Of a stretch of 64,000 nt of DNA, positions 1 to 64,000 are shown in pieces. The notes under the pieces were generated by a model. The model did not search any database, was not told where the DNA came from, and was given only the letters and a program-made list of their open reading frames with translations. The stretch's first letter is position 1; the number at the start of each line of letters is the position of its first letter. A program made the position numbers and the translations under genes. This DNA comes from Microlunatus kandeliicorticis (GTDB taxonomy: Bacteria > Actinomycetota > Actinomycetes > Propionibacteriales > Propionibacteriaceae), in assembly GCF_014137855.1 (NCBI RefSeq), contig NZ_JACGWT010000002.1, positions 558,001 to 622,000 of the forward strand, in the 5' to 3' direction.

Positions 1-52
1 CCGCCGTTCGCTCGACGAGACGGCATCGCCGACCGACTACCAGCCCGGCTGA
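1..52 (+). CDS. C-terminal tail of an unidentified gene (partial)
   Basis: One forward frame is open from base 2 to a TGA at 50-52 and would encode about 16 residues ending in DYQPG. The codons end mostly in G or C, like the real genes around it. The fragment is too short to identify, so this is only a suggestion that a forward gene ends just before the tRNA. Confidence 0.35.
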   Translation, partial: RRSLDETASPTDYQPG

Positions 53-79
53 GCCGTCCTGGCCCGCGGACGGTTCCGG

Positions 80-109
80 TTCGCACTCCGGCGTCGCGTT
101 GGCTATGAT
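80..109 (+). promoter_or_regulatory. Promoter of tRNA-Arg
   Basis: TTCGCA (80-85) and TATGAT (104-109) are separated by 18 bases. TATGAT is close to the sigma-70 -10 consensus. Transcription would begin near 116, about 29 bases before the tRNA. Confidence 0.55.
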
Positions 110-144
110 CGACTGTCGTTGTCCGCTCCACCGGGCAACCACCA

Positions 145-217
145 GCACCCGTGGCTCAACGGATAGAGCATCTGACTACGGATCAGAAGGTTGGGGGTTC
201 GAATCCCTCCGGGTGCG
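145..217 (+). tRNA. tRNA-Arg (anticodon ACG)
   Basis: The acceptor arms GCACCCG (145-151) and CGGGTGC (210-216) pair perfectly. The anticodon stem-loop CTGACTACGGATCAG carries ACG. The T-arm GGGGGTTCGAATCCCTC is canonical and the discriminator is G217. CCA is not encoded. This is the tRNA whose A34 is normally converted to inosine by TadA, and a tadA gene lies at 35166-35654 in this window. Confidence 0.95.
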
Positions 218-339
218 CCGGACAAGAACTCGTCAGCGTCACCTTCGGGTGGCGCTGAACTTGTTTTCCGGCCCGGCTGGGCCTCGCGCAGCGGCATCGG
301 GACCGACGGGCAGTCGCCGCACGAGTGGCCCTCGGTCTG

Positions 340-657
340 TCAGCCGGGCGTTCGTCCGTAGCGCTTCCGCACCTCGGCGCGCCAGACGAGCAGGAGTGCG
401 ATCAGCAGAGCGACCGTCACGACCGCGAGGAAGATCGCCAGGACCCTGGTCGCGCCCGACGCCAGGTCGAAGTAGGAGGCGGTCTCCAGGTAGGACGACG
501 GGAGCCCGACGGTCGTGGCGTACCGGTGCAGGCGCTCGTCGAAGATCCGGTGTGTGATCGCGCTGGCGACAGCCGAGCCCAGAGCGAGGACGCCGGTCAC
601 CACCGCGGCGACAAGCAGGCACGAGCGCGTCGGCGAGCTGCGAACGGAGGGCTGCAC
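340..657 (-). CDS. Small two-helix membrane protein, unknown function
   Basis: This encodes 105 residues with two hydrophobic segments, about residues 14-36 and 69-92, and a basic C-terminus. The loop between the helices would lie outside the cell. I do not recognise a family. The GTG start at 657 is chosen because TACTCT at 669-664 lies 6 bases upstream of it, which would give a leaderless transcript. The gene diverges from the enolase-superfamily gene at 756. The membrane topology and base composition make it more likely real than a shadow of another frame. Confidence 0.6.
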   Translation of the reverse strand: MQPSVRSSPTRSCLLVAAVVTGVLALGSAVASAITHRIFDERLHRYATTVGLPSSYLETASYFDLASGATRVLAIFLAVVTVALLIALLLVWRAEVRKRYGRTPG

Positions 658-755
658 CGAGCGAGAGTAGGACGCAGGAGGTCCGCCCTGCGCGCCGTCG
701 ATGCCTGCGGTGCACCAGACTGGCCGAACCGAACGACCGATCGAGCGAGGGCACC

Positions 756-1895
756 GTGAAGATCACCGGCTACCGGACCGTCAGCGCACCGCGGGATCGC
801 GGCCGGCTGATCGGGGACGTCAACGGCGTCACCCGCTGGTCGCGGACCGAGGTCGTGATCATCGAGACCGACACCGGCATCGAGGGGATCGGCGTCGGGT
901 CGGTCGGGGCGATCGAGGCTGTTTTCCCCACCGTCGAGGGTGAGGACCCTCGGTCGACGTCCGCTCTCTACGACCGGATGCTGGCGGCGGTGTTCAAGCT
1001 CGGGCACGCCGGCGCGACCTTCGCGACCATCGGCGCCGTCGACCAGGCGCTGTGGGACCTCAAGGCGAAGGCCGCGGACGAACCACTCTGGCGGATGCTC
1101 GGCGCCCGAGACCGCTTCGTCCCCGGCTACGCCTCCGGGCTCGAGTACGGGCTCGACGACGAGGAGGCCGGAGCGCTCTGGACCCGGTTCGCCGAGCGCG
1201 GGTTCAGGGCGGGCAAGACCAAGGGCGGCCGTGAGTTCTCGCGCGATCTTCGCCGGCTCCGACTGCTCGAGGAGATCCTGCACGCCAACACCGAGACGCC
1301 CGCGCTGATGATCGACGCCAACGAGTCCTGGCACGTCTCGCAGGCGATTCGGTACGTGAGCCGGCTCGAGGCGGAGCTCGACCTTACCTGGATCGAGGAG
1401 CCGGTCCGCCGCTGGGACGCCGACGGTCTGGCCACGGTCCGCCGTGGCGTCCGGGCCGGCGTCGCGTCGGGGGAGAACCTCACCGGACTCGAGCAGACGC
1501 GCGCGCTGGTCGCGGCCCAGGCCGTCGACGTCGTGCAGCCCAATGCCGCGTTCGGCTCCACGAACTTCCTCCGGGTCGCGCACCTCGCGCACGCCTACGA
1601 CCTGCCGGTCAGCCCGGTCGGCTTCGCGCCGGCCATCGCTGCGGCGGCCGCCTCGATCCCCAACCTGCTGACCGTCGAGGTCCAGGAGCTCGAGCCGCCG
1701 GCCTGGCTCCACTTCGACCTGCAGATCGCCGACGGCGGTCTGGTGCTCGGGGACGAGTCCGGAGCCGGGATCACGGTCGACGAGGCGGCGCTGCGGGACA
1801 TGGCCGACACCGTGGTGTTGGGGATTCCGTCGACGACCGGTCCGCACGTGCGGCCACGGCGAGCCGGGTTGCGGATGACGCCGGACGAGGACTGA
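756..1895 (+). CDS. Enolase-superfamily enzyme (mandelate racemase/muconate lactonizing type)
   Basis: This 379-residue protein has the two-domain plan of mandelate racemase-like enzymes, which abstract a proton alpha to a carboxylate on a Mg-dependent barrel. Visible landmarks are a Lys-x-Lys pair (K154, K156) on barrel strand 2 and three metal ligands in DANE (D187), EEP (E214 or E215) and SGEN (E240). The usual second base, an Asp-His dyad on strands 6 and 7, is not evident: the matching positions read QPNAAFG (N263) and SPVG (V288). The protein may therefore use only the lysine side of the active site, or be a subgroup with different chemistry, such as a sugar-acid dehydratase. The GTG start is at 756. 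Substrate unknown. Confidence 0.85.
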   Translation: MKITGYRTVSAPRDRGRLIGDVNGVTRWSRTEVVIIETDTGIEGIGVGSVGAIEAVFPTVEGEDPRSTSALYDRMLAAVFKLGHAGATFATIGAVDQALWDLKAKAADEPLWRMLGARDRFVPGYASGLEYGLDDEEAGALWTRFAERGFRAGKTKGGREFSRDLRRLRLLEEILHANTETPALMIDANESWHVSQAIRYVSRLEAELDLTWIEEPVRRWDADGLATVRRGVRAGVASGENLTGLEQTRALVAAQAVDVVQPNAAFGSTNFLRVAHLAHAYDLPVSPVGFAPAIAAAAASIPNLLTVEVQELEPPAWLHFDLQIADGGLVLGDESGAGITVDEAALRDMADTVVLGIPSTTGPHVRPRRAGLRMTPDED

Positions 1896-1910
1896 GCGCG
1901 TCGCCGACGC

Positions 1911-2174
1911 GCTTCGACGAGCTCAGCACTCGTCTACGCGCTTCGACGGGCTCAGCGTGCGCGGTGCGCGCTTCGACGGGCTCAGCGTGCGGGGTTGCGC
2001 GCTTCGACAAGCTCAGCGTGCGGGGTCCGCGCCCGACGGGCTCAGCGTGCGGGGTGCGCGCTTCGACAGGCTCAGCGCTTGAATATTGCCGTGTGACGGG
2101 CTCAGCGTGGGGGTTGCCCGCCCGACAAGCTCAGTGTGCGGGGTGCGCGCTTCGACGGGCTCGGCGCGCGCCCG
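1911..2174. repeat. Intergenic tandem array of a CTTCGACGGGCTCAGC-type repeat
   Basis: About nine imperfect copies of a 28-30 base unit follow one another. Each contains a core like CTTCGACGGGCTCAGC followed by a spacer such as GTGCGGGGTGCG. The core varies at single sites (GACGGG, GACAAG, GACAGG). The array fills the space between the convergent genes ending at 1895 (+) and 2178 (-). The same core recurs at 5204-5325, at 23268-23367 and inside dnaX. No coding function is apparent here. Confidence 0.85.
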
Positions 2175-2177
2175 TGA

Positions 2178-2906
2178 TCAAGGGATCGGTGGGCCGAAGG
2201 TCACCCGGACGCCGGGGGAGTAGCGGACGCTGGCCGGTGGCCCGGTCAGGCCCGGGAAGCCGGCGGCCTCGAGCAGTTGATCATCGAGGTCGAGCAGCTC
2301 GGCGCTCCACAGCGGCCAGGTGGGGTGCTCGTTGGGCAGGTGCACCGTCCGTCGGCCGATCCGGGTGTGCAGGCCCCAGCGCGCGGTCAGGAAGTGGTCG
2401 AGCTCGGTCGTCTGCTCGAGGGGGCGTCCGACCCGGATGGTCATCCGGCTGGTCGCGCCCGCCGGTCCGGGCCAGCGCCGACGGCAGGTGTAGGTGATGT
2501 CGGTGTCGACCCGGCTGAACCGCATCCGCGACCACTTGTACGGCAGCCACAGCGCGACCTGCGCGGTCAACACCGACAGCAGCCGGGTCGCGTCGAGTGA
2601 GCGGAACACCACCCCGCGCTGACCGAGCCGGTCGCGGCTGTACAGCCGGACGTTGGTCTCCAGGAATGTCCCGACCCAGGGCAGGGCCGGACCGCGCCCC
2701 AGACCGAGCCCGACCATCCGGAAGCCGATCAGCCCGACGTAGCTCGATCCGTCGAGCACGTCCGGTTCGGTGCCGGGCGGCAGGAAGGGCGCCACCCGCC
2801 CGGGATCGACCGCCCAGTGCAGGAAGCAGAGGTCGAGCCACCGCTGCGAGAGCACCGGCCGGGTGACCGGCCGCGTCGTCACCGGCGTCACGGCCTCGAG
2901 CTCCAC
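2178..2906 (-). CDS. DUF2071 / YqjF family protein
   Basis: The 242-residue product begins around a GTG at 2906. It carries the hallmarks of the YqjF/DUF2071 family: an N-terminal QRWLDLCFLHW segment, then VDPGRVAPFLPPGTE, a YVGLIGF stretch, and ETNVRLY in the middle. Members resemble acetoacetate decarboxylase in fold, but their biochemical role is not established. The frame stays open far upstream only because GC-rich DNA rarely contains stop codons. Family similarity starts about ten residues after the chosen GTG. The gene ends four bases after the repeat array. Confidence 0.85.
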   Translation of the reverse strand: MELEAVTPVTTRPVTRPVLSQRWLDLCFLHWAVDPGRVAPFLPPGTEPDVLDGSSYVGLIGFRMVGLGLGRGPALPWVGTFLETNVRLYSRDRLGQRGVVFRSLDATRLLSVLTAQVALWLPYKWSRMRFSRVDTDITYTCRRRWPGPAGATSRMTIRVGRPLEQTTELDHFLTARWGLHTRIGRRTVHLPNEHPTWPLWSAELLDLDDQLLEAAGFPGLTGPPASVRYSPGVRVTFGPPIP

Positions 2907-2983
2907 GCCGCCAGTGTTCCACCCGGTCGGTCGCCGCCCGGCCGGAGCCGCCTGCCCGTGGCTCCGGCCGCCGGCGTCGTCGC

Positions 2984-3502
2984 TCAGCTGGTCGTCTCCC
3001 AGTAACGCCAGCCCTCGGACGTGCTCGGGAACTTGATCACGCCGCTGCGCAGCGTCTTCACGGCGCACCGACCGTTGCTGGTGTACTGCTGCCACTTGCT
3101 CCAGCTCACGCGCTTGCCCCAGGACACGTACTGGGCGTGACCGTAGTGACCCCTGCTGATGTCGTGGGAGTAGGTGTGGGTCGTGCTGGTCGAGTTGGTC
3201 TTGGTCAGCGACGCGCTGATCGACACCTTCGCCTTGGCGAGGATCGCCCCCACCTCGGTCTCGGCTCCGGCCGTCACCGAGAACGAGACGCTGCCCGAGT
3301 AGGCCCGCGACACGGTGATCGTCCCGCCCTTGCCGTCCTTGAACACCGGGACGCCCCGGAACGGCATGGCCACCGACGTGCCGTGCACGGTGTAGCCCGT
3401 GTCCGGCGGACACATGGCGAGCGCCGGCGAGGCGCCCACCACCGCCAACCCGCTCGACACCAGGGTGATGGCGGCGCCCAGCCCGGCCACGCGTCGAATC
3501 AT
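2984..3502 (-). CDS. Secreted protein of unknown function
   Basis: The 172-residue protein opens with a classic Sec signal peptide: MIRR, a hydrophobic stretch to about residue 24, and an ASPALA cleavage site near residue 29. The mature part has a single Cys near its start and another near the C-terminus (NGRCAVK), which could form a disulfide. Its middle is rich in Ser, Thr and Val in alternating patterns, suggesting a beta structure. It resembles short secreted proteins common in streptomycetes whose role I cannot name. The start at 3502 is preferred over 3562 because it places the signal peptide at the N-terminus. Confidence 0.75.
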   Translation of the reverse strand: MIRRVAGLGAAITLVSSGLAVVGASPALAMCPPDTGYTVHGTSVAMPFRGVPVFKDGKGGTITVSRAYSGSVSFSVTAGAETEVGAILAKAKVSISASLTKTNSTSTTHTYSHDISRGHYGHAQYVSWGKRVSWSKWQQYTSNGRCAVKTLRSGVIKFPSTSEGWRYWETTS

Positions 3503-3643
3503 GTGCAGATCCCTTCCCCAACGGCGATCGACCGCGACCGCCGGAACGATGATGACCCGCACCCTTGCACAGCGCGAGGGTCATCGGGTTCGTCCGCACG
3601 AGGCGGGACGGGCCGCTCGCTCCCGACGAGGTCGGGGCCGCGC

Positions 3644-4540
3644 TCACGCCGTCGCGAAGTACTCGCCGGCGGCGAGGTCCTCGAGCAGGGTCGGGCCGGT
3701 CGGGGTCCAGTCGAGCAGCGCGCGGGTCCGGGCCGAGCTCGCGGCCATGTCCATCGCGAAGAAGAAGCCGATCGGGCCCAGGACGTCGAGCTCGTCGGGT
3801 CCGAGCGGACCGACCGGGACGCCGACGCCCGCGCCGATGGCCTCGGCGATCTCCCGGACCGGGATGCCCTCCTCGGCGATCGCGTGCAGCCGGGCCCCGG
3901 CGGGAGCGCGGTCGAGAGCGGCGACGATGAGCTTGGCCGCGTCGGTGACGTGAACGGCGGCCCACCGGTTGCTGCCGTCGCCGGCCCAGCCGAACCGGCC
4001 GTGCTGGCGGGCCGCCGCGGTGAGCGCCGCAACGAACCCGTGGTCGCCGGTCCCGTGCGTCGTCGGGGCGAACCGGACGGCGACGGCGTGGACGCCCCGG
4101 TCGACGGAGTCGAGCGCCAGGTTCTCGCTGCCGCCGCGCGGGGCGTCCGGACCGACGAAGGGCGACGGGTCGTCCTCGGTGGCCGGGCGACCCTGCGCCA
4201 GTCCGGCGACACCGGAGGCCATCAGGAAGCGCCGGTCCGAGCCCTCCAGCGTGTCCACGATGGTCCGGACGGCGTTGCGCTCGGCCCGGTTGGAGACCTC
4301 GGGGTGGACGAAGTCGTGCTTGTTGGCCAGGTGCAGCACGGCGTCGGCGTCGGTCGCCCCGGCCCGGATGCTCTCGAGGTCGTCGAGATCGCCCCGCCGG
4401 ACCTTGACCCCCTTGGCGGTCAGCGACGCGGCCGAGGCGTCGGACCGGGCGAGCCCGACGACGTGGTGCCCGGCGGCGAGCAGCTCGTCGACGGTGGCCG
4501 AGCCGATCCAGCCGGACGCCCCGGTGACGAAGATCCGCAT
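3644..4540 (-). CDS. NAD(P)-dependent epimerase/dehydratase-like SDR
   Basis: The 298-residue protein starts with a Rossmann dinucleotide-binding motif TGASGWIG at residues 6-13 and belongs to the extended/atypical short-chain dehydrogenase group. The family acts on nucleotide sugars, NADP-linked flavonoid-type compounds or quinones. A clear YxxxK catalytic pair is not obvious, so its reaction is open. It is preceded by AAAGGAG, a strong ribosome binding site. It is transcribed away from the TetR gene at 4624, with a paired operator between them, so that regulator probably controls it in response to its substrate. Confidence 0.85.
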   Translation of the reverse strand: MRIFVTGASGWIGSATVDELLAAGHHVVGLARSDASAASLTAKGVKVRRGDLDDLESIRAGATDADAVLHLANKHDFVHPEVSNRAERNAVRTIVDTLEGSDRRFLMASGVAGLAQGRPATEDDPSPFVGPDAPRGGSENLALDSVDRGVHAVAVRFAPTTHGTGDHGFVAALTAAARQHGRFGWAGDGSNRWAAVHVTDAAKLIVAALDRAPAGARLHAIAEEGIPVREIAEAIGAGVGVPVGPLGPDELDVLGPIGFFFAMDMAASSARTRALLDWTPTGPTLLEDLAAGEYFATA

Positions 4541-4553
4541 GATCTACTCCTTT

Positions 4554-4611
4554 GGTGATGACAGTTACTGACGTTCGACTGTACTCCGCGAAGTCAGTCG
4601 CTGTCATCACC
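4554..4611. promoter_or_regulatory. Double operator between the divergent SDR and TetR genes
   Basis: GGTGATGACAGTTACTGAC (4554-4572) and GTCAGTCGCTGTCATCACC (4593-4611) are inverted copies that differ at only two central bases. Each arm is itself a near-palindrome (CAGTTACTG; CAGTCGCTG), so each could bind one TetR dimer. The right arm directly abuts a -10 hexamer TAGGAT at 4612-4617, six bases before the TetR start codon. Repressor bound there would block both promoters. Confidence 0.75.
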
Positions 4612-4623
4612 TAGGATCAGGGT

Positions 4624-5190
4624 ATGGGTCGATGGCAGCCGGGAACGCGGGACCGCCTGCGCGCGGCCGCGATCGACCTCTTCGTGCGTCAGGGCTACGA
4701 GCAGACGACGACCGCCGAGATCGCCGCGGCCGGCGGGGTGACCGAGCGGACCTTCTTCCGGCACTTCGCCGACAAGCGCGAGGTGATCTTCGCCGGGCAG
4801 GAGGACTTCGTCGGGCTCTTCGTCGACGGCATCGTCCGAGCACCGGACGGTCGCACGCCGATGGAGCTGGCGGCGGCCGCACTCGAGGCATCGGCGGCCT
4901 TTTTCCCCGACGAGCACCGCGACTACGCGCGGCGGCGGATGGAGGTGGTGACCACCAACCCCGCGCTGCAGGAGCGCGAGCTGCTCAAGATGGCCGGGCT
5001 CGGCGCGGCGGTCGCCCAAGCGCTGCGGGCCCGGGGGATCACCGAACCGCAGGCGACCCTCGCGGCCCAGTCGGCGGTGACGGTGTTCGGGGTGGCGTTC
5101 CGGACCTGGACGACCGAGGGCGAGACCCGGTCGCTGGCGGAGATCGAGCGCGAGGTGATGGGCGAGCTGGGCGCGGTCACCGCGGGGTGA
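4624..5190 (+). CDS. TetR/AcrR-family transcriptional regulator
   Basis: This 188-residue protein has an N-terminal helix-turn-helix, about residues 10-55, with the typical TTAEIAAAGGVTERTFFRHF pattern, followed by an all-helical ligand-binding domain. TetR proteins bind palindromic operators as dimers and release DNA on binding a small molecule. The ATG at 4624 follows TAGGAT by six bases, so the mRNA is probably leaderless. The gene is likely autoregulated through the operator pair at 4554-4611, together with the divergent SDR gene. The ligand cannot be read from sequence. Confidence 0.92.
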   Translation: MGRWQPGTRDRLRAAAIDLFVRQGYEQTTTAEIAAAGGVTERTFFRHFADKREVIFAGQEDFVGLFVDGIVRAPDGRTPMELAAAALEASAAFFPDEHRDYARRRMEVVTTNPALQERELLKMAGLGAAVAQALRARGITEPQATLAAQSAVTVFGVAFRTWTTEGETRSLAEIEREVMGELGAVTAG

Positions 5191-5203
5191 GGGCTCCGCT
5201 CCG

Positions 5204-5325
5204 CCCTTCGACAGGCTCAGGGCACGGGGTGCCCTTCGACATACTCAGGGCCCTTCGGCAGGCTCAGGGCACGGGGTGCCCTTCGGCAGGCTCAGGGCAC
5301 GGGGTGCCCTTCGACAGGCTCAGGG
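5204..5325. repeat. Tandem array of CCCTTCGACAGGCTCAGGG repeats
   Basis: There are five copies of a core like CCCTTCGACAGGCTCAGGG, three of them followed by the same GCACGGGGTG spacer. The array lies between the TetR gene and the convergent gene ending at 5320. The last copy supplies the TGA stop codon (5320-5322) of that gene. Confidence 0.85.
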
Positions 5326-5742
5326 GGCGTCGTCGGTGGGCTGACCGTCGAGGTGCCGGGTGATCAGGTCGTCGGCGCCGAGCGCCCGGAGGTAGTTGGC
5401 GTAGGCCAGCGCACGCTCGGGGTGGGTGCGGCGCAGCTCGTCGGCGGTCTCGGCGGCCAGATCGGTGAGCTCGGTGAGGAACTCGTCGGGGTCGCCGCCG
5501 TTCCAGGAGCTGAGCGCCTCGCCGACCGGACCCTCGTCGAAGAGGTGCCGCTCGAAGATCGTCAGCACGTGGCCGAGGGTCTGCACCCGCTGGTCGTAGG
5601 GCACCGAGTTGATCAGGATGGCCAGCCGGAGCAGCGACGGATGGAGCCGGGTGTCCGGGTCGTCGCCGCGCACCTGCTCCCAGCGCTCCTCGAGCGCGGC
5701 GGTCATCGCGTTGGCGGCGCGACCGGCGGTGAGCTGGCTCAC
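5320..5742 (-). CDS. Conserved hypothetical protein, mostly helical
   Basis: The 140-residue product is predicted from a GTG at 5742. It is acidic and largely helical, with no signal peptide or membrane segment. I do not recognise a domain. A longer reading from 5859 (179 residues) is possible but begins with low-complexity Pro/Arg-rich sequence. The chosen GTG overlaps the stop of a possible short leader ORF (5739-5795) in a GTGA arrangement, and a good AGGAGG site precedes that leader. The stop codon sits inside the last unit of the repeat array, so the C-terminus may have been reshaped by repeat insertion. Confidence 0.6.
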   Translation of the reverse strand: MSQLTAGRAANAMTAALEERWEQVRGDDPDTRLHPSLLRLAILINSVPYDQRVQTLGHVLTIFERHLFDEGPVGEALSSWNGGDPDEFLTELTDLAAETADELRRTHPERALAYANYLRALGADDLITRHLDGQPTDDAP

Positions 5743-5795
5743 GATCGAGACTCGCGCAGGCGGGGGTGAACCGGGCTGGGGGGCAACTCGTTCAC
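5739..5795 (-). CDS. Possible 18-residue leader peptide
   Basis: A GTG at 5795 follows AAGGAGG by eight bases and opens an 18-codon frame that reads MNELPPSPVHPRL and a few more residues. Its TGA (5739-5741) overlaps the GTG start of the downstream gene as GTGA, which would couple translation. It contains several prolines. This may simply be chance in GC-rich DNA. Confidence 0.25.
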   Translation of the reverse strand: MNELPPSPVHPRLRESRS

Positions 5796-5922
5796 GAGGG
5801 CTGCCTCCTTCCTCAACGGGATCCGACGGGGGGATGATCCGGGCCGAGCGTGAACGCAACTAGTTTCGAGTGTAAACCGCCAGGGGTCGGCATCGAAGAG
5901 GGCGGGCAGCCATCATGGTGCC

Positions 5923-6210
5923 GTGCGGCATGAGTTCACCGACGTGCTCTGGTACTGGCGCGGTCTGGCGCCCTGGTACTTCGTGTCGGTGCCCGCGTTG
6001 CTGGTCGAGCAGCTGCACGAGCTGTCGGGCCGTCTCAGCTACGGCTGGGGGATGATCCCGGCCGAGGTCCGGGTCGGACGCACCACGTTCGCGACCGCGC
6101 TCTGGCCGAAGGACGGCGGGTACATCGTCCCGATCAAGGCCGACGTCCGGCGTCGGGAGCACCTCGCCGAGGGCGAGCCGGTGACCGTCGAGCTCACCTT
6201 CGCGGTCTGA
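5923..6210 (+). CDS. DUF1905 domain protein
   Basis: The 95-residue protein matches DUF1905 over its whole length: an aromatic N-terminal strand (WYWRGLAPWYFVSVP), a YGWGMIPAEVRVG core and a C-terminal PKDGGYIVPIKADVR segment. The family is a small beta barrel of unknown function, often found alone or fused to YdeI-like proteins in actinobacteria. Translation starts at GTG 5923, only six bases after CATCAT, a possible -10 hexamer. It diverges from the hypothetical gene upstream and converges with the MFS transporter, whose stop is 5 bases away. Confidence 0.85.
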   Translation: MRHEFTDVLWYWRGLAPWYFVSVPALLVEQLHELSGRLSYGWGMIPAEVRVGRTTFATALWPKDGGYIVPIKADVRRREHLAEGEPVTVELTFAV

Positions 6211-6215
6211 CGTCG

Positions 6216-7358
6216 TCACGCCGGGTCGCCTGACGCGGGACGCTCCGCTCGCGGGGGCCGCAGCGCGCCCGCGCAGAGGAACCCGACGACCAGCAGCGCG
6301 AGGATCACCCACATCGCCTCGAGCAGACCGACGCGTTCGGACAGGGCCCCGATCGCCGGCGGCCCGGCGAGGTTGGCCAGATAGCCGATCGAGGCCACCA
6401 CGCTGGTCCGGGCTGCCGGGTTGGGGCCGCTCTCGGCGGCGGCGGACATCCCGAGCGGGAAGCCGAGCGAGACCCCGACCGCCCAGAACAGGATGCCGAC
6501 CAGCACCACCCAGGCCGGGCCGCCGAGGATGAACAGCACCAGCCCGACCACGCCGATCGCCGTGGTCACCCGGATGGCGGCCACCCGGCCGATCCGGTCG
6601 ACCAGCGGCCCGCCGAGCACCCGGGCCGCGGTCTCGCCCACCGCGAAGACGATGAAGAACGCAGCGGCCACCGCGTCGGTCTGCCGGTGACCGTCCCGGA
6701 CCGCCAGGGTGAGCCAGTTGTTGGCCGAGCCCTCGCCGAGCTCGACGCCGAGCATCACCAGCCCGATGACCAGCAGGCGCAGGTGGGTCCAGCCCGAGAG
6801 CCACTCACGGAACCGCTCGCGCACGGGCGGTCGCTCCTCGGCGGCCTCGGCGGGGACGCCGCTCGGCAGGTGCCGGGCCACCACCAGGCCGACCACCACG
6901 ATCAGCACCGCCTCGGCGGCGAACTGGACCGCGAACGCGATCCGCAGCGCCGCGCACGCCGCCCCGATCCCCGAGCCGACCACCGCGCCCAGGGACCAGC
7001 CGGCGTGCATCAGCGGCATCAGCGTCCGGCCGGCGGCCCGTTCGACCGCGGCGCCCTCGACGTTGATCATCACGTCGAGCGCCCCGATGCTGAAGCCGAC
7101 CACGGCGAAGCCGAGCGCGGTCACCGGCACCGAGTGCAGCGGTCCCGCCCCGACACCGATCAGGGCCAGGCTGACCGCGGTGGCCATCAGCGCGGCGCCG
7201 ATCCCGCGCCGCGGCCCGAAGGTGGTGAAGATCGGCGACGAGGCCAGCAGGCCGAGGACCGCGCCGACCGTGACGCCGGCCAGCACCAGGCCGAGACCGG
7301 CGTTGTCGAGGGCCAGCGAGCTGCGCATGCTCGGCAGCCGCGGCCCCCAGGCGGTCAT
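6216..7358 (-). CDS. MFS transporter (YbjJ-like), N-terminus uncertain
   Basis: This is a major facilitator protein with about eleven hydrophobic helices from the ATG at 7358. It has a Gly/Ala-rich pattern and short cytoplasmic loops such as TFGPRRGIG between helices 2 and 3. The ATG at 7358 lies inside the first helix. In-frame codons upstream to 7413 encode RIGPWRNAVLTAFALGGVT, which looks like the missing start of helix 1 in this family. That upstream stretch, open to 7487, contains no ATG, GTG or TTG. An ATC at 7460 sits 7 bases after AGGAG and just past the stop of the SDR gene, so the true start may be non-standard. It is probably co-transcribed with the SDR at 7462-8226. Substrate unknown. 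Confidence 0.8.
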   Translation of the reverse strand: MTAWGPRLPSMRSSLALDNAGLGLVLAGVTVGAVLGLLASSPIFTTFGPRRGIGAALMATAVSLALIGVGAGPLHSVPVTALGFAVVGFSIGALDVMINVEGAAVERAAGRTLMPLMHAGWSLGAVVGSGIGAACAALRIAFAVQFAAEAVLIVVVGLVVARHLPSGVPAEAAEERPPVRERFREWLSGWTHLRLLVIGLVMLGVELGEGSANNWLTLAVRDGHRQTDAVAAAFFIVFAVGETAARVLGGPLVDRIGRVAAIRVTTAIGVVGLVLFILGGPAWVVLVGILFWAVGVSLGFPLGMSAAAESGPNPAARTSVVASIGYLANLAGPPAIGALSERVGLLEAMWVILALLVVGFLCAGALRPPRAERPASGDPA

Positions 7359-7461
7359 GGTGACGCCGCCGAGCGCGAACGCGGTCAGGACGGCGTTGCG
7401 CCAGGGTCCGATCCGGGCCGTGCTCCGATCCGGACCGCGCCCGGAGGCGTCGACCGCGATC

Positions 7462-8226
7462 TCAGCTCTCCTGCTCCGTCGGCCGGATCAGGATCTCGTT
7501 GACCGCCACCCGACGGGGCCGGGTGACGACGTACGCGATGGCGTCGGCGATGTCGACCGCCTCCATCCGCTCCATCCCCTCCCAGCGACCCCGGTTCTGC
7601 TCCTGGATCTCCGGCCGGTTGTGCCCGGTCAGCTCGGTGATCACCGCGCCCGGCTCGACCAGCGACACCCGGACGTGGCGGCCGGTGACCTCCTGCCGCA
7701 ACGACTCGCCGAACGCGCCGACGCCGTGCTTGGTCAGGTTGTAGACCCCGCTGCCGCGGCGGGCCACCCGGCCGGCCACGCTGCTCACCAGCACCAGGTC
7801 GGCGACCTTGCGCGGCTCGGTCTCGGCGGCCGCGAGCAGGTGCGGCAGCGCCGCGTGCGCGGTCCAGAGCAGCCCCATCACGTTGAGGTCGACCATCCGG
7901 GTCCACTCCTCGACCGGCGCGTCGACGATCGGTCCGAGCAGCATCACCCCGGCGTTGGCCACGACGGTGTCCAGCCGGCCGAGTTCCTCGACGGTCCGCG
8001 CCACCGCGCTCCGCGCCGCCTCCTCGTCGGTGACGTCGGCCTCGATCACCAACGGTGTACCGCCGGACCGGGTGATGGTCTCGGCCAGCTCGTTCAGCCG
8101 GTCGCCGCGACGGGCGACCAGGGCCACCGAGGCGCCGTGCCGGGCCAGCTCGACGGCGGTGGCCGCGCCGATGCCGCTGCTCGCCCCGGTGACGAGGGCG
8201 ACGGTGCCGTGGAGTCGTTCGCTCAT
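7462..8226 (-). CDS. Classical SDR oxidoreductase
   Basis: The 254-residue protein has all classical short-chain dehydrogenase landmarks: TGASSGIG for cofactor binding (residues 14-21), NAGV in the middle, a catalytic Ser in VLVSSVAG, and YNLTK as the YxxxK pair. An Arg-rich stretch after strand 2 (VARRGDR) suggests NADP preference. It is most like YdfG-type NADP-dependent serine/hydroxy-acid dehydrogenases, but the substrate cannot be fixed. It is the first gene of a likely two-gene minus-strand operon with the MFS transporter directly downstream. Confidence 0.9.
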   Translation of the reverse strand: MSERLHGTVALVTGASSGIGAATAVELARHGASVALVARRGDRLNELAETITRSGGTPLVIEADVTDEEAARSAVARTVEELGRLDTVVANAGVMLLGPIVDAPVEEWTRMVDLNVMGLLWTAHAALPHLLAAAETEPRKVADLVLVSSVAGRVARRGSGVYNLTKHGVGAFGESLRQEVTGRHVRVSLVEPGAVITELTGHNRPEIQEQNRGRWEGMERMEAVDIADAIAYVVTRPRRVAVNEILIRPTEQES

Positions 8227-8292
8227 GGGCTCATCCTCACCGGTCGCGCACGGGCCCCGACACCGGGTGCGGGTGACAGACCGGCGTCGGGC

Positions 8293-8565
8293 TCAGCTCC
8301 CCGGCCACTCCCCGGTGGCCCGCTCGAAGCCCTTCGCCCCGCCCCGGTCGATGGCCGCCTTCACGGCGGCGAAGATCGCGCCCTGCAGGGTCGCCGCGAG
8401 CAGCATCTTCGGCCACGAGTACTCGGCCTGGAGCGCGTCGGGGGCGTCGTGCTCCCGGTCCACGATCTTCCACACTCGCTTGAAGATCGCGCCGGCCACG
8501 ATCCCGGCCACCACACCGCCGACGAGCCCGACCGGGCGATAGACGATCTTGGCGAGATTGGCCAT
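8293..8565 (-). CDS. DUF4235 small membrane protein
   Basis: The 90-residue product begins at ATG 8565, preceded by GAGGAGC. It has a helix with Gly-x3-Gly spacing (VGLVGGVVAGIVAGAIF, residues 13-29) and a second hydrophobic segment near residues 55-70. This pattern and the KRVWK segment after the first helix match the actinobacterial DUF4235 family. Function is unknown. It diverges from the GAF-ANTAR gene at 8663, with about 97 bases between them. Confidence 0.82.
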   Translation of the reverse strand: MANLAKIVYRPVGLVGGVVAGIVAGAIFKRVWKIVDREHDAPDALQAEYSWPKMLLAATLQGAIFAAVKAAIDRGGAKGFERATGEWPGS

Positions 8566-8662
8566 GCTCAGCTCCTCGGGACAGCGGCTCCGCATCGGAC
8601 GTGGCCAAGCTAGCATCGGCACACCACCGGTCCCTGCGGGACCTGGGCGAAGGGACCCTTGC

Positions 8663-9382
8663 ATGCACGACAACGCCAGCACCGCTGCCCCGGCCGACCT
8701 GGCCCAGACGATGGACACGGTGGCCCGCTCGCTCAACCGGGAGGTGCCGCTCGACGAGCTGCTCCAGCTGATCGTCGAGTCGTGCGTCGACACGGTGCCC
8801 GGCGTCGACGAAGCGGGCATCTCGCTGCTCCGCCGGAACGGCCGGATCGAGACGGTGGCGGCCACCGCGCAGGTGGTGCGGGACCTGGACGCCGTCCAGT
8901 ACGAGGTCGGCGAGGGCCCCTGCCACGACGCGATCCGCGGGGACGGGATGCGCTGCGTCGACGACCTCGCCCACGACGACCAGTGGCCGGCGTACGCCCC
9001 GCGGGCGGTCGAGCTCGGCATCCACTCCCAGCTCGGTCTGCAGCTGTACGTCGAGGACACCACGCTCGGCGGGCTCAACCTCTACGCCTTCCAGCCGAAC
9101 GCGTTCGACGAGATGACCCCGCGGGTGGCCGGGCTGTTCGCCACCCACGCCGCGCACGCGCTCGGCCGGCGGATCACCCATGATCAGCTCTCCGAGGCGA
9201 TGGACTCGCGGAAGATCATCGGGCAGGCGCTCGGCATCGTGATGGAGCGCTACCACCTCGACGAGGACCGCGCGTTCGCCTTCCTCACGCGCGTCTCGCA
9301 GACCGGCAACGTCAAGATCAGGACGCTGGCCGCACAACTGGTCGAGGACCTCAACCAGGGCCGGCGCACCACGCTGGCCTGA
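8663..9382 (+). CDS. GAF and ANTAR domain protein (putative RNA-binding antiterminator)
   Basis: This 239-residue protein has a GAF sensor domain (about residues 15-160, with YEVGEGPCHDAIR in the middle) and a C-terminal ANTAR domain (about 170-232, with SRKIIGQALGIVMERYHLD and an FLTRVSQ motif). ANTAR domains bind paired hairpins in nascent mRNA and prevent termination. The GAF part presumably responds to a ligand or redox signal. The ATG at 8663 is preferred over an earlier in-frame ATG because it starts the conserved region. No ANTAR-type double hairpin was recognised immediately next to it, so the target mRNA is unknown. Confidence 0.9.
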   Translation: MHDNASTAAPADLAQTMDTVARSLNREVPLDELLQLIVESCVDTVPGVDEAGISLLRRNGRIETVAATAQVVRDLDAVQYEVGEGPCHDAIRGDGMRCVDDLAHDDQWPAYAPRAVELGIHSQLGLQLYVEDTTLGGLNLYAFQPNAFDEMTPRVAGLFATHAAHALGRRITHDQLSEAMDSRKIIGQALGIVMERYHLDEDRAFAFLTRVSQTGNVKIRTLAAQLVEDLNQGRRTTLA

Positions 9383-9401
9383 GCCGACCCCGGTCCGAGT
9401 C

Positions 9402-10508
9402 TCAGAAGACCCGGTAGGGGCTGGCCACCTCCTCGCGCCAGGTCAGGCCGTGGCCGTCCACGTCGTCGGCCAGCGGGAGCACCCCGTCCACCGGGTCGGC
9501 CGTGCCCGCGAACAGCAGCTGTTCGACCCGGACGTGGTCGTGGAACCACTCGGTGTGCCGCAGGTTCGGCACCGCGGCCAGTGCGGGGGCGGACAGGTAG
9601 GGCGCGCCCTGGCCGGAGACGTCGAGGTTGTGCGCCGCGGCGACCGCGGCGATCCGCAGCAGCTCGGTGATCCCGCCGCACCGGGTGAGGTCGACCTGCA
9701 GGCAGTCGAGCGCGTCGGCCGCGCAGACCCGGCGGAAGTAACCGAGGTCGTAGCCGTAACTGCCGGCCACCACGTCGGCCCGGCAGCGCGTCCGCACCTG
9801 CCGCAGGCCGGCCAGGTCGTCGCTGCTCACCGGCTCCTCGAACCACCGCACGTCGAGGTCGTCGAGGTCGCGGCAGATCCGGGTGGCCTGGCCGACGTGG
9901 TAGGCGCCGTTGGCCGCGACGTACAGCTCGACCCCCGGCCCGACCACGTCGCGGGCCAGCCGGAGCCGGTCGAGGTCACGGTCCGGCCGGCGGCCCCAGT
10001 CCTCGCCGATCTTGATCTTGACCCGGGACAGCCCGAGCTTGTCGGTCCAGCCGCGGAGCTGGTCGGTGAGCTGCTGGTCGTCCTGGTTGACGAAGCCTCC
10101 GGAGGCGTAGACCGGCACCGCGCTGCGGTAGGCGCCGATCAGGTGGTGCAACGGCAGCTCGACCAGGCGCGCCTTGAGGTCCCAGAGCGCGCAGTCGACG
10201 GCCGACAGCGCCATCGAGCCGATGCCGGGACGGCCGATGTTGCGCAGCGCGATGACCATGTCGGCCCACAGCCGGGCGATGTCGGCCACCCGCCGGCCGA
10301 CCAGCATCGGGCCGAGGGTCTGGCGGATCAGCGCGGCGGTCCCCATCGAGCCGTAGGTCCAGCCGGTGCCGAGCTCGTCGCCGGCCCAGACCTGGACCAG
10401 GACCAGCGTCGACTCCTCCCAGGCGAAGGTGCCGTCGGTCTCCGGGCGTTCGGTGGGGACGCTGTAGGCGGACGCCTCCACCCGGTCGATGGTCTTGATC
10501 GGCTTCAC
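9402..10508 (-). CDS. Enolase-superfamily protein with degraded active site
   Basis: This 368-residue protein aligns by eye with mandelate racemase-type enzymes. It keeps K164-x-K166, E224/E225 in FEEP and D273 in QVDLTRCGG. Other essential positions are altered. The usual VDANGAY reads VAANGAY (A198 where the first metal ligand should be), AGEYGYD reads AGSYGYD (S250 for the third metal ligand), and SGHCAP reads SGQGAP (Q300 for the catalytic His). With two of three Mg ligands and the base missing, normal catalysis seems impossible, although the frame is intact and the codon use is normal. It may have a binding or regulatory role, or a changed chemistry. The GTG start at 10508 has GGAGGTG upstream. 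It diverges from the permease at 10731. Confidence 0.85.
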   Translation of the reverse strand: MKPIKTIDRVEASAYSVPTERPETDGTFAWEESTLVLVQVWAGDELGTGWTYGSMGTAALIRQTLGPMLVGRRVADIARLWADMVIALRNIGRPGIGSMALSAVDCALWDLKARLVELPLHHLIGAYRSAVPVYASGGFVNQDDQQLTDQLRGWTDKLGLSRVKIKIGEDWGRRPDRDLDRLRLARDVVGPGVELYVAANGAYHVGQATRICRDLDDLDVRWFEEPVSSDDLAGLRQVRTRCRADVVAGSYGYDLGYFRRVCAADALDCLQVDLTRCGGITELLRIAAVAAAHNLDVSGQGAPYLSAPALAAVPNLRHTEWFHDHVRVEQLLFAGTADPVDGVLPLADDVDGHGLTWREEVASPYRVF

Positions 10509-10694
10509 GCGAGCACCTCCAGGGCGGTGCCGGTCCGACGGGGCCCGGGTGCCGGCACGGCGGAGCCGCTGCCGGTGGTGCGGGACCGCCGTCAGGGCAG
10601 CTCGCTGCTCAGCCGCGGGCACAAAATAGCTCATCGCCCGGAGAGCCGCCTGGGTCAGGTCGGGCCGGTGACACTGAGCCACCGGACGCGGGTT

Positions 10695-10724
10695 TTGGAC
10701 ACTGTCGGTGCGAGGGCGTAAGAA
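10695..10724 (+). promoter_or_regulatory. Promoter of the AI-2E family permease (leaderless)
   Basis: TTGGAC (10695-10700) and TAAGAA (10719-10724) are 18 bases apart, and the ATG at 10731 begins 6 bases after the -10 hexamer. Transcription should start at or next to the start codon. Confidence 0.6.
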
Positions 10725-10730
10725 ACAGCC

Positions 10731-11900
10731 ATGCCAGCCAGCCCGGCGCGGGGCCCGGTTCCCGTCCGCACCATCGCGGTCACCATCCTGATGGTCCTCG
10801 GTGCCGCCGCGGCCGTCCTGATCCTCTACCAGATGCGTCACGTGGTGGTCTGGCTGGTGGTGGCGCTGTTCTTCGCCGCCGCGCTCTACCCGGCGGTGAA
10901 CTGGACCCAGCGGCGGATCACCTTCCGGCGTCGGCTGCCGGCCACCCTGATCGTCTTCGCCCTGGTCATCGTGGTGGTGGCCGGCGTCATCACCCTGTTC
11001 GCGGTCCCGCTGGCCCAGCAGGGTTCGGCGTTCGCCGACCAGGTGCCCAAGCTGATCGACGACGCCCGCACCCACCGCGGTCCGCTCGGACATCTGCTCG
11101 ACCGGCTGCACGCCTACACCTGGCTGCAGCAGAACCAGGCCCGGATCGCCTCGCTGGCCACCGGGCTGAGCACCCCGGCGGCGAGCATCGTCCGCGGGCT
11201 GGCGCTCGGGCTGGCCGGGGTGGTCACCGTCTTCGTGCTCGCCCTGCTGATCGTCCTCGAGGGGCCGCTGATCACCCGGGGCGGGCTCGGGCTGATCGGC
11301 TCGGCCGAGCGCCGTGAACGGGTGCAGCGGGTGGTGGCCGACTGCGGCAAGACCATCAACGGCTACATCTTCGGCAACCTGCTGATCAGCGTGATCTGCG
11401 GCGTCCTCACCTACCTGGTGCTGCTGGTGATGGGGGTGCCGTTCTCGGGGCTGCTGGCCCTGCTGGTGGCCATCACCGACCTGCTGCCGATCCTCGGCGC
11501 CTTTGTCGGCGGGGTGGTGGCGATGGCGGTGGCGGCCACCCACTCGCTGCCCGCGTTCATCGTGGTCGCCGTCTTCATCGTGGCCTACCAGCAGGTGGAG
11601 AACCACGTGCTGACGCCGGTGGTGCTGTCCAAGACCGTCAAGCTCAACCCGCTGACCGTGGTGATCGCCTTCGTCGCCGGGTTCGAGCTGGCGGGGATCC
11701 TCGGCGCGCTGCTGGCCATCCCGGTGGCGGGGATCATCCAGGTCGTCGTCCGCGACCTGTGGGCCGGCCGGTCCGGCGGACCCGGGCTGCCGCCGGAGGC
11801 TTCGCCCTCCGCCCGGGCCCGGCTCTGGGCGACCCGACGGCGTCCGGCGGCACCCGAGGCTGCCGTCCCGGCCGCGCCGGAGGCTCCCGGCTCCTCGTAG
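10731..11900 (+). CDS. AI-2E family transporter (UPF0118)
   Basis: This is a 389-residue membrane protein with about eight helices. The family signature lies in the C-terminal half: a LVAITDLLPILGAFVGG segment and QQVENHVLTPVVLSK before the last helices. A periplasmic or cytoplasmic domain (about residues 95-165) sits between the helical bundles. Members have been linked to autoinducer-2 export, Na+/H+ antiport and permease roles (PerM), so the substrate is not assignable. The C-terminal 50 residues are Ala/Pro/Arg-rich and probably disordered. The gene has its own leaderless promoter. Confidence 0.88.
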   Translation: MPASPARGPVPVRTIAVTILMVLGAAAAVLILYQMRHVVVWLVVALFFAAALYPAVNWTQRRITFRRRLPATLIVFALVIVVVAGVITLFAVPLAQQGSAFADQVPKLIDDARTHRGPLGHLLDRLHAYTWLQQNQARIASLATGLSTPAASIVRGLALGLAGVVTVFVLALLIVLEGPLITRGGLGLIGSAERRERVQRVVADCGKTINGYIFGNLLISVICGVLTYLVLLVMGVPFSGLLALLVAITDLLPILGAFVGGVVAMAVAATHSLPAFIVVAVFIVAYQQVENHVLTPVVLSKTVKLNPLTVVIAFVAGFELAGILGALLAIPVAGIIQVVVRDLWAGRSGGPGLPPEASPSARARLWATRRRPAAPEAAVPAAPEAPGSS

Positions 11901-11924
11901 GGCGGCTGCTCATAGGGTGGGCCG

Positions 11925-12692
11925 GTGACCGAGCCGCGCGCCGACGACCGCAGTCCGTTCGACTGGGCCGAGCCGCTCCCGGACGACCAGGTGGAGCGTG
12001 CGCTGGTGGTGGCCGCCCACCCCGACGACGCCGACTTCGGCTGCTCCGGGACGGTGGCCGGCTGGGTCGACGCGGGGATCGAGGTGACGCTGGTGCTCTG
12101 CACCCGCGGCGACCAGGGCGGCTTCGACGACACCGAACGGGCCGAGATGCCGCGGATCCGCGAGGCCGAGCAGCGGGCCGCCTCGGCCGAGCTCGGGGTG
12201 ACCGACGTCCGCTTCCTCGACGGCTTCCACGACGGCTGGCTCGAACCGAACTGGGAGCTGCAGAAGCAGCTGGTCACGGTGATCCGTCAGGTCCGGCCGC
12301 AGCGGGTGCTCTGCCAGTCGCCCGATCGGAACCTGCGCCGGCTGCAGGGGTCGCACCCCGACCATTTGGCCGCCGGCGAGGCCACCGTCCGTGCCGTCTA
12401 CCCGGCCGCGGAGAACCCGTTCGCCTGGCCCGAGCTGGTCGAGCAGGGGTTGCCCGCCTGGAAGGTCACCGAGCTGTGGGTGATGGCGCACCACGAGACC
12501 TCGCATGTCGTCGACATCACCGAGCGGTTCGACCGCAAGCTCGCCGCGCTGCGCGCGCACCGCTCACAGACCGCCCACCTCGGCGACCGGCTGGAGGAGA
12601 TGCTCCGCGGCTGGAACGGCACGAACGCCACCCGCGCCGGCCTGCCAGCAGGGCGGCTGGCGGAGGCGTTCGTGGTCACCCGGATCAACTGA
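11925..12692 (+). CDS. PIG-L family deacetylase
   Basis: This 255-residue protein contains the zinc-binding signature AAHPDDADFGCSGT (residues 30-43) and a second conserved segment, SHPDHLAAGEATVRAVYP, which supplies the distal His. The family removes N-acetyl groups from GlcNAc-linked substrates. In actinobacteria this includes MshB and Mca of mycothiol metabolism, as well as antibiotic precursors. This copy does not resemble MshB closely enough for me to name it. GTG 11925 follows TAGGGT (11913-11918) by 6 bases, so the gene is probably leaderless with its own promoter despite the short gap after the permease. Confidence 0.88.
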   Translation: MTEPRADDRSPFDWAEPLPDDQVERALVVAAHPDDADFGCSGTVAGWVDAGIEVTLVLCTRGDQGGFDDTERAEMPRIREAEQRAASAELGVTDVRFLDGFHDGWLEPNWELQKQLVTVIRQVRPQRVLCQSPDRNLRRLQGSHPDHLAAGEATVRAVYPAAENPFAWPELVEQGLPAWKVTELWVMAHHETSHVVDITERFDRKLAALRAHRSQTAHLGDRLEEMLRGWNGTNATRAGLPAGRLAEAFVVTRIN

Positions 12693-12892
12693 CCGCAGCC
12701 CCGCCCGGGCCGCCGCGGGGCTGCTGGACACTGCCGGAGGCGGCAGGGATACTGACGCTGCGCCACCGTGGTGGCGCGAACGACGGGTTGCCGGGGGCAG
12801 CGCGTCGCCCCCCGATCCCACGACAGGACCTCCGTGCCGTCTGCTCCCCAGTTCCCCCCGCGCTCCGCCGACCGTCGCCCCGGGTGGTGGCG

Positions 12893-13288
12893 ATGACCGA
12901 CCGCGCGCTCGTCGTGGAGAACGAGCCCGACGTGGCGTCGCTGTTCGTCCACCACCTCGGCCGGATGGGCTTCGACTGCACCGCCACGGACAGCGCCGAG
13001 GGGGCGCTCGACCTGCTCGACCACGAGGACTTCGACCTCGCGGTCGTCGACATCCTGCTCCCCGGGATGACCGGGTCGGAGCTGATCGACCGGGTCCGCA
13101 GCGGCAGCCGGCACCCCGACCTGGCCATCGTGGCCAGCAGCATCCTCGACCTCCAGGACCTCCCCGGCATCGGCGCCGACGCGACCCTGGGCAAGCCGTT
13201 CCGGGCCCAGTCGGTGGCCCAGGCGGTGGCCAAGGCCCAGCGGGCGGTCCAGGCGCGCACGGCGGGACGAAAGGACCGGAATGTCTGA
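12893..13288 (+). CDS. Single-domain response regulator (receiver only)
   Basis: This 131-residue receiver domain has an acidic pocket near the N-terminus (VENEPDVAS), a phosphoacceptor D53 in VVDILLPGM and a conserved Lys in LGKPF (K101). The usual first acidic residues (DD) are replaced by NE, which may weaken Mg binding. No output domain follows, so it probably acts through protein contacts. The 3' end overlaps the next receiver gene by 8 bases (ATGTCTGA), so the two are translationally coupled and belong to one operon with the kinase at 13722. The 200 bases upstream of it hold no gene that I can see. Confidence 0.85.
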   Translation: MTDRALVVENEPDVASLFVHHLGRMGFDCTATDSAEGALDLLDHEDFDLAVVDILLPGMTGSELIDRVRSGSRHPDLAIVASSILDLQDLPGIGADATLGKPFRAQSVAQAVAKAQRAVQARTAGRKDRNV

Positions 13289-13679
13289 GAACGGCGCGTC
13301 GAACGCGGCGCGGATCCTGGTGGCGGACGACGAGGAGGACATCCGCGACTTCGTCGAGATCAAGCTCCGCTCGGCCGGGATGGACGTGGTCACCGCCGAC
13401 AACGGTGACGACGCGCTGAAGATCCTCAGCACCGACACCGGGCTCGACCTCGCCGTGCTCGACGTGATGATGCCTGGCATGACCGGGATCGAGGTGCTCC
13501 GCGAGGTGCGGGCGCACGGGGCCAGCAAGGACGTCCCGGTGATCCTGCTGACCGCCAAGGCGCGCGAGTCGGACGTGGAGCTGGGCTACGCGGTGGGCAC
13601 CACCGACTACCTGACCAAGCCGTTCAGCCCGATGGAGCTCCTGCTGCGGATCAAGGCCACGCTCGGCTACGTGGAGTGA
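13281..13679 (+). CDS. Single-domain response regulator (receiver only)
   Basis: This 132-residue receiver has the full set of key residues: VADDEED for the acidic pocket, LDVMMPGM with the phosphoacceptor Asp, a T in LLTAK and K in TKPF. It has no output domain and resembles stand-alone PleD/Spo0F-like receivers. It starts inside the previous receiver gene and ends 42 bases before the histidine kinase. The trio probably forms a short phosphorelay, with the kinase phosphorylating one or both receivers. Confidence 0.92.
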   Translation: MSENGASNAARILVADDEEDIRDFVEIKLRSAGMDVVTADNGDDALKILSTDTGLDLAVLDVMMPGMTGIEVLREVRAHGASKDVPVILLTAKARESDVELGYAVGTTDYLTKPFSPMELLLRIKATLGYVE

Positions 13680-13721
13680 GGCCGTGCAGGAGACCGGGCC
13701 GGCGATGACCGCGCGGCCGGG

Positions 13722-15944
13722 ATGATCTGGTCGGTCGCGACGGTGATCATGGCCGTCGTGCTGCTGGTCCCCGTGGCCTACCTGGTGCTGTCGCGACGCT
13801 CGGCGGCCGCCGCCCGGACGGCTCGCGACGCGGAGCCGGGGGGACGCGGCCGGGTGCGGGCGGGCCGCGGCCCGCTGCCGTCGGTGCGGGTCAAGATCAC
13901 CGAGATGATCCGGACCGCGACGGTCTGCATCCTCGCGCTGTGTGCGGTCGGGGTGGCCGGCTCGGCCTTCTCCGCGGCCAGTCGGTTCGAGTCGGCCAAC
14001 CGGATCGGGCCGGGCGAGCGGGCCAACGTCCTCGTCGCCCAGCAGATCCAGGAGAGCCTGCTGGCCTACCGGGGCTATGAGCGGACCGGCGACGCCAGCT
14101 TCCTCGCACCGCTCCGGTCGGCCCGGACCGTGGTCGACGCCGCGGTCGGGACCCTGGACGACGCCCTCGGCGACGACGCCCCGATCTCGCGCGACGTCGT
14201 GCACCAGCGCGACCTGGTGGCCCGGTTCTGGCAGCGGTACGGCGACCCCGCGCTGAGCGGTGTCCGCCAGTCGTCGGCCGACGTGACCGACGCGTCGGCG
14301 CTGGTCGACTCGATCCTGCAGTCCAACGGGGCGATCGCGGGCTGGACCAAGCAGCGCCGGATGGAGCTGACCACCATCTCGGTGGTCGCGGCGATGATCA
14401 CCGGCGGCCTGCTGGTGATCGGTGCGGCGGTCGGGTTGGTGATCGGTCTGCGCCCGGCACGCCAGGTGCTGACCGGGATCGCCCCGCCGCTGGAGAACCT
14501 GGAGCGGGTGGTCCGCCGGTTGCAGCAGCAGGACTTCAGCGCCCGCGCCGACTCGGCCGCCGGCGTGCTGGAGATCCGCGACGTGGCCGAGGCGCTCAAC
14601 GAGCTCGCCGCCGGCCAGGAGCGAGCGGAGGAGCGGGCGGCCGAGGAGCTCCGGCTGACCTCGCTGGAACGCGACTGGGGCTCCTCGCTGCACTCGCTGA
14701 CCGAGGTGGAGGAGATCCTCGAGGCGATCCTGGTGCCACTGTGCGAGGGTCTGCACGCCCGGGTCGGCTGGGTGCGCGTCTTCCCTGGCACCGAGGACCT
14801 GCCCGGGCGCAGTCTCGGCCTGATGTACCCGCCGATGCCCGAGCGGCGGGCGGCCCCGGAGGACCTGGTGATCGCCGCGCAGCGGTTGGCCCGGCAGATC
14901 TGGCGGCTGCAGCAGTCGCTGGTGATCTACCGGGACGACGCCGCCTCGGCCACCCTGGTGCCACCCGACCTGCGCGACACCGTCCTGGACATCATGAAGC
15001 CGCTCGGCGTCGCGTCGATGATCTTCGCCCCGCTCGGCATCCGCGAGACCTGCCTGGGCTACCTGATCATGTCGCGGACCGACGAGGACGAGGTCTGGTC
15101 ACCGCTGGAGATCCGGGCGATCAACCGGATGGCCCGCGAGATCGGGCTGGCGATCGGCCAGGCCCGCTCGTTCGCCCGAGAGCAGCAGCTGGTCGGCGAG
15201 CTGCAGGCCCTCGACGCCCGCAAGAACGCGTTCGTCTCGATGGTCTCGCACGAGCTGCGGACGCCGCTGTCGTCGGTGATCGGGCACCTCGAGATCATCC
15301 GCAACGGCGACCTGGGCCCGGTCGACGCGCGGGTGGACCGGTCCCTCGGCGCGGTCGAGCGGAACACCCGCCGGCTGACCACGCTGATCGAGGACCTGCT
15401 GCTGCTGTCGCGGATCGAGGAGAACACCACCCCGACGGTCCGCAAGCCGGTCGACCTCGACCTGCTGGCCCGCGAGTCGGTGCAGCTGCAGCAACCGGTG
15501 GCCGACCGGTCCGGGATCACCCTGCGGCTGCTGAGCGGAGCGTCGGTGCCGATGATGCTCGGTGACCCGAACGAGATCGAGCGGGTGATCGACAACCTGC
15601 TCAGCAACGCGATCAAGTTCAGCCCGCGCGGCGGCGAGGTGCAGATCGCGGTCGGCGGCGACCCGACCGGCGAGGCGGTCGAGCTGCGGGTCACCGACCA
15701 CGGCATCGGGATCTCGCCCGAGGACCAGCGGCGACTCTTCACCCGGTTCTTCCGGTCGACCAATCCCGCGGCCGAGGCCATCCCCGGGACCGGGCTGGGG
15801 CTGGCTATCTGCAAGCTGATCGTCGAGCGCAACCGCGGCCGGATCTCGGTGCAGTCGGAGCTCGGCCGGGGCACCACGATGCGGGTGGCGTTCCCGGTCA
15901 CCGACCGGCCGGCCGAGCGGGCGGCGGCCGCCGTCGCCGGCTGA
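13722..15944 (+). CDS. Large membrane-bound hybrid-input histidine kinase
   Basis: In this 740-residue protein helix 1 spans about residues 2-24. A second helix (about 64-86) and a third (about 215-240) flank an extracytoplasmic helical sensor. A HAMP-like segment follows (about 240-300), then a GAF-like region (about 320-480). The HisKA dimerisation domain carries the phosphorylated H510 in SHELRTPL. The HATPase domain has N, G1 and G2 boxes (DNLLSNAIKFSP, DHGIGI, GTGLGL). It autophosphorylates H510 and passes phosphate to receivers, most likely the two single-domain regulators just upstream. The extra N-terminal helix before the sensor is unusual. The signal is unknown. Confidence 0.9.
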   Translation: MIWSVATVIMAVVLLVPVAYLVLSRRSAAAARTARDAEPGGRGRVRAGRGPLPSVRVKITEMIRTATVCILALCAVGVAGSAFSAASRFESANRIGPGERANVLVAQQIQESLLAYRGYERTGDASFLAPLRSARTVVDAAVGTLDDALGDDAPISRDVVHQRDLVARFWQRYGDPALSGVRQSSADVTDASALVDSILQSNGAIAGWTKQRRMELTTISVVAAMITGGLLVIGAAVGLVIGLRPARQVLTGIAPPLENLERVVRRLQQQDFSARADSAAGVLEIRDVAEALNELAAGQERAEERAAEELRLTSLERDWGSSLHSLTEVEEILEAILVPLCEGLHARVGWVRVFPGTEDLPGRSLGLMYPPMPERRAAPEDLVIAAQRLARQIWRLQQSLVIYRDDAASATLVPPDLRDTVLDIMKPLGVASMIFAPLGIRETCLGYLIMSRTDEDEVWSPLEIRAINRMAREIGLAIGQARSFAREQQLVGELQALDARKNAFVSMVSHELRTPLSSVIGHLEIIRNGDLGPVDARVDRSLGAVERNTRRLTTLIEDLLLLSRIEENTTPTVRKPVDLDLLARESVQLQQPVADRSGITLRLLSGASVPMMLGDPNEIERVIDNLLSNAIKFSPRGGEVQIAVGGDPTGEAVELRVTDHGIGISPEDQRRLFTRFFRSTNPAAEAIPGTGLGLAICKLIVERNRGRISVQSELGRGTTMRVAFPVTDRPAERAAAAVAG

Positions 15945-15970
15945 GCGCGGCGAGCCGCCGGCGCCCGGTG

Positions 15971-17092
15971 TCAGGCGAGCGCCTCGGCGGCGGGTGTGTA
16001 CGGCAGGTCGTGCGCGGCGGCCACCGGCTCGGAGGTGAGCCGGCCGGCCAGGGTGGACAACCCGGCGGCGAGCGGCGGGCTGGTCCGGGCGGCTTCGGCG
16101 ACTCCGCGGCCGGCCACGGTGACGAGGTAGGGGAGCGTGGCCGAGGTGAGCGCCAGCGTCGAGGTGCGGGCGACCGCGCCGGGGATGTTGGCCACGCAGT
16201 AGTGCACGACGCCCTCCTCGACGAAGGTCGGGTGCGAGTGCGTGGTCGGCCGGCTGGTCTCGAAGCAGCCGCCCTGGTCGATGGCGATGTCGACGACCAC
16301 GCTGCCCGGCCGCATCGAGGCGACCATCTCGCGGGTGAGCAGCTTGGGCGCCTTGGTGCCGGGGACCAGCACCGCACCGATCACCACGTCGGAGTCGGCG
16401 ACGTAGTCGGCCAGCCGGGCCCGGTTGGGCACCACCAGGTCGGCGCGGCCCTCGAAGATGTCGGAGAGGTAGGCGAGCCGGGCCGGGTTGGTGTCGAAGA
16501 CCCGGACGATGGCCCGCATCCCGAGGGCGATCTTGGCCGCCTCGGTGCCGGCCACCCCGCCGCCGATGATCGTCACCTTGGCCGCCGGGGTGCCGGGGAC
16601 CCCGCCGAGGAGCAGCCCGGCGCCGCCGGCGGGCGACTCGAGGTGGTGGGCGGCGGCCTGGACGGCCAGCCGGCCGGCGACCTCGCTCATCGGGGTGAGC
16701 AGCGGCAGCTTGCCGTCCGCGGTCTGCACGGTCTCGTAGGCGATGGCGTCGATCCGGCGATCCATCAGGAACCGGGTCAGCTGCGGGTCGGCGGCCAGGT
16801 GCAGGTAGGTGAAGAGCTGCTGGCCCTCGCGAAAGCGGTGGTACTCGGCCTCCACCGGCTCCTTGACCTTGACGATCAGGTCGGCCGCGGCGAACACGGC
16901 GTCCGCGTCGGGCAGGATCTCCGCGCCCGCGGCCGCGTAGACCTCGTCGTCGAAGCGCGACCCGGCCCCGGCGCCCGCCTGGACGACCACCCGGTGGCCG
17001 TGGTGGGCCAGCTCGGCCACCCCGTCGGGCTGCATCGCGACCCGGTTCTCGTTGTCCTTGATCTCGGTGGGGACTCCGACCACCAGCGCCAT
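15971..17092 (-). CDS. ald: Alanine dehydrogenase
   Basis: This 373-residue protein, close to the usual 371, catalyses NAD-linked interconversion of L-alanine and pyruvate plus ammonia. It starts with VGVPTEIKDNENRVA (substrate Arg15). KVKEP carries the substrate Lys, and YLHLA holds the catalytic His. A Rossmann motif (IIGGGVAGTEAAKIA) binds NAD, and VVDIAIDQGG provides the catalytic Asp. ATG 17092 is chosen because it matches the family N-terminus. The codons upstream to 17155 look like leader. An 18-bp inverted repeat at 17164-17238 lies just upstream and may affect expression or end the helicase transcript. Confidence 0.95.
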   Translation of the reverse strand: MALVVGVPTEIKDNENRVAMQPDGVAELAHHGHRVVVQAGAGAGSRFDDEVYAAAGAEILPDADAVFAAADLIVKVKEPVEAEYHRFREGQQLFTYLHLAADPQLTRFLMDRRIDAIAYETVQTADGKLPLLTPMSEVAGRLAVQAAAHHLESPAGGAGLLLGGVPGTPAAKVTIIGGGVAGTEAAKIALGMRAIVRVFDTNPARLAYLSDIFEGRADLVVPNRARLADYVADSDVVIGAVLVPGTKAPKLLTREMVASMRPGSVVVDIAIDQGGCFETSRPTTHSHPTFVEEGVVHYCVANIPGAVARTSTLALTSATLPYLVTVAGRGVAEAARTSPPLAAGLSTLAGRLTSEPVAAAHDLPYTPAAEALA

Positions 17093-17163
17093 CTGCTCCT
17101 CCTCGGTCCGGTGCTGCGAATCTAGGACATCGCGCCGCGTCGTGCGCGTCGGCACCGGGCAGC

Positions 17164-17238
17164 AAACGACCGCTCGACCGGCCCGGGCTGCGTCGCCGAG
17201 CGTGGCGTCGCGGTGCGGGACCGGTCGAGCGGTCGTTT
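17164..17238. repeat. 18-bp perfect inverted repeat between helicase and ald
   Basis: AAACGACCGCTCGACCGG at 17164-17181 is repeated as its exact reverse complement at 17221-17238, with 39 bases between. Both arms are preceded, reading outward, by a GCA two bases away. It lies 23 bases after the helicase stop on the minus strand and about 72 bases before the ald start. It may terminate helicase transcription or act as an operator. No run of T follows. Confidence 0.7.
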
Positions 17239-17261
17239 CCTGCGGTGCAGTGTCGGCTCGG

Positions 17262-19127
17262 TCAGCCGGCGTGGCGGCCGAGCTCGCCGAGGATCCGGTC
17301 GCCCGGACGGGCCACCGCGCTGACCGCGGTGATCTCGGCGTCCCGGAGCAGCCGCTCGGTCTTGTAGCGCCGCTGCCGGGTGGTCAGCGTGACCACGGTG
17401 CCCGGACGCCCGGCCCGGCCGGTCCGGCCGGCGCGGTGCAGGTAGGTCTTCGGGTCCTCCGGCGGGTCGGCCTGGACGACCAGGTCGATGTCGTCGACGT
17501 GGATGCCGCGAGCGGCGACGTCGGTGGCCACCAGCACCTGCACCCGACCCTCGTCGAGCAGCTTGAGGTTGCGGGTGCGCTTGGCCTGGGTCAGGTCACC
17601 GTGCAGGCTTGCGGTGGACAGGCCGCGCTCGGTCAGGGCCTCGGCCAGCGTCTCGGCGTACATCCGGGTGCGGGCGAACACCAGCGTCCGGCCGCGCGGA
17701 TCCACCAGGTCGTTGATCACGTCGACCTTGTCCCGGTGCTCGATCTGGAGCAGCCGGTGGTCGATGGTGGCCGAGGCCTGGTCCTCGCCCGGCACCTCGT
17801 GGACGCTCGGGTCGGTGAGGAACTCGGCGACCAGGGCCTCGACGGCGCGGTCGAGGGTGGCGGAGAACAGCAGCTTCTGACCGCCCTCGCTGGTCTGCCG
17901 GAGCAGCCGCTGGACGGGCTCGAGGAAGCCGAGGTCGCACATGTGGTCGGCCTCGTCGAGCACCGTGATGCCCACCTCGGACAGGTCGAGGTGACCCTGC
18001 TCGATGAGGTCCTCGAGCCGGCCCGGGGTCCCGATCACGATGTCGGTGCCGCGGCTGAGCCCCTGCACCTGCTTGTACTGCGGCACGCCGCCGACCACCA
18101 CGGTGGTGAACAGCCGGGCGGTCTTGGCCAGCGGGGTCACCGTGCGGTTGATCTGCATGGCCAGCTCGCGGGTCGGGGCGAGGATCAGCGCGCGCGGACG
18201 GCGGCCGTAGGACTTCTTGGCCCGACCGGCGGCGGCGATCCGGGACACCAGCGGCGCCCCGAAGGCGAGCGTCTTGCCCGACCCGGTGCGGCCGCGGCCG
18301 AGCACGTCGCGCCCGCTCAGCACCGCGGGGATGGTGGCGGCCTGGATCGGGAACGGGGTGGTCGCGCCGAGCGCGGTGATCGCCCCGACCAGGTCGCGAC
18401 CCAGTCCGAGGTCGCCGAAGGTGGTGGTCTCGGCGACCGGTGCGGCCGGCTCGGCGGTGATCCCGACCGAGGCGATGCCCTCGTCGCGGGTCTCGACGAC
18501 CCGCTCGCGGCGCGGCCGCTCGGCTCGGTCGTCGCGGAATCGGTCGTCGCGGAACCGATCGTTCCGGAACCGGTCCTGACCGGCACGGTCCTGGCGCGGA
18601 CGGTCGTCGCGGGGACGGTCCTGGCGCGGACGGTCGTCGCGGAACCGGTCGTCGCGCGCGGGCCGGCGGGCGGCGCGGTCGGCGTCGGTCCAGCGGTTCT
18701 TGGCCGGACGTCCGGTGGAACGCGCGGACGGGCGCTCGTCGCGGCGCTCGTCCCGCCGGTCCTCCCAGCGGTCGGACCGTCGGTCGTCCCGGCGGTCGAA
18801 GGAGCGGTCGTCGCGCCGGTCGAAGGAGCGGTCGTCGCGCCGGTCGAAGGAGCGATCGGAGTAACGGTCGGAAGAACGCTCGGAAGAACGGTCGTCGCGG
18901 TCGCCCCAGCGCTCGGTGCGCTGCGGACGGGTGTCGCGACCCCAGGCGCGGTCACCCGAGCCGGTGGTCCGCGAGCCGGAGCGGAAGCCGCCGGGACGCG
19001 AGCCGGTGTTGCGGGGGCGGTTCGGGCCGCCGGCCCGGCCGGTGCCCCGGTTGGGGGTGTTCTGGGTGTTCTGCGGACGGCCGGAGCCGCGCGAGGGCGT
19101 GCGGGACGAGGACCTGCTGGCAGGCAT
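17262..19127 (-). CDS. DEAD-box RNA helicase with charged N-terminal repeat tail
   Basis: In this 621-residue protein the helicase core (about residues 235-610) shows a Q motif, GRTGSGKT, PTRELA, GTPGRL, DEAD (VLDEADHM), SAT, and the C-terminal ATDVAARG and HRAGRTGRAG boxes. It unwinds short RNA duplexes, typically in ribosome assembly or cold adaptation. The first 230 residues are unusual: Ser/Arg/Pro-rich, then a long Asp/Arg run with three copies of SFDRRDDR and many DRF/RDD units, probably a disordered RNA-binding or condensate-forming tail. Most relatives carry such a tail at the C-terminus. ATG 19127 is chosen. It lacks a clear ribosome site, and the upstream region to the GH15 gene is 281 bases. 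Confidence 0.92.
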   Translation of the reverse strand: MPASRSSSRTPSRGSGRPQNTQNTPNRGTGRAGGPNRPRNTGSRPGGFRSGSRTTGSGDRAWGRDTRPQRTERWGDRDDRSSERSSDRYSDRSFDRRDDRSFDRRDDRSFDRRDDRRSDRWEDRRDERRDERPSARSTGRPAKNRWTDADRAARRPARDDRFRDDRPRQDRPRDDRPRQDRAGQDRFRNDRFRDDRFRDDRAERPRRERVVETRDEGIASVGITAEPAAPVAETTTFGDLGLGRDLVGAITALGATTPFPIQAATIPAVLSGRDVLGRGRTGSGKTLAFGAPLVSRIAAAGRAKKSYGRRPRALILAPTRELAMQINRTVTPLAKTARLFTTVVVGGVPQYKQVQGLSRGTDIVIGTPGRLEDLIEQGHLDLSEVGITVLDEADHMCDLGFLEPVQRLLRQTSEGGQKLLFSATLDRAVEALVAEFLTDPSVHEVPGEDQASATIDHRLLQIEHRDKVDVINDLVDPRGRTLVFARTRMYAETLAEALTERGLSTASLHGDLTQAKRTRNLKLLDEGRVQVLVATDVAARGIHVDDIDLVVQADPPEDPKTYLHRAGRTGRAGRPGTVVTLTTRQRRYKTERLLRDAEITAVSAVARPGDRILGELGRHAG

Positions 19128-19408
19128 GAAGGAAGAACGCTCGATTCGATCGAAACGGGTGCTGCGTGGACGTGCCTTCTGGGCTGGGCCCGAGCGGATC
19201 GTCGACGATCCGGGGCCGGCGGCCGAGAAGCCCACGTCACCCGATCTCGGAGCGTCAGGTGTGAGAGGTGGTCGAAAGGCCGACAGATCATGATAGGCCG
19301 TCGATGGGCCTGCGCCCAAACCCGGACGTCGTCGCCCCACAGGCTCGTCGACGAGCGACCGGTGCCGCGGTGCTTGTCAGCGGGCCGCCCGGCCTCCAAG
19401 CTTCGTCC

Positions 19409-21448
19409 ATGGCCCTGCCCGCACCCGGTGAGACGGTCCGCCCCCCGCACCGCACCCGCCGCGTCCCGATCGGTGACTACGGCTTCCTCAGCGACGGCGA
19501 GGTCAGCGCGCTGGTCGCGCCGGCCGGGTCGATCGACTGGATGTGCCTGCCGCGCTTCGACAGCCCGAGCATCTTCGGCCGGCTGCTCGGCCGGCACGCC
19601 GGCAGCTTCCGGGTCGCGCCCGCCGACATCAGCGTCCCCGCCGACGTCCGCTACCTGCCCGGCACGATGATCCTGGAGACCTCGTGGGGCACCCCGTCGG
19701 GCTGGGTGATCGTCCGCGACTGCCTGCTGATCGGGCCCTGGCACCACGAGGACGACCGCTCGCGCACCTACCGGCGGACGCCCAACGACTACGAGGCCGA
19801 GCACATCCTGTTGCGCACCATCCGCTGCGCCTCGGGCGAGGTGCAGACGACCATGGACTGCGAGCCGGTCTTCGACTACGGCCGCACCCACGTCCGCTGG
19901 GAGTACACCGGCGAGTCCTACCACCAGGCGGTGGCCCGGGCCGAGGGCAGCGACGTCGAGGTCACCCTGACCAGCGACATGCGGCTCGGCTTCGAGGGCG
20001 GCCAGGCCAGCGCACGGACCCTGCTCAAGGAGGGCGACGTGCGGTTCGTCGCGCTCTCCTGGAACGGCGCCCCGCCGCCCACCACCTACCAGGACGCCTA
20101 CCGCCGCCAGGTCTGGACCGCCCACCACTGGCAGCACTGGCTGGCCCGCGGCCAGTTCCCCGACCACCCGTGGCGCAGCTACCTGCAGCGCAGCGCGCTG
20201 ACCCTCAAGGGGCTGACCTACTCACCCACCGGCGCGATCGCCGCCGCCGGCACCACCTCGCTGCCCGAGACGCCCGGCGGGAACCGGAACTACGACTACC
20301 GGTTCACCTGGATCCGGGACGCCACGTTCGCGCTCTGGGGCCTCTACTCGCTCGGCTTCGACTGGGAGGCGATCGACTTCTTCTCCTTCATCGCCGACCT
20401 GGTCGCCGGTGAGGACGAGATCCAGATCATGTACGGGATCGGCGGCGAGAAGCAGCTGACCGAGACCGAGCTCGACCACCTGCCCGGGTACGCCGACAGC
20501 CGTCCGGTCCGGATCGGCAACGCCGCCTACGGGCAGAAGCAGCACGACGTCTGGGGCGCGCTGCTGGACTCGCTGTTCCTGCACTTCAAGGCGGCCAACC
20601 ACCTCGACAACCGGATCTGGCCGATCATCGACACCCAGGTGCAGCAGGCGCTCAAGCACTGGCGCGAACCGGACGCCGGCATCTGGGAGGTGCGCGGCGA
20701 GCTGCAGCACTTCACCTCGTCCAAGATCATGTGCTGGGTGGCGGTCGACCGCGGAGCCCGGATCGCCCGGATGTCCGGGGAGGACGACAAGGCGGCCGAG
20801 TGGGAGCTGGCCGCCCAGGAGATCAAGGACGACATCCTGGCCCACGGCGTCGACGAGCGCGGCGTCTTCACCCAGCACTACGGCACCACGGCGCTCGACG
20901 CCTCGTTGCTGCTGGCGCCGTTGCTCCGTTTCCTGCCGCCGGACGACGAGCGGATCCGAAAGACGGTGATGGCCATCGCCGACGAGCTGACCGTGCACGA
21001 CCTGGTGCTGCGCTACAAGGTCGACGAGATCGACGACGGGTTCAGCGGCGAGGAGGGCAGCTTCACCATCTGCTCGTTCTGGCTGGTCTCCGCGCTGTGC
21101 GAGATCGGCGAGTTCGAGCGGGCCCGTCGGCTCTGCGCCAAGCTGCTGTCGTTCGCCGGGCCGCTCCAGCTCTACGCCGAGGAGATCGACCCGCACACCG
21201 GGCAGCACCTGGGCAACTTCCCGCAGGCGTTCACCCACCTGGCCCTGATCAACGCGGTGCTGCACGTGATCCGGATCGAGGAGGAGCACCAGCTGTTCCT
21301 CACCGCCGAACCCGCGGCCCTCAACGCGGGGGAGGTGCTCGGCCGCGACGGGGACGACGGCGCGGGGGAGAGCGGCGAGGCGGCCGTGCACACCACCACC
21401 GCGCACCCGGACGACGTCGACGACGTCACCCGCCCGGTCGCGCCCTGA
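19409..21448 (+). CDS. Glycoside hydrolase family 15 protein (glucoamylase/trehalase type)
   Basis: This 679-residue protein has an N-terminal all-beta domain (about 1-270) and an alpha/alpha barrel with RNYDYRFTWIRDATF near residue 295, the typical GH15 substrate-binding segment. A second catalytic region, DGFSGEEGSFTICSFW, lies near residue 545. Members hydrolyse alpha-glucosidic bonds, and in actinobacteria several are trehalases. There is no signal peptide, so it acts in the cytoplasm. ATG 19409 was chosen. The longer frame from 19268 begins with non-conserved sequence. A 7-bp hairpin follows 9 bases after the stop. Probably a single-gene transcript. Confidence 0.92.
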   Translation: MALPAPGETVRPPHRTRRVPIGDYGFLSDGEVSALVAPAGSIDWMCLPRFDSPSIFGRLLGRHAGSFRVAPADISVPADVRYLPGTMILETSWGTPSGWVIVRDCLLIGPWHHEDDRSRTYRRTPNDYEAEHILLRTIRCASGEVQTTMDCEPVFDYGRTHVRWEYTGESYHQAVARAEGSDVEVTLTSDMRLGFEGGQASARTLLKEGDVRFVALSWNGAPPPTTYQDAYRRQVWTAHHWQHWLARGQFPDHPWRSYLQRSALTLKGLTYSPTGAIAAAGTTSLPETPGGNRNYDYRFTWIRDATFALWGLYSLGFDWEAIDFFSFIADLVAGEDEIQIMYGIGGEKQLTETELDHLPGYADSRPVRIGNAAYGQKQHDVWGALLDSLFLHFKAANHLDNRIWPIIDTQVQQALKHWREPDAGIWEVRGELQHFTSSKIMCWVAVDRGARIARMSGEDDKAAEWELAAQEIKDDILAHGVDERGVFTQHYGTTALDASLLLAPLLRFLPPDDERIRKTVMAIADELTVHDLVLRYKVDEIDDGFSGEEGSFTICSFWLVSALCEIGEFERARRLCAKLLSFAGPLQLYAEEIDPHTGQHLGNFPQAFTHLALINAVLHVIRIEEEHQLFLTAEPAALNAGEVLGRDGDDGAGESGEAAVHTTTAHPDDVDDVTRPVAP

Positions 21449-21456
21449 GCCGGGCC

Positions 21457-21476
21457 TCCCGCGCGGTCTCGCGGGA
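21457..21476 (+). terminator. Hairpin after the GH15 gene
   Basis: TCCCGCG (21457-21463) pairs with CGCGGGA (21470-21476) around a six-base loop. It lies 8 bases after the stop codon. It lacks a T-run, which is common for terminators in high-GC genomes. Confidence 0.55.
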
Positions 21477-21721
21477 CCGATGAGTTCGTCCCGGTCGCCG
21501 GGTCGGTAGCAGTGGGGCGGCGGGCCGTCGCCGGGCGGCTGGGGGACCACCCCGGTCCCGACCCGGAACGGCCACCCGATCCGGTCCACCGCGACGGGAA
21601 TGCGGATGACACTGTCTGTGCTGAGGCTTAGCGTGACGGTGTCTCCGGCACTCGTCCGGGTTCCGTCGGGCACGCCGTCGTCCCGCGCCATCCGCCCTGC
21701 ACCACCGAAGGACTGATCGAC

Positions 21722-23251
21722 GTGTCTGCCCCGACCCGACCCGACGCGACCGGCACCACACCCGGAACCATCCCTGGCCCGAGCACGGGCGGCCCCGGCG
21801 CGGCCGCGGCCGCGCCCGGCAAGCTCGCCCGGCAGGACCGCCGGATCATCGCCACGCTGCTGGTCGCCACCGTGGTCGTCATCCTCAACGAGACGATCAT
21901 GGGTGTCGCGCTGCCGCGGCTGATGACCGACCTGCGGATCCAGGCCAGTACCGGTCAGTGGCTGTCCACCGCATTCATGCTGACCATGGCCGTGGTCATC
22001 CCGACCACCGGCTTCCTGCTCCAGCGGCTGAGCACCAAGACGGTGTTCACCCTGGCCATGAGCCTGTTCTGTGCCGGCACCCTGCTCGCCGCGGTCTCGC
22101 CCGGCTTCTGGCTGCTGCTGCCGGCCCGGATCATCCAGGCGAGCGGCACCGCGATGATGCTCCCGCTGCTGATGACCACGATCCTCACCCTCGTGCCGGC
22201 CGAGGGCCGCGGCGCGATGATGGGCAACGTCAGCATCGCCATCTCGGTCGCGCCCGCGCTCGGGCCGACCATCTCGGGCATCATCCTGCACTTCCTGCCC
22301 TGGCGGTTCATGTTCGTGCTCGTCTTCCCGATCGCGCTGGTCGCGCTGCTCTACGGCCGCCGCCGGATCACCCAGGTCGGTGACCAGGGCAGCCAGCGGC
22401 TCGACGTGCTCTCGGTGGTTCTCTCGGTGCCGGCCTTCGGCGGCATCGTCTTCGGGCTGAGCAAGTTCGGCGAGTCCGGCGACGGCGGGATCGTCCTCGG
22501 CGTCGTCGCCGTGGTCGTCGGGCTGGTCTGCCTGACGCTGTTCGTGCTGCGGCAGCGGGCGCTGCAGACCGGCGCCGGTCCGCTGCTCGACCTGCGCACC
22601 TTCGGCTACGTGATGTTCCGCCGCAGCCTCGGGTTGCTCTGCGTGGCCATGCTCGGGCTCTTCGGCGTGGTCATCCTGCTGCCGATCTATCTGCAGAACA
22701 TCCGCCGGCTCGGCGCGCTCGAGACCGGCCTGCTGCTGCTCCCTGGTGGCCTGCTGATGGGGTTGCTCGGCCCCGTGGTCGGGCGGATCTTCGACCGGCA
22801 CGGACCCAAGGCGCTGGCCGTCACCGGGGCCACCCTGCTCAGCGCGACCATGTTCGGGCTGCGCACGGTCGGGCCGACCACGTCGGTCTGGTTCCTGCTC
22901 GGGCTGCACCTGGTGCTGTCGGTCGGGCTGGCCTGCATCTTCACCCCGGCGTTCACCACCGGTCTCAACCCGTTGCCGCCGCACCTCTACAGCCACGGCA
23001 GCGCGATCCTGTCCACCCTCCAGCAGGTCGCCGGCGCGGCCGGCACCGCGCTGCTGGTGACGATCATGGCCGGCCGGATGGTGACGCTCGAGAACGACGG
23101 GGCCGCCCCGCTGGTGGCGCAGAACGCCGGCATCAACACGGCGTTCCTGGTCGCCGGGTTCGTCGGGCTGGTGGCGATCGTGCTCGCCGCGCTGCTGGCC
23201 GACCGCAAGCCCGTCGGCGCGCCGGGCGGGCCGCGACCGGTCGCGCACTGA
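21722..23251 (+). CDS. MFS drug exporter, DHA2 (14-helix) type
   Basis: This 509-residue transporter has fourteen hydrophobic segments, matching the EmrB/QacA family of proton-driven drug exporters. Motif-like segments include LPRLMTDLRI after helix 1, STAFMLTMAVVIPTTGFL in helix 2, and a Gly-rich GPTISGIIL in helix 5 typical of antiporters. The 40 N-terminal residues are Thr/Pro/Ala-rich and cytoplasmic. Translation begins at GTG 21722. No regulator is adjacent. It converges with the DUF72 gene across a large palindrome built from genomic repeats. The exported compound cannot be inferred. Confidence 0.9.
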   Translation: MSAPTRPDATGTTPGTIPGPSTGGPGAAAAAPGKLARQDRRIIATLLVATVVVILNETIMGVALPRLMTDLRIQASTGQWLSTAFMLTMAVVIPTTGFLLQRLSTKTVFTLAMSLFCAGTLLAAVSPGFWLLLPARIIQASGTAMMLPLLMTTILTLVPAEGRGAMMGNVSIAISVAPALGPTISGIILHFLPWRFMFVLVFPIALVALLYGRRRITQVGDQGSQRLDVLSVVLSVPAFGGIVFGLSKFGESGDGGIVLGVVAVVVGLVCLTLFVLRQRALQTGAGPLLDLRTFGYVMFRRSLGLLCVAMLGLFGVVILLPIYLQNIRRLGALETGLLLLPGGLLMGLLGPVVGRIFDRHGPKALAVTGATLLSATMFGLRTVGPTTSVWFLLGLHLVLSVGLACIFTPAFTTGLNPLPPHLYSHGSAILSTLQQVAGAAGTALLVTIMAGRMVTLENDGAAPLVAQNAGINTAFLVAGFVGLVAIVLAALLADRKPVGAPGGPRPVAH

Positions 23252-23267
23252 GAGCACCGTCCAGGGC

Positions 23268-23367
23268 GCGTTCGACACGCTCAGGGCCCTTCGACAGGCT
23301 CAGGGCACCGTGGCCGTTTCGGGTGGCGTGAGCGACCCGACCACGGTGCCCTGAGCCTGTCGAAGGG
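23268..23367. repeat. Repeat pair forming a 27-bp perfect palindromic hairpin between convergent genes
   Basis: The segment at 23287-23313 and its exact reverse complement at 23341-23367 are 27 bases each, separated by 27 bases. The separating stretch itself contains TCGGGT/ACCCGA. Each arm is a copy of the CCCTTCGACAGGCTCAGGG family plus GCACCGTGG. A third, diverged copy (GTTCGACACGCTCAGGG) precedes. The position between the stops of the DHA2 exporter and DUF72 genes suits a bidirectional terminator. Confidence 0.8.
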
Positions 23368-23389
23368 CTTCTGAGTACTCGACGGCGGC

Positions 23390-24241
23390 TCAGCGGGCGT
23401 TGAGCCGGTCGATCAACGCCATCGCGTCGACCGGGGCGCGGACCTTCATGTCGTTGTCGAAGTAGACGAAGGCGTCGAGCCCGGCGGCGGTCCAGTCGCG
23501 GATCCGGGCGGCCCAGGCGTCGAGCGCGGCGGAGTCGTACCCGCTGGCGTAGAGCTCGGTGGCGCCGTGCAGCCGCGCGTAGCAGAAGTCGGCGGTGACG
23601 GCCTCGATCCGCGGCCAGTCGCCGGCGGCGTCCGCGAGCACGCAGGCCGCGCCGTGGTCGGCCAGCAGGCTGACGAACGCGGCGTTCGCGAAGCTCGGGT
23701 GACGCACCTCGAAGGCGTGCCGCAGCCGGAGGTCGGGGTCCGGGCAGCTGGTCGACCAGCGGTCCTCGGGCCGCAGCGACTTCGAGGGGCGGTCCTCGTG
23801 CTCGGCGGCCAGGGCGGCCGCCTCCCCCGCGGTCGCGGGCAGCAGCGCGAGGAAGTCGGCGACCACCGCCGGGTCCCAGGCGAGCTGCGGCGGCAGCTGC
23901 CAGAGGAAGGGCCCGAGCTTCGGGGTCAGCTCGAGCACGCCCGAGGCGAAGAAGTTGGCCAGCGCCGGACGGACGTCGCGGAGCCGCTTGAGGTGGGTCA
24001 GATAACGCCCGCCTTTCACCGCGAAGACGAAATCGGTCGGCGTCTCGTCGCGCCACGAACGGAAACTCGACGGGCGTTGCAGGGAATAGAAAGTCCCGTT
24101 GATCTCGATCGACCCGAGTCGCTCGGCGGCATAGCCGAGCTCGCGGCGCTGGGTGAGCCCGGGCGGATAGAACGGGCCGCGCCAGGCGGCGTAACGCCAA
24201 CCGGAGATGCCGATCCGGGCCGTCCCCACCTCACCGGTCAC
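23390..24241 (-). CDS. DUF72 family protein
   Basis: This 283-residue protein has the DUF72 hallmarks: an N-terminal IGISGWRYAAWRGPFYP segment, EINGTFYSL, a FVFAVKGGRYLTHLKRL stretch and YARLHGATELYASGY near the C-terminus. The family is a TIM-barrel of unknown enzymatic role found across bacteria and archaea. The bases around the start (24000-24120) have somewhat more A/T than the neighbours. The start at ATG 24241 is followed by the motif at residue 12, as usual. It diverges from the response regulator at 24367. Confidence 0.88.
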   Translation of the reverse strand: MTGEVGTARIGISGWRYAAWRGPFYPPGLTQRRELGYAAERLGSIEINGTFYSLQRPSSFRSWRDETPTDFVFAVKGGRYLTHLKRLRDVRPALANFFASGVLELTPKLGPFLWQLPPQLAWDPAVVADFLALLPATAGEAAALAAEHEDRPSKSLRPEDRWSTSCPDPDLRLRHAFEVRHPSFANAAFVSLLADHGAACVLADAAGDWPRIEAVTADFCYARLHGATELYASGYDSAALDAWAARIRDWTAAGLDAFVYFDNDMKVRAPVDAMALIDRLNAR

Positions 24242-24366
24242 GTCCGGCAGCGTCTCACCCGGCGCCCTCGACGGCGTCGCCGCGGGGTGGGTGTTCGGAC
24301 ACCACGGAAACGGACGGAGCGTGACGGTGCCCCGGAATCCGGCGCCGGTAATTGTACGGTTAGCAC

Positions 24367-25257
24367 ATGCCGGACACGCAGGAGCGACGAGTCGCCGTCA
24401 TCATCGAGGATGACGCCGACATCCGGAACCTGCTCGCCGCGCTGCTCAACGAGGCCGGCTTCGAGACGCACCTCACCGCGTCGGGTCTGGAGGGGCTGGA
24501 GGCGGTCCGCGAGTTCGACCCCATCCTGACCACCCTCGACATCAGCCTGCCGGGGATCGACGGCTTCGAGGTGGCCCGCCGGCTGCGGGCCTTCAGCAGC
24601 ACCTACCTGATTATGCTCTCGGCGCGCACCGAGGAGATCGACACCCTGATGGGGCTCGACGCCGGTGCCGACGACTACCTGACCAAGCCGTTCCGGCCGC
24701 GCGAGCTGCGCGCCCGAGTGGAGGCGATGCTGCGGCGCACCCGGCTGCAGTCGGCCAGCGCGGCCACCGCGCTGTCGGCGCAGTCGGCGCACTCCCCGGC
24801 CGACCCGGTCGCCCGCACGGCGAGCGCCACCTCGGCGATGCCCCGGCACCCGTGGACCTCGGCCGGCGACACCACGGTGGCCAACGCGATGTCCCCGGGG
24901 GTCGCCGACGGCGACGGGGACGGCGATGCCGGCTGGCTCGAGCACAACGGTCTCCGGCTCAACCCGGGGATGCGGATGGCCGAGCTCGACGGCGAACCGG
25001 TCGAGCTGACCCGCAGCGAGTTCGACCTGATGCTGGCGATCATGCAGCGCCGTCGGCGGGTGATCAGCAAGAACGAGCTGGTGCTCGAGCTGCGGGGCGA
25101 CACCGACGTCGGTGGGTACGTCAGCGACAGCGACCGACGCTCGGTCGAGGTGCACCTGGCCAACCTGCGCCGCAAGCTCAACGACCCGGTCAGCTCGCCA
25201 CGGTTCGTCCAGACCGTCCGCGGGGTCGGCTACCGGCTTGCGAGTCCGCAGGCCTGA
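24367..25257 (+). CDS. OmpR/PhoB-type response regulator with long linker
   Basis: In this 296-residue protein a receiver domain (residues 1-120; EDDAD acidic pocket, TLDISLPGI with the phosphoacceptor, TKPF Lys) is joined to a winged-helix DNA-binding domain (about 195-292; ELTRSEFDLM, RSVEVHLANLRRKL, RGVGYRL). The linker of about 70 residues is Ala/Ser/Thr-rich and longer than usual. No histidine kinase is adjacent. ATG 24367 follows TACGGT by 6 bases, so the transcript is probably leaderless. Its stop codon directly abuts the stop of the Hpt-like gene on the opposite strand. Confidence 0.93.
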   Translation: MPDTQERRVAVIIEDDADIRNLLAALLNEAGFETHLTASGLEGLEAVREFDPILTTLDISLPGIDGFEVARRLRAFSSTYLIMLSARTEEIDTLMGLDAGADDYLTKPFRPRELRARVEAMLRRTRLQSASAATALSAQSAHSPADPVARTASATSAMPRHPWTSAGDTTVANAMSPGVADGDGDGDAGWLEHNGLRLNPGMRMAELDGEPVELTRSEFDLMLAIMQRRRRVISKNELVLELRGDTDVGGYVSDSDRRSVEVHLANLRRKLNDPVSSPRFVQTVRGVGYRLASPQA

Positions 25258-25704
25258 TCAGTCGGTCAACGCGTCGAGCAGCCGGTCGCGGACCCGGTCG
25301 GCGGCGGTGACCAGCGCGCGACGGCCCTCCTCGACCCCGGCCAACCGGCCGACCTGCAGGTCCCGACGCAGGGCCTGGGCGGCCAGCGAGACCTCGTGCG
25401 CCCCGAGCATCACCGACGAGGAGTCGAGGCTGAGCAGCGCGACCACGGCCGGGTCGACGTTGAGCTGGAGCGGTTGGCCCGGGGTCTGGGCGGCGTTCCC
25501 GGCGGCCTCGATGACGTCGAGCTCGCGCCCGATCCTCTCGATCCGGGCGGGCAGCAGGGCGAGGTAGTCCCGGATGAAGCCGCGCGCCGTCCCGCGGTCG
25601 ACGTTGAGCTCGGCACAGATCCGGTCGAGGTCGACCCCCTCGCGGTCCGGCCCGGGGTCGGTCGAGGGTCGCTGACCCCGGCCGGCCTCGTCGTTCGCAT
25701 GCAT
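25258..25704 (-). CDS. Hpt-like helical protein lacking the phosphorylatable histidine
   Basis: This 148-residue protein is predicted to be mostly helical. The middle segment FIRDYLALLPARIERIGREL and the later LLSLDSSSVMLGAHEVSLAAQ follow the layout of histidine phosphotransfer domains (helix, then xHxLKGSSxxLGA). In the second motif the His position is Leu and the Lys position is Asp, so it cannot carry phosphate in the usual way. An Hpt-derived binding or inhibitor protein for the neighbouring response regulator is an inference. The gene abuts the regulator stop-to-stop (TGATCA). Similarity is by eye only. Confidence 0.55.
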   Translation of the reverse strand: MHANDEAGRGQRPSTDPGPDREGVDLDRICAELNVDRGTARGFIRDYLALLPARIERIGRELDVIEAAGNAAQTPGQPLQLNVDPAVVALLSLDSSSVMLGAHEVSLAAQALRRDLQVGRLAGVEEGRRALVTAADRVRDRLLDALTD

Positions 25705-25936
25705 CCTGGTCCCGTTCCGCCGCCCGGCCGCGACCCGCCCCGGCGGGTCACCGGTCGACCGGCCTCGTGCGCCGCGGACCCCCGTCCACGGTCTCGGGTC
25801 GGTGTCGCCCCTGCGACAGCCTCACCCGGTGCTCCACTGTGGGCGCGGCGACCTAGCCGCCCCGCGTGGCCGGTGCGGCATTGGCTCAGGATTCGCGCAA
25901 TTTCTGCTGTGCCCGGCAGTCGGGCAGCATGGACCG

Positions 25937-28474
25937 GTGAGTCTCGCCGCGCTGCTCGACGACCCGGCCCGCCGTCCGGCCGGCGACGACCCGGACGCGG
26001 TGTTCGAGGCGTTCACGGGCTGGGCGTCCGGGCGCGGGCTGAGTCTCTATCCGGCGCAGAGCGAGGCGCTGATCGAGCTGGTCACCGGCGCCAACGTCAT
26101 CCTCGCCACCCCGACCGGGTCGGGGAAGAGCCTGGTGGCCAGCGGGGCCGAGTTCGCCACCCTGGCCGCCGGCGGCCGCGTCTTCTACACCGCACCGATC
26201 AAGGCGCTGGTCTCGGAGAAGTTCTTCGACGCGGTCGAGCAGTTCGGCACCGACCGGGTCGGGATGCTCACCGGCGACGCGGCGGTCAACTCGAACGCGC
26301 CGTTGATCTGCTGCACCGCGGAGGTGCTGGCCAACCTGTCCCTGCGCTCCGGCCCGGCCGGCTCCGGCCCGGACGGCATCGCCACGGTGATCATGGACGA
26401 GTTCCACTACTACGCCGACCCGGACCGCGGCTGGGCCTGGCAGGTGCCGCTGATCCAGCTGCCGAACAGCCAGTTCCTGCTGATGTCGGCCACCCTCGGC
26501 GACGTCAGCCGGTTCGCCGACGACCTCACCCGACGGACCGGACGCGCGTCGTCGGTGGTCGCCTCGGCCGACCGGCCGGTCCCGTTGCACTACAGCTACG
26601 TCACCACCACCCTGCACGAGACGGTCGAGGAGCTGGTCACCACCCACCAGGCCCCGGTCTACGTCGTCCACTTCAGCCGGGCCGCCGCGGTCGAGCAGGC
26701 CCAGGCGATGACCAGCCTGCGGGTGGTCACCCGCGAGGAGAAGGACCGGATCGCCGAGCTGATCGGCGGGTTCCGGTTCAACGCCGGGTTCGGCCGGGCG
26801 TTGTCCCGGATGGTGCGCAACGGCATCGGCGTCCACCACGCCGGGATGCTGCCGCGCTACCGGCGGCTGGTGGAGCGGCTCAGCCAGGCCGGGCTGCTCA
26901 AGATCATCTGCGGCACCGACACCCTCGGGGTCGGGATCAACGTGCCGATCCGCACCGTGCTGCTGACCTCGCTGAGCAAGTACGACGGGGTCAAGCCGCG
27001 GCTGCTGACCGCCCGCGAGTTCCACCAGATCGCCGGCCGGGCCGGCCGCGCCGGCTACGACAGCACCGGCACCGTGATCGTCCAGGCGCCCGACCACGTG
27101 GTGGCCAACGAGAAGGCGCTGGCCAAGGCCGGTGACGACCCGAAGAAGCGCCGCAAGGTGGTGCGGAAGAAGCCGCCGGAGGGGACCGTCGGGTACGGCC
27201 GGCCGACCTTCGACCGGCTGGTGGACGCCGAGCCCGAGCCGCTGACCTCGAGCTTCCAGGTGACCAACGCGACGATCCTCAACCTGATCGCCGCGCCGGG
27301 CGACTGCTTCGCCGCGAGCCGGCACCTGCTCACCACCAACGACGAGCCGCCCGAGCGGCAGCGTCGTCACATCCGGCGGGCGCTGGCCGTCTACCGCGGT
27401 CTCCGGGCCGCCGGCGTGGTCGAGCAGCTGCCCGCTCCGGACGCGGAGGGCCGGACCGCGCGGCTGACCGTCGACCTCCAGGCCGACTTCGCGCTCAACC
27501 AGCCGCTGTCGCCGTTCGCCCTGGCCGCGCTCGAGCTGCTCGACCCCGAGGCCCCGGGCTATCCGCTCGACGTCGTCTCGGTGGTGGAGGCCACGCTCGA
27601 GGACCCGCGCCCGATCCTCACCGAGCAGCGCAACCGGGCCCGTCGCGAGGCGGTGCAGCAGATGAAGGCCGACGGGATCGAGTACGACGAGCGGATGGAG
27701 CTGCTCGAGGAGGTGACCCACCCGCGACCGCTGGCCGAGCTGCTCGAGCCCGCGTTCGCCACCTATCTGCAGACCCACCCGTGGATGGCCGACCACCGGC
27801 TGTCGCCGAAGTCGGTGGTCCGCGAGATGGCCGAGCAGGCGATGGACTTCACCGCCTACGTCGGCCTCTACAGCCTGGCGCGTTCCGAGGGACTGGTGCT
27901 GCGCTACCTGGCCGACGCCTACAAGGCGCTCCGGCAGACGGTGCCCGAGGAGGCCAAGACCGAGGAGCTCCGCGACCTGATCGAGTGGCTCGGCGAGCTG
28001 GTCCGGCAGACCGACTCGAGCCTGCTCGACGAGTGGGAGCGGCTGGCCTCGCCGGAGACCCTGGTCGCCGAGGGCGCAGAGATGATGGACGCACCACCGC
28101 CGCCGGTGACCGCCAACACCCGGGCCTTCCGGGTGCTGGTGCGCAACGCGCTGTTCCGCCGGGTCGAGCTGGTCGCGCGCCGGGACTGGACCGCGCTCGG
28201 CGAGCTGGACGGCGACGCCGGCTGGGACGCCGAGGACTGGCGGGAGGCGGCCGAACCGTACTTCGACGAGCACGACCGGCTGCTCACCAGTGCGGACGCC
28301 CGCGGCCCGGCGTTGCTGATCATCGGGACCGAGGCCGGCGCCTGGCGGGTGCGGCAGATCTTCGACGACCCGGCCGGGGACCACGACTGGGGCTACAGCG
28401 CCGTGGTGGACCTCGCGGCGAGCGACGAGGCCGGGCAGCCGGTGATCACCGTGACCGACGTCGGCCGGCTCTGA
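25937..28474 (+). CDS. Large DExH RNA helicase with DUF3516 C-terminus
   Basis: This 845-residue Ski2-like helicase has Walker A ATPTGSGKS (about residue 58), DEFH (MDEFHYY) as the DExH box, LMSATLG, a GIGVHHAGMLP segment and the AGRAGRAG box. The C-terminal half is the DUF3516 region typical of actinobacterial members. These helicases are thought to work in RNA turnover or ribosome metabolism. The GTG at 25937 follows CAGCAT by 6 bases and the frame upstream is not conserved. menB follows 32 bases later but has its own leaderless -10. Confidence 0.92.
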   Translation: MSLAALLDDPARRPAGDDPDAVFEAFTGWASGRGLSLYPAQSEALIELVTGANVILATPTGSGKSLVASGAEFATLAAGGRVFYTAPIKALVSEKFFDAVEQFGTDRVGMLTGDAAVNSNAPLICCTAEVLANLSLRSGPAGSGPDGIATVIMDEFHYYADPDRGWAWQVPLIQLPNSQFLLMSATLGDVSRFADDLTRRTGRASSVVASADRPVPLHYSYVTTTLHETVEELVTTHQAPVYVVHFSRAAAVEQAQAMTSLRVVTREEKDRIAELIGGFRFNAGFGRALSRMVRNGIGVHHAGMLPRYRRLVERLSQAGLLKIICGTDTLGVGINVPIRTVLLTSLSKYDGVKPRLLTAREFHQIAGRAGRAGYDSTGTVIVQAPDHVVANEKALAKAGDDPKKRRKVVRKKPPEGTVGYGRPTFDRLVDAEPEPLTSSFQVTNATILNLIAAPGDCFAASRHLLTTNDEPPERQRRHIRRALAVYRGLRAAGVVEQLPAPDAEGRTARLTVDLQADFALNQPLSPFALAALELLDPEAPGYPLDVVSVVEATLEDPRPILTEQRNRARREAVQQMKADGIEYDERMELLEEVTHPRPLAELLEPAFATYLQTHPWMADHRLSPKSVVREMAEQAMDFTAYVGLYSLARSEGLVLRYLADAYKALRQTVPEEAKTEELRDLIEWLGELVRQTDSSLLDEWERLASPETLVAEGAEMMDAPPPPVTANTRAFRVLVRNALFRRVELVARRDWTALGELDGDAGWDAEDWREAAEPYFDEHDRLLTSADARGPALLIIGTEAGAWRVRQIFDDPAGDHDWGYSAVVDLAASDEAGQPVITVTDVGRL

Positions 28475-28506
28475 CCGAGCCCGCCGCCGGGTGCCACACT
28501 GGGCCG

Positions 28507-29577
28507 ATGAGCCCCACCGGAGAACCGCCTGAGGCCGCCGAGGGCAGCGCCGACGAGCTCACCGCCGCCCCGGAGCACGAGCACCGGGTGGACGCGGACG
28601 TCACCGGGCCCCGCACCGCTCCCGAACCCGCTGACGAGGCGCGGACGGACTGGGCGCCGGGCCGGGCCACCCGACCCGAGTCGGCCCAGCCGTTCGAGCC
28701 CGAGCGGTGGCGCGCCGTCGAGGGGTTCGCCTTCACCGACATCACCTACCACCGGGCCGTCGACGCGCCGGTGGTGCGGATCGCCTTCGACCGGCCCGAG
28801 GTGCGCAACGCCTTCCGGCCGCACACCGTCGATGAGCTCTACCGTGCGCTCGACCACGCCCGGGCGAGCTCGGACGTCGGCTGCGTGCTGCTCACCGGCA
28901 ACGGGCCGTCGCCGAAGGACGGCGGCTGGGCGTTCTGCAGCGGCGGCGACCAGCGGATCCGCGGCCGCTCGGGCTACACCTACGCCGACGACGAGGCGCC
29001 CGCGCAGGTCGACCCGGCGGCGGCCGGTCGGCTGCACATCCTCGAGGTGCAGCGGCTGATCCGGTTCATGCCCAAGGTGGTGATCTGCCTGGTCAGTGGG
29101 TGGGCGGCCGGCGGCGGGCACAGCCTGCACGTGGTCTGCGACCTCAGCCTGGCCAGCGCCGAGCAGGCCCGGTTCAAGCAGACCGACGCCGACGTCGGCA
29201 GCTTCGACGCCGGGTACGGCTCGGCCTACCTGGCCCGCCAGGTCGGGCAGAAGTTCGCCCGCGAGATCTTCTTCCTCGGCGAGACCTACGGCGCCGAGGA
29301 CGCCCACCGGATGGGGATGGTCAACCGGGTCGTCCCCCACGCCGAGCTCGAGCGGGTCGGCCTGGAGTGGGGGGCGGCGATCTGCCGGAAGAGCCCGACC
29401 GCGCAGCGGATGCTCAAGTTCGCCTTCAACGCCGTCGACGACGGGCTGGTCGGACAGCAGGTCTTCGCCGGCGAGACCACCCGGCTGGCCTACATGACCG
29501 ACGAGGCCGTCGAGGGCCGGAACGCCTTCCTCGAGAAGCGCCCGCCCGACTGGTCGCCGTTCCCGTACTACTACTGA
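28507..29577 (+). CDS. menB: 1,4-dihydroxy-2-naphthoyl-CoA synthase
   Basis: In this 356-residue protein the crotonase fold starts near residue 75. It contains FDRPEVRNAFRP, an oxyanion region (CSGGDQRIRG), SGWAAGGGHSLHVVCDLSLA, TDADVGSFDAGYGSAYLARQVG and the family-typical end WSPFPYYY. The enzyme cyclises O-succinylbenzoyl-CoA in menaquinone synthesis. The first 65 or so residues are an extra Glu/Ala/Pro-rich acidic extension not needed for the fold. ATG 28507 lies 6 bases after CACACT, consistent with a leaderless transcript. No other men genes are in the window. Confidence 0.92.
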   Translation: MSPTGEPPEAAEGSADELTAAPEHEHRVDADVTGPRTAPEPADEARTDWAPGRATRPESAQPFEPERWRAVEGFAFTDITYHRAVDAPVVRIAFDRPEVRNAFRPHTVDELYRALDHARASSDVGCVLLTGNGPSPKDGGWAFCSGGDQRIRGRSGYTYADDEAPAQVDPAAAGRLHILEVQRLIRFMPKVVICLVSGWAAGGGHSLHVVCDLSLASAEQARFKQTDADVGSFDAGYGSAYLARQVGQKFAREIFFLGETYGAEDAHRMGMVNRVVPHAELERVGLEWGAAICRKSPTAQRMLKFAFNAVDDGLVGQQVFAGETTRLAYMTDEAVEGRNAFLEKRPPDWSPFPYYY

Positions 29578-29685
29578 GCACGCCCGCGCCGGCGCGGTTC
29601 CGCCGAGGACACGAGTGTGTTACGTCCCCGGACGGGGTCTGTCGCGTCGCGTCCCGGACCCGGCAGACTCCCGGCCCTGAGCTGA

Positions 29686-29718
29686 ATGCGGGCTGAGAGC
29701 CCGCGGCAAGGGGGACCC
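29686..29718 (+). promoter_or_regulatory. Structured leader directly before the amino-acid permease
   Basis: GCGGGCT (29688-29694) pairs with AGCCCGC (29698-29704) around GAG. It is preceded by CTGAAT and followed by GGCAAGGGGGACCC, ending at the ATG. This order recalls the 5' half of the ydaO (c-di-AMP) riboswitch consensus. The second half is not seen before the start codon. It is either a cut-down or chance resemblance, or a simple hairpin around the ribosome site AAGGGGG. Confidence 0.35.
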
Positions 29719-31185
29719 ATGGCGCTCGACTCGGCCTCGCCGATCACCCGCAGCACGCTGTTCCGCCGCAAGCCGGTCCGGCGGGCGGCCGACGGGGCGG
29801 TCGAGGGCCCCGGGCTGACCCGGACGATCGGCACCTTCCAGCTGACGATGTTCGGGGTCGGGGCCACCATCGGCACCGGCATCTTCTTCGTGCTCGCCTC
29901 GGCGGTGCCCGAGGCGGGCCCGGCGGTCATCGTCTCCTTCGTGCTCGCCGGGGTCGCCGCCGGGCTGGCCGCGATCTGCTACGCCGAGATGGCCAGCTCG
30001 GTCCCGGTCTCCGGCAGCACCTACTCCTACGCCTACGCGACCCTCGGCGAGATCGTCGCGATGGGGGTGGCCGCCTGCCTGCTGCTCGAGTACGGCGTCT
30101 CCACCGCCGCGGTCGCGGTCGGCTGGAGCAGCTACCTGCAGGAGGCGATCGCCAACCTCACCGGGTGGCGGCTGCCCGACGCGATCCTCTACGCGCCGCT
30201 CAGCGCGGTGCCGGACGCGCCGACCGGCGTGATCAACCTGCCGGCGGTGGTGCTGGTCGGTCTGTGCATGCTGCTGCTGATCCGCGGCGCCAGCGAGTCC
30301 GCCCGGGTCAACGCGATCATGGTGGTGATCAAGCTGACCGTGCTGGCCATGTTCGCGGTGATCGCGTTCACCGCGTTCCGGGCCGACCACTTCGCGAACT
30401 TCGCCCCGATGGGGGTCGGCGGCGTGGCCACCGCGGCCGGGACGATCTTCTTCTCCTTCATCGGGCTCGACGCGGTCTCCACCGCGGGCGACGAGGTCAA
30501 GGACCCCCAGCGGACGATGCCGCGTGCGCTGATCGGTGCGCTGTTCGTGGTGATCGGCTTCTACCTGCTGGTGGCGGTCTCGGCGATCGGCGCCCAGCCG
30601 TGGCAGCAGTTCGAGGGCCAGGAGGCGGGGCTGTCCCGGATCCTGGAGATCATCACCGGCACCCCGGTCTGGGCCACCATCCTCGCCGTCGGTGCGGTGA
30701 TCTCGATCTTCTCCGTCACCCTGGTCACGATGTACGGGCAGACCCGGATCCTCTTCGCGATGGGCCGCGACGGGATGCTGCCGCCGCTGTTCGCCCGGGT
30801 CAGCTCGCGGACCCAGACCCCGGTGCAGAACACGGTGATCGTGGCCGTGGTGGTGGCCCTGCTCGCCGCGTTCGTCCCGCTGGACTACCTGATCGACGTG
30901 GTCTCGATCGGCACCCTGACCGCGTTCATCATCGTCTCCCTCGGGGTGATCATCCTGCGGGTGCGCGAGCCCGACCTGCCGCGCGGGTTCAAGGTGCCGG
31001 GCTATCCGGTGACCCCGGTGCTGTCGATCCTGGCCTGTGGCTACATCCTGGCCAGCCTGCACTGGTACACCTGGGTGATCTTCGCCGGCTGGGTGATTGT
31101 CTTCCTGGCCTTCTACCTGCTCTACGGGCGCCGGCACTCCGCGCTCGGCCGCGGCATCGTGGCTCCGACCGAGGGTGGGCACTGA
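29719..31185 (+). CDS. APC-family amino-acid permease
   Basis: This 488-residue protein has twelve predicted helices. The APC signature appears in helix 1 (FGVGATIGTGIFFVLA), in a central FFSFIGLDAVSTAGDEVKDP segment (helix 6 region), and in QTRILFAMGRDGMLP (cytoplasmic loop). It resembles cationic or general amino-acid permeases (YhdG/CAT type), so arginine or ornithine is a plausible cargo, especially with ddaH nearby, but that is inference. ATG 29719 is preferred over 29686 because the latter lies inside the leader hairpin. The USP gene starts 2 bases after the stop, so the two form an operon. Confidence 0.92.
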   Translation: MALDSASPITRSTLFRRKPVRRAADGAVEGPGLTRTIGTFQLTMFGVGATIGTGIFFVLASAVPEAGPAVIVSFVLAGVAAGLAAICYAEMASSVPVSGSTYSYAYATLGEIVAMGVAACLLLEYGVSTAAVAVGWSSYLQEAIANLTGWRLPDAILYAPLSAVPDAPTGVINLPAVVLVGLCMLLLIRGASESARVNAIMVVIKLTVLAMFAVIAFTAFRADHFANFAPMGVGGVATAAGTIFFSFIGLDAVSTAGDEVKDPQRTMPRALIGALFVVIGFYLLVAVSAIGAQPWQQFEGQEAGLSRILEIITGTPVWATILAVGAVISIFSVTLVTMYGQTRILFAMGRDGMLPPLFARVSSRTQTPVQNTVIVAVVVALLAAFVPLDYLIDVVSIGTLTAFIIVSLGVIILRVREPDLPRGFKVPGYPVTPVLSILACGYILASLHWYTWVIFAGWVIVFLAFYLLYGRRHSALGRGIVAPTEGGH

Positions 31186-31187
31186 CC

Positions 31188-32072
31188 ATGACGGTGGTGG
31201 TCGGCCACCTGCCGCACAAGGGCGGGCGTGGCAGCCTCGATCTCGGACTGCAGCTGGCGCACACCCTCGGCCGTCCGCTGGCCGTGGTGACCGTGGTGCC
31301 GCGGCAGTGGGCGACGCCCTCGCTGGCCCGGGTCGACGGCGAGTTCGCCGAGTACGCGCGCCAGGTGGGCGAGCGCGCCGAGGCGCAGGCCCGGGAGTAC
31401 CTCAGCGAGACCACGGTCGAGGTCGAGGTCCGCTACGAGGCCGTCCCCGGGCGGTCGTCGTCGGCGGCGCTGGTCGAGACGGCCCGCCGGCTGGACGCGG
31501 CGCTGCTGGTGCTGGGCTCCTCGACCGACGGCGCCGAGGGCCGGATCACCGTGGGGGCGACCACCGGCAAGCTGCTGCACTCCTCACCGATCCCGTTGGC
31601 GCTGGCGCCGCGCGGCTACCGCTCGGACGCCGTCGACGGGGTGCCACGGGTGACCTGCGCGTTCTCCGACAACGACGCGTCGGTGCGGGTGGTCAGCCGG
31701 GTGGCCGAGGTGGCCCGCGGGGTGCACGCGCCGCTCCGGGTGGCCAGCTTCGGGGTCCGCGGCGCCACCATGTACCCGCCCGAGATCGGGTTGTCGGCGG
31801 AGGACTCGGTGCTGGCGGGCTGGCGCGACCAGGTGGTCGCCGCCCAGCAGCGGCTGGTCGAGCGCGGCGTGGTGGACGCCGACGTCGAGCGGGTGATCGG
31901 CACCGGCGCCGGCTGGGGCGAGGCGCTGTCGAGCATCGACTGGCACCCGACCGAGCTGCTCGCGCTGGGCTCCTCGACGGTCGGACCGGCGGCCCGGGTG
32001 TTCCTCGGGTCGCGGGCGGCCAAGATCATCCGGCACGCCCCGGTGCCGGTCGTGGTGCTGCCGGCCGGCTGA
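31188..32072 (+). CDS. Tandem universal stress protein (two Usp domains)
   Basis: This 294-residue protein contains two Usp folds (residues 1-140 and 148-294). The first ends with LVLGSSTDGAEGRITVGATTGKLL, the second with LALGSSTVGPAARVFLGSRAAKII. These are close to the ATP-binding GX2GX9GS/T signature. Such proteins often couple transporter activity to nucleotide levels. The gene is two bases downstream of an APC permease, and APC-Usp pairs are common in actinobacteria, so it probably modulates that permease. Confidence 0.88.
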   Translation: MTVVVGHLPHKGGRGSLDLGLQLAHTLGRPLAVVTVVPRQWATPSLARVDGEFAEYARQVGERAEAQAREYLSETTVEVEVRYEAVPGRSSSAALVETARRLDAALLVLGSSTDGAEGRITVGATTGKLLHSSPIPLALAPRGYRSDAVDGVPRVTCAFSDNDASVRVVSRVAEVARGVHAPLRVASFGVRGATMYPPEIGLSAEDSVLAGWRDQVVAAQQRLVERGVVDADVERVIGTGAGWGEALSSIDWHPTELLALGSSTVGPAARVFLGSRAAKIIRHAPVPVVVLPAG

Positions 32073-32083
32073 GCCGCCGCCGC

Positions 32084-32863
32084 TCAGAGGGTGCGGAGCC
32101 GCACCGACAGGCAGGTGACGCAGCCCTCGAGCTTCTCGAACTCGGTGATCGGCACGGTGACCACGTCGAGGCCGCGGGCCGCGAACAGCTCGGCGGTCCG
32201 CGGTGCGTCCGCCGACATGATCACCGACGGACGACCGTCCGGGCCGGGGCCGAGGTCGACCACCGCGGTGCCGTGTTCCTCGGGCACCGGCAGGAACCGG
32301 GGGAACCGCGACGGGTCGTCCACCAGCGGCGGGTGGCCGACCACCGTGCCGTCGGGCAGCGCGGTGACCCCGGACTTGAGGTGCAGCACCGCGGTCACCG
32401 GGACGCTGACGACCGTCCAGCCGCGCGGGGTGAGCAGCGCGGTCAGCTGGGCGATCCCCTCGGCGTCGGTCCGTGCGCTCGCGCCGACCCAGGCCGTCCG
32501 GCCGATCTTGAGCACGTCGCCGCCGTCGAGGTGGCCGGGCTCGGTGATCGCGGCCCGTTCGACCCCGAGCACGTCGAGGGCGGCGGCGGTGCCAGCGGTC
32601 TCGCCGCGTCGGGACGGGGCGCCGGGCGAGGTGATCACCGCGAGGTCGTCGAAGACCACCACGGTGTCCTCGACGAACACGCCGTCGGGGTGTTCGTCGG
32701 CCGGGGCGACCTCGGTGACCTGCCAGCCGCGGCGGCGGAAGGCGTCGACGTAGCCGTGCCACTGGTCGAGGGCGAGCGCGGGGTCGACCGGCACCCGGTC
32801 GAGGTGGGTGAGCTCGCCGTCGGCGAGCCGGGGCGAGGGGCGGCGGACCAGGAGACGGGGCAC
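32084..32863 (-). CDS. ddaH: Dimethylarginine dimethylaminohydrolase-like protein
   Basis: This 259-residue guanidino-group hydrolase has an N-terminal FVEDTVVVF (substrate-binding Glu-Asp), a catalytic His in AVLHLKSG and a catalytic Cys near the end, in EKLEGCVTCLSVRL. The family hydrolyses methylated arginines to citrulline and amines. Relatives act on arginine or agmatine. Two cysteines lie close together, and the first (EGC) is the likely nucleophile. It converges with the permease-Usp operon, with 11 bases between stops. Confidence 0.85.
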   Translation of the reverse strand: MPRLLVRRPSPRLADGELTHLDRVPVDPALALDQWHGYVDAFRRRGWQVTEVAPADEHPDGVFVEDTVVVFDDLAVITSPGAPSRRGETAGTAAALDVLGVERAAITEPGHLDGGDVLKIGRTAWVGASARTDAEGIAQLTALLTPRGWTVVSVPVTAVLHLKSGVTALPDGTVVGHPPLVDDPSRFPRFLPVPEEHGTAVVDLGPGPDGRPSVIMSADAPRTAELFAARGLDVVTVPITEFEKLEGCVTCLSVRLRTL

Positions 32864-32906
32864 CGCCCCATTCTCGGTGCCGCGGCACCGATCGCCCGGG
32901 CGCGTT

Positions 32907-33707
32907 CTAGGGGCGAGCGCCGAGCCGGTCGACCACCAGGTCGGCGACCGCGGCCATCCCGGCGGCGTTCGGGTGGAACGAGACCCCGGAACGGCCGACC
33001 CAGCCGGTCACCCACGGTTCGCTGGCGCCGGCGTGGTGGTCCCGGCTCGCTTCGGCGGCCTCGACCAGCTCGGCTCCGGCGCGGTCGGCGACCGTCCGGT
33101 AGGTCGCGGTCAGGACGGCGGCCATCGCCTGCGCCTGGTCCCGTTGCGCCGCGGTCAGCGGCAGCGTCGGGTGCGGGTCCGGTCCGACGAGGGTCAGGTA
33201 GTCGACGATCAGCACCCGGGCGTCGGGTGCGGTGGTGTGGACGCTCTCGACCACCCGGGTCAGGGTGTCGGTCAGCCGCGCGACGGCGGCCGGGTCGGCG
33301 ACGATCCGGGTCCGGGCGGTCAGCCGGGGGCCGACCACCGGCAGCCGACCGGGCCCACGGTTGACCAGCACGGCCCGGAACAGCCCGCCGACGTAGCCGA
33401 GGTCGTTCCCGCCGACGGTCAGGGTGACCAGCCGGGTGGCCGGGGTGACGCCGTCGAGCTGGGCCGGCACCGGCGTGCGGCGGAGCGGGCGGGTCCGGGT
33501 CCGTCCCGGCCGGAGCAGGTCGTCGCTGACCGCGCCGGACCGGGTGACGTCGGTCAGCACCAGCCCGAGCCGCTCGGCAACCAGGTGCGCGTAGTTGCGG
33601 CCAGACCGGCCGGCCGCCTCGTCGACCACCGGGAGGATCCCCGGTCCGGCGGCGAACGAGCTGCCGAGCGCGGTGTAGGCCGCACCCGGCTCGAGCGGGG
33701 CGGCCAC
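32907..33707 (-). CDS. SGNH/GDSL-type esterase
   Basis: This 266-residue protein has the SGNH blocks: LGSSFAAGPG (block I nucleophile Ser; GSS rather than GDS), a Gly in SGAVSDDL, VGGNDLGYVG (block III Asn) and FHPNAAGM (block V Asp/His, here with His). The family hydrolyses lipid or carbohydrate esters. No convincing signal peptide is visible, unlike many relatives. It begins at GTG 33707, five bases after the stop of upp, and is likely co-transcribed with it. An upstream DNA segment could extend it but is occupied by upp. Confidence 0.85.
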   Translation of the reverse strand: MAAPLEPGAAYTALGSSFAAGPGILPVVDEAAGRSGRNYAHLVAERLGLVLTDVTRSGAVSDDLLRPGRTRTRPLRRTPVPAQLDGVTPATRLVTLTVGGNDLGYVGGLFRAVLVNRGPGRLPVVGPRLTARTRIVADPAAVARLTDTLTRVVESVHTTAPDARVLIVDYLTLVGPDPHPTLPLTAAQRDQAQAMAAVLTATYRTVADRAGAELVEAAEASRDHHAGASEPWVTGWVGRSGVSFHPNAAGMAAVADLVVDRLGARP

Positions 33708-33712
33708 CGCGG

Positions 33713-34354
33713 TCAGCCCGCCACGCCGTAGAGCCGGTCGCCGGCGTCACCGAGCCCGGGAACGATGTAGCCGCGCTCGTTGAGCCGTTCGTCGACCGCG
33801 GCGGTGACCAGCGTGCAGGGCACCTCGAGGTCGTCGAGCAGTCGCTGGAGCTTTGCGATCCCCTCCGGCGCGGCGAGCAGGCAGATGCAGGTGATGTGGT
33901 CGGCGCCGCGGTCGACCAGGAAACGGACGGCCGCGGCCAGCGTGCCGCCGGTGGCGAGCATCGGGTCGAGGACGTAGCACTGCCGGCCGGAGAGGTCGTC
34001 GGGCAGCCGCTCGGCGTAGGTGGACGGCTCGAGCGTCTCCTCGTTGCGGACCATCCCGACGAAGCCGACCTCGGCCGTCGGCATCAGCCGGGTCATGCCC
34101 TCGAGCATCCCGAGACCGGCGCGGAGGATCGGCACCACCAGTGGCCGCGGCGGCGCCAGCCGGACGCCGACGGCCGGGCCGACCGGGGTGGTCACCTGGT
34201 GCGGGGTGACCCGGATCTCGCGGGTCGCCTCGTAGGCCAGCAGGGTGACCAGTTCCTCGGTCAGCCGGCGGAAGGTCGGCGAATCGGTCCGCTCGTCGCG
34301 CAGGGTGGTCAGCTTGTGCGCGACGAGCGGGTGGTCGACGGTGCAGAGGTCCAC
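33713..34354 (-). CDS. upp: Uracil phosphoribosyltransferase
   Basis: This 213-residue enzyme converts uracil and PRPP to UMP in pyrimidine salvage. Landmarks are [15 protein letters not shown] at the N-terminus, [14 protein letters not shown], the PRPP-binding loop [10 protein letters not shown], and [18 protein letters not shown] at the C-terminus. The length is standard. GTG 34354 is chosen because the conserved N-terminus starts there. The ATG at 34417 would add 21 non-conserved residues. It lies upstream of the SGNH esterase on the same strand. Confidence 0.95.
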
Positions 34355-34537
34355 GCCCGAACGGTAGTACGACCGGCCCGAGCCGGGGCGGGCGAAAGGG
34401 TCGTCGTCTGAGACCATGGCCGTGCGGTCGAGCCTCGATCGGCGGGCTGGACACGAGCCCCGGCGGCGACGAAGATCAAGTGCCGCGCGGAGCGCGGAGG
34501 ATCATCGAGCGGCAGCGGGTTGCCGAGGGAGTGAGGG

Positions 34538-35173
34538 GTGATCGTGGCCGAGGCCGACGACGACGACTTCGAGTCGTTGGATCTGGACGACGACAAGTCC
34601 CCCGCCCTGAGTCGTGACCTGGCCGAGGCCGACGACGCCGACGACGCGGACGAGGGCGACTTCGACGACGACGACCTCGAGGACGCCGAAGAGGACGAGA
34701 TCGACTACGTCATCGCGAGCTATCGCGAGGACGGTCAGGTCGTGGTCAGCGCGCTCGGCAAGGACCTGGCCAACGACCTCGACGAGCTGATCGTCCAGCT
34801 GCGCCGGCTCCCCGGGGACGCCGGGGCGATCGGCTTCGTCAGCCTGGTCGAGGAGGTCGCGGTCATCGTCCGGGTCCGCGGCCAGCACGTCCAGGTGCTG
34901 CTCTCGGACGCGGCCGCCGCGGCCGACTGGCCGATCGCGCGCGACGTCGCCGACTACCTGGGCGAGGAGATCCCCGACGAGGAGGACGAGGAGGACGCCG
35001 AGCCGATGGGCGACCTGCGGATCCTCGCCGACCTCGGGGTGAGCGAGTTCGACCTCACCGCGCTGTGCGACGACCTCGACCTCAGCAGCGAGGACCTGCT
35101 CGCCGAGGTGGCCGACAAGATCAAGATCGGCCCGCAGTTCCGCCGGGTGGCCGAGGCCGCGCTGAGTGACTGA
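34538..35173 (+). CDS. tRNA adenosine deaminase-associated protein
   Basis: This 211-residue, very acidic protein has an N-terminal Asp/Glu-rich stretch (residues 5-55), a small folded domain (about 55-145) and a second acidic patch before a C-terminal helical part. Actinobacterial proteins of this family are encoded directly before tadA. Here the stop overlaps the tadA start by 8 bases, so the two are coupled. Its role is unknown. The charge suggests RNA mimicry or protein binding, which is inference. Starts at GTG 34538. Confidence 0.88.
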   Translation: MIVAEADDDDFESLDLDDDKSPALSRDLAEADDADDADEGDFDDDDLEDAEEDEIDYVIASYREDGQVVVSALGKDLANDLDELIVQLRRLPGDAGAIGFVSLVEEVAVIVRVRGQHVQVLLSDAAAAADWPIARDVADYLGEEIPDEEDEEDAEPMGDLRILADLGVSEFDLTALCDDLDLSSEDLLAEVADKIKIGPQFRRVAEAALSD

Positions 35174-35654
35174 CCCGACCGGGGTCGCCGCGGCGGTGCC
35201 GGCCGGGGGCTGGCCGCCGCTGATGCGGCAGGCGCTGGCGGTCGCCGCGCGGGTCGAGCAGCACCGCGACGTCCCGATCGGGGCCCTGGTGGTCGACCCG
35301 GCTGGCGCGGTGGTGGCGACCGCCGGGAACGAGCGCGAGCTGACCGGCGACCCGACCGCGCACGCCGAGGTGCTGGCGCTGCGCCGGGCCGCGGCGGCGA
35401 CCGGGAGCTGGCGGCTCGACGGGCACACCCTGGTGGTGACGCTCGAGCCGTGCACGATGTGCGCGGGCGCGCTGGTGCTGGCCCGGGTGTCCCGGCTGGT
35501 GTTCGGCGCCTACGACCCCAAGGCGGGCGCGGTCGCCTCACTCTGGGACGTGGTCCGCGACCCCCGGCTCAACCACCGGCCGGAGGTGGTCGGCGGGATC
35601 GAGGCCGAGGCCTCCGAGGCGCTGCTCCGCGGTTTCTTCGCCGGGCACCGCTGA
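35166..35654 (+). CDS. tadA: tRNA-specific adenosine-34 deaminase
   Basis: This 162-residue zinc deaminase has H66-A-E68 (catalytic HAE) and PCTMC (Cys96, Cys99) as zinc ligands. It converts A34 of tRNA-Arg(ACG) to inosine, allowing decoding of CGU, CGC and CGA. That tRNA is encoded at 145-217 in this same window. It starts at a GTG inside the preceding gene. The gene ends 54 bases before tRNA-Ser(CGA). Confidence 0.95.
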   Translation: MTDPTGVAAAVPAGGWPPLMRQALAVAARVEQHRDVPIGALVVDPAGAVVATAGNERELTGDPTAHAEVLALRRAAAATGSWRLDGHTLVVTLEPCTMCAGALVLARVSRLVFGAYDPKAGAVASLWDVVRDPRLNHRPEVVGGIEAEASEALLRGFFAGHR

Positions 35655-35708
35655 GCGGGGCTGCGCTCGATTTCGCCCGCCCCGGCCCGAGTCGGTAATC
35701 TCTCCCGC

Positions 35709-35796
35709 GGTGGCGTGTCTGAGCGGCCTAAAGAGCGCGCCTCGAAAGCGCGTGAGGTGAAAGCCTCCGCGGGTTCAAATCCCGCCGCCACCGCCA
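35709..35796 (+). tRNA. tRNA-Ser (anticodon CGA), integration target
   Basis: The acceptor arms GGTGGCG (35709-35715) and CGCCACC (35786-35792) pair. The anticodon loop CTCGAAA gives CGA. A long variable arm (CGTGAGGTGAAAGCCTCC region) and T-arm GCGGGTTCAAATCCCGC are present. G is followed by encoded CCA at 35794-35796. Its 3' portion from 35740 is duplicated at 40701-40759. The T-loop here reads TTCAAAT, while the displaced copy has TTCGAAT. Confidence 0.95.
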
Positions 35797-35798
35797 GC
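35740..35798. repeat. attL: left direct repeat within tRNA-Ser
   Basis: This 59-base segment, from the anticodon loop to two bases past CCA, matches 40701-40759 at 58 of 59 positions. The only difference is A against G in the T-loop. It is the left boundary of the integrated element. Confidence 0.9.
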
Positions 35799-35811
35799 CT
35801 GAGGAGGGCAG

Positions 35812-35844
35812 ACGCCGACCGGTCCGTCGAGGGCCGGTCGGCGT
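35812..35844 (+). terminator. Terminator after tRNA-Ser, supplied by the element
   Basis: ACGCCGACCGG (35812-35822) pairs perfectly with CCGGTCGGCGT (35834-35844), followed by TTCTC. It ends the tRNA transcript and lies on the element side of attL. Confidence 0.75.
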
Positions 35845-35854
35845 TTCTCGTGAT

Positions 35855-35874
35855 GGTCTCAACCATGGTCTCAA
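35855..35874. repeat. Doubled GGTCTCA motif near the left end (candidate arm site)
   Basis: GGTCTCAACCATGGTCTCAA contains two GGTCTCA copies 12 bases apart. A 17-of-20 match lies at 40587-40606 near the right end. The integrase stub's stop codon (35871-35873) is inside it. Candidate integrase or excisionase arm-binding site. Confidence 0.55.
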
Positions 35875-36150
35875 CGCGAGCCGTTCGGGTCCTCCGGCTG
35901 AGCCCACAGCAGGCCGTCCAGCCGGGAGGCGACCTCACCGTGAATAGGCGCCACCACGTGCGCGTACCGACCCGCCATCGCCGTGCTCGACCAGCCCAGA
36001 AGGCTCATCATGGCCCGCTCGTGAACGCCGAGCAGGAGCAACACCGTCGCCGCCGTGTGGCGAGCATCATGGAGCCGGCCGTCGCGCACCCCTGCGGACA
36101 CCAGAAGCTTCTTCCAGTTATCCCAGTCGGTCCGGGGGTTGATCGCACCC
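35871..36150 (-). pseudogene. C-terminal stub of a tyrosine recombinase (integrase)
   Basis: The frame runs from about 36150 to the TGA at 35871. It reads a typical integrase catalytic end: INPRTDWDNWKKLL, then LHDARHTAAT (the HxxR pair), GWSSTAMAGRYAHV (the Trp/His site and nucleophile Tyr), and a short tail. The N-terminal DNA-binding domain and the first catalytic Arg are absent. Near 36150 the homology stops and the opposite strand becomes a different truncated gene. No start codon is at the right place, so it is taken as a deletion remnant. Its location next to attL is standard for such elements. Confidence 0.85.
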
Positions 36151-36739
36151 CCACATCGAGACCGCCTTCGAGGCGGACGAGGTCTGCATCGACTTCTCCG
36201 GATACACCGCCGAAACCCTGCACGCCGCCATCCAGGAACCGCTCGACAAGATCCGTGACGGCCGCCTCACGCCGCGGAGCATTCAGGTCCGGCTACTCCT
36301 GTCGGACATGTCCCAGCCCATAGCGATCCCTAGCCGAGCTGGCGACGACCCTGGTGATGACCCGCGCGTCCGCGGCCGCATGCACCGGACCGCTGAGCGC
36401 TACGCCGGCGGCATCCGCGAATCGCTAGCGGAGCTGGCACAGCTCGGATTGGTCGACCAGGCCGTCGCGCACATCCGGGTGCACGGCTCCGCCCCTCTGT
36501 TCAAGCTGTACCTGATCAATGACGCCGAGCTGTTCTTCGGCTTCTATCCGGTCATGCGTCACGACGTGACGGTGAACGGGGAGACCATCCCCACCTTCGA
36601 CCCGATGGGCAAGGACACTGCCCTGTTCCACCACACCGCCACTACCGACCCCGACGCTCTCGGAAGCCAGTACGTGGCCGAGGCTGCCCGCTGGTTCGGA
36701 AGCATCTGGGACACCATCGCTAAACCGGCCACCCTGTGA
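36151..36739 (+). pseudogene. 5'-truncated transcriptional regulator (ligand domain only)
   Basis: A forward frame is open from 36143. Protein-like sequence starts at 36155 (IETAFEADEVCIDF). It runs through RLTPRSIQVRLLLSDMS, RVHGSAPLFKLYLIND and FDPMGKDTALFHH to a TGA at 36737-36739. I recognise the layout as the C-terminal half of actinobacterial winged-helix (GntR-like) regulators that precede HAD hydrolase genes. The DNA-binding half is gone. A shorter product from ATG 36308 (143 residues) could still be made. Its stop overlaps the start of the HAD gene (GTGA). Confidence 0.7.
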
Positions 36740-37476
36740 CCACGTCGACGCCGGCCGAGGTGCTCGCACGAACCGGCCCGATCTTTCTGGACTTCGACGG
36801 CCCAGTCACTCACCTGTTCGTTGACGGTCGGAACAAGGCGATAGCCGACCGCATGCGCGCCGTCCTCGCGCAGCTCGGGGAACCGGCCACAGACCAGGCC
36901 GCCACTACAGATGACCCGCTTGCCGTCCTCCGCTGCTCCTACGCCAACCGCAACAGCGAAACGTTCGGTGCAGTCGAGGCCGAATGCATCGCCGGAGAGG
37001 TCGACACGGTCGCCGTCACCGAGCCCACACCAGGTGCCCACGACTTCATCCGAGCCTGCCGGAAAGCTGGCCGGCCTCTGGTCATCCTCAGCAACAACGC
37101 CCCAAACGCCATCGCCGCCTACCTAGACCGCTTCGAGCTGCACGACTACTTCGCCGGAATCGTGGCCCGAGATCCCGGTAATCCCGACCTGATGAAGCCG
37201 CATCGCCACTTGGTTGACGTCGCTCTCTCCCTCGTAGATGTCCCAGCAACTACTGTCGCCTTTATCGGCGACTCCATCACAGACGTGCAAGTCGCGACTA
37301 TCACCGGGCTACGCATGATCGGATTCGGGAAGAACCCTCAGCGCGCCACCGAACTCGACAGCGCGGGCGCCGAAGCACTGGCGCTGACGATGCAGGACCT
37401 CGTGTCTGAGGTTTTAGGTCAACCAACAAGCGACCCTCAGCCGCTCATGGGAAGGCCCGCTGTCGCGTGGCGATAG
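36736..37476 (+). CDS. HAD-superfamily hydrolase
   Basis: This 246-residue protein shows HAD motif I, FLDFDGPVT (nucleophile D19, general acid D21), a motif II Ser/Thr region (VILSNN), a Lys in PDLMKPH (motif III) and motif IV, GDSITD. It likely hydrolyses a phosphate ester, with a Cys/Arg-containing cap (about 50-90). It is coupled to the truncated regulator by a GTGA overlap. Such pairs are common in actinobacterial accessory DNA. GC content is lower than chromosomal genes but higher than the ATPase next to it. The substrate is unknown. Confidence 0.85.
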   Translation: MTTSTPAEVLARTGPIFLDFDGPVTHLFVDGRNKAIADRMRAVLAQLGEPATDQAATTDDPLAVLRCSYANRNSETFGAVEAECIAGEVDTVAVTEPTPGAHDFIRACRKAGRPLVILSNNAPNAIAAYLDRFELHDYFAGIVARDPGNPDLMKPHRHLVDVALSLVDVPATTVAFIGDSITDVQVATITGLRMIGFGKNPQRATELDSAGAEALALTMQDLVSEVLGQPTSDPQPLMGRPAVAWR

Positions 37477-37617
37477 TTCACACCCATCGCGGCTCAACAC
37501 GCAGAGGCCGCCGCCCGCTTCGCACGTCGACCATCAGGGGAACTCGCACAACCCGAATGCACCTCCAATGCTCAGGCTTACCCTCTTATCGGTGGGCAGC
37601 CGGCAAGCGTCGAGTGC

Positions 37618-38883
37618 TCACCAGCCACCACGACTCAAGTAGAACCGCAGGAACGGGTCCACTACGTAGGCGCGTTCGTCCTTGTAGACAAAAGCAGGAT
37701 CACCCGTGCCCCGAAGTTCTTCTGCGATCTCGCTCATGCTGGTCAGGGTGCCTCCGATCTGCTGACCTTGGGGAGCGGGCGAAACGGTTGGCTCCGTCAG
37801 ATATTGGTTAATCTCGGCGTATGTCGTCGTTGCTTTGGCCCCGAGCTTTTGAATCGCTCGGAAGATGCAAGCGTAGATGTCTCGCTCGATTCCGTCATCA
37901 GCAAATCGACGCATTAGTCGATTCGTCCCGTGAGGCTTCTTTCCCTCCAGTAATTTCTGGAAAATGGGCGGTCGCGTTCTCGCCGCGATGCGCTCCAAGA
38001 ATGACTCCCAGTGGTCAGGAACCCGTACGAGCTGGCGGATCGTTGGACGCTGCAGTATCCCCTGAGCTGTGCAGACCTCGAAGCAAAGCTGCTGCATAAG
38101 GAACGGAGAGCCCATAGCTTCATTGCTGCACGTTCTTCCTACTTGTCCAGAGACATCCGTTAGATTGAGCGCATCAAATCCGGCTGATGCGATGAATTCA
38201 AGCTCTTGGTCGTCCCAGGGCTTAAGTTCCAGATGCCAAATCCGCCCACCTAAGTCAGGCTCAGCCACAACAGCTTCAAAAGCGTCATAAGGAACGGCGA
38301 TCATTATCACAGGGCAGTGCGGGATGACGCTTTTAATCGCCCTGGCGATCTCTTTCCGGGAACCCTCCGGTACGAAGTGAAAGTCATCGATCACGATCGG
38401 GGTTGAAACGGCTCGCAGTGCCTCCCGTGCAACGTCAGCGAGCGCTCTCGTACGGCTAGCCCGCTTTTCCTCGGAGAATCCACCACTCGCTCCCGTCGAA
38501 GCACCAGCCTTCAGCACCCCTGCATTCAACTCTGCGCTCAGCCCGCCAGATCCGGCAAGGGTGTGACCAGTGCTTACCTCAAGAGTGTCCCATAGACCCA
38601 AAAAATCCACGACTCTTCTCCAGAGGTCTGCCGCCGACAACATATCTGCACCCTGGATCCAGATCGCGTTTTCTTGTGAAAGTTGACGTTCGATGAGGAC
38701 GGTCTTCCCACACTTCGTCGGGCCTGATACGGATAAGGCCTTGCCGGATTGGCCGAGGAAGCTCTGAACCTCGGATTCCAGGTGTCGCGCGCTTCGTGGA
38801 TTGTAGGTGAACTCGGGAGTCTCACCTCCCGCGACGAATACCGACCGTGTAAGCAGCGGACCTGTGGGCGGAGTCGAGTTCAT
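37618..38883 (-). CDS. P-loop ATPase of the STAND/archaeal-ATPase type
   Basis: This 421-residue protein has Walker A GPTKCGKT (residues 54-61) and Walker B TPIVIDDFHF (about 161-170). A Gly/Ser-rich loop (about 108-136) lies between them and may contact a partner. A central helical lid follows. The C-terminal third has a winged-helix look (TTTYAEINQYL), ending in AYVVDPFLRFYLSRGGW, as in AAA ATPases of the MNS/archaeal type. Signalling ATPases of this class often sense invaders and switch on an effector. The gene is in low-GC cargo and divergent from a membrane protein. TAGGCT lies 7 bases before its ATG. I do not recognise a named defence family. Confidence 0.8.
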   Translation of the reverse strand: MNSTPPTGPLLTRSVFVAGGETPEFTYNPRSARHLESEVQSFLGQSGKALSVSGPTKCGKTVLIERQLSQENAIWIQGADMLSAADLWRRVVDFLGLWDTLEVSTGHTLAGSGGLSAELNAGVLKAGASTGASGGFSEEKRASRTRALADVAREALRAVSTPIVIDDFHFVPEGSRKEIARAIKSVIPHCPVIMIAVPYDAFEAVVAEPDLGGRIWHLELKPWDDQELEFIASAGFDALNLTDVSGQVGRTCSNEAMGSPFLMQQLCFEVCTAQGILQRPTIRQLVRVPDHWESFLERIAARTRPPIFQKLLEGKKPHGTNRLMRRFADDGIERDIYACIFRAIQKLGAKATTTYAEINQYLTEPTVSPAPQGQQIGGTLTSMSEIAEELRGTGDPAFVYKDERAYVVDPFLRFYLSRGGW

Positions 38884-39270
38884 CCACCACAGCCTACGAC
38901 CCCAGGTCGTTGGCCCGACCGATGAGAGCGGTGAAGTAACTCGTGCTTCTCCTGCGGTGGACCGTCAATCACTAGGCGCGCCGCTCGGAGCTGGTTCTCC
39001 AGTAGCCCGTCGACACGCGCACGCAGCCAGCGGACCGTCGCCCAGGCTAGACCTACGTACCTGGTCCATCCGACTGAGCGTCTCGGGGAGCCGCCACAGC
39101 GTGTTCACATCGGAAGCCGGGCAGGTGGGAGAAATGTTGCGTCACTCTGTGTGTCTCTGCGCAGCTGACGAATTGGGCTCTAGAGGATCAAGGCGGCTCG
39201 CTGCGCTCCGCCGCGCCGAGCGCGTCCTCGCTCCGCTGCGGGCCGCTCGACCGTTCGTAGAATCTCCGGC
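38884..39270. promoter_or_regulatory. 387-base divergent promoter region of the cargo genes
   Basis: It holds the -10 hexamers of both flanking genes: TAGGCT on the minus strand (38896-38891) and TAGAAT on the plus strand (39258-39263). Each is 7 bases from a start codon. It also holds a GC-rich stretch (39190-39245) with repeated CTCGCT/GCGCTCC words in both orientations that could fold. No convincing gene is seen. A shared regulator site is possible, but no clean palindrome stands out. Confidence 0.5.
39258..39263 (+). promoter_or_regulatory. -10 hexamer of the membrane protein gene
   Basis: TAGAAT ends seven bases before the GTG start at 39271, consistent with leaderless transcription. 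The -35 is unclear. Confidence 0.5.
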
Positions 39271-40377
39271 GTGCTGACCTCATTGTTGCCGGGACTACGG
39301 CACCTCCGCACTCCTTTTGCCACTGGTTGCCTCTATGCGCTGTGTCTATGGCTAATCATCGCCCCCACTCTGCTGGCAGCCGCACAGAGCAACCTGGTTC
39401 TCCAGCGACTGGACTTGTTAAGTGGCTTCTTGGGAAAGTCCGCAAGTCTCGGTGCTCTAGCGTTTGCTGGCTACTTGCTGGGAACCCTTCTTGTAATTCC
39501 TGGTCCGCGCACCATCATTCCGCGAAATTCCTATTTGAGCAATTTCCGACCGTACGGAATCGACGAGTATGACGTTCGCCCGTATGAGTCAGGGCTGGCT
39601 CTATGGCGCTGGCGGTGGATTAACTTCCGCAGTTCCAAGCGGCGCATCCGCAAAGCCGTACTGTATGCATGTAAATCACTTCGTGACATCTTCCGAGTGC
39701 ACTCCGGAATACGCGCAGACATCAGTAGTGCCGTAATTGACAAGCTCACTAGCTCCTATCAGCACTATCAAGACCAAATCCATACATGGGTTGCGGCGAA
39801 TTTGTCGAAGCAAGTTAACAAAGGTATTGACGTCTCGTACATACTCGATCAGTCCCTTCTCTCAGGATCATTTCGGCACGGCCTGGGGGACGCAATGAGC
39901 CACCGGCATACCTTCCCTGGAGCTTACAATCAGTGGGAGTCAATGAGCCCAGAAGAGAGACAAGTAGCCGACGAGCTGGACGGGCAATCCCTCTTGGTAG
40001 TTACAATGACTAACGCCGTTGCAAACGACTTTCGCGCTTTAGAAGTTAGACTACAGATCAAACATGAGCCTCTATTCAACGAGTACGACCGACTTCGAGC
40101 TGAGGTTGAACTTCGGCTAAGCGTCTGCATACCACTGATTCTTGTTGTGATCGCTATGACCTTCTTGAACGCGAACGGCCTCTTCCTCTTTGCCCTAACG
40201 ATACCTATCACCCTCTGTGTTGTCGCTCTTCGAAAGTCAGCAGAAGCAGAATCCATAATCTGGCAGACCCTACTGTTAGGAGAGATTGAGGCGCCAATCA
40301 TGGTCGAATTTGGCAACATCGAGATCGAGGAAGAGAATCCGCCCAAGAACCGTATGGGTGATCAGTTCAGGCTTTAA
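39271..40377 (+). CDS. Four-helix membrane protein of unknown family
   Basis: This 368-residue protein has two N-terminal helices (about 17-38 and 57-77). A soluble middle part of about 200 residues follows (85-280), rich in Ser, Tyr and charged residues, with RSSKRRIRK after residue 120. Two further helices (about 283-303 and 306-325) and an acidic tail (EIEEENPP) end it. The topology puts the large domain in the cytoplasm. I see no enzyme motif. Next to a STAND-like ATPase in foreign DNA, it may be a membrane-acting effector. Codon use is AT-rich compared with the chromosome. The GTG start at 39271 is supported by the -10 hexamer. Confidence 0.75.
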   Translation: MLTSLLPGLRHLRTPFATGCLYALCLWLIIAPTLLAAAQSNLVLQRLDLLSGFLGKSASLGALAFAGYLLGTLLVIPGPRTIIPRNSYLSNFRPYGIDEYDVRPYESGLALWRWRWINFRSSKRRIRKAVLYACKSLRDIFRVHSGIRADISSAVIDKLTSSYQHYQDQIHTWVAANLSKQVNKGIDVSYILDQSLLSGSFRHGLGDAMSHRHTFPGAYNQWESMSPEERQVADELDGQSLLVVTMTNAVANDFRALEVRLQIKHEPLFNEYDRLRAEVELRLSVCIPLILVVIAMTFLNANGLFLFALTIPITLCVVALRKSAEAESIIWQTLLLGEIEAPIMVEFGNIEIEEENPPKNRMGDQFRL

Positions 40378-40415
40378 AGATTGGTTGAGCGATTGGTGGC
40401 GCCGGAGATTCCTGC

Positions 40416-40520
40416 GTGAATAGAAGTTTGAGTGACCGTTTCGCGGAGGTTAAGACTTTGCTACAGATTCTAGACTATCCCTCAGTTCGGTCCGACTGGG
40501 AAGCTCAAGGGAATCATTAG
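40416..40520 (+). CDS. Possible 34-residue small protein
   Basis: A GTG at 40416 is preceded by GGAG at eight bases and opens 34 codons ending in TAG. The peptide (beginning VNRSLSDRFAEVKTLLQILD) looks like an amphipathic helix with Leu spacing. It lies 38 bases after the membrane protein stop, in the same direction, so it could be the third gene of a cargo operon or the start of a truncated one. The rest of 40378-40586 shows no gene. Confidence 0.35.
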   Translation: MNRSLSDRFAEVKTLLQILDYPSVRSDWEAQGNH

Positions 40521-40586
40521 ACCTGGACGGCGTAGCAGCCATGTGGAGTCAGAGTTAAAAGAAGTGATGCGCAGCGTCGGGCCCGT

Positions 40587-40606
40587 GGTCTCATCCTTGG
40601 TCTCAT
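40587..40606. repeat. Doubled GGTCTCA motif near the right end (candidate arm site)
   Basis: GGTCTCATCCTTGGTCTCAT matches the left-end copy at 17 of 20 bases. All three differences are A/T changes. It lies 95 bases inside attR. Confidence 0.55.
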
Positions 40607-40700
40607 TCACGGGTGATCGACGGTGTTCGCGGGGCGGGGCCAGGTACCTGATCCACGCTCAGCGGACGGTCGTGAACCCCGCTGAACGGTGGGCGGCAGA

Positions 40701-40759
40701 CCTCGAAAGCGCGTGAGGTGAAAGCCTCCGCGGGTTCGAATCCCGCCGCCACCGCCAGC
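40701..40759. repeat. attR: right direct repeat (displaced tRNA-Ser 3' end)
   Basis: This is the same 59 bases as attL with one difference (G instead of A in the T-loop). It is the original 3' end of the host tRNA gene, now cut off from its 5' half. Confidence 0.9.
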
Positions 40760-40767
40760 AGCACCGG

Positions 40768-40812
40768 ACGCCGGTCAGCTCCATGTGGTTCCACCTGGGT
40801 GCTGGCCGGCGT
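40768..40812 (+). terminator. Original host terminator of tRNA-Ser
   Basis: ACGCCGGTCAG (40768-40778) pairs with CTGGCCGGCGT (40802-40812) with one mismatch, followed by TCTG. It resembles the element-borne terminator at 35812-35844, as if the element carries its own replacement. Confidence 0.55.
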
Positions 40813-41077
40813 TCTGCGTCTCCGGTGGAGCGGGGATCGGGTAGGGGAGGTTGTCAGCGGGCGCTTTCGTCGACCCATCGGTGACAGCCGTCCGCCAGAC
40901 CGCTTCCTCTCCCGCCACCTCCCACTCCGCCCAGGCAGCTTCGTACTGGTGCTCCAGGCGCCGATCCGTTGATCCCATAATCGCGCGTTCGGAGGGGTCG
41001 TGGACGTCGACTCGGCGCTCCGAGCCGGCTCGAGCGTGCGCGTCGTCGGGCTCGTGGGGCCATGACGGGATTCTCAT
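40775..41077 (-). CDS. Possible remnant of a MazE-like antitoxin
   Basis: The frame encodes 100 residues from ATG 41077. Residues about 35-65 (SERAIMG, then LEHQYEAAWAEWEVAGEEAVW) resemble the C-terminal part of actinobacterial MazE-type antitoxins, where an AI...Y..AW.EW..SGE pattern is common. The expected ribbon-helix-helix before it is not recognisable, and the end is Pro-rich. No toxin gene is next to it. It sits just outside attR, so it may be a leftover of earlier insertion at this tRNA. The rest of 40760-41178 holds the tRNA terminator and nothing else I can identify. Confidence 0.3.
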   Translation of the reverse strand: MRIPSWPHEPDDAHARAGSERRVDVHDPSERAIMGSTDRRLEHQYEAAWAEWEVAGEEAVWRTAVTDGSTKAPADNLPYPIPAPPETQNAGQHPGGTTWS

Positions 41078-41178
41078 CCGTCGACCCGCTGGGCGACAGC
41101 GAGCACGGCATGGAAGCATCGATGCTCGTTGTCCGGTGACGCGAGCGGCGCGCCCGGCGGAGCGGAGGGGAACGCGGC

Positions 41179-42192
41179 ATGCGCATCGTCCAGGTCGGAC
41201 TCGGTGGGTTCGGACGCGACTGGGCCAGGAACGTCATCCCGCGGGTGCCCGAGGTGGAGGTGGTGGCGACCGCCGACGTCTTCGCGGGCTCGCGGCAGGC
41301 CGCGATCAGCGCCGGGCTCACCACCGAGGCCGACTGCTTCGAGACCGCCGAGGAGGCTATCGCGCACGCCGACGCCGAGGCGGTGCTGGTCACCGCCAGC
41401 CTGGTCGGGCACGTCCCGGCCGCCCGGGCGGCGCTCGAGGCGGGCAAGCACGTGATGATCGAGAAGCCGTTCGCCCCGAGCGTGGCCGAGGCCGAGGAAC
41501 TGGTCGCGCTGGCGGCCTCGCGCGGTCTGACCATCGCGGTCAGCCAGAACTACCGGTTCTTCCCGGCCGTCCGCGCCGTCCAGCGACTGGTCGCCGAGGA
41601 GACCTACGGCGCGCTGCACGCGGTCGAGCTCGACTTCCGGCAGTTCTCCGGCGCCGACGGCCCCGGCCCGCACCACGCGCTCGCCGAGCCGCTGCTGGTG
41701 GACATGTCGATCCACCACTTCGACCTGATCCGGGCCGTCCTCGGGCGCGAGGTCACCCGCGTCGACCTGCGCACCTGGGACCCCGCGTGGTCGCTGTTCA
41801 CCGGCCCGTCGGTCGGCACCGGGGTCATCGAGTCCGGCCCGGACCTGGTCACCAGCTACCGCGGCAGCTGGGTCAGCCGCGGTCCCCGGACCACCTGGGC
41901 GGGGGAGTGGCGGATGGACTTCGCCGACGCCGAGGTGTGGTGGACCAGCCGCGGCGACGGCCCCGAGGGCTGGCGCTCCGACGAGGTGCGGGTCCGCACC
42001 GGCGGCACCGTGGAGAAGCTTGAACTGCCCACGGTCGAGCGCACCGACCGGGCCGGCAGCCTGACCGAGTTCGTCACCAGCATCCAGGCCGGACGCGAGC
42101 CGGAGATCTCCGGACGTCGCAACCTGGCCACGCTGGCCACCACCTACGCGGCGGTCGAATCGGCCCGCACCCGCGGACCGGTCACCCTCTGA
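41179..42192 (+). CDS. Gfo/Idh/MocA-family oxidoreductase
   Basis: This 337-residue protein has the Rossmann motif VGLGGFGRDWARN (residues 5-17), an EKPF motif (about residue 95) with the catalytic Lys, and a DMSIHHFDLIRAVLG segment supplying the second catalytic His. The family oxidises or epimerises sugars and inositols with NAD(P). A FPAVRAVQRLV segment is also typical. It is preceded by GGAGGGGAAC. Its 3' end overlaps the convergent kinase-like gene by 11 bases. Substrate not assignable. Confidence 0.9.
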   Translation: MRIVQVGLGGFGRDWARNVIPRVPEVEVVATADVFAGSRQAAISAGLTTEADCFETAEEAIAHADAEAVLVTASLVGHVPAARAALEAGKHVMIEKPFAPSVAEAEELVALAASRGLTIAVSQNYRFFPAVRAVQRLVAEETYGALHAVELDFRQFSGADGPGPHHALAEPLLVDMSIHHFDLIRAVLGREVTRVDLRTWDPAWSLFTGPSVGTGVIESGPDLVTSYRGSWVSRGPRTTWAGEWRMDFADAEVWWTSRGDGPEGWRSDEVRVRTGGTVEKLELPTVERTDRAGSLTEFVTSIQAGREPEISGRRNLATLATTYAAVESARTRGPVTL

Positions 42193-42763
42193 ACCCGCGG
42201 TCGCGGAGCGCGGCCAGGATCCGTTCCGCGTTGACCGGGGGCGGGGTGTTGGTGGTGTCCAGCGTGATCGCCTCGGTGGCCGGCGGTGCGAACAGCCGGG
42301 TGGTCTGCCGGTAGCGCCGGTAGCCCTCCGGGTCGGCGCCCTTGCGGAGCGCGATCCGGTCCGGGTTGGCGATCCGGGACACCTCGACGTCGATGTCGCA
42401 GTCGAGCACCACGGCCAGGAAGACCGATCCCCGCCGCCCCGCCAGGCCGCGGATCTGCGCGTACTCCTCGCCACCGGCCGCGTCGTCGAGCAGCACGTCG
42501 GTGAACACGTAGCTGTTCGTGGCCGGCGCGAGGTCCTCGATCGTCCCGAGCACGGCCTGGCGGATCGGCACCACCCGTTCCCAGATCTCCGGCGGCAGCG
42601 GCGCGACGCCGTCCCAGCGGAACAGCTCGAGCAACGGACGGTTGATCAAGGCGTTGTCGACGAGGACGCCGTCGAGGAGGGCGGCCAGCTCGGCGCCGAC
42701 GGTCCGCTTGCCCATCGCCGGGTAGCCGAGCATCAGCACCACGCAGGTCCGCGAACCGTCCAC
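42182..42763 (-). CDS. AAA/P-loop kinase-like protein
   Basis: This 193-residue protein has a Walker A loop GYPAMGKRT at residues 13-21 and a layout like small nucleotide or sugar kinases (a DVLLDDAAGG segment; a lid region with RIANPDRIALRKGADPEGY). A phosphotransferase role is likely but the substrate is unknown. The Asn-rich and Asp-containing strand VVLDCDIDVEVSR follows the pattern of shikimate or gluconate kinase homologues. It overlaps the 3' end of the Gfo gene. Confidence 0.8.
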   Translation of the reverse strand: MDGSRTCVVLMLGYPAMGKRTVGAELAALLDGVLVDNALINRPLLELFRWDGVAPLPPEIWERVVPIRQAVLGTIEDLAPATNSYVFTDVLLDDAAGGEEYAQIRGLAGRRGSVFLAVVLDCDIDVEVSRIANPDRIALRKGADPEGYRRYRQTTRLFAPPATEAITLDTTNTPPPVNAERILAALRDRGFRG

Positions 42764-42904
42764 GTGCGGACCCTAGCCGGGCCCGGCTGCGGTGCTGATC
42801 ATGCGGTCGACGAACCCGGCGGCCGGGTGTCACGCGGGTTTCTTTCGGGTGACGGCGTGACGCCGCGATTGGTCTCGGAGCGTTCGACCCGGAAGGATGT
42901 GTGG

Positions 42905-44467
42905 ATGATCGACCTCGACGCCCTCCTGCTGGAAGGCGCCGTGGTGGTGATCGCCGCCATTCTTGCTGCCCGCGTCGGTTCCCGCTTCGGCCTGCCGGCG
43001 CTGCTGCTGTTCCTCGGTCTCGGCATGGCCATGGGCGACGCCGGACTCGGCATCCGCTTCGACGACGCCTCGCTGGCCCGGGCTCTCGGCTTCGGCGCGC
43101 TGGTGCTGATCCTGGCCGAGGGCGGCCTGACCACCCGCTGGGCCGACATCCGCAACTCGATCGGCATCGCCGGTCTGCTGGCCACCGTCGGGACCTTGAT
43201 CAGCGTCGCGCTGATGGCCCTGTTCGGCCACTTCGTGCTCGGGCTCGACGTGTGGATCGCGATCCTGCTGGGAGCGGTGACCTCGCCGACCGACGCCGCC
43301 GCGGTGTTCGCCGTGCTCCGCCGGGTCCCGCTGCCGCACAAGATCCGCGGCGCGCTCGAGGCCGAGTCAGGCCTCAACGACGCTCCGACCGTGCTGCTGG
43401 TGGTCGCGGCCAGTACCGCCGCCCTGGCCGGGAGCGGCGGCGAGGAGCACACCAGCCTCGGCGTCGTCCTCGCGCTGATCCCGGCCGAGATCGTCGGCGG
43501 TGTGGCCATCGGACTGGTGCTCGGCTGGCTCGGCGTCCAGTTGCTCCGCCGGGTCGCGCTGCCGTCGTCCGGTCTCTACCCGCTGGCCGCGCTGGTCTGG
43601 GCGGTGTTCGCCTACGGGGTGGCCGCCGAGATCCACACCTCGGGCTTCGCCGCGGTCTACCTGGCCGGGCTGGTGCTCGGCAACGCCAACCTGCCGCACC
43701 GCGCCGCCACCCGGTCGTTCGTCGAGGGGATCGGCTGGGTCGCGCAGATCGGGCTGTTCGTGATGCTCGGGCTGCTGGCCTCGCCCGGCCGGATCACCTG
43801 GAGCACGGTGGGGATCGCGCTGGCCGCCGGCCTGTTCCTCACCTTCGTGGCCCGCCCGCTGTCGGTGTTCGCCAGCGCCGTCTGGTTCCGGGTCCCGCTG
43901 GCCGACCAGGCGTTCCTGTCCTGGGCCGGGCTCCGGGGTGCGGTGCCGATCGTGCTGGCCACCATCCCGCTGGCCGAGGGGGTGCCGGGCGCGACGCTGC
44001 TGTTCGACGTGGTGCTGGTCTTCGTCATCGTCTTCACGCTGCTGCAGGGGCCGACGTTGCCGTGGCTGGCCGACCGGCTCGGACTGACCCGGCGGCTCGA
44101 GCCGAGTGACGTCGAGGTCGAGGTCGCACCGCTGGACAAGATCTCCGCCGACCTGCTCCAGGTCACCGTCCCGTTCGGGTCCCGGCTCAGCGGGATCGAG
44201 GTCGGCGAGCTCCGGCTGCCGCGGCACTCGGTGATCTCGCTGATCATCCGCGACTCGGCGCCGATGGTGCCGGTCGACCGCGAGCGGCTCAAGATCGGGG
44301 ACGAGCTGTTGATCGTCACGCCGAGCGCGCAGCGCGAGCAGACCGAACGCCGGCTCCGCGCCCTCGGCCGGCACGGTCGTCTCGCGCGCTGGCACGCGGC
44401 CGAGCCGGACGAGACCCCGCGGCGGGTCCGGAACCCGTTCGTCCGCCGCGAGCGGGAGCGGGACTAG
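42905..44467 (+). CDS. CPA1-type cation/proton antiporter with C-terminal TrkA_C-like domain
   Basis: This 520-residue protein has about twelve helices. GAVTSPTDAAAVFAVLR is the conserved ion-binding Asp pair region, and ESGLNDAPTVLLV is the second hallmark. After the membrane part a cytosolic tail (about 400-520) contains a TrkA_C-like fold (FGSRLSGIEVGELRLPRHSVIS, KIGDELLIVT), as in potassium/proton antiporters such as CvrA. Potassium export is the favoured role. ATG 42905 follows GGAAGGA; a GTG 6 bases earlier is an alternative. It overlaps the convergent LytR_C gene by 4 bases. Confidence 0.9.
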   Translation: MIDLDALLLEGAVVVIAAILAARVGSRFGLPALLLFLGLGMAMGDAGLGIRFDDASLARALGFGALVLILAEGGLTTRWADIRNSIGIAGLLATVGTLISVALMALFGHFVLGLDVWIAILLGAVTSPTDAAAVFAVLRRVPLPHKIRGALEAESGLNDAPTVLLVVAASTAALAGSGGEEHTSLGVVLALIPAEIVGGVAIGLVLGWLGVQLLRRVALPSSGLYPLAALVWAVFAYGVAAEIHTSGFAAVYLAGLVLGNANLPHRAATRSFVEGIGWVAQIGLFVMLGLLASPGRITWSTVGIALAAGLFLTFVARPLSVFASAVWFRVPLADQAFLSWAGLRGAVPIVLATIPLAEGVPGATLLFDVVLVFVIVFTLLQGPTLPWLADRLGLTRRLEPSDVEVEVAPLDKISADLLQVTVPFGSRLSGIEVGELRLPRHSVISLIIRDSAPMVPVDRERLKIGDELLIVTPSAQREQTERRLRALGRHGRLARWHAAEPDETPRRVRNPFVRRERERD

Positions 44468-44994
44468 CCGGCCTGTTTCGCCGAGGGGCTGGCCGACTCC
44501 GCCGGCAGGCAGACGGTGTCGCTCGAGACCGGGTAGGACGTCTTGGCCTTGCCGTTGAAGCCGCCGTACTGGCTGCCGACCATCACGTCGACGGTCCGGT
44601 CAGCGCGTCCGTCGGCCTTGACCGTGGCGTTCTTGAAGAAGCTCTTGACCAGCAGCACCTCGGGGTTCTTGGCCCCGTTGCCGATGATCACCGTCTTCGT
44701 CACCTTGGTGTCGGTGTTCTGCGGCGGCAGCGTGTTGAACTTCTTGTTGCGCAGCTGCTGGCTGACGTCCCCGGCCAGCCCGCGCTTGTTCCCGCCGTTG
44801 AACACCTGGACGGTGACCTGGCTGCTGAGCAGCTGGCGCTTGGTCACCTTGGTCGGCACGCACGGCGTCTGCGGGGCGGGCGGCGACGGCTTGATGATGT
44901 TGTTCCAGCCCCACCACGCGCCGTAGCAGAGGATGGCCAGCAGCACCAGCAGCGTCAGCGGGGTGCGGATGACCCGGAACACCCGACCGATCAC
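44464..44994 (-). CDS. LytR C-terminal-domain membrane protein
   Basis: This 176-residue protein has one N-terminal membrane helix (about residues 12-31), then a periplasmic part matching the LytR_C fold (VTVQVFNGGNKRGLAGDVSQQL, with VLLVKSFFKNATVKADG later). LytR_C domains accompany cell-wall ligases but here stand alone. It begins at a GTG overlapping the stop of the VapB-like gene (GTGA), so the two are co-transcribed. Its function in the cell envelope is unproven. Confidence 0.85.
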   Translation of the reverse strand: MIGRVFRVIRTPLTLLVLLAILCYGAWWGWNNIIKPSPPAPQTPCVPTKVTKRQLLSSQVTVQVFNGGNKRGLAGDVSQQLRNKKFNTLPPQNTDTKVTKTVIIGNGAKNPEVLLVKSFFKNATVKADGRADRTVDVMVGSQYGGFNGKAKTSYPVSSDTVCLPAESASPSAKQAG

Positions 44995-45284
44995 TTGAGC
45001 TCCAGCACCCGGGCGTGCATGGTCTGGCGTTGCTGGAGCGCAGCCCGGAGCGCCCGGTGCAGGCCGTCCTCGAGGTAGAGGTCGCCCCGCCAGGAGACGA
45101 CGTGGGCGAACAGGTCGCCGTAGAAGGTCGAGTCCTCCTCGAGCAGGGCCTCCAGATCCAGGGTCCGTTTGGTGGTGACCAGCTGATCAAGGCGCACCTG
45201 GTGCGGAGCAATGGCAGCCCACTGCTTCTGCACGTACCCGTGGTCCGGGTACGGGCGTACGTCACCGACGCGCTTGAAAATCAC
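44991..45284 (-). CDS. VapB-like conserved actinobacterial protein
   Basis: This 97-residue protein reads IFKRVGDVRPYPDHG, LVTTKRTLDLEALLEEDSTF, VVSWRGDLYLEDGLHRALRA. Databases tend to label this widespread family a VapB-type antitoxin, but no VapC toxin is next to it and its length and conservation argue for a housekeeping role. The C-terminal part contains ParB-like residues (HRALRAAL). GTG 45284 follows TACAGT (45296-45291) by 6 bases, so it is leaderless. It is upstream of the LytR_C gene. Confidence 0.8.
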   Translation of the reverse strand: MIFKRVGDVRPYPDHGYVQKQWAAIAPHQVRLDQLVTTKRTLDLEALLEEDSTFYGDLFAHVVSWRGDLYLEDGLHRALRAALQQRQTMHARVLELK

Positions 45285-45446
45285 CCGGTCACTGTAGCCA
45301 AGCCGGTCGGGGCCACCCGAGCACGACATCGTCACGATTCGGTCCCGGCCGGGCTCCGACCCGGCTCGTCCGGGACCTCCGGGCCGGTCGGAACCCGACT
45401 CCGGAGTCCTCCCGCGCGCTCGCGGGCGCTGTGGCACGCTGAGCCC

Positions 45447-47012
45447 ATGAGCGAGGCGAGCAACGCCGACGAGGTCACCGAGATCCGCGCCGGCTACACG
45501 TTCGACGAGGCCGCGATCGACCTCGGGGTGCTGATGGAGGCCGACCAGCCGGTGCCCGACGCGCGGGTGCGGATCCCGCTGTCGATGCTCAACCGGCACG
45601 GTCTGGTCGCGGGGGCCACCGGCACCGGCAAGACCAAGACCCTCCAGGTGCTGGCCGAGCAGATCTCAGCGGCCGGCGTCCCGGTCTTCGCGGCCGACGT
45701 CAAGGGCGACCTGTCGGGCATCGCCTCACCGGGTGAGGCGAGCGACAAGCTGGCCAAGCGGACCGCGAAGATCGGTCAGGACTGGCACCCGCAGGGCGCC
45801 CCGACCCGGTTCCTGGCGCTCGGCGGGCAGGGCATCGGGCTGCCGGTGCGGGTGACCATGAGCGCCTTCGGCCCGGTGCTGCTCTCCAAGGTGCTCGAGC
45901 TCAACGAGACCCAGGAGTCGACGCTCGGGCTGGTGTTCCACTACGCCGACAAGGCCGGGCTGCCGCTGCTCGACCTGTCCGACCTGCGCGCCGTGCTGCA
46001 GTTCCTCACCTCCGACGAGGGCAAGGCCGAGCTGTCCGCCATCGGCGGGATCTCCGCCTCCACCGTCGGGGTCATCCTGCGGTCGTTGATCAACTTCAGC
46101 GACCAGGGCGCGGACGCGTTCTTCGGGGAGCCCGAGTTCGACACCGCCGACCTGCTGGCCCTCGACCCGTCGGGCCGGGGCATCGTCACGCTGCTCGAGC
46201 TGCCCAACCTGCAGGACCGGCCGCAGGTGTTCTCCACCTTCCTGATGTGGCTGCTGGCCGACCTGTTCCACGACCTGCCCGAGGTCGGTGACGCCGACAA
46301 GCCCAAGCTGGTCTTCTTCTTCGACGAGGCGCACCTGCTGTTCACCGGTGCCTCGAAGGCCTTCCTCAACTCGATCACCCAGACGGTCCGGCTGATCCGC
46401 TCCAAGGGCGTCGGGATCTTCTTCGTCACCCAGACGCCCAAGGACGTCCCCGACGACGTGCTGGCCCAGCTCGGCTCGCGGGTGCAGCACCAGCTGCGCG
46501 CACACACCCCGAACGACGCCAAGGCGCTCAAGCAGACGGTGGCGACCTTCCCGAAGTCGCACTACGACCTCGAGTCGGTGCTCACCGAGCTGGGCATCGG
46601 CGAGGCCATCGTCACCGTGATGGACCCCGACGGCGCCCCGACGCCGGTGGCCTGGACCCGGATGCTGGCTCCGCAGTCGCTGATGGCGCCGACGCCGGCC
46701 GACCAGATGCAGGCCAGCGTGCAGAACTCGCCGCTGGCCGCGAAGTACCTGCAGCCGATCGACCGGGAGTCCGCCCGGGAGATGCTGGCCAAGCGGCTCG
46801 ACGCCGGGTCGCGGGCCGCGCAGGCCGAGGCGCCGGCCACCGCTCCGCAGGCACCGGCCCCGCAGCAGCGTCGTGAACCGGCGCCACGGGCGCGCCAGGA
46901 GAAGGGGATGGTCGAGCAGATCGTCAACTCCCCGATCGTCCGCGACCTGGCCCGCACCGCCGGCCGGGAGATCTTCCGCGGCCTGTTCGGTACCGCGCGC
47001 CGGCGTCGCTGA
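45447..47012 (+). CDS. HerA-like/DUF853 ATPase
   Basis: This 521-residue protein has Walker A ATGTGKTKT (about residues 58-66) and Walker B VFFFDEAHLLF (about 292-302), followed by IFFVTQTPKDVPDDVLAQLG. This pattern is that of the bacterial DUF853 branch of the HerA/FtsK ATPases, which are hexameric and may translocate DNA. The C-terminal 100 residues are Ala/Pro/Arg-rich, followed by a short conserved end (VRDLARTAGREIFRGLFG). ATG 45447 follows CACGCT by 6 bases. It diverges from the VapB-like gene. Confidence 0.88.
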   Translation: MSEASNADEVTEIRAGYTFDEAAIDLGVLMEADQPVPDARVRIPLSMLNRHGLVAGATGTGKTKTLQVLAEQISAAGVPVFAADVKGDLSGIASPGEASDKLAKRTAKIGQDWHPQGAPTRFLALGGQGIGLPVRVTMSAFGPVLLSKVLELNETQESTLGLVFHYADKAGLPLLDLSDLRAVLQFLTSDEGKAELSAIGGISASTVGVILRSLINFSDQGADAFFGEPEFDTADLLALDPSGRGIVTLLELPNLQDRPQVFSTFLMWLLADLFHDLPEVGDADKPKLVFFFDEAHLLFTGASKAFLNSITQTVRLIRSKGVGIFFVTQTPKDVPDDVLAQLGSRVQHQLRAHTPNDAKALKQTVATFPKSHYDLESVLTELGIGEAIVTVMDPDGAPTPVAWTRMLAPQSLMAPTPADQMQASVQNSPLAAKYLQPIDRESAREMLAKRLDAGSRAAQAEAPATAPQAPAPQQRREPAPRARQEKGMVEQIVNSPIVRDLARTAGREIFRGLFGTARRRR

Positions 47013-47111
47013 GCTCGCCCGGCCGGTGCCGGTGCCGACAAGGGGACGTCCCCGCCACCGACGCGGGTGTGGAACCGCGCTGGTGACGGGGACGTGAGGG
47101 TCGGGCCCGGC

Positions 47112-47303
47112 TCAGACACCGAGCAGAGCGCGGAGCGCGCGCAGCCGACGGGCCACGGCCACGGGCCGTGGCTGCGGCCGTCGGGCGTCTCGACGCGCCT
47201 GCGCGGCGGCACCGAGCTGCGCGTGCCGGAGCGCGGCACGCCGGCTCCGGTCGCGTTCGGACCCGACCAGGACGAGGGCATGGTGGACGTGCATGGTGAT
47301 CAC
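47112..47303 (-). CDS. Possible small Arg-rich protein
   Basis: 63 residues, starting MITMHVHHALVLVGSERD, then a basic Ala/Arg-rich helix. Small proteins of this look are frequent in actinobacteria, but the base composition alone could produce such a frame. The rest of 47013-47556 contains a tiny ORF (47415-47468) and GC-rich hairpins, and no other gene I can see. Confidence 0.35.
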   Translation of the reverse strand: MITMHVHHALVLVGSERDRSRRAALRHAQLGAAAQARRDARRPQPRPVAVARRLRALRALLGV

Positions 47304-47414
47304 TCGCTTTCGCGGCAGGCCGGGACCGCCGGGCGCGCGTGGGCGGCGCCAGGATCGTGCGGTACCGGTGATGGGTGAGGACGCAGGGCTGAGGCAGGTC
47401 AGCCGGTCTCGTCG

Positions 47415-47468
47415 CTAAGCGACGACGGCGACGCCTCTGCGGGCGTCGAACGGAGTCATGATCATCAC
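47415..47468 (-). CDS. Possible 17-residue ORF
   Basis: GTG 47468 and two in-frame ATGs follow GGGAGGT by about eight bases. The peptide ends in TPFDARRGVAVVA before TAG. The good ribosome site is the only support. It could be a leader for the small gene at 47112-47303. Confidence 0.25.
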   Translation of the reverse strand: MMIMTPFDARRGVAVVA

Positions 47469-47556
47469 GTCGACACCTCCCATCCGAGTGACGGCGCCGG
47501 TCTGCGGCGCGAGGGCGGCCGGGCGGGATCGCCCGACCTCGAGCAGAACACTACGG

Positions 47557-47575
47557 GCGGGGTTCCGAGCCCCGC
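47557..47575 (-). terminator. Terminator of the YbjQ-type operon
   Basis: GCGGGG (minus strand, from 47575) pairs with CCCCGC around seven bases. It lies 8 bases past the TAA of the last gene of the operon. Confidence 0.55.
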
Positions 47576-47582
47576 AAAGGAT

Positions 47583-48026
47583 TTATGCGCCGAGCATCCG
47601 GGCGAGCGCGTCGCGGGCGGCGGCGTTGCGGGCAGCAAGATCACGGAGCACGGCCGCCAGGGTGGCCACCCAGGCGTCGATCCCGATCTCCTCGCGGCTG
47701 ATCACCACGCCGCGGACGACGCGCTGCCGCTCGGCCCGGACCGGCCCGCCGCGGCCCTTGGCGTGGGACAGCCGAAGCTGCAGGTCGCCGGCGCTCACCG
47801 TCACCGCGACCGGGGTGCCGTCGCGGCCGGAGAGCCGGTCGCCGAACGAGCGGGACCGCTCGACCTCGACCAGCCCGGGCGGCAGGGCGTCCCCGAGGGT
47901 GGCGGTCAGCACCCGGACCAGGGTGTCGACCTCGGCGGCGTCGGAGCGCAGCGCGGCGGCGATGAGGTCGGTCGACCCGACCGGGTCGAGCTGGTCGTCC
48001 GACGGCTCCGGGTTCTCGAGGGTCAC
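47583..48026 (-). CDS. Conserved hypothetical protein in the YbjQ operon
   Basis: This 147-residue protein has an acidic N-terminus, a beta-rich middle (VEVERSRSF, GTPVAVTVSAGDLQLRLSHAKG) and a C-terminal helix (DAWVATLAAVLRDLAARN). I do not recognise the family. It starts 37 bases after the stop of the YbjQ-type gene at 48064 and is followed by a hairpin terminator. It is the last of three minus-strand genes. Confidence 0.7.
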   Translation of the reverse strand: MTLENPEPSDDQLDPVGSTDLIAAALRSDAAEVDTLVRVLTATLGDALPPGLVEVERSRSFGDRLSGRDGTPVAVTVSAGDLQLRLSHAKGRGGPVRAERQRVVRGVVISREEIGIDAWVATLAAVLRDLAARNAAARDALARMLGA

Positions 48027-48063
48027 GTCACCACCGTAAGGGCCGGTGCGGGTCGGGCGGCGG

Positions 48064-48903
48064 TCAGTCGACCAGCGGGAGCACCAGCTGCGGCGTCTCG
48101 ATCACGTGGTCGGGACGCAGCGGGCGCACCGCGGTGCCGATGGCGAAGAACTCGGTGGTGTGCCCGCCCCACTGGTGCGGCAGCGACAGCAGCTGGACAC
48201 CGACGATGCCCTCGGCCATCAGCTGCTCGGCCTCGGCCTGCATCCGGCTCATGGCCAGCTCACGGGCGTCGTAGAGCGCCTCGGTGAACTGCGGGATCTC
48301 CACGTTCTGGCCGATGTTGCCCATCGACTGGAAGAAGCCCTGGTGGGCGATGTGGTAGACGCAGGTGCCCATCACCATCCCCAGTGGGGCGTACCCGGCC
48401 TGCACCAGGGTCCAGAAGTCCTGCCCGGACAGGTCGGAGGTGAAGGGCTGGTTCTTGTTGTTGCGCCAGCTGCCGCCGGTGGGCGGCGGGTTGTCGGCCT
48501 TGACCGCGGTGCCGACGGCGATGAACTCGGCGATGTCGTTGCCGAACTCCTTGAACTCGATCTCCAGCCGGACCGCGACGATGCCGTCGGCGCCCAGCGC
48601 GTCGGCCTCGGCCTCCATCCGGGTCATGGCGAGCTCCCGCGCGTGGTACATCGCTCCCGACAGCCGGTCGAGCTCCTGATTCTTGCTCCACGAGCGGGCC
48701 TGGAAGCCGACGTGGTAGATGCTCGACCCGAGCACCAGCCCGAGCGGTCGGAAGCCCGCCTCGCGGACCAGCAGGAACTCGTTGACCGACAGGTCGGAGG
48801 TGAACAACCCGCCCTGCGGTCCCTGGCCGCCGCCCGGACGCATGTGGGCCAGCCGGTTCAGCGCGTCGGTCGGGATGCCCATCTCGTTGTGCTGGACGCT
48901 CAT
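48064..48903 (-). CDS. Double YbjQ-type (UPF0145) protein
   Basis: This 279-residue protein contains two copies of a YbjQ-like domain (about 30-140 and 150-270). Each begins with FTSDLSVNEF or FTSDLSGQDF and includes MYHARELAMTRMEAEADALGADGIVAVRLE or its counterpart. YbjQ folds form pentameric rings and are labelled heavy-metal-binding, though this is not proven. It has no membrane segment. The gene is the second in an operon with a sister gene at 48968 and a hypothetical protein at 47583. Confidence 0.88.
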   Translation of the reverse strand: MSVQHNEMGIPTDALNRLAHMRPGGGQGPQGGLFTSDLSVNEFLLVREAGFRPLGLVLGSSIYHVGFQARSWSKNQELDRLSGAMYHARELAMTRMEAEADALGADGIVAVRLEIEFKEFGNDIAEFIAVGTAVKADNPPPTGGSWRNNKNQPFTSDLSGQDFWTLVQAGYAPLGMVMGTCVYHIAHQGFFQSMGNIGQNVEIPQFTEALYDARELAMSRMQAEAEQLMAEGIVGVQLLSLPHQWGGHTTEFFAIGTAVRPLRPDHVIETPQLVLPLVD

Positions 48904-48967
48904 CGGTTCCTCGTGGTCGGTAGTTGATCGGTCGTTGGTCGGTCGTGGTCGTGGTCGGGTCTGCGGC

Positions 48968-49882
48968 TCAGCGGCGGCGGGTCGGGATCATCCCGCCGAG
49001 CGGGACCAGCGTGCGGCTGTCGGTCAGCGGGTGCGCCTGCCGGGTGTACCGGGCGATCGCGGTGCCGACCATCAGCGACTCGGCCACGTGGTCGCGGTGG
49101 TTCTCACCCGGCTCGACCTCGAAGATCCGCAGGGTCATCGCGGACGAGATGAACCCGTCGCTGCGGAGCCGCGCGGCCTGCTCGGCGATGTCGGTGCGGA
49201 CCACGTGCCGGACGTAGGTGATCAGCTCGGTGTAGCCGCTGATCTCGGTGTTGCTCCAGCTGCTGGCCTGGCCCATGGTGCGCCAGTCGTCGTGGCGGAT
49301 GGCGAGGTCGAAGGCGTAGAGCAGGCAGTCGGGCACCCAGCCGGCCAGCAGCAGTTTGGCCACGTCGCTGCCGGACAGGTCGGTGGTGAACGGCCGCGCC
49401 GGTCGGGTTGCCGTGCGGCCGCGGACGGCGGTGCCGATGGCCATGAACTCGCGGGCACCGTCGAGCATGCTGACGCTGAGCCGGATCCCCACCACGCCGT
49501 CGGCGCCGAGCGCGGCCGCCTCCTGGAGCAGCCGGGACAGCGCGGTGCCGTAGCCGCGGCGGATCGCGTCGGCGTACGGCCGGAAGGCGGCGAACCGGCT
49601 GTCGCGGGTGCCGATCACCGGCGGCGGGGTGCTGTAGCCGCCGAGCATCCCGCCGAAGCCGCCGCCGTAGCCCATGCCCATCCAGCCACAGCCGCCGTAG
49701 CCGGACCAGCCGACGCTCTCGACGACGCAGCCCATCACCTCGCCGACGGCGTCGAAGCCGACCGAACCGAGGCCGACGGTGGCGTCCGTTGAGAGCAACG
49801 AGGTGCGGACGCCGTCGGCGCGGGCCCGGTCGATCCGGGCCTGCGCGACCGGAGGCAGCCCCCGGCCGTCCCACTGTGCCAT
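48968..49882 (-). CDS. Double YbjQ-type protein with Gly/Met-rich insert
   Basis: This 304-residue relative of the protein at 48064 has two YbjQ-like domains. One has ALGADGVVGIRLSVSMLDGAREFMAIGTAV, and the second starts at FTTDLSGSDVAKLL. The first domain holds an unusual Gly/Met/Tyr/Cys-rich insert (GYGGCGWMGMGYGGGFGG, near residue 60) with two nearby Cys. This could bind a metal or anchor a pore. It starts at ATG 49882 with GAGGAGG upstream. It is the first gene of the operon and diverges from the ncRNA-like region and the GMC gene. Confidence 0.85.
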   Translation of the reverse strand: MAQWDGRGLPPVAQARIDRARADGVRTSLLSTDATVGLGSVGFDAVGEVMGCVVESVGWSGYGGCGWMGMGYGGGFGGMLGGYSTPPPVIGTRDSRFAAFRPYADAIRRGYGTALSRLLQEAAALGADGVVGIRLSVSMLDGAREFMAIGTAVRGRTATRPARPFTTDLSGSDVAKLLLAGWVPDCLLYAFDLAIRHDDWRTMGQASSWSNTEISGYTELITYVRHVVRTDIAEQAARLRSDGFISSAMTLRIFEVEPGENHRDHVAESLMVGTAIARYTRQAHPLTDSRTLVPLGGMIPTRRR

Positions 49883-50034
49883 CGCTGATCCGCCTCCTCG
49901 GCCGCCCGACCGGACGACCCGCCACCGATCGTGCCACCCGCCCGGGTCGGCTCCGCCGGCACCGCAGCCTCACCTCAGGATTTGCTTCAGAAAGCCGCAG
50001 GATCGGCCACGGACGGGTTGCGCGAAACCTGAGC

Positions 50035-50341
50035 GGATCAGGGGGAAGACCCTGATCCGCACTGAAGGTGGGGGGTCCAGGATGATGGTCATCGGGATCA
50101 AGGGTTCGGGGGGACCCGAGGATCCTGACCGGGACGGTGCTACCGGGGGGAGAGTGCCGTCCCGGGTCTACGTCGGGCGCCTGTGCAGAACGGGGGGACT
50201 GCACGGACGCCCGCGCCGGAGGGAGATCCGGTGGAAGTACGGCCCGGACGGGCCGCGTGGAGAGGGCAGAAGATCGCCGGGTGACTGGGAACCCGGCGAT
50301 CCCAGGTCGAGGGGCCGGGACGTTCGTCGTCCCGGCCCCTC
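50035..50341 (+). ncRNA. Candidate structured RNA: chain of hairpins with GGA/G-rich loops
   Basis: Nine hairpins occur in about 310 bases; most are listed here. Stems and loops: GGATCAGGG (50035-50043)/CCCTGATCC with loop GGAAGA; GGATC..GGGT (50095-50105)/ACCC..GATCC with loop TCGGGGGG; CCGGGACGG (50129-50137)/CCGTCCCGG with a loop containing GGGGGG; GGGCG..GTGCAG (50175-50188)/CTGCAC..CGCCC with loop AACGGGGGGA; CCGGA/TCCGG (50216-50231) with loop GGGAGA; CGGCCC/GGGCCG (50240-50255) with loop GGAC; and GATCGCCGGGT (50272-50282)/ACCCGGCGATC with loop GACTGGGA. It ends in a 14-bp hairpin. A reading frame crosses it but has far more A/T third positions than neighbouring genes. Nearly all loops hold GGA, as in protein-sequestering RNAs. 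The direction is inferred from the closing hairpin and is uncertain. Confidence 0.55.
50309..50341 (+). terminator. 14-bp hairpin ending the candidate RNA
   Basis: GAGGGGCCGGGACG (50309-50322) pairs perfectly with CGTCCCGGCCCCTC (50328-50341) around TTCGT. There is no T-run after it. The GMC start codon is 67 bases downstream, so it could also act as an attenuator for that gene. From 49883 to 50034 I see only the promoter area of the YbjQ operon. Confidence 0.6.
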
Positions 50342-50408
50342 GTCGCGTCCCGGCTCCACGTCGCGTCCCGGCTCCCGGGCCTGCTTCCCCGGCTGCGACC
50401 ATGCCCGG

Positions 50409-52532
50409 GTGAGCGATGCCGCCGACCCCGGAGCAAGCCCGGCAGCCGGTTCCCCGACGACCCCCCTCGAACGGCTCGCGACGCTGCTCGGGCTGCCCGG
50501 ACGGGCCGCCGACCTCGCGGCCCTGCTCGACGAGATCGTGCCGCTCCGGCACCGCGCCGACGACCAGGGGCTGCCGGCCGCCCTGCTCCGGGTGCTCGAC
50601 CAGCGTCCCGACCGACGGACGGCCTGGGCGGCACTGCTGAGCACCGTGCTCGGAGCCGGACCCGGCGCACCGGACCTGCGTCCGCTCGACGACGACCCGG
50701 TCGGACGCGACCTCGCCGAGCTGGTCAGCGCCACCGCCTGGGCCGACCGGGCCGACGGTGGCGACGAGCGGCTGTGGGCCGAGCTGGGCTGGACCCGGTT
50801 CGTCGACGACGTCCGTCCGCCCGAGCCCCCGGTGGTCCCCGGCACCGGCGCGGTGCTCGGCCCCGAGGCGCTGCCCGGGCTCGCCGACCGCTACGACGCG
50901 GTGGTGATCGGGTCCGGCGCCGGCGGCGGCACCGCGGCCGCGCTGCTGGCCGAGTCGGGCCGGACGGTGCTGGTCGTCGAGGCCGGCGCGGCGCCGTCGC
51001 GCGAGACCCTGGCCACCGGTCAGCTGCGGAACCCGCGGATGGAGTGGGGGCTCCCGATGCCCACCCGCTCCGCCGACCCGGCCGACCGGCGAATCCGTCC
51101 CGGTGCGGACGGCACCGGCGAGGCGGAGGTGGCTCCCTGGGCTGGCGGTTGGTTGGCCAACGCCCAGACCCTCGGCGGCGGCACCCGGGTCTACGGCGCG
51201 CAGGCGTGGCGGTTCGGTCCCGAGGACTTCCGGATGGCCGGCACCTACGGCGTCCCCGACGGCAGCGCGCTGGCCGACTGGCCGATCGGCTACGACGACC
51301 TCGAGCCGTGGTACGCGCGGGCCGAGTGGGAGGTCGGGGTCAGCGGCGACGACCGGGCCGGGCCCTACGACGGGCACCGCTCGCGGCCCTACCCGATGCC
51401 GCCACTCCCCGAGGGGCCGACCGCGACCCGGCTGGCCGCAGCCGCCGACCGGGTCGGGCTCGGCGTCCGGGCCGTGCCGTTGTTGATCAACTCGGGCCCC
51501 TACCTCGGCCGCCCGGGCTGCGTCCGCTGCCGGGCCTGCGTCGGGTTCGCCTGCCCGGTCGAGGCCAAAAACGACAGCCGCAACACCATGCTGGTGCGGG
51601 CGCTGGCGACCGGGCGGACCACGGTGATCACCGGCACGCGCGCGACCCGGATCGTCGTCGACGTCCACGGCCGGGCCGCCGGTGTCGCGCTCTCCGCCGG
51701 CCCGGCCGGGCCGCGCCGGGTGATCGACGCCGCGACGATCATGGTCGGCGCGGGCGCGGTGGAGACTGCCCGGTTGCTGCTGGCCAGCGCGCACGACGGC
51801 GAGCCGCAGGGGATCGGCAACCGGCACGACCAGGTCGGCCGGCACCTGCAAGGCCACCTGTACGGCGGTGCGTTCGCGCTCTTCGACGAGGAGGTCGACG
51901 ACCTGCTCGGACCGGGCCCGTCGGTGGCCACCACCGACCTGCGGCACGGCAACCCGGGCATCGTCGGCGGCGGGATGCTGGCCGACGAGTTCACCCTGCC
52001 GCCGGTCAACCTCTACGCCCACCTGGTCGCCCTCGGGGTGGTCCCGCGCTGGGGCGGGGACAGCATCGCCGGCGTCCGGCGCTGGCACCGCCGGCTGCTC
52101 CGGATGATGGGCCCGGTCCAGGAGGTGACCAGCGCCGACTCCCGGGTGCGGCTCGACCCGCGTCGTGTCGACGGTCACGGGGTGCCGCTGGCGGTGCTGT
52201 CCGGGGGACTACACCGCGAGGACGAACGTGGCCGGGCCTTCCTGGCCGGCCGGGCCGCCGACTGGCTCACCGCCGCCGGAGCCGCACGGGTGTTCCCGAT
52301 CGCCGGGCCCGCGGGTCCGGGGCCGAGCGGCGGTCAGCACCAGGCCGGCACCTGCCGGATGGGGGCGGATCCGGCCGCATCGGTGGTCGACCCCGACGGT
52401 CGGGTCTGGGGCCACGACAACCTCTACGTGGTCGACGGCTCCAGCCACGTCACCAACGGCGGGGTCAACCCGGTGCTGACGATCTTCGCCAACGCGATGC
52501 GGATCACCGACCGGCTGGTCCGGGCTGGCTGA
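50409..52532 (+). CDS. GMC-family flavin oxidoreductase with N-terminal helical domain
   Basis: This 707-residue protein has an N-terminal helical domain of about 150 residues resembling the small subunit of gluconate 2-dehydrogenase. It is followed by the FAD motif GSGAGGGTAAALLAESG (near residue 170) and the GMC C-terminal signature HQAGTCRMG (about 648) with DNLYVVDGS and NPVLTIFANAMRI. It oxidises alcohols or sugars with FAD. A Cys cluster, CVRCRACVGFACP (about residues 373-385), has C-x2-C-x2-C-x4-CP spacing that could hold an Fe-S centre. No signal peptide is visible. GTG 50409 gives the best fit to the domain start. The extension upstream crosses the hairpin array. Confidence 0.85.
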   Translation: MSDAADPGASPAAGSPTTPLERLATLLGLPGRAADLAALLDEIVPLRHRADDQGLPAALLRVLDQRPDRRTAWAALLSTVLGAGPGAPDLRPLDDDPVGRDLAELVSATAWADRADGGDERLWAELGWTRFVDDVRPPEPPVVPGTGAVLGPEALPGLADRYDAVVIGSGAGGGTAAALLAESGRTVLVVEAGAAPSRETLATGQLRNPRMEWGLPMPTRSADPADRRIRPGADGTGEAEVAPWAGGWLANAQTLGGGTRVYGAQAWRFGPEDFRMAGTYGVPDGSALADWPIGYDDLEPWYARAEWEVGVSGDDRAGPYDGHRSRPYPMPPLPEGPTATRLAAAADRVGLGVRAVPLLINSGPYLGRPGCVRCRACVGFACPVEAKNDSRNTMLVRALATGRTTVITGTRATRIVVDVHGRAAGVALSAGPAGPRRVIDAATIMVGAGAVETARLLLASAHDGEPQGIGNRHDQVGRHLQGHLYGGAFALFDEEVDDLLGPGPSVATTDLRHGNPGIVGGGMLADEFTLPPVNLYAHLVALGVVPRWGGDSIAGVRRWHRRLLRMMGPVQEVTSADSRVRLDPRRVDGHGVPLAVLSGGLHREDERGRAFLAGRAADWLTAAGAARVFPIAGPAGPGPSGGQHQAGTCRMGADPAASVVDPDGRVWGHDNLYVVDGSSHVTNGGVNPVLTIFANAMRITDRLVRAG

Positions 52533-52636
52533 AGGAGCCTCCGACCCGCCGCATGGCTCTGGCCGCCGGGGCACCGTCGGAGGATCATGATGACGTCGGC
52601 CCGACCAGGGTGGCCGGGCCGCCGACGAGGTGTGCC

Positions 52637-53008
52637 ATGGACGTGTTCGCCTGGATCTGTGCCGTCGCGCTGGCGGCGACCTTCCTGGTCGTCGGGGTGA
52701 TGAAGCTGGTCGTCCCGCGCGAGAAGTTGATCAGCATGCGCAGCTTCGGCTGGGCCGCCGACTGGTCGTCCCGGGACATCCGCGGGATCGGCCTCGCCGA
52801 GACGCTGGGGGCGATCGGGGTGATCGTCCCGTGGGCCACCGGGATCGCGCCGGTGCTCACCCCGATCGCCGCGGTCGGTCTCACCCTGATCCAGGTCGGG
52901 GCGTTCCGCACCCACTGGCAGCGGGGTGAGAAGCGCGAGGCCTGGGGCAACGTGTCGCTGCTGTCGCTGGCCGTCGTGGTCGCGGTGATCAGGTTCATCC
53001 AGCTCTGA
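52637..53008 (+). CDS. DoxX-like membrane protein
   Basis: This 123-residue protein has four hydrophobic segments. The first is MDVFAWICAVALAATFLVVGVMKL without the long linker found in large transporters, and RGIGLAETLGAIGVIVP is in the middle. The family includes DoxX quinone-type proteins, but roles are unclear. The ATG start at 52637 is in a short gap of 104 bases after the GMC gene, and it may be co-transcribed with it. It converges with the SDR at 53031. Confidence 0.82.
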   Translation: MDVFAWICAVALAATFLVVGVMKLVVPREKLISMRSFGWAADWSSRDIRGIGLAETLGAIGVIVPWATGIAPVLTPIAAVGLTLIQVGAFRTHWQRGEKREAWGNVSLLSLAVVVAVIRFIQL

Positions 53009-53030
53009 GTCGCCGCGCCGGGACCCGGGG

Positions 53031-53834
53031 TCAGCGGCGGCGTCCGGTGAAGTGGTCCATCGTCCGGTTGATGCCGAACAGGTTCACCACGGCGTCGAAG
53101 AGCGGGACCGGGAGCAGCCGCAGGGGCGCCAGGGCGTGCACGATCCAGGGCAGGTAGAGCTTCTCCCGGCCGTTCTCGAGGGCGTCCATGATCTTGGTCA
53201 CCACGTCGTCGGGTCGCAGGATGGGCAGCAGGGCGGGGAACCGGGTGCGGACGCCGTCGAACATCCCGGTGTCGATGTAGTAGGGGCAGACCAACAGGGT
53301 GCGGACCCGGCTGCGGTCGCGCTTGAGCTCGACCCGCAGCGACTCGGTGAAGCCGACCGCGGCGAACTTGCTGGCCGCGTAGTCGGTCTGCCGGGCGACG
53401 CCGACCAACCCGCCGGCGCTGGCGACGGTGACCACCGTGCCGCGGTCGCGGCTGATCATGGCCGGCAGGAAGGCGCGCACCACCCAGTAGTGGGCGAGCG
53501 TGTTGACCGCGAAGGTGCGTTCGATGGCCTCGTCGTCGGCGTCGAGCAGCCGCTTGCCGCTGACCACCCCGGCGTTGTTGATCACCACGTCGACCGCAGC
53601 GGTCCCGGCGGCCGCGGCGCCGACCGCCGCCCGGTCCGAGACGTCCACCGATCGGGCCTCGGCCCCGACCCCGAGGGCGCGGGCCTCGTCGCGGACCCGG
53701 TCGAGCGCCGTCGCGTCGAGACCCCACAGCACCACCGAGGCGCCGCGTCGGGCGGCCTCGAGCGCCATCAGCCGGCCGATGCCGTTGCTCGCGCCGGTCA
53801 CCAGCACCCGCTGCCCCCGCAGCCGATTCCTCAT
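53031..53834 (-). CDS. SDR oxidoreductase (DHRS/SDR16C-like)
   Basis: This 267-residue protein has TGASNGIG (cofactor), NNAGV, a Ser in TVASAGG and the YAASK catalytic motif. The C-terminal extension YLPWIVHALAPLRLLPVPLFDAVVNLFG contains a hydrophobic stretch that may bring it to the membrane, as in retinol or sterol dehydrogenases. ATG 53834 is chosen as the start of the fold; an in-frame upstream ATG (53915) would add a non-conserved leader. Downstream of the DUF2306 gene on the same strand. Confidence 0.88.
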   Translation of the reverse strand: MRNRLRGQRVLVTGASNGIGRLMALEAARRGASVVLWGLDATALDRVRDEARALGVGAEARSVDVSDRAAVGAAAAGTAAVDVVINNAGVVSGKRLLDADDEAIERTFAVNTLAHYWVVRAFLPAMISRDRGTVVTVASAGGLVGVARQTDYAASKFAAVGFTESLRVELKRDRSRVRTLLVCPYYIDTGMFDGVRTRFPALLPILRPDDVVTKIMDALENGREKLYLPWIVHALAPLRLLPVPLFDAVVNLFGINRTMDHFTGRRR

Positions 53835-53904
53835 CGCCCCTCCGTCGTCCCGGCCCACCCGGTCCGCCGGGGACGATACGTGATCGGCGGGACGCGCCGC
53901 CGCG

Positions 53905-54387
53905 TCAGCCGACACGCACCCGGCGGGCCGCGGCGAAGGCCGCCGCGATGACGAAGCCGGCCACCGCCACCAGCCCCACGGTGGCCAACGACATCGCGAC
54001 CGGATGGGCGGCGAACCACGACGGCAGCCGCCGGCTGGGGACAGCGGCCGCGCCGACCAGGGCGGCCGCCAACCCGATGTAGTTGCCGATCATGAACCCG
54101 CGGTGCCGGGCGATGTTGCCGCGGCGGGCGGCGACGATGCCGAGGGTGACGCTGACCAGCACCCAGGTGGCCAGCACCCGCAGGAAGATGGCGACCGGGT
54201 CGGCCCAGGTGCCGAACCCGAAGGACACCGCGGCCAGGAAGAGCATCAGCCCCGCCCAGACCCAGCCGACCGTGCGGTGGACGGTGTCGCCGCGGACCCG
54301 GCGGGCGACCTGGAAACCGCCGAGCGCCAGACACAGCACGGCGGCGACCGCGTGGGCGGCGATGACGGGCGTCCAGGCCGGGAGCAC
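53905..54387 (-). CDS. DUF2306 membrane protein
   Basis: This 160-residue protein has four hydrophobic helices (about 7-27, 42-62, 68-90, 130-150) and a central HRTVGWVWAGLMLF motif with ARRGNIARHRGFM later. These match DUF2306, an integral membrane family of unknown function, possibly haem-related because of the paired histidines. Starts at GTG 54387. Its stop is 71 bases before the start of the SDR, so both may share a transcript. Confidence 0.82.
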   Translation of the reverse strand: MLPAWTPVIAAHAVAAVLCLALGGFQVARRVRGDTVHRTVGWVWAGLMLFLAAVSFGFGTWADPVAIFLRVLATWVLVSVTLGIVAARRGNIARHRGFMIGNYIGLAAALVGAAAVPSRRLPSWFAAHPVAMSLATVGLVAVAGFVIAAAFAAARRVRVG

Positions 54388-54427
54388 GGTCAGGAGTCTA
54401 GGGACGGACCCGTCGCCGCGGGCCGGA

Positions 54428-55525
54428 TCACGGGATCCAGCGCACCGCCTCGATGAACCGCTCGCTCTCGGCGCCCGCGTTGGCGTAGTACACGGTGAGC
54501 ACGGTGTCGCCCAGCAGCACCGACCGCGGATAGCCCAGGTCGGCCACCGCGCAGTCGTCGGTGAGCACCAGCGGCTCGGACCACGACCGGCCGTCGTCGG
54601 TGCTGACCACCGCCCGCAGGCCGAAGGGGGACGACCGGTATCCGTAGCTGATCACCAGCCGGCCGTCGGGCAGCGCGACCAGGGCCGGTGGGTTGCCGCC
54701 GGGGCCGGTGTCGTCCACCGCGGTGCCGAGCAGCGACCAGTTCGCGCCCGCGTCGGACGAGCGGTGGACGTCGATCCAGTGCCGGTACGGCTCACCGGGT
54801 CGGTCGGCGGGGCCGGCGCGGCGGACCGCGGTCAGCACCGAGCCGTCGGGCAGCCGCCGCGACGAGGGCATGATCGCGAAGCCGGTCGGCTCGGGCCCGA
54901 CCCAGCCGGCCGGGTGGAAGGACCGGCCGCCGTCGTCGGTGCGGACCGCCAGCACCCGGCCCTCGGCGCCGTCGCTCTTGGGGACGGTGAGCTGCAGCAG
55001 AGCCGAGCGCTCACCCAGCGGCACCACGTCGGTGCGGGCGGCGATCCCGCCGGTCCCGGGATCGGGGAGCAGGAACGGCCCCGACCAGTGCCGGGCCCGG
55101 TCCCGGCTGACGTAGAACCACGACCAGGAGCCGCGTTCGAGACCGGTCCGCGCGCAGAGCAGCACCGTCTCGGGGTCGGTGAAGTCGACCGGCTGCTCGA
55201 GCGGGACGAAGTCGTCCCGGCCGACCCGTGGCCCGACCCGGAGCCGCGGCTCGACGTGCTCGTCGGCCGACAGCGACCGCGCGCCGGTGGGGATCGTGCC
55301 GGTGAAGGGCTCGGTGGTCCAGGTGCGGCCGCCGTCGTGGCTGCGGGCCTGCACCGGCTCGAACGGCCGGCTCAGGTCGCGGGCGTGCAGACCGTCGAGC
55401 CGTCCCGTCCAGCCGACCGCGAACACCGCGACCACCTCGTCGCCCCAGCACCACATCCCGTAGTTGGCCGGCCACCCGGCAAACCGCCCGGGCTCGCGGT
55501 GGACCAGCGAGCGCTCGACCCTCAC
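54428..55525 (-). CDS. Sialidase-like (BNR-repeat) protein
   Basis: This 365-residue protein has a six-bladed propeller pattern. Asp-box motifs recur: HDGGRTWTTEPF, TDDGGRSFHPAG, SSDAGANWSLLG and STDDGRSWSEPL. The fold is that of exo-alpha-sialidases and related glycoside-binding enzymes, but the key sialidase Arg triad cannot be judged by eye. There is no signal peptide. It starts at GTG 55525, overlapping the stop of the GH127 gene (GTGA), so the two are co-expressed. Likely acts on arabinose-containing or other plant glycans with that partner. Confidence 0.8.
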   Translation of the reverse strand: MRVERSLVHREPGRFAGWPANYGMWCWGDEVVAVFAVGWTGRLDGLHARDLSRPFEPVQARSHDGGRTWTTEPFTGTIPTGARSLSADEHVEPRLRVGPRVGRDDFVPLEQPVDFTDPETVLLCARTGLERGSWSWFYVSRDRARHWSGPFLLPDPGTGGIAARTDVVPLGERSALLQLTVPKSDGAEGRVLAVRTDDGGRSFHPAGWVGPEPTGFAIMPSSRRLPDGSVLTAVRRAGPADRPGEPYRHWIDVHRSSDAGANWSLLGTAVDDTGPGGNPPALVALPDGRLVISYGYRSSPFGLRAVVSTDDGRSWSEPLVLTDDCAVADLGYPRSVLLGDTVLTVYYANAGAESERFIEAVRWIP

Positions 55526-57516
55526 GTCCGGCACGGTCGAGCTCCGTCGTCGCCGGGGACGGATCGGGGCAGCCAGACCCGCAGGGTGGTCGCGCCCCGG
55601 TTGGCCCACCGGGCGTACGGGATCAGCCGCAGCTCGACCGGACGCGGGCCGGGTCGGTCCTCGGAGTCCGAGGAGGCGGTCCCGGGGTCGGACGCCGGAC
55701 CGTAGGGCCAGACCGGCCGTGGCGCACCGGCCGCCGTGCCCCGGACCACCACCGCGGTCGTGCCGCCGAGCAGGGTGTCCTCCACCGCCACCCGGGGCGC
55801 CGGGTCGGCGGCGAGCGCGACGTCGAGCAGGTCGACCCCCTCGGGCAGGTCGACGCCCTCGAGCGCGTAGACCACCGGCCCGCGTTCGACCGCGCGCTGG
55901 CCGGCCACCGCCTCCACCCGCCGATCGGCCGCGGTCAGCCGGACCGCGAGGTCGGGCTCCAGCACGACCTCCTGGCCCGCCCGCAGGCCGCTCGCGGCCA
56001 GCCGGCCGCGCGCGTCCGGCTCGGCGGCGCGGCGCTCGCCCGCGGCCCACCAGCCCGTCCGCACGGCCGCCGACCAGGACGGCAGTCGCAGCTCGAGGGT
56101 CCAGTCGGCGGGAGCGTCGAGCACCCGGACGGTCACCGTGGGCTGGTCCGGGTAACGGGTCCGGACCTCGAGCTCGACCGGCCCGGCGGCCAGCGTGGTC
56201 CGCAGCTGTCCCGGCATCAGCTGGTCGATCCGCAGGGTGTCGTCGTCGGCGGTCACGGTGGCCACCGACCACCCGAGCGAGGAGATCGTCCGCATCACGT
56301 TGGGCGGGCAGCAGGCGGTGTCGTACCAGGGGGCACGGGTGCCGAGCTCGTCGCGCTCCTGCACGGGCCGGTCCTCGGCGGGAACGGGGCCGGGACGGCG
56401 CCTCAGCAGCGGGTTCTGGTACCAGAAGTGGGTCCGGTCGAGCGAGGTCGAGGCGGCGAACCCGTTGTGCAGCACGCGTTCGGCGAGGTCGGCGTAGCGG
56501 GCCTCGCCGGTGGCCAGGGCAAGCCGCTGGCTCCACATCAGCAGGCCGATCGCCGCGCACGACTCGGCGTAGGCCCGGTCGGGCGGCAGCTCGTAGGCCT
56601 CGCCGAGCGCCTCGTGGAAGTGCCGCGACCCGATCCCGCCGGTCAGGTAGGTCTTGGTGGCCACCAGGTCGTCCCAGAGCAGCCGGGTGCGGTCGAGCAG
56701 CTCGGCGTCACCGGTCTCGACGGCCACGTCGGTGGCCCCGGCCGCGAAGTAGGCGGCGCGGACCGCGTGGCCGGTCAGCTCGGTCGCCTCCCGGATCGGG
56801 ACGGCGTCCTGGACGTACAGCCGGCCGAAGTGCCCGGGCCCGAGGCTGCTGTGCCCGCGGCGGTCGACGAACAGCCGGGCGAGCTCGAGGTGGCGCTGCT
56901 CGCCGGTCTCGCGGAACAGCTCGACCAGCGCCAGCTCGATCCCGGGGTGGCCGTCGATCCGCGGTTCGCCGTGGGGCCCGAACCGGTCCCACAGGTGATC
57001 GGCGAACCGGCGCGCCGCGCCGAGCAAGCGGTCGTCGCCGGTGCCGCGGTGGACGGCCACCGCCGCCTGCACGAGGTGCCCGCCGGTGTACATCTCGTGG
57101 CCGAAGGCGAAGTCGGTCCAGCGGCGGTCGCGGGCGCGGGCCTGGAAGTGTGAGTTGACGTACCCGTCGGGTGCCTGGAGCGCGAGGACCAACTCGCTGA
57201 CCTCGTCGAGGAACGCCTCGAGCTCGGAGTCGGGGGTGTGGGCGAGGTCCCACCCGATCGCCTCGACCACCTTGTAGAGGTCGGAGTCCATCCAGTGCAC
57301 GCCGTAGTAGGGCTCGCTGCGGCCGGCGATGGCGGTCCGGAAGTTCTCCAGATAGCCGAGGTCGGTCAGCCAGCGCACGCCGTGGTGCAGCGTGGTCGTC
57401 GAGTTCGCCCGCCGCCAGTCACCCCAGAACCCGCCCTCGAGGTCGAACCAGACCGGTCGTGCGGCGCCGATCGCGGTCGGGGTCGGGCGGAGGGGGCCGG
57501 CGGCGACGCGCGACAC
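55522..57516 (-). CDS. GH127-type beta-L-arabinofuranosidase
   Basis: This 664-residue alpha/alpha-barrel protein opens with DLEGGFWGDWRRANSTTTL. In the barrel it carries GYVNSHFQ, GHEMYTGGHLVQAA and EAYELPPDRAYAESCA. The catalytic CC motif (YDTACCPPNVMRTISSLGW) binds zinc and a Cys nucleophile in the family. The end is Pro-rich. It degrades beta-linked L-arabinofuranosides. GTG 57516 follows AGGAG by five bases. It lies upstream of the sialidase-like gene in one operon. Confidence 0.88.
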   Translation of the reverse strand: MSRVAAGPLRPTPTAIGAARPVWFDLEGGFWGDWRRANSTTTLHHGVRWLTDLGYLENFRTAIAGRSEPYYGVHWMDSDLYKVVEAIGWDLAHTPDSELEAFLDEVSELVLALQAPDGYVNSHFQARARDRRWTDFAFGHEMYTGGHLVQAAVAVHRGTGDDRLLGAARRFADHLWDRFGPHGEPRIDGHPGIELALVELFRETGEQRHLELARLFVDRRGHSSLGPGHFGRLYVQDAVPIREATELTGHAVRAAYFAAGATDVAVETGDAELLDRTRLLWDDLVATKTYLTGGIGSRHFHEALGEAYELPPDRAYAESCAAIGLLMWSQRLALATGEARYADLAERVLHNGFAASTSLDRTHFWYQNPLLRRRPGPVPAEDRPVQERDELGTRAPWYDTACCPPNVMRTISSLGWSVATVTADDDTLRIDQLMPGQLRTTLAAGPVELEVRTRYPDQPTVTVRVLDAPADWTLELRLPSWSAAVRTGWWAAGERRAAEPDARGRLAASGLRAGQEVVLEPDLAVRLTAADRRVEAVAGQRAVERGPVVYALEGVDLPEGVDLLDVALAADPAPRVAVEDTLLGGTTAVVVRGTAAGAPRPVWPYGPASDPGTASSDSEDRPGPRPVELRLIPYARWANRGATTLRVWLPRSVPGDDGARPCRT

Positions 57517-57821
57517 GGGGACTCCTGCACTGGATCCAGACGAGGTGGGCGGCGCCCGCGGCGGGTCCCCGCACACGGGCGCCGCGTCCCACCCATGGCA
57601 GAGCACGACCGGCAGGGGTCGAACCCGCACTCAACCCTGTCGCAGGTGTTGCGTGCGCATCCGCCGTCGGCTCTCGCGCCTCGGAGGGGGAGGGCTGGAT
57701 CAGCATGCCAAAGATCGCGGGGTCTTGCAGCCGTTCCGGCAGGTCGGTGGCGCGAATCCGGCCTGATCCGTCGGTCCTGCACCGCCGACCGCGCACGGAA
57801 CGGCGGCTTGATGCGGTCACT
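57517..57821. other. 305 bases without a gene
   Basis: This holds the promoter area of the GH127 operon and GC-rich sequence in both directions. A stretch at 57610-57640 has a T-arm look (GGGTCGAACCCGC on the plus strand), but the pairing for a tRNA is absent. No gene is called. Confidence 0.5.
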
Positions 57822-58352
57822 TCACGCGTCAGACGTCGCCGGCGGCTCGTCGGTCATCGAGTCGCGGTTTCGTGCGGTCCCGGATCGAGCGAGCATCTGG
57901 TGGGTACCGCGGAGGCGGACGATGGTGTGCAGCGCGCAGAGCGCGAACATGACCACGACGGCGAGCACGAACAACAGCACCGACAGCTCGTAGACCTCGG
58001 CCAGCTCCCAGGTCTCCTTGAGGGCGATGAAGAAGGCGCCACCGGCGACGAACAGCCACCCGGTCGCGGTGTTGGCGAAGGCGACCATCCGCTCGAGCTG
58101 GTCCTGGGTCATCACGGCCATGATGCGACGCCGGTACTCGGTCTGCCGCCGGCGCTGCAGGACGTAGCCGACGGGCGGCAGCAGCCACCACCAGGGCGAC
58201 GGACGCTCGGGCACCTCTACCGTGTCGATCTGCGCGCTGAACGCGTCGCGCTCGAAACCCTCTTCCTCGAGCTCGGTGGCGGCCTGGTAGATCGGCCCGG
58301 CGAACAGCAGCCAGGCGCCGACGAAGCCGCACCACGCGATCAGCAGATGCAT
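57822..58352 (-). CDS. Hypothetical membrane protein
   Basis: This 176-residue protein has hydrophobic helices at about 2-22, 50-65, 97-112 and 122-146. The loop between the first two is charged, and EYRRRIMAVMTQDQLERM lies between helices 2 and 3. I do not recognise a family. It ends with a short acidic, Pro/Ser-rich tail. Upstream (58353-58409) is the tRNA-Ser(GGA) gene in the same direction, so it may be read from the tRNA promoter region. Confidence 0.7.
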   Translation of the reverse strand: MHLLIAWCGFVGAWLLFAGPIYQAATELEEEGFERDAFSAQIDTVEVPERPSPWWWLLPPVGYVLQRRRQTEYRRRIMAVMTQDQLERMVAFANTATGWLFVAGGAFFIALKETWELAEVYELSVLLFVLAVVVMFALCALHTIVRLRGTHQMLARSGTARNRDSMTDEPPATSDA

Positions 58353-58409
58353 CGGCCGATCCTACGGTCGGCCACCGGGGGTTGCGGGTGACCGAGAGCG
58401 GCGGGGAAA

Positions 58410-58497
58410 TGGCGGAGGATGCGGGATTCGAACCCGCGAGGGCGTGAACCCAACCCGCTTTCCAAGCGAGCGCCATAGGCCTCTAGGCGAATCCTCC
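58410..58497 (-). tRNA. tRNA-Ser (anticodon GGA)
   Basis: On the minus strand GGAGGAT (58497-58491) pairs with ATCCTCC (58420-58414), followed by G and an encoded CCA (58412-58410). The anticodon loop CTTGGAAAG reads GGA. The long variable arm and T-arm CGGGTTCGAATCCCG are typical of class II serine tRNAs. Confidence 0.95.
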
Positions 58498-58570
58498 GCA
58501 GGGGAGGTTACAAGGTGCGGCTCGGCTTCGGCGAATCGTTCCGACGACCCGGCCGCCCCCGCGGACCCGC

Positions 58571-58576
58571 TACACT
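58571..58576 (+). promoter_or_regulatory. -10 hexamer of the SRP RNA gene
   Basis: TACACT lies 8 bases before the predicted 5' end of the RNA at 58584. Confidence 0.55.
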
Positions 58577-58583
58577 CGACGCC

Positions 58584-58672
58584 GGTCCCCCGCGTGGCGA
58601 TACCTCACCCAACTCCCCCAGGGCTTGACGGCAGCAAGGGTAAGTGAGCTCTTTCGGGTGCGCGGGGGATCT
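58584..58672 (+). ncRNA. ffs: Signal recognition particle RNA (small, 4.5S type)
   Basis: The ends pair: GGTCCCCCGCG (from 58584) with CGCGGGGGATC (58661-58671). The interior carries the conserved Ffh-binding core: CAGGGCTTGACGGCAGCAAG in the apical part, with GTAAGTGAGC after it. It guides ribosomes making membrane proteins through Ffh and FtsY. The exact ends are uncertain by a few bases. Confidence 0.88.
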
Positions 58673-58709
58673 TCTGCGTCCCGACCCGGTGCCGTTCGCG
58701 GTCCGCGTC

Positions 58710-59312
58710 TCAGCGGTGCAGGGCGAGGATCCGGTCGAGCTCGGCCCGACCGCCCAGCTCGCGGAAGACCTCGGCCCGCAGCCCGACCGACCGGGCGCCC
58801 TCGACGTTGTCCTCGCGGTCGTCGACGAAGAGGGCTTCCTCCGGCGCCACGCCGAGCTCCCGGACGACCGTCTCGAAGTACTCGGGTCGCGGCTTCCAGC
58901 TGCCGAGCTCGCAGGAGTAGAACTGCGCGTCGAACACGTCGCCGTAGTGCAGCTCGTCGCGCATCAACCGGGCGCGGACGTCGTGCTGGTTGGTGGTCAG
59001 CGCGCAGAGCAGGCCCTCGCGGCGCAGCTCGGCGATCGCTTCGAGCATCCCGGGGTCGGTGACCAGCCGGTGCCAGACCTCGAGCACCGTCTCGACACCC
59101 ACCGTCACGCCGAACTCGGCCATCACCGGCAGCAACGTGTCGCGGAACCCGGCCTGCCCGCGCACCGGTGCCATCTCGGCGGCCATCAGCGCGTCGACGA
59201 AGGTGTCGGGATCGTCCGGGGCCATCGCCCGCAGGTCGTCCACCCAGCCCGACGGCGTGGACTGGATCACACCGTCCGCGTCGAAGAGGACCGCCTTCAG
59301 CTGGGTTGGCAC
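58710..59312 (-). CDS. HAD-superfamily phosphatase (HAD-IA)
   Basis: This 200-residue protein has motif I VLFDADGVI (D10, D12), motif II LTTNQ, motif III Lys in SWKPRPEYF and motif IV VDDREDNVEGA. It has a short helical cap after motif I. It probably hydrolyses small phosphorylated metabolites. No operon partner is visible: the SRP RNA faces it and dnaX diverges after 100 bases. Confidence 0.88.
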   Translation of the reverse strand: MPTQLKAVLFDADGVIQSTPSGWVDDLRAMAPDDPDTFVDALMAAEMAPVRGQAGFRDTLLPVMAEFGVTVGVETVLEVWHRLVTDPGMLEAIAELRREGLLCALTTNQHDVRARLMRDELHYGDVFDAQFYSCELGSWKPRPEYFETVVRELGVAPEEALFVDDREDNVEGARSVGLRAEVFRELGGRAELDRILALHR

Positions 59313-59412
59313 CGGCCCATCATGGTCGACCGGCGACGCCGCCCGGGACCGGGTCCCACCGCGCTTCTCGCGGGCACCGGCGCTGTCCGACCCACGGCAT
59401 AAGGTGCTCCCC

Positions 59413-61956
59413 GTGGAGGACGTGCCGTTCGACGAAGCCCTGATCGAGGCGCCGCCGAGCCCGGCCGGCCCGCCGCTGGCCCTCTACCGCCGCTACCGCC
59501 CGGACACCTTCGCCCAGGTCATCGGGCAGGAGCACGTCACCGAGCCGTTGCAGCGCGCGCTGGTCAACAACCGGGTCAACCACGCCTACCTGTTCTCCGG
59601 GCCGCGGGGCTGCGGCAAGACCACCTCGGCCCGCATCCTGGCCCGCGCGCTCAACTGCGAGCGGGCGCCGCGCGCCGAGCCGTGCGGGGAGTGCCAGTCG
59701 TGCCGCGACCTGGCCACCGGCGGCCCGGGCAGCATCGACGTGATCGAGATCGACGCGGCCAGCCACGGCGGTGTCGACGACGCCCGCGACCTGCGCGAGC
59801 GCGCGTTCTTCGCCCCGGTCTCCAGCCGCTACAAGATCTACATCGTCGACGAGGCGCACATGGTGACTACGGCGGGGTTCAACGCCCTGCTCAAGCTGGT
59901 CGAGGAGCCGCCGCCGCACGTCAAGTTCATCTTCGCCACCACCGAACCGGACAAGGTGATCGGGACGATCCGTTCCCGCACCCACCACTACCCGTTCCGG
60001 CTGGTCCCGCCGCGGGTGCTCGGCGGCTACCTGACCGAGGTCTGCGGCCGGGAGGGGATCGCCGTCGAGAACGGGGTCATCCCGCTGGTCGTCCGGGCCG
60101 GGGCCGGCTCGGTCCGCGACTCGCTCTCGGTGCTCGACCAGCTGCTCGGCGGTGCCGACGAGCAGGGCGTCTCCTACGCCCACGCGGCCGCGTTGCTCGG
60201 CTACACCCCGGACTCGCTGCTCGACGAGATGATGGACGCCTTCGCGGCCGGCGACGCGCACGGCGTCTTCGCCGGGGTCGACAAGGTCATCGAGGTCGGC
60301 CAGGACCCGCGTCGGTTCGCCGAGGACCTGCTCCGCCGGCTCCGCGACCTCGTGATCGTCGCCGCGGTGCCCGACGCGCTGACCTCCGGTCTGGTCGACG
60401 TGGCCGACGACCAGGCCGACCGGCTGAGCAGCCAGGCCGCTGCCCTGGGCGCCGGCGAGCTGACCCGGGCCGCCGAGGTGATCGCCGCCGGGCTGACCGA
60501 GATGCGCGGCACCACCGCGCCCCGGCTGCACCTCGAGCTGATGTGCGCCCGCGTGCTGCTGCCGGGCAGCGACGTCGACGACCGCGGCATCCACGCCCGG
60601 CTGGACCGGCTGGAGCGCCGGATCGGAATGGGCGCCGAACAGGCCTCGACGCCCACGCCGCCCGCCCGCAAGCCCGCTGAGCCTGTCGAAGCACCGCGCG
60701 TCGAGCCCGCTGAGCCTGTCGAAGCGCCGCCCGCCGAGCCCGCTGAGCCCGCCCGCAAGCCCGCTGAGCCCGTCGAAGCGCGAGCTGCCGCGCCCGCTGA
60801 GCCTGTCGAAGCACCGCGCGCTGAGACCGCCCCACCGCGCGCTGAGCCGACCTCACCGCGTGCTGAGACCGCTCCACCGCGCACTGAGACCGCCCCATCG
60901 AGCGCAGAGCCCGCCCCACCGCGCGCTGAGCCCACCCCACCGCGCGCTGAGCCTGTCGAAGCGCCGCCCGCGGCACAAGCCCAACCGGCACCGATCCAGC
61001 CCGCACCGACCCAGCCCGCGCGCCCGACCCTCGGTGTCACCGACGTCCGGCGGCTCTGGCCCGAGGTGCTCGAGGAGGTCAAGGGCCGCCGTCGGTTCAC
61101 CTGGATCCTGCTCAGCCAGAACGCCCAGGTCGCCGAGATCCGCGACGGCACGCTGGTGCTTTCGATGCCGAGCGCGGGCGTTCGGGAGAACTTCGCCCGC
61201 GGGGGCAGCGAGGACGTCCTCCGCGAGGCCCTGGTGGTCGTGCTCGGCGCTGACCTGCGGATCGAGACGATGGTCGACCCCGCAGCCGGCGGCAGCCGTC
61301 CCGAACGGGGGAGCGGTCCGGCAGCAGCTCCCGCCGAACGCGCCGGCGCTCCGACCGCACGGACCGACCCGTCCGGTGCACCGCCGCCCGAGCCGTCCGT
61401 CGAGCCACCGTCCGACGACTGGCCCGAGCCGGTCCGTCCGCCCGACGCATCCAGCCACCCACCCAGCGATGCGTCCTCCGACCCGTCCCCTCACGCGGAC
61501 TCCCACGCGGCCCCGGCGGAGAGCTCCGCCGGTCCGCCGTCGGGTCCCGGTCCGGACGTCTCGGTCTGGGGTGCCCGCGAGCCCGCGCCGTCCGCACCCG
61601 CGTCGGCGCCGCCCGCGGCTCCGAGCCCCGGCTCACCCGGGTCCGCCCCGGATGCCGCGGCTCCGGCCCCGTCCGCCGGGCCGGGTTCACGGTCGGCACC
61701 CGGTGGGCAGCCCGCGGCCCACGGCCGTGAGGGTGCCGACGCGCCAGGCCGACACCAGTCGCCGGGGTCGGCCGCGTCCGCTCCGCGCGCCGGTCGGCGT
61801 CCCGTCCCGCCCGCCCCGACGCCGCGGGCCGACGAGCCCGACGAGGGCACCGACCGCAGCGACGAGGACCTCGATGACGTGGGCGAGTCGGGCGCGGAAC
61901 TGCTGGTCCGCCACCTCGGCGCCGAGATCATCGCCGAGGAAGAGGTCCCGCGCTGA
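59413..61956 (+). CDS. dnaX: DNA polymerase III subunit gamma/tau
   Basis: In this 847-residue protein the AAA+ clamp-loader core (about residues 20-400) has GPRGCGKTT, a zinc module with four Cys (CERAPRAEPCGECQSC region), VDEAHM, and the SRC-like T/R finger segment IFATTEPDK. The part after residue 415 is a long low-complexity linker. From about 421 to 517 it is built from units such as PAEPVEA, PPRAE and TAPPR that derive from the genomic repeat family. A folded segment follows (VTDVRRLWPEVLEEVK), then another disordered run. GTG 59413 follows TAAGGT by 7 bases (leaderless). It begins the dnaX-ybaB-recR block. Confidence 0.93.
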   Translation: MEDVPFDEALIEAPPSPAGPPLALYRRYRPDTFAQVIGQEHVTEPLQRALVNNRVNHAYLFSGPRGCGKTTSARILARALNCERAPRAEPCGECQSCRDLATGGPGSIDVIEIDAASHGGVDDARDLRERAFFAPVSSRYKIYIVDEAHMVTTAGFNALLKLVEEPPPHVKFIFATTEPDKVIGTIRSRTHHYPFRLVPPRVLGGYLTEVCGREGIAVENGVIPLVVRAGAGSVRDSLSVLDQLLGGADEQGVSYAHAAALLGYTPDSLLDEMMDAFAAGDAHGVFAGVDKVIEVGQDPRRFAEDLLRRLRDLVIVAAVPDALTSGLVDVADDQADRLSSQAAALGAGELTRAAEVIAAGLTEMRGTTAPRLHLELMCARVLLPGSDVDDRGIHARLDRLERRIGMGAEQASTPTPPARKPAEPVEAPRVEPAEPVEAPPAEPAEPARKPAEPVEARAAAPAEPVEAPRAETAPPRAEPTSPRAETAPPRTETAPSSAEPAPPRAEPTPPRAEPVEAPPAAQAQPAPIQPAPTQPARPTLGVTDVRRLWPEVLEEVKGRRRFTWILLSQNAQVAEIRDGTLVLSMPSAGVRENFARGGSEDVLREALVVVLGADLRIETMVDPAAGGSRPERGSGPAAAPAERAGAPTARTDPSGAPPPEPSVEPPSDDWPEPVRPPDASSHPPSDASSDPSPHADSHAAPAESSAGPPSGPGPDVSVWGAREPAPSAPASAPPAAPSPGSPGSAPDAAAPAPSAGPGSRSAPGGQPAAHGREGADAPGRHQSPGSAASAPRAGRRPVPPAPTPRADEPDEGTDRSDEDLDDVGESGAELLVRHLGAEIIAEEEVPR
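60673..60960 (+). repeat. Genomic repeat units inside dnaX
   Basis: At least five copies of GCTGAGCCTGTCGAAGC (or GCCCGTC), the complement of the CTTCGACAGGCTCAGC core, are present in frame. Between and after them run diverged units with GCTGAG. Every unit is a multiple of three bases, so dnaX stays open. Confidence 0.85.
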
Positions 61957-62081
61957 GCGCTGCGTGTGCGGCCGCGCCGGCGTGAGCGCGGCACGTAGGC
62001 TGGCGGGGATCCCGAGCGTCCGCCCGCAGCCGCCCACCGCGGCGCGGTCGAGGGGCGCCGACCAGCGGAGGTAGGAGAGCG

Positions 62082-62492
62082 ATGACCAGCCAGCACCCGG
62101 ACGACCGCCCCGAGCAGAACACCGGTTCGCCGGCCGTTCCGGGCCCGGAGTCCTACGGTCTGCCGGGGATGCCGACCGGCGGGATGCCCGACATGTCGGG
62201 GATGCTCGCGCAGGTGCAGGCGATGCAGAGCCAGCTCGTCCAGGCCCAGCAGGAGCTGGCCGAGACCGAGCTCACCGGCTCCGCGGGCGGCGGACTGGTC
62301 ACCGCCACCATCTCGGGCACCGGCGAGCTGCTCAACGTCACCATCGCGCCGCAGGCCTGCGACCCCGAGGACACCGAGTCGCTCGCCGACCTGGTGGTCG
62401 CGGCCGTCCGGGACGCCAACACCAAGCAGCAGGCGGTCGCCGCCGCCAAGATGGGCCCGCTGGCCGGCGGGCTCGGCGGCCTGGGCTTCTGA
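62082..62492 (+). CDS. ybaB: YbaB/EbfC nucleoid-associated protein
   Basis: This 136-residue protein has a Met/Gly/Pro-rich N-terminus (about 1-40), a coiled-coil helix ([25 protein letters not shown]) and a beta core ([20 protein letters not shown]). It binds DNA as a tweezers-like dimer and is encoded between dnaX and recR in most bacteria. The start is ATG 62082 with GGAGGTAGGAGAG upstream. Confidence 0.93.
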
Positions 62493-62526
62493 GCCCGACG
62501 GCCCCCAATCCGACGAGGACGACGCG

Positions 62527-63126
62527 ATGTACGAAGGGCCGGTTCAGGACCTGATCGACGAGCTCGGGCGGCTGCCCGGGGTCGGGCCGAAGAGCGCCCA
62601 GCGGATCGCCTTCCACATCCTCGCCACCGACGCGGCCGACATCACCCGGCTGTCCGACCTGCTCCGCGAGGTCAAGGAGCGGGTCAAGTTCTGCGAGGTC
62701 TGCTTCAACGTCAGCGAGGACACCCGCTGCCGGATCTGCCGGGACCCGCGGCGCGACCCGACCGCCATCTGCGTGGTCGAGGAGTCCAAGGACGTGGTGG
62801 CCATCGAGCGGACGCGCGAGTTCCGCGGCCGCTACCACGTGCTGGGCGGGGCGATCAGCCCGATCGACGGCATCGGCCCTGCCGACCTCAAGATCCGCGA
62901 GCTCTGCGAGCGGCTCGCCGACGGCACGGTCACCGAGGTCATCCTGGCCACCGACCCCAACCTCGAGGGCGAGGCGACCGCCACCTATCTCAGCCGGTTG
63001 CTGCTCCCGATGGGCGTCCGGGTCAGCCGGCTGGCCAGCGGGCTGCCGGTCGGCGGCGACCTCGAGTACGCCGACGAGGTGACCCTGGGCCGGGCCTTCG
63101 AGGGACGGCGGTTCGTCGAGGCCTGA
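62527..63126 (+). CDS. recR: Recombination mediator RecR
   Basis: This 199-residue protein has an N-terminal helix-hairpin-helix ([20 protein letters not shown]), a C4 zinc finger (residues 57-72, CEVCFNV...CRIC), and a Toprim domain ([29 protein letters not shown]). It helps load RecA at gaps with RecF and RecO. It starts 34 bases after ybaB and is co-transcribed with it. Confidence 0.96.
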
Positions 63127-63156
63127 CGGCGACGGAGGTTGGGCTCCGGCCGGTGG

Positions 63157-63693
63157 TCAGCGGCTGACCAGCAGCTGGTGGTCCTCGTCCGCGTAGGCCT
63201 CGGCGACCATCCGCGAGCGCCGCGCCTGCAGCCAGACGCCGAGCACCCCGCCGTCGATGAGGAAGATCAGCATCGGCACCGCGAACAGCCGGGTCGACTG
63301 ACCCAGTGGCTCGTGCAGACCGACCACCGCGAGCAGCCCGCGGAGCAGCATCACGATCACGAACCCGGCCACCGTGCCGAAGACCCAGCCGAGCGCCGGG
63401 CTCGAGCTCCGGGTGGTCCGGCCGAGCAGCCAGCCCACCACCAGACCGAGCAGCGCACCGAGCACCGCCGACGACGGCAGCCCGTAGGCGGTGAAGTACA
63501 TCACCGAGGTGACCCACTCGGCCGGCTGCGGCATCAGCCCGATCGCCGCGGTGCCGCGGATCCCGTCGACGTTGACCTGCCAGACGATCAGGGCCAGCAG
63601 GTAGGTGAAGGTGCCGCAGAACCCGATCGCCGCTCCCGGGAGCGCGGCGAAGGTGCCGAAACCGACCACCCGCGGCGGCGTGGCGCTGCTCAT
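63157..63693 (-). CDS. Hypothetical membrane protein
   Basis: This 178-residue protein has hydrophobic segments near 10-38, 65-90, 100-120 and 130-150 and a basic C-terminus (QARRSRM). The GLVVGWLLGR segment suggests helix packing. No family is recognised. Its start overlaps the stop of the oxidoreductase at 63690 (ATGA), so the two share a transcript. It converges with recR, with 30 bases between stops. Confidence 0.75.
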   Translation of the reverse strand: MSSATPPRVVGFGTFAALPGAAIGFCGTFTYLLALIVWQVNVDGIRGTAAIGLMPQPAEWVTSVMYFTAYGLPSSAVLGALLGLVVGWLLGRTTRSSSPALGWVFGTVAGFVIVMLLRGLLAVVGLHEPLGQSTRLFAVPMLIFLIDGGVLGVWLQARRSRMVAEAYADEDHQLLVSR

Positions 63694-64000
63694 GCGAGCG
63701 GTGTGGGGTCTTCGCGGTGCTGCACCCCCAATTTCTCGCACGCCTCGTTGAGAACTTCCTGAACCACGACGGTGTCGTCCAGCGGCATCACGGCGCTCTC
63801 GGTCCGTCCGGCGGCCAGGCACGCCCCGACCTCGAGGAACTCGTGGCTGTAGCCGGTGCCGAGCGGCGGAGCCTCGATGGTCTCGGGGTCGTGGCCACGG
63901 CGGTGCAGCACGATCGCCCGCGGGTGGTGGAACCGGGGCAGGACGTCGATCCAGCCGGCGGTGCCCTGGATCCGCGCCGCCCCGGGCGTCTGGCCGCGGA
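63690..64000 (-). CDS. Gfo/Idh/MocA-type oxidoreductase, C-terminal part (cut by window edge)
   Basis: The last 102 or so residues of a minus-strand gene: GTAGWIDVLPRFHHPRAIVL, then LGTGYSHEFLEVGACLAAG and VVQEVLNEACEKLG. This matches the C-terminal domain of the Gfo/Idh/MocA family. The N-terminal Rossmann part lies beyond 64000. It precedes a hypothetical membrane protein. Confidence 0.75.
   Translation of the reverse strand, partial: RGQTPGAARIQGTAGWIDVLPRFHHPRAIVLHRRGHDPETIEAPPLGTGYSHEFLEVGACLAAGRTESAVMPLDDTVVVQEVLNEACEKLGVQHREDPTPLA

Follow-up and report, generated by a model that had tools for sequence, protein, structure and literature searches.

A chain of eight hairpins lies at 50033-50342 of the window, by which we mean the whole analyzed stretch of 64,000 nucleotides (C2:558001-622000, in a Propionibacteriaceae genome of 4.3 Mb), between a divergent ybjQ pair (minus strand) and a plus-strand gene for a GMC oxidoreductase. 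The chain is a real and unusual element, and our tentative reading, held at somewhat under even confidence, is that it is a 6C-like multi-loop noncoding RNA transcribed from the minus strand. It resembles a larger cousin of actinobacterial 6C RNA at a new location, one that fails formal membership. The parts of the chain and its neighbors are as follows.

48064-48903, minus strand: YbjQ-domain protein 2, 279 aa (Pfam)
48968-49882, minus strand: YbjQ-domain protein 1, 304 aa, the divergent neighbor (Pfam)
49973-49986, plus strand: 14-base motif CCTCAGGATTTGCT, within the part of the divergent region that is richest in AT
50033-50060: H1, 11-bp stem; loop GGAAGA on plus, TCTTCC(CCC) on minus; on a minus-strand RNA it would be the 3' hairpin, with the tail TCAGGTTTCG
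50070-50075, plus strand (C6 on minus): G6 run in the H1-H2 linker
50092-50128: H2, bulged stem in two parts; inner loop TCGGGGGG on plus, TCCCCCCGA on minus
50129-50165: H3, 13-pair stem with two G-U pairs on plus; loop ACCGGGGGGAG on plus, CTCCCCCCGGT on minus
50174-50213: H4, 13 Watson-Crick pairs plus one G-U and one A-C on plus; loop AACGGGGGGA on plus, TCCCCCCGTT on minus
50214-50233: H5, 7-pair stem; loop GGGAGA on plus, TCTCCC on minus
50240-50255: H6, 6-pair stem; loop GGAC on plus, GTCC on minus
50272-50301: H7, perfect 11-pair stem; loop GACTGGGA
50308-50342: hairpin T, 15 perfect pairs; loop TTCGT on plus, with no T run after it
50409-52532, plus strand: GMC oxidoreductase (Pfam)

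Most of the plus-strand loops contain GGA, three of them as GGGGGGA. The preliminary description had claimed stems with GGA or G-run loops, and we located every loop that it named, including a "longer loop," which is ACCGGGGGGAG; the hairpin that it placed at the end is perfect, as claimed, with a stem of 15 bp rather than 14. Hairpin T could be terminator-like for a plus-strand RNA or the 5' hairpin of a minus-strand RNA. Read by eye, the loop of H7 could pair with the bases directly 3' of its stem (CCCAGGTC). Directly past hairpin T and ahead of the GMC start, GTCGCGTCCCGGCTCC occurs in two tandem copies (50345-50379).

Structure and G6 content exceed chance

When 401 bases including the chain were folded, as the preliminary description had proposed, the structure proved far more stable than expected on the plus strand (z = -7.5) and on the minus strand (z = -6.7), with none of 100 shuffles equally stable on either. 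We also scanned the whole window in 300-base segments, correcting for GC content. On the plus strand the segment from 50101 ranked third, the two higher segments (23101 and 23251) both covering one single long inverted repeat; on the minus strand the best segment of the chain (50251) ranked only fourth. Single long inverted repeats of terminator-like form, at ~23288-23368 and 17164-17240, are among the strongest folds of the window.

The window holds only about one-tenth of the six-G runs predicted from its dinucleotide composition (12 observed versus 126 expected). Four of these 12 lie on the plus strand within a 128-base stretch of the chain (50070, 50108, 50145, and 50192), where our own arithmetic, based on the other eight runs spread over the remaining 128,000 strand-bases, gives an expectation of about 0.01. 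A strand-neutral stem score around G6 reached 10.4 and 12.4 for the runs at 50145 and 50192, and it was 5.4 (bulged stem) and 3.7 (linker) for the other two. Scores of at least 10 occurred at 1% of 4,000 random places; among 750 G6-7 runs from further bacterial loci, many of them loci fetched for their G6 runs, 4% scored that high. A triple-G6 pattern had two matches in the window against a shuffle mean of 0.03, and 1 of 100 shuffles contained equally many. No G-quadruplex appeared in the best fold with the corresponding option switched on; this option of the fold program limits linker length, and long-range quadruplexes may escape it.

The stems of the chain are mutually unrelated, while the letters of the loops recur, and we therefore take the loops to be the working part. 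The same loop on unrelated stems is what would be expected of an RNA that acts through loop recognition.

Coding potential and neighboring genes

The chain region is probably noncoding. The GMC reading frame is open from 49779 to 52532, i.e., across the chain, and could in principle lengthen the GMC protein at its N terminus, starting from an ATG at 50083, which is preceded by GGTGGGGGG. We regard such an extension as very improbable, because third-position GC is 0.69 in 50083-50408 versus 0.93 in the GMC gene (and 0.96 in both ybjQ genes) and because the GTG start at 50409 seems, by eye, to match the start of the homologue in locus L043.

The 304-aa YbjQ protein had no relative at an E value of ≤1e-20 in the other 196 of the 197 family genomes; two Streptomyces plasmid proteins matched it at 35-45%. 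Relatives of the GMC protein were present in 18 other genomes of the 197.

Resemblance to 6C RNA

The preliminary description had likened the chain to RNAs of the CsrB/RsmZ type and remarked in passing that the loops on the other strand recall 6C RNA. That side remark is the better lead. Suitably spaced triplets of GGGGGGA occurred in 39 of 372 genomes of the order. We took 30 of these loci; in a loop scan L206, L207, L219, and L216 had the clearest hairpin chains, and some other loci had chains that were weaker or of another kind. Ten of the loci were given to Rfam: two matched 6C (RF01066) on the C strand (L206, 60 bits; L207, 52 bits), and the other eight, L219 and L216 included, had no match. 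Mycobacterial 6C sits between ssd and an HAD-IB hydrolase gene. Beside L219 lie homologues of the HAD and ssd genes that accompany L206 and L207, and this locus was therefore taken as 6C by place. Because the order-wide GGGGGGA search thus led to hairpin chains in other families, two of them 6C on the C strand, we consider 6C the closest kind of RNA.

The likeness consists of hairpins with UCCCCCC loops on one strand and of a G6A pattern that the chain shares with the two Rfam-confirmed cases. The wording of the loops is alike (GATCCCCCCTC and TTTCCCCCCTC in L206 versus GTCCCCCCGA and AGTCCCCCCGTT in the chain), in letters that the search pattern itself required. By the account of 6C in PMC4046766, this RNA has two stem-loops, typically with six C, and the C. 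glutamicum version is ~100 nt long and transcribed under all the conditions reported there. The minus strand of the chain carries C6 in the loops of H2, H3, and H4 and in the linker. As described in PMC10470900 for B11, the 6C RNA of Mycobacterium abscessus, either C-rich loop is enough for repression of a target whose 5' untranslated region contains six guanosines.

Several features set the chain apart from 6C. It has eight hairpins and four C6 runs, whereas 6C has two to three hairpins; it lies at ybjQ/GMC rather than at ssd/HAD, where L206, L207, and L219 lie; and it fails the RF01066 model, which had no match in the whole window at the gathering score, nor in 49850-50450 up to an E value of 5 on either strand. 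L206 and L207 have a T run after the last hairpin; on the minus strand of the chain, the H1 tail has three Ts in a row. Rfam leader and riboswitch families gave only subgathering matches in 49850-50450, the best of which, CC3664 of Caulobacter, covered H7 and T on the minus strand, at 27.3 bits (E = 0.016) against a requirement of 60.

In this genome the HAD homologue lies 77 kb away (C2:685774-686505), beside an ssd homologue (38% identical), and between the two genes we found no C5 or G5 run and no Rfam match up to an E value of 1. Canonical 6C was detected in none of 20 genomes of the genus, in a search whose control was positive in C. glutamicum only, and there below the cutoff.

Search for relatives of the chain

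The chain has a single full-length copy in the genome. In a blastn search of the 361-base region against the 197 family genomes, the matches listed were, apart from the region's own locus, only pieces of ~18 to 54 bases, and many of these corresponded to the GC-rich hairpin T with its tail; sequence searches of phages gave nothing, and those of plasmids gave one 36-base piece. A covariance model of H2 to H5, built from one sequence (148 positions), found its own locus and, in eight other genomes of the 197, matches at E values of 0.08 to 0.62, which on inspection looked like chance, L069 perhaps excepted. At ~1465-1575 of that locus, from a family genome, a G-loop hairpin (TGATCGGGGGGCATC) is followed by a T-tailed terminator, a possible small RNA. 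Triple-G6 matches occurred in at least 68 of 198 family genomes, many of them being low-complexity runs or tandem repeats; we took 30 loci and 8 stretches and folded 12 of these. One candidate, in a genome of the same genus (G074), was rejected, its G6 runs reading as a ribosome-binding site plus Gly codons of a gene that adjoins a response regulator, with a leader fold z of -0.10.

The window stretch from HerA to dnaX (47.0-59.0 kb) holds a block made up of the ybjQ pair, the chain, the GMC gene, a DoxX-like protein, and an SDR. In G074, HerA (75% identical) and dnaX (86%) are kept in the same order, and the ~25-kb interval between them yielded no ybjQ relative; a GMC relative (54%) is located 35 kb beyond. 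A pair of C6 runs stands ~4 kb before the dnaX of G074, in weak hairpins near a tRNA-like stretch. Judging from these comparisons, the HerA-dnaX block and the chain appear lineage specific in what was searched.

Which strand would be transcribed

We compared how accessible the runs would be on either strand. The predicted probability of being unpaired was 0.90, 0.72, 0.75, and 0.87 for the C6 runs on the minus strand and 0.52, 0.66, 0.67, and 0.84 for the G6 runs on the plus strand; the run at 50070 had 0.52 on plus and 0.87 on minus. C6 was also more accessible than G6 in L207 and L219, and the two were practically equal in L206. Wobble pairs favored the plus strand, with G-U against A-C at 4 to 1, or 5 to 1 when H2 was included by eye. 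This test weighs little, because the G strand of the three 6C loci scored 3 against 3; the corresponding counts were 0 against 1 for L216 and 1 against 4 for L195.

Neither strand showed a terminator or promoter consensus. In the 30-base windows from 49960 and 49980, ahead of the 5' end that a plus-strand RNA would have, AT reaches 0.43 to 0.47, the highest of the region; the sequence ahead of a minus-strand 5' end is GC-rich (AT, 0.17 to 0.23). The 13-base core of the motif in the AT-rich stretch, CTCAGGATTTGCT, occurred once each in 4 of 20 genomes of the genus, and a control pattern occurred in none. In relatives the motif lies upstream of, and points to, lsr2 (L111, G018) and an alpha/beta hydrolase gene (L114/L103, G074). 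The core is also present at L113, and at L111 its sequence has the form of a direct repeat, CTCAGG-N5-CTCAGG; it is perhaps a regulator site or part of a promoter.

Competing explanations

We lean toward the minus strand, in the tentative sense given above, over the plus strand, which we consider possible but doubtful. An RNA starting at ~49990-50010 on the plus strand, and either continuing into the GMC gene or stopping shortly ahead of it, would be either a 5' leader of the GMC gene, with T as an attenuator hairpin, or a free decoy whose GGGGGGA loops bind C-loop RNAs or the anti-Shine-Dalgarno sequence. The wobble pairs, the AT-rich stretch with its motif upstream of the 5' end, and hairpin T at the 3' end all point this way, as does the lack of any other visible GMC promoter, the 66 bases from T to the GMC gene being GC-rich and without a promoter consensus. 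Against a plus-strand RNA stand the missing T run after T, the partial burial of the G6 runs on this strand, and the GMC-homologue loci fetched from relatives, none of which has such a chain. The suggestion that the chain might lead the GMC gene, made in the preliminary description, could thus hold only for a private feature. The free plus-strand RNA, taken by itself, strikes us as improbable. Its three GGGGGGA loops would be exact complements of 6C-type UCCCCCC loops, and it could serve as a multisite sponge or imitate G-rich ribosome-binding sites; we know of no RNA class that uses G6 loops this way in these bacteria, a narrow literature search for sponge RNAs or RNAs with G-rich loops found no such paper, and no partner C-loop RNA was found in this genome.

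A set of palindromes acting at the level of DNA, as a binding, recombination, or replication-related site, would not need transcription at all. Every stem is nearly perfect on both strands, and within the scope of our searches the HerA-dnaX block is specific to its lineage, a pattern that a mobile insertion could produce. We judge this explanation unlikely: repeated loop letters on unrelated stems fit recognition of single-strand loops better than recognition of a duplex, the chain is present in only one full-length copy, and none of the seven neighboring proteins given to Pfam was an integrase or transposase. Kinship with CsrB, the main comparison of the preliminary description, is unlikely, and an RNA of the CsrB/RsmZ type that sequesters CsrA through GGA loops is the least credible of the explanations. 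The chain does share with CsrB and RsmZ a series of hairpins with repeated GGA in the apical loops, on its plus strand only, where most loops bear these letters; it differs in having three loops of G6 instead of single GGA. CsrA (PF02599) was found by Pfam in none of 20 genomes of the genus, with 3 of 14 controls positive (E. coli, B. subtilis, and T. maritima), and no CsrB/RsmZ-type model was among the seven Rfam matches up to an E value of 5 in 49850-50450 on both strands.

For a 6C-like RNA from the minus strand speak the structure and loop repeats that exceed chance, the unrelated stems that share a loop, the 6C wording, the accessibility of the C6 runs, the absence of 6C by the tests used, and the B11 precedent. 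Against it count the failure to match RF01066, the wobble pairs, the GC-rich sequence upstream of the minus 5' end, the H1 tail with three Ts only, the lower minus-strand rank in the fold scan, the failure of the searches to find a homologue, and the weak control of the 6C search.

A putative multi-loop 6C-like RNA

The minus-strand RNA that we infer would extend from ~50345 to ~50015, in the direction of the ybjQ operon, and would fold into the eight hairpins. Three of these would present C6 as UCCCCCC loops, with a fourth C6 in a linker and shorter C-rich loops (UCUUCCCCC and UCUCCC) elsewhere. By analogy, each C6 would pair with a ribosome-binding site of the GGGGGGA type and block translation, so that one molecule could silence several messages with G-rich leaders. 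The chain would then stand in for canonical 6C, which is seemingly absent from its usual locus here.

Regulation by small RNAs is poorly known in actinobacteria, and 6C is among the few conserved RNAs there with an experimentally supported mechanism (C-rich loops acting on G-rich leaders, in mycobacteria). If our reading is right, a relocated and multiplied 6C in a genus in which 6C was not detected would suggest that selection keeps the loop and not the scaffold, and the chain would be a naturally occurring variant with many loops, on which effects of dose and multivalency could be tested. If instead the plus strand is the right one, the chain could be a first sign of RNA decoys against C-loop RNAs.

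Other elements with C6 or G6 loops

A further element occurs in the HerA neighborhood of Streptomyces (L132, L134, L143, L151, L152, and L156). Like the chain, it has strong hairpins with UCCCCCC/GGGGGGA loops and is near HerA; unlike the chain, it has two hairpins and lies on the other side of HerA, in intergenic sequence ~3.7 to 5.5 kb before that gene. In five of these six loci (L152 was left out), no Rfam family matched the element at the gathering score.

Two loci of the order that are not 6C by Rfam carry long hairpins of their own. At L216 (~1500-1590), a G6A linker and a pair of long hairpins with loops of the TCGGGGGGAT type lie before an aromatic-acid-exporter/FUSC-like gene (Pfam) that is encoded on the C strand, and at L195 (~1460-1720) about five long hairpins are joined by linkers that contain GGGGGGAC on one strand and GTCCCCCC on the other. 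Two viral contigs, L276 (~6100-6220) and L314 (~2100-2220), showed in the loop scan several consecutive hairpins sharing the loop CGTTTGGGG.
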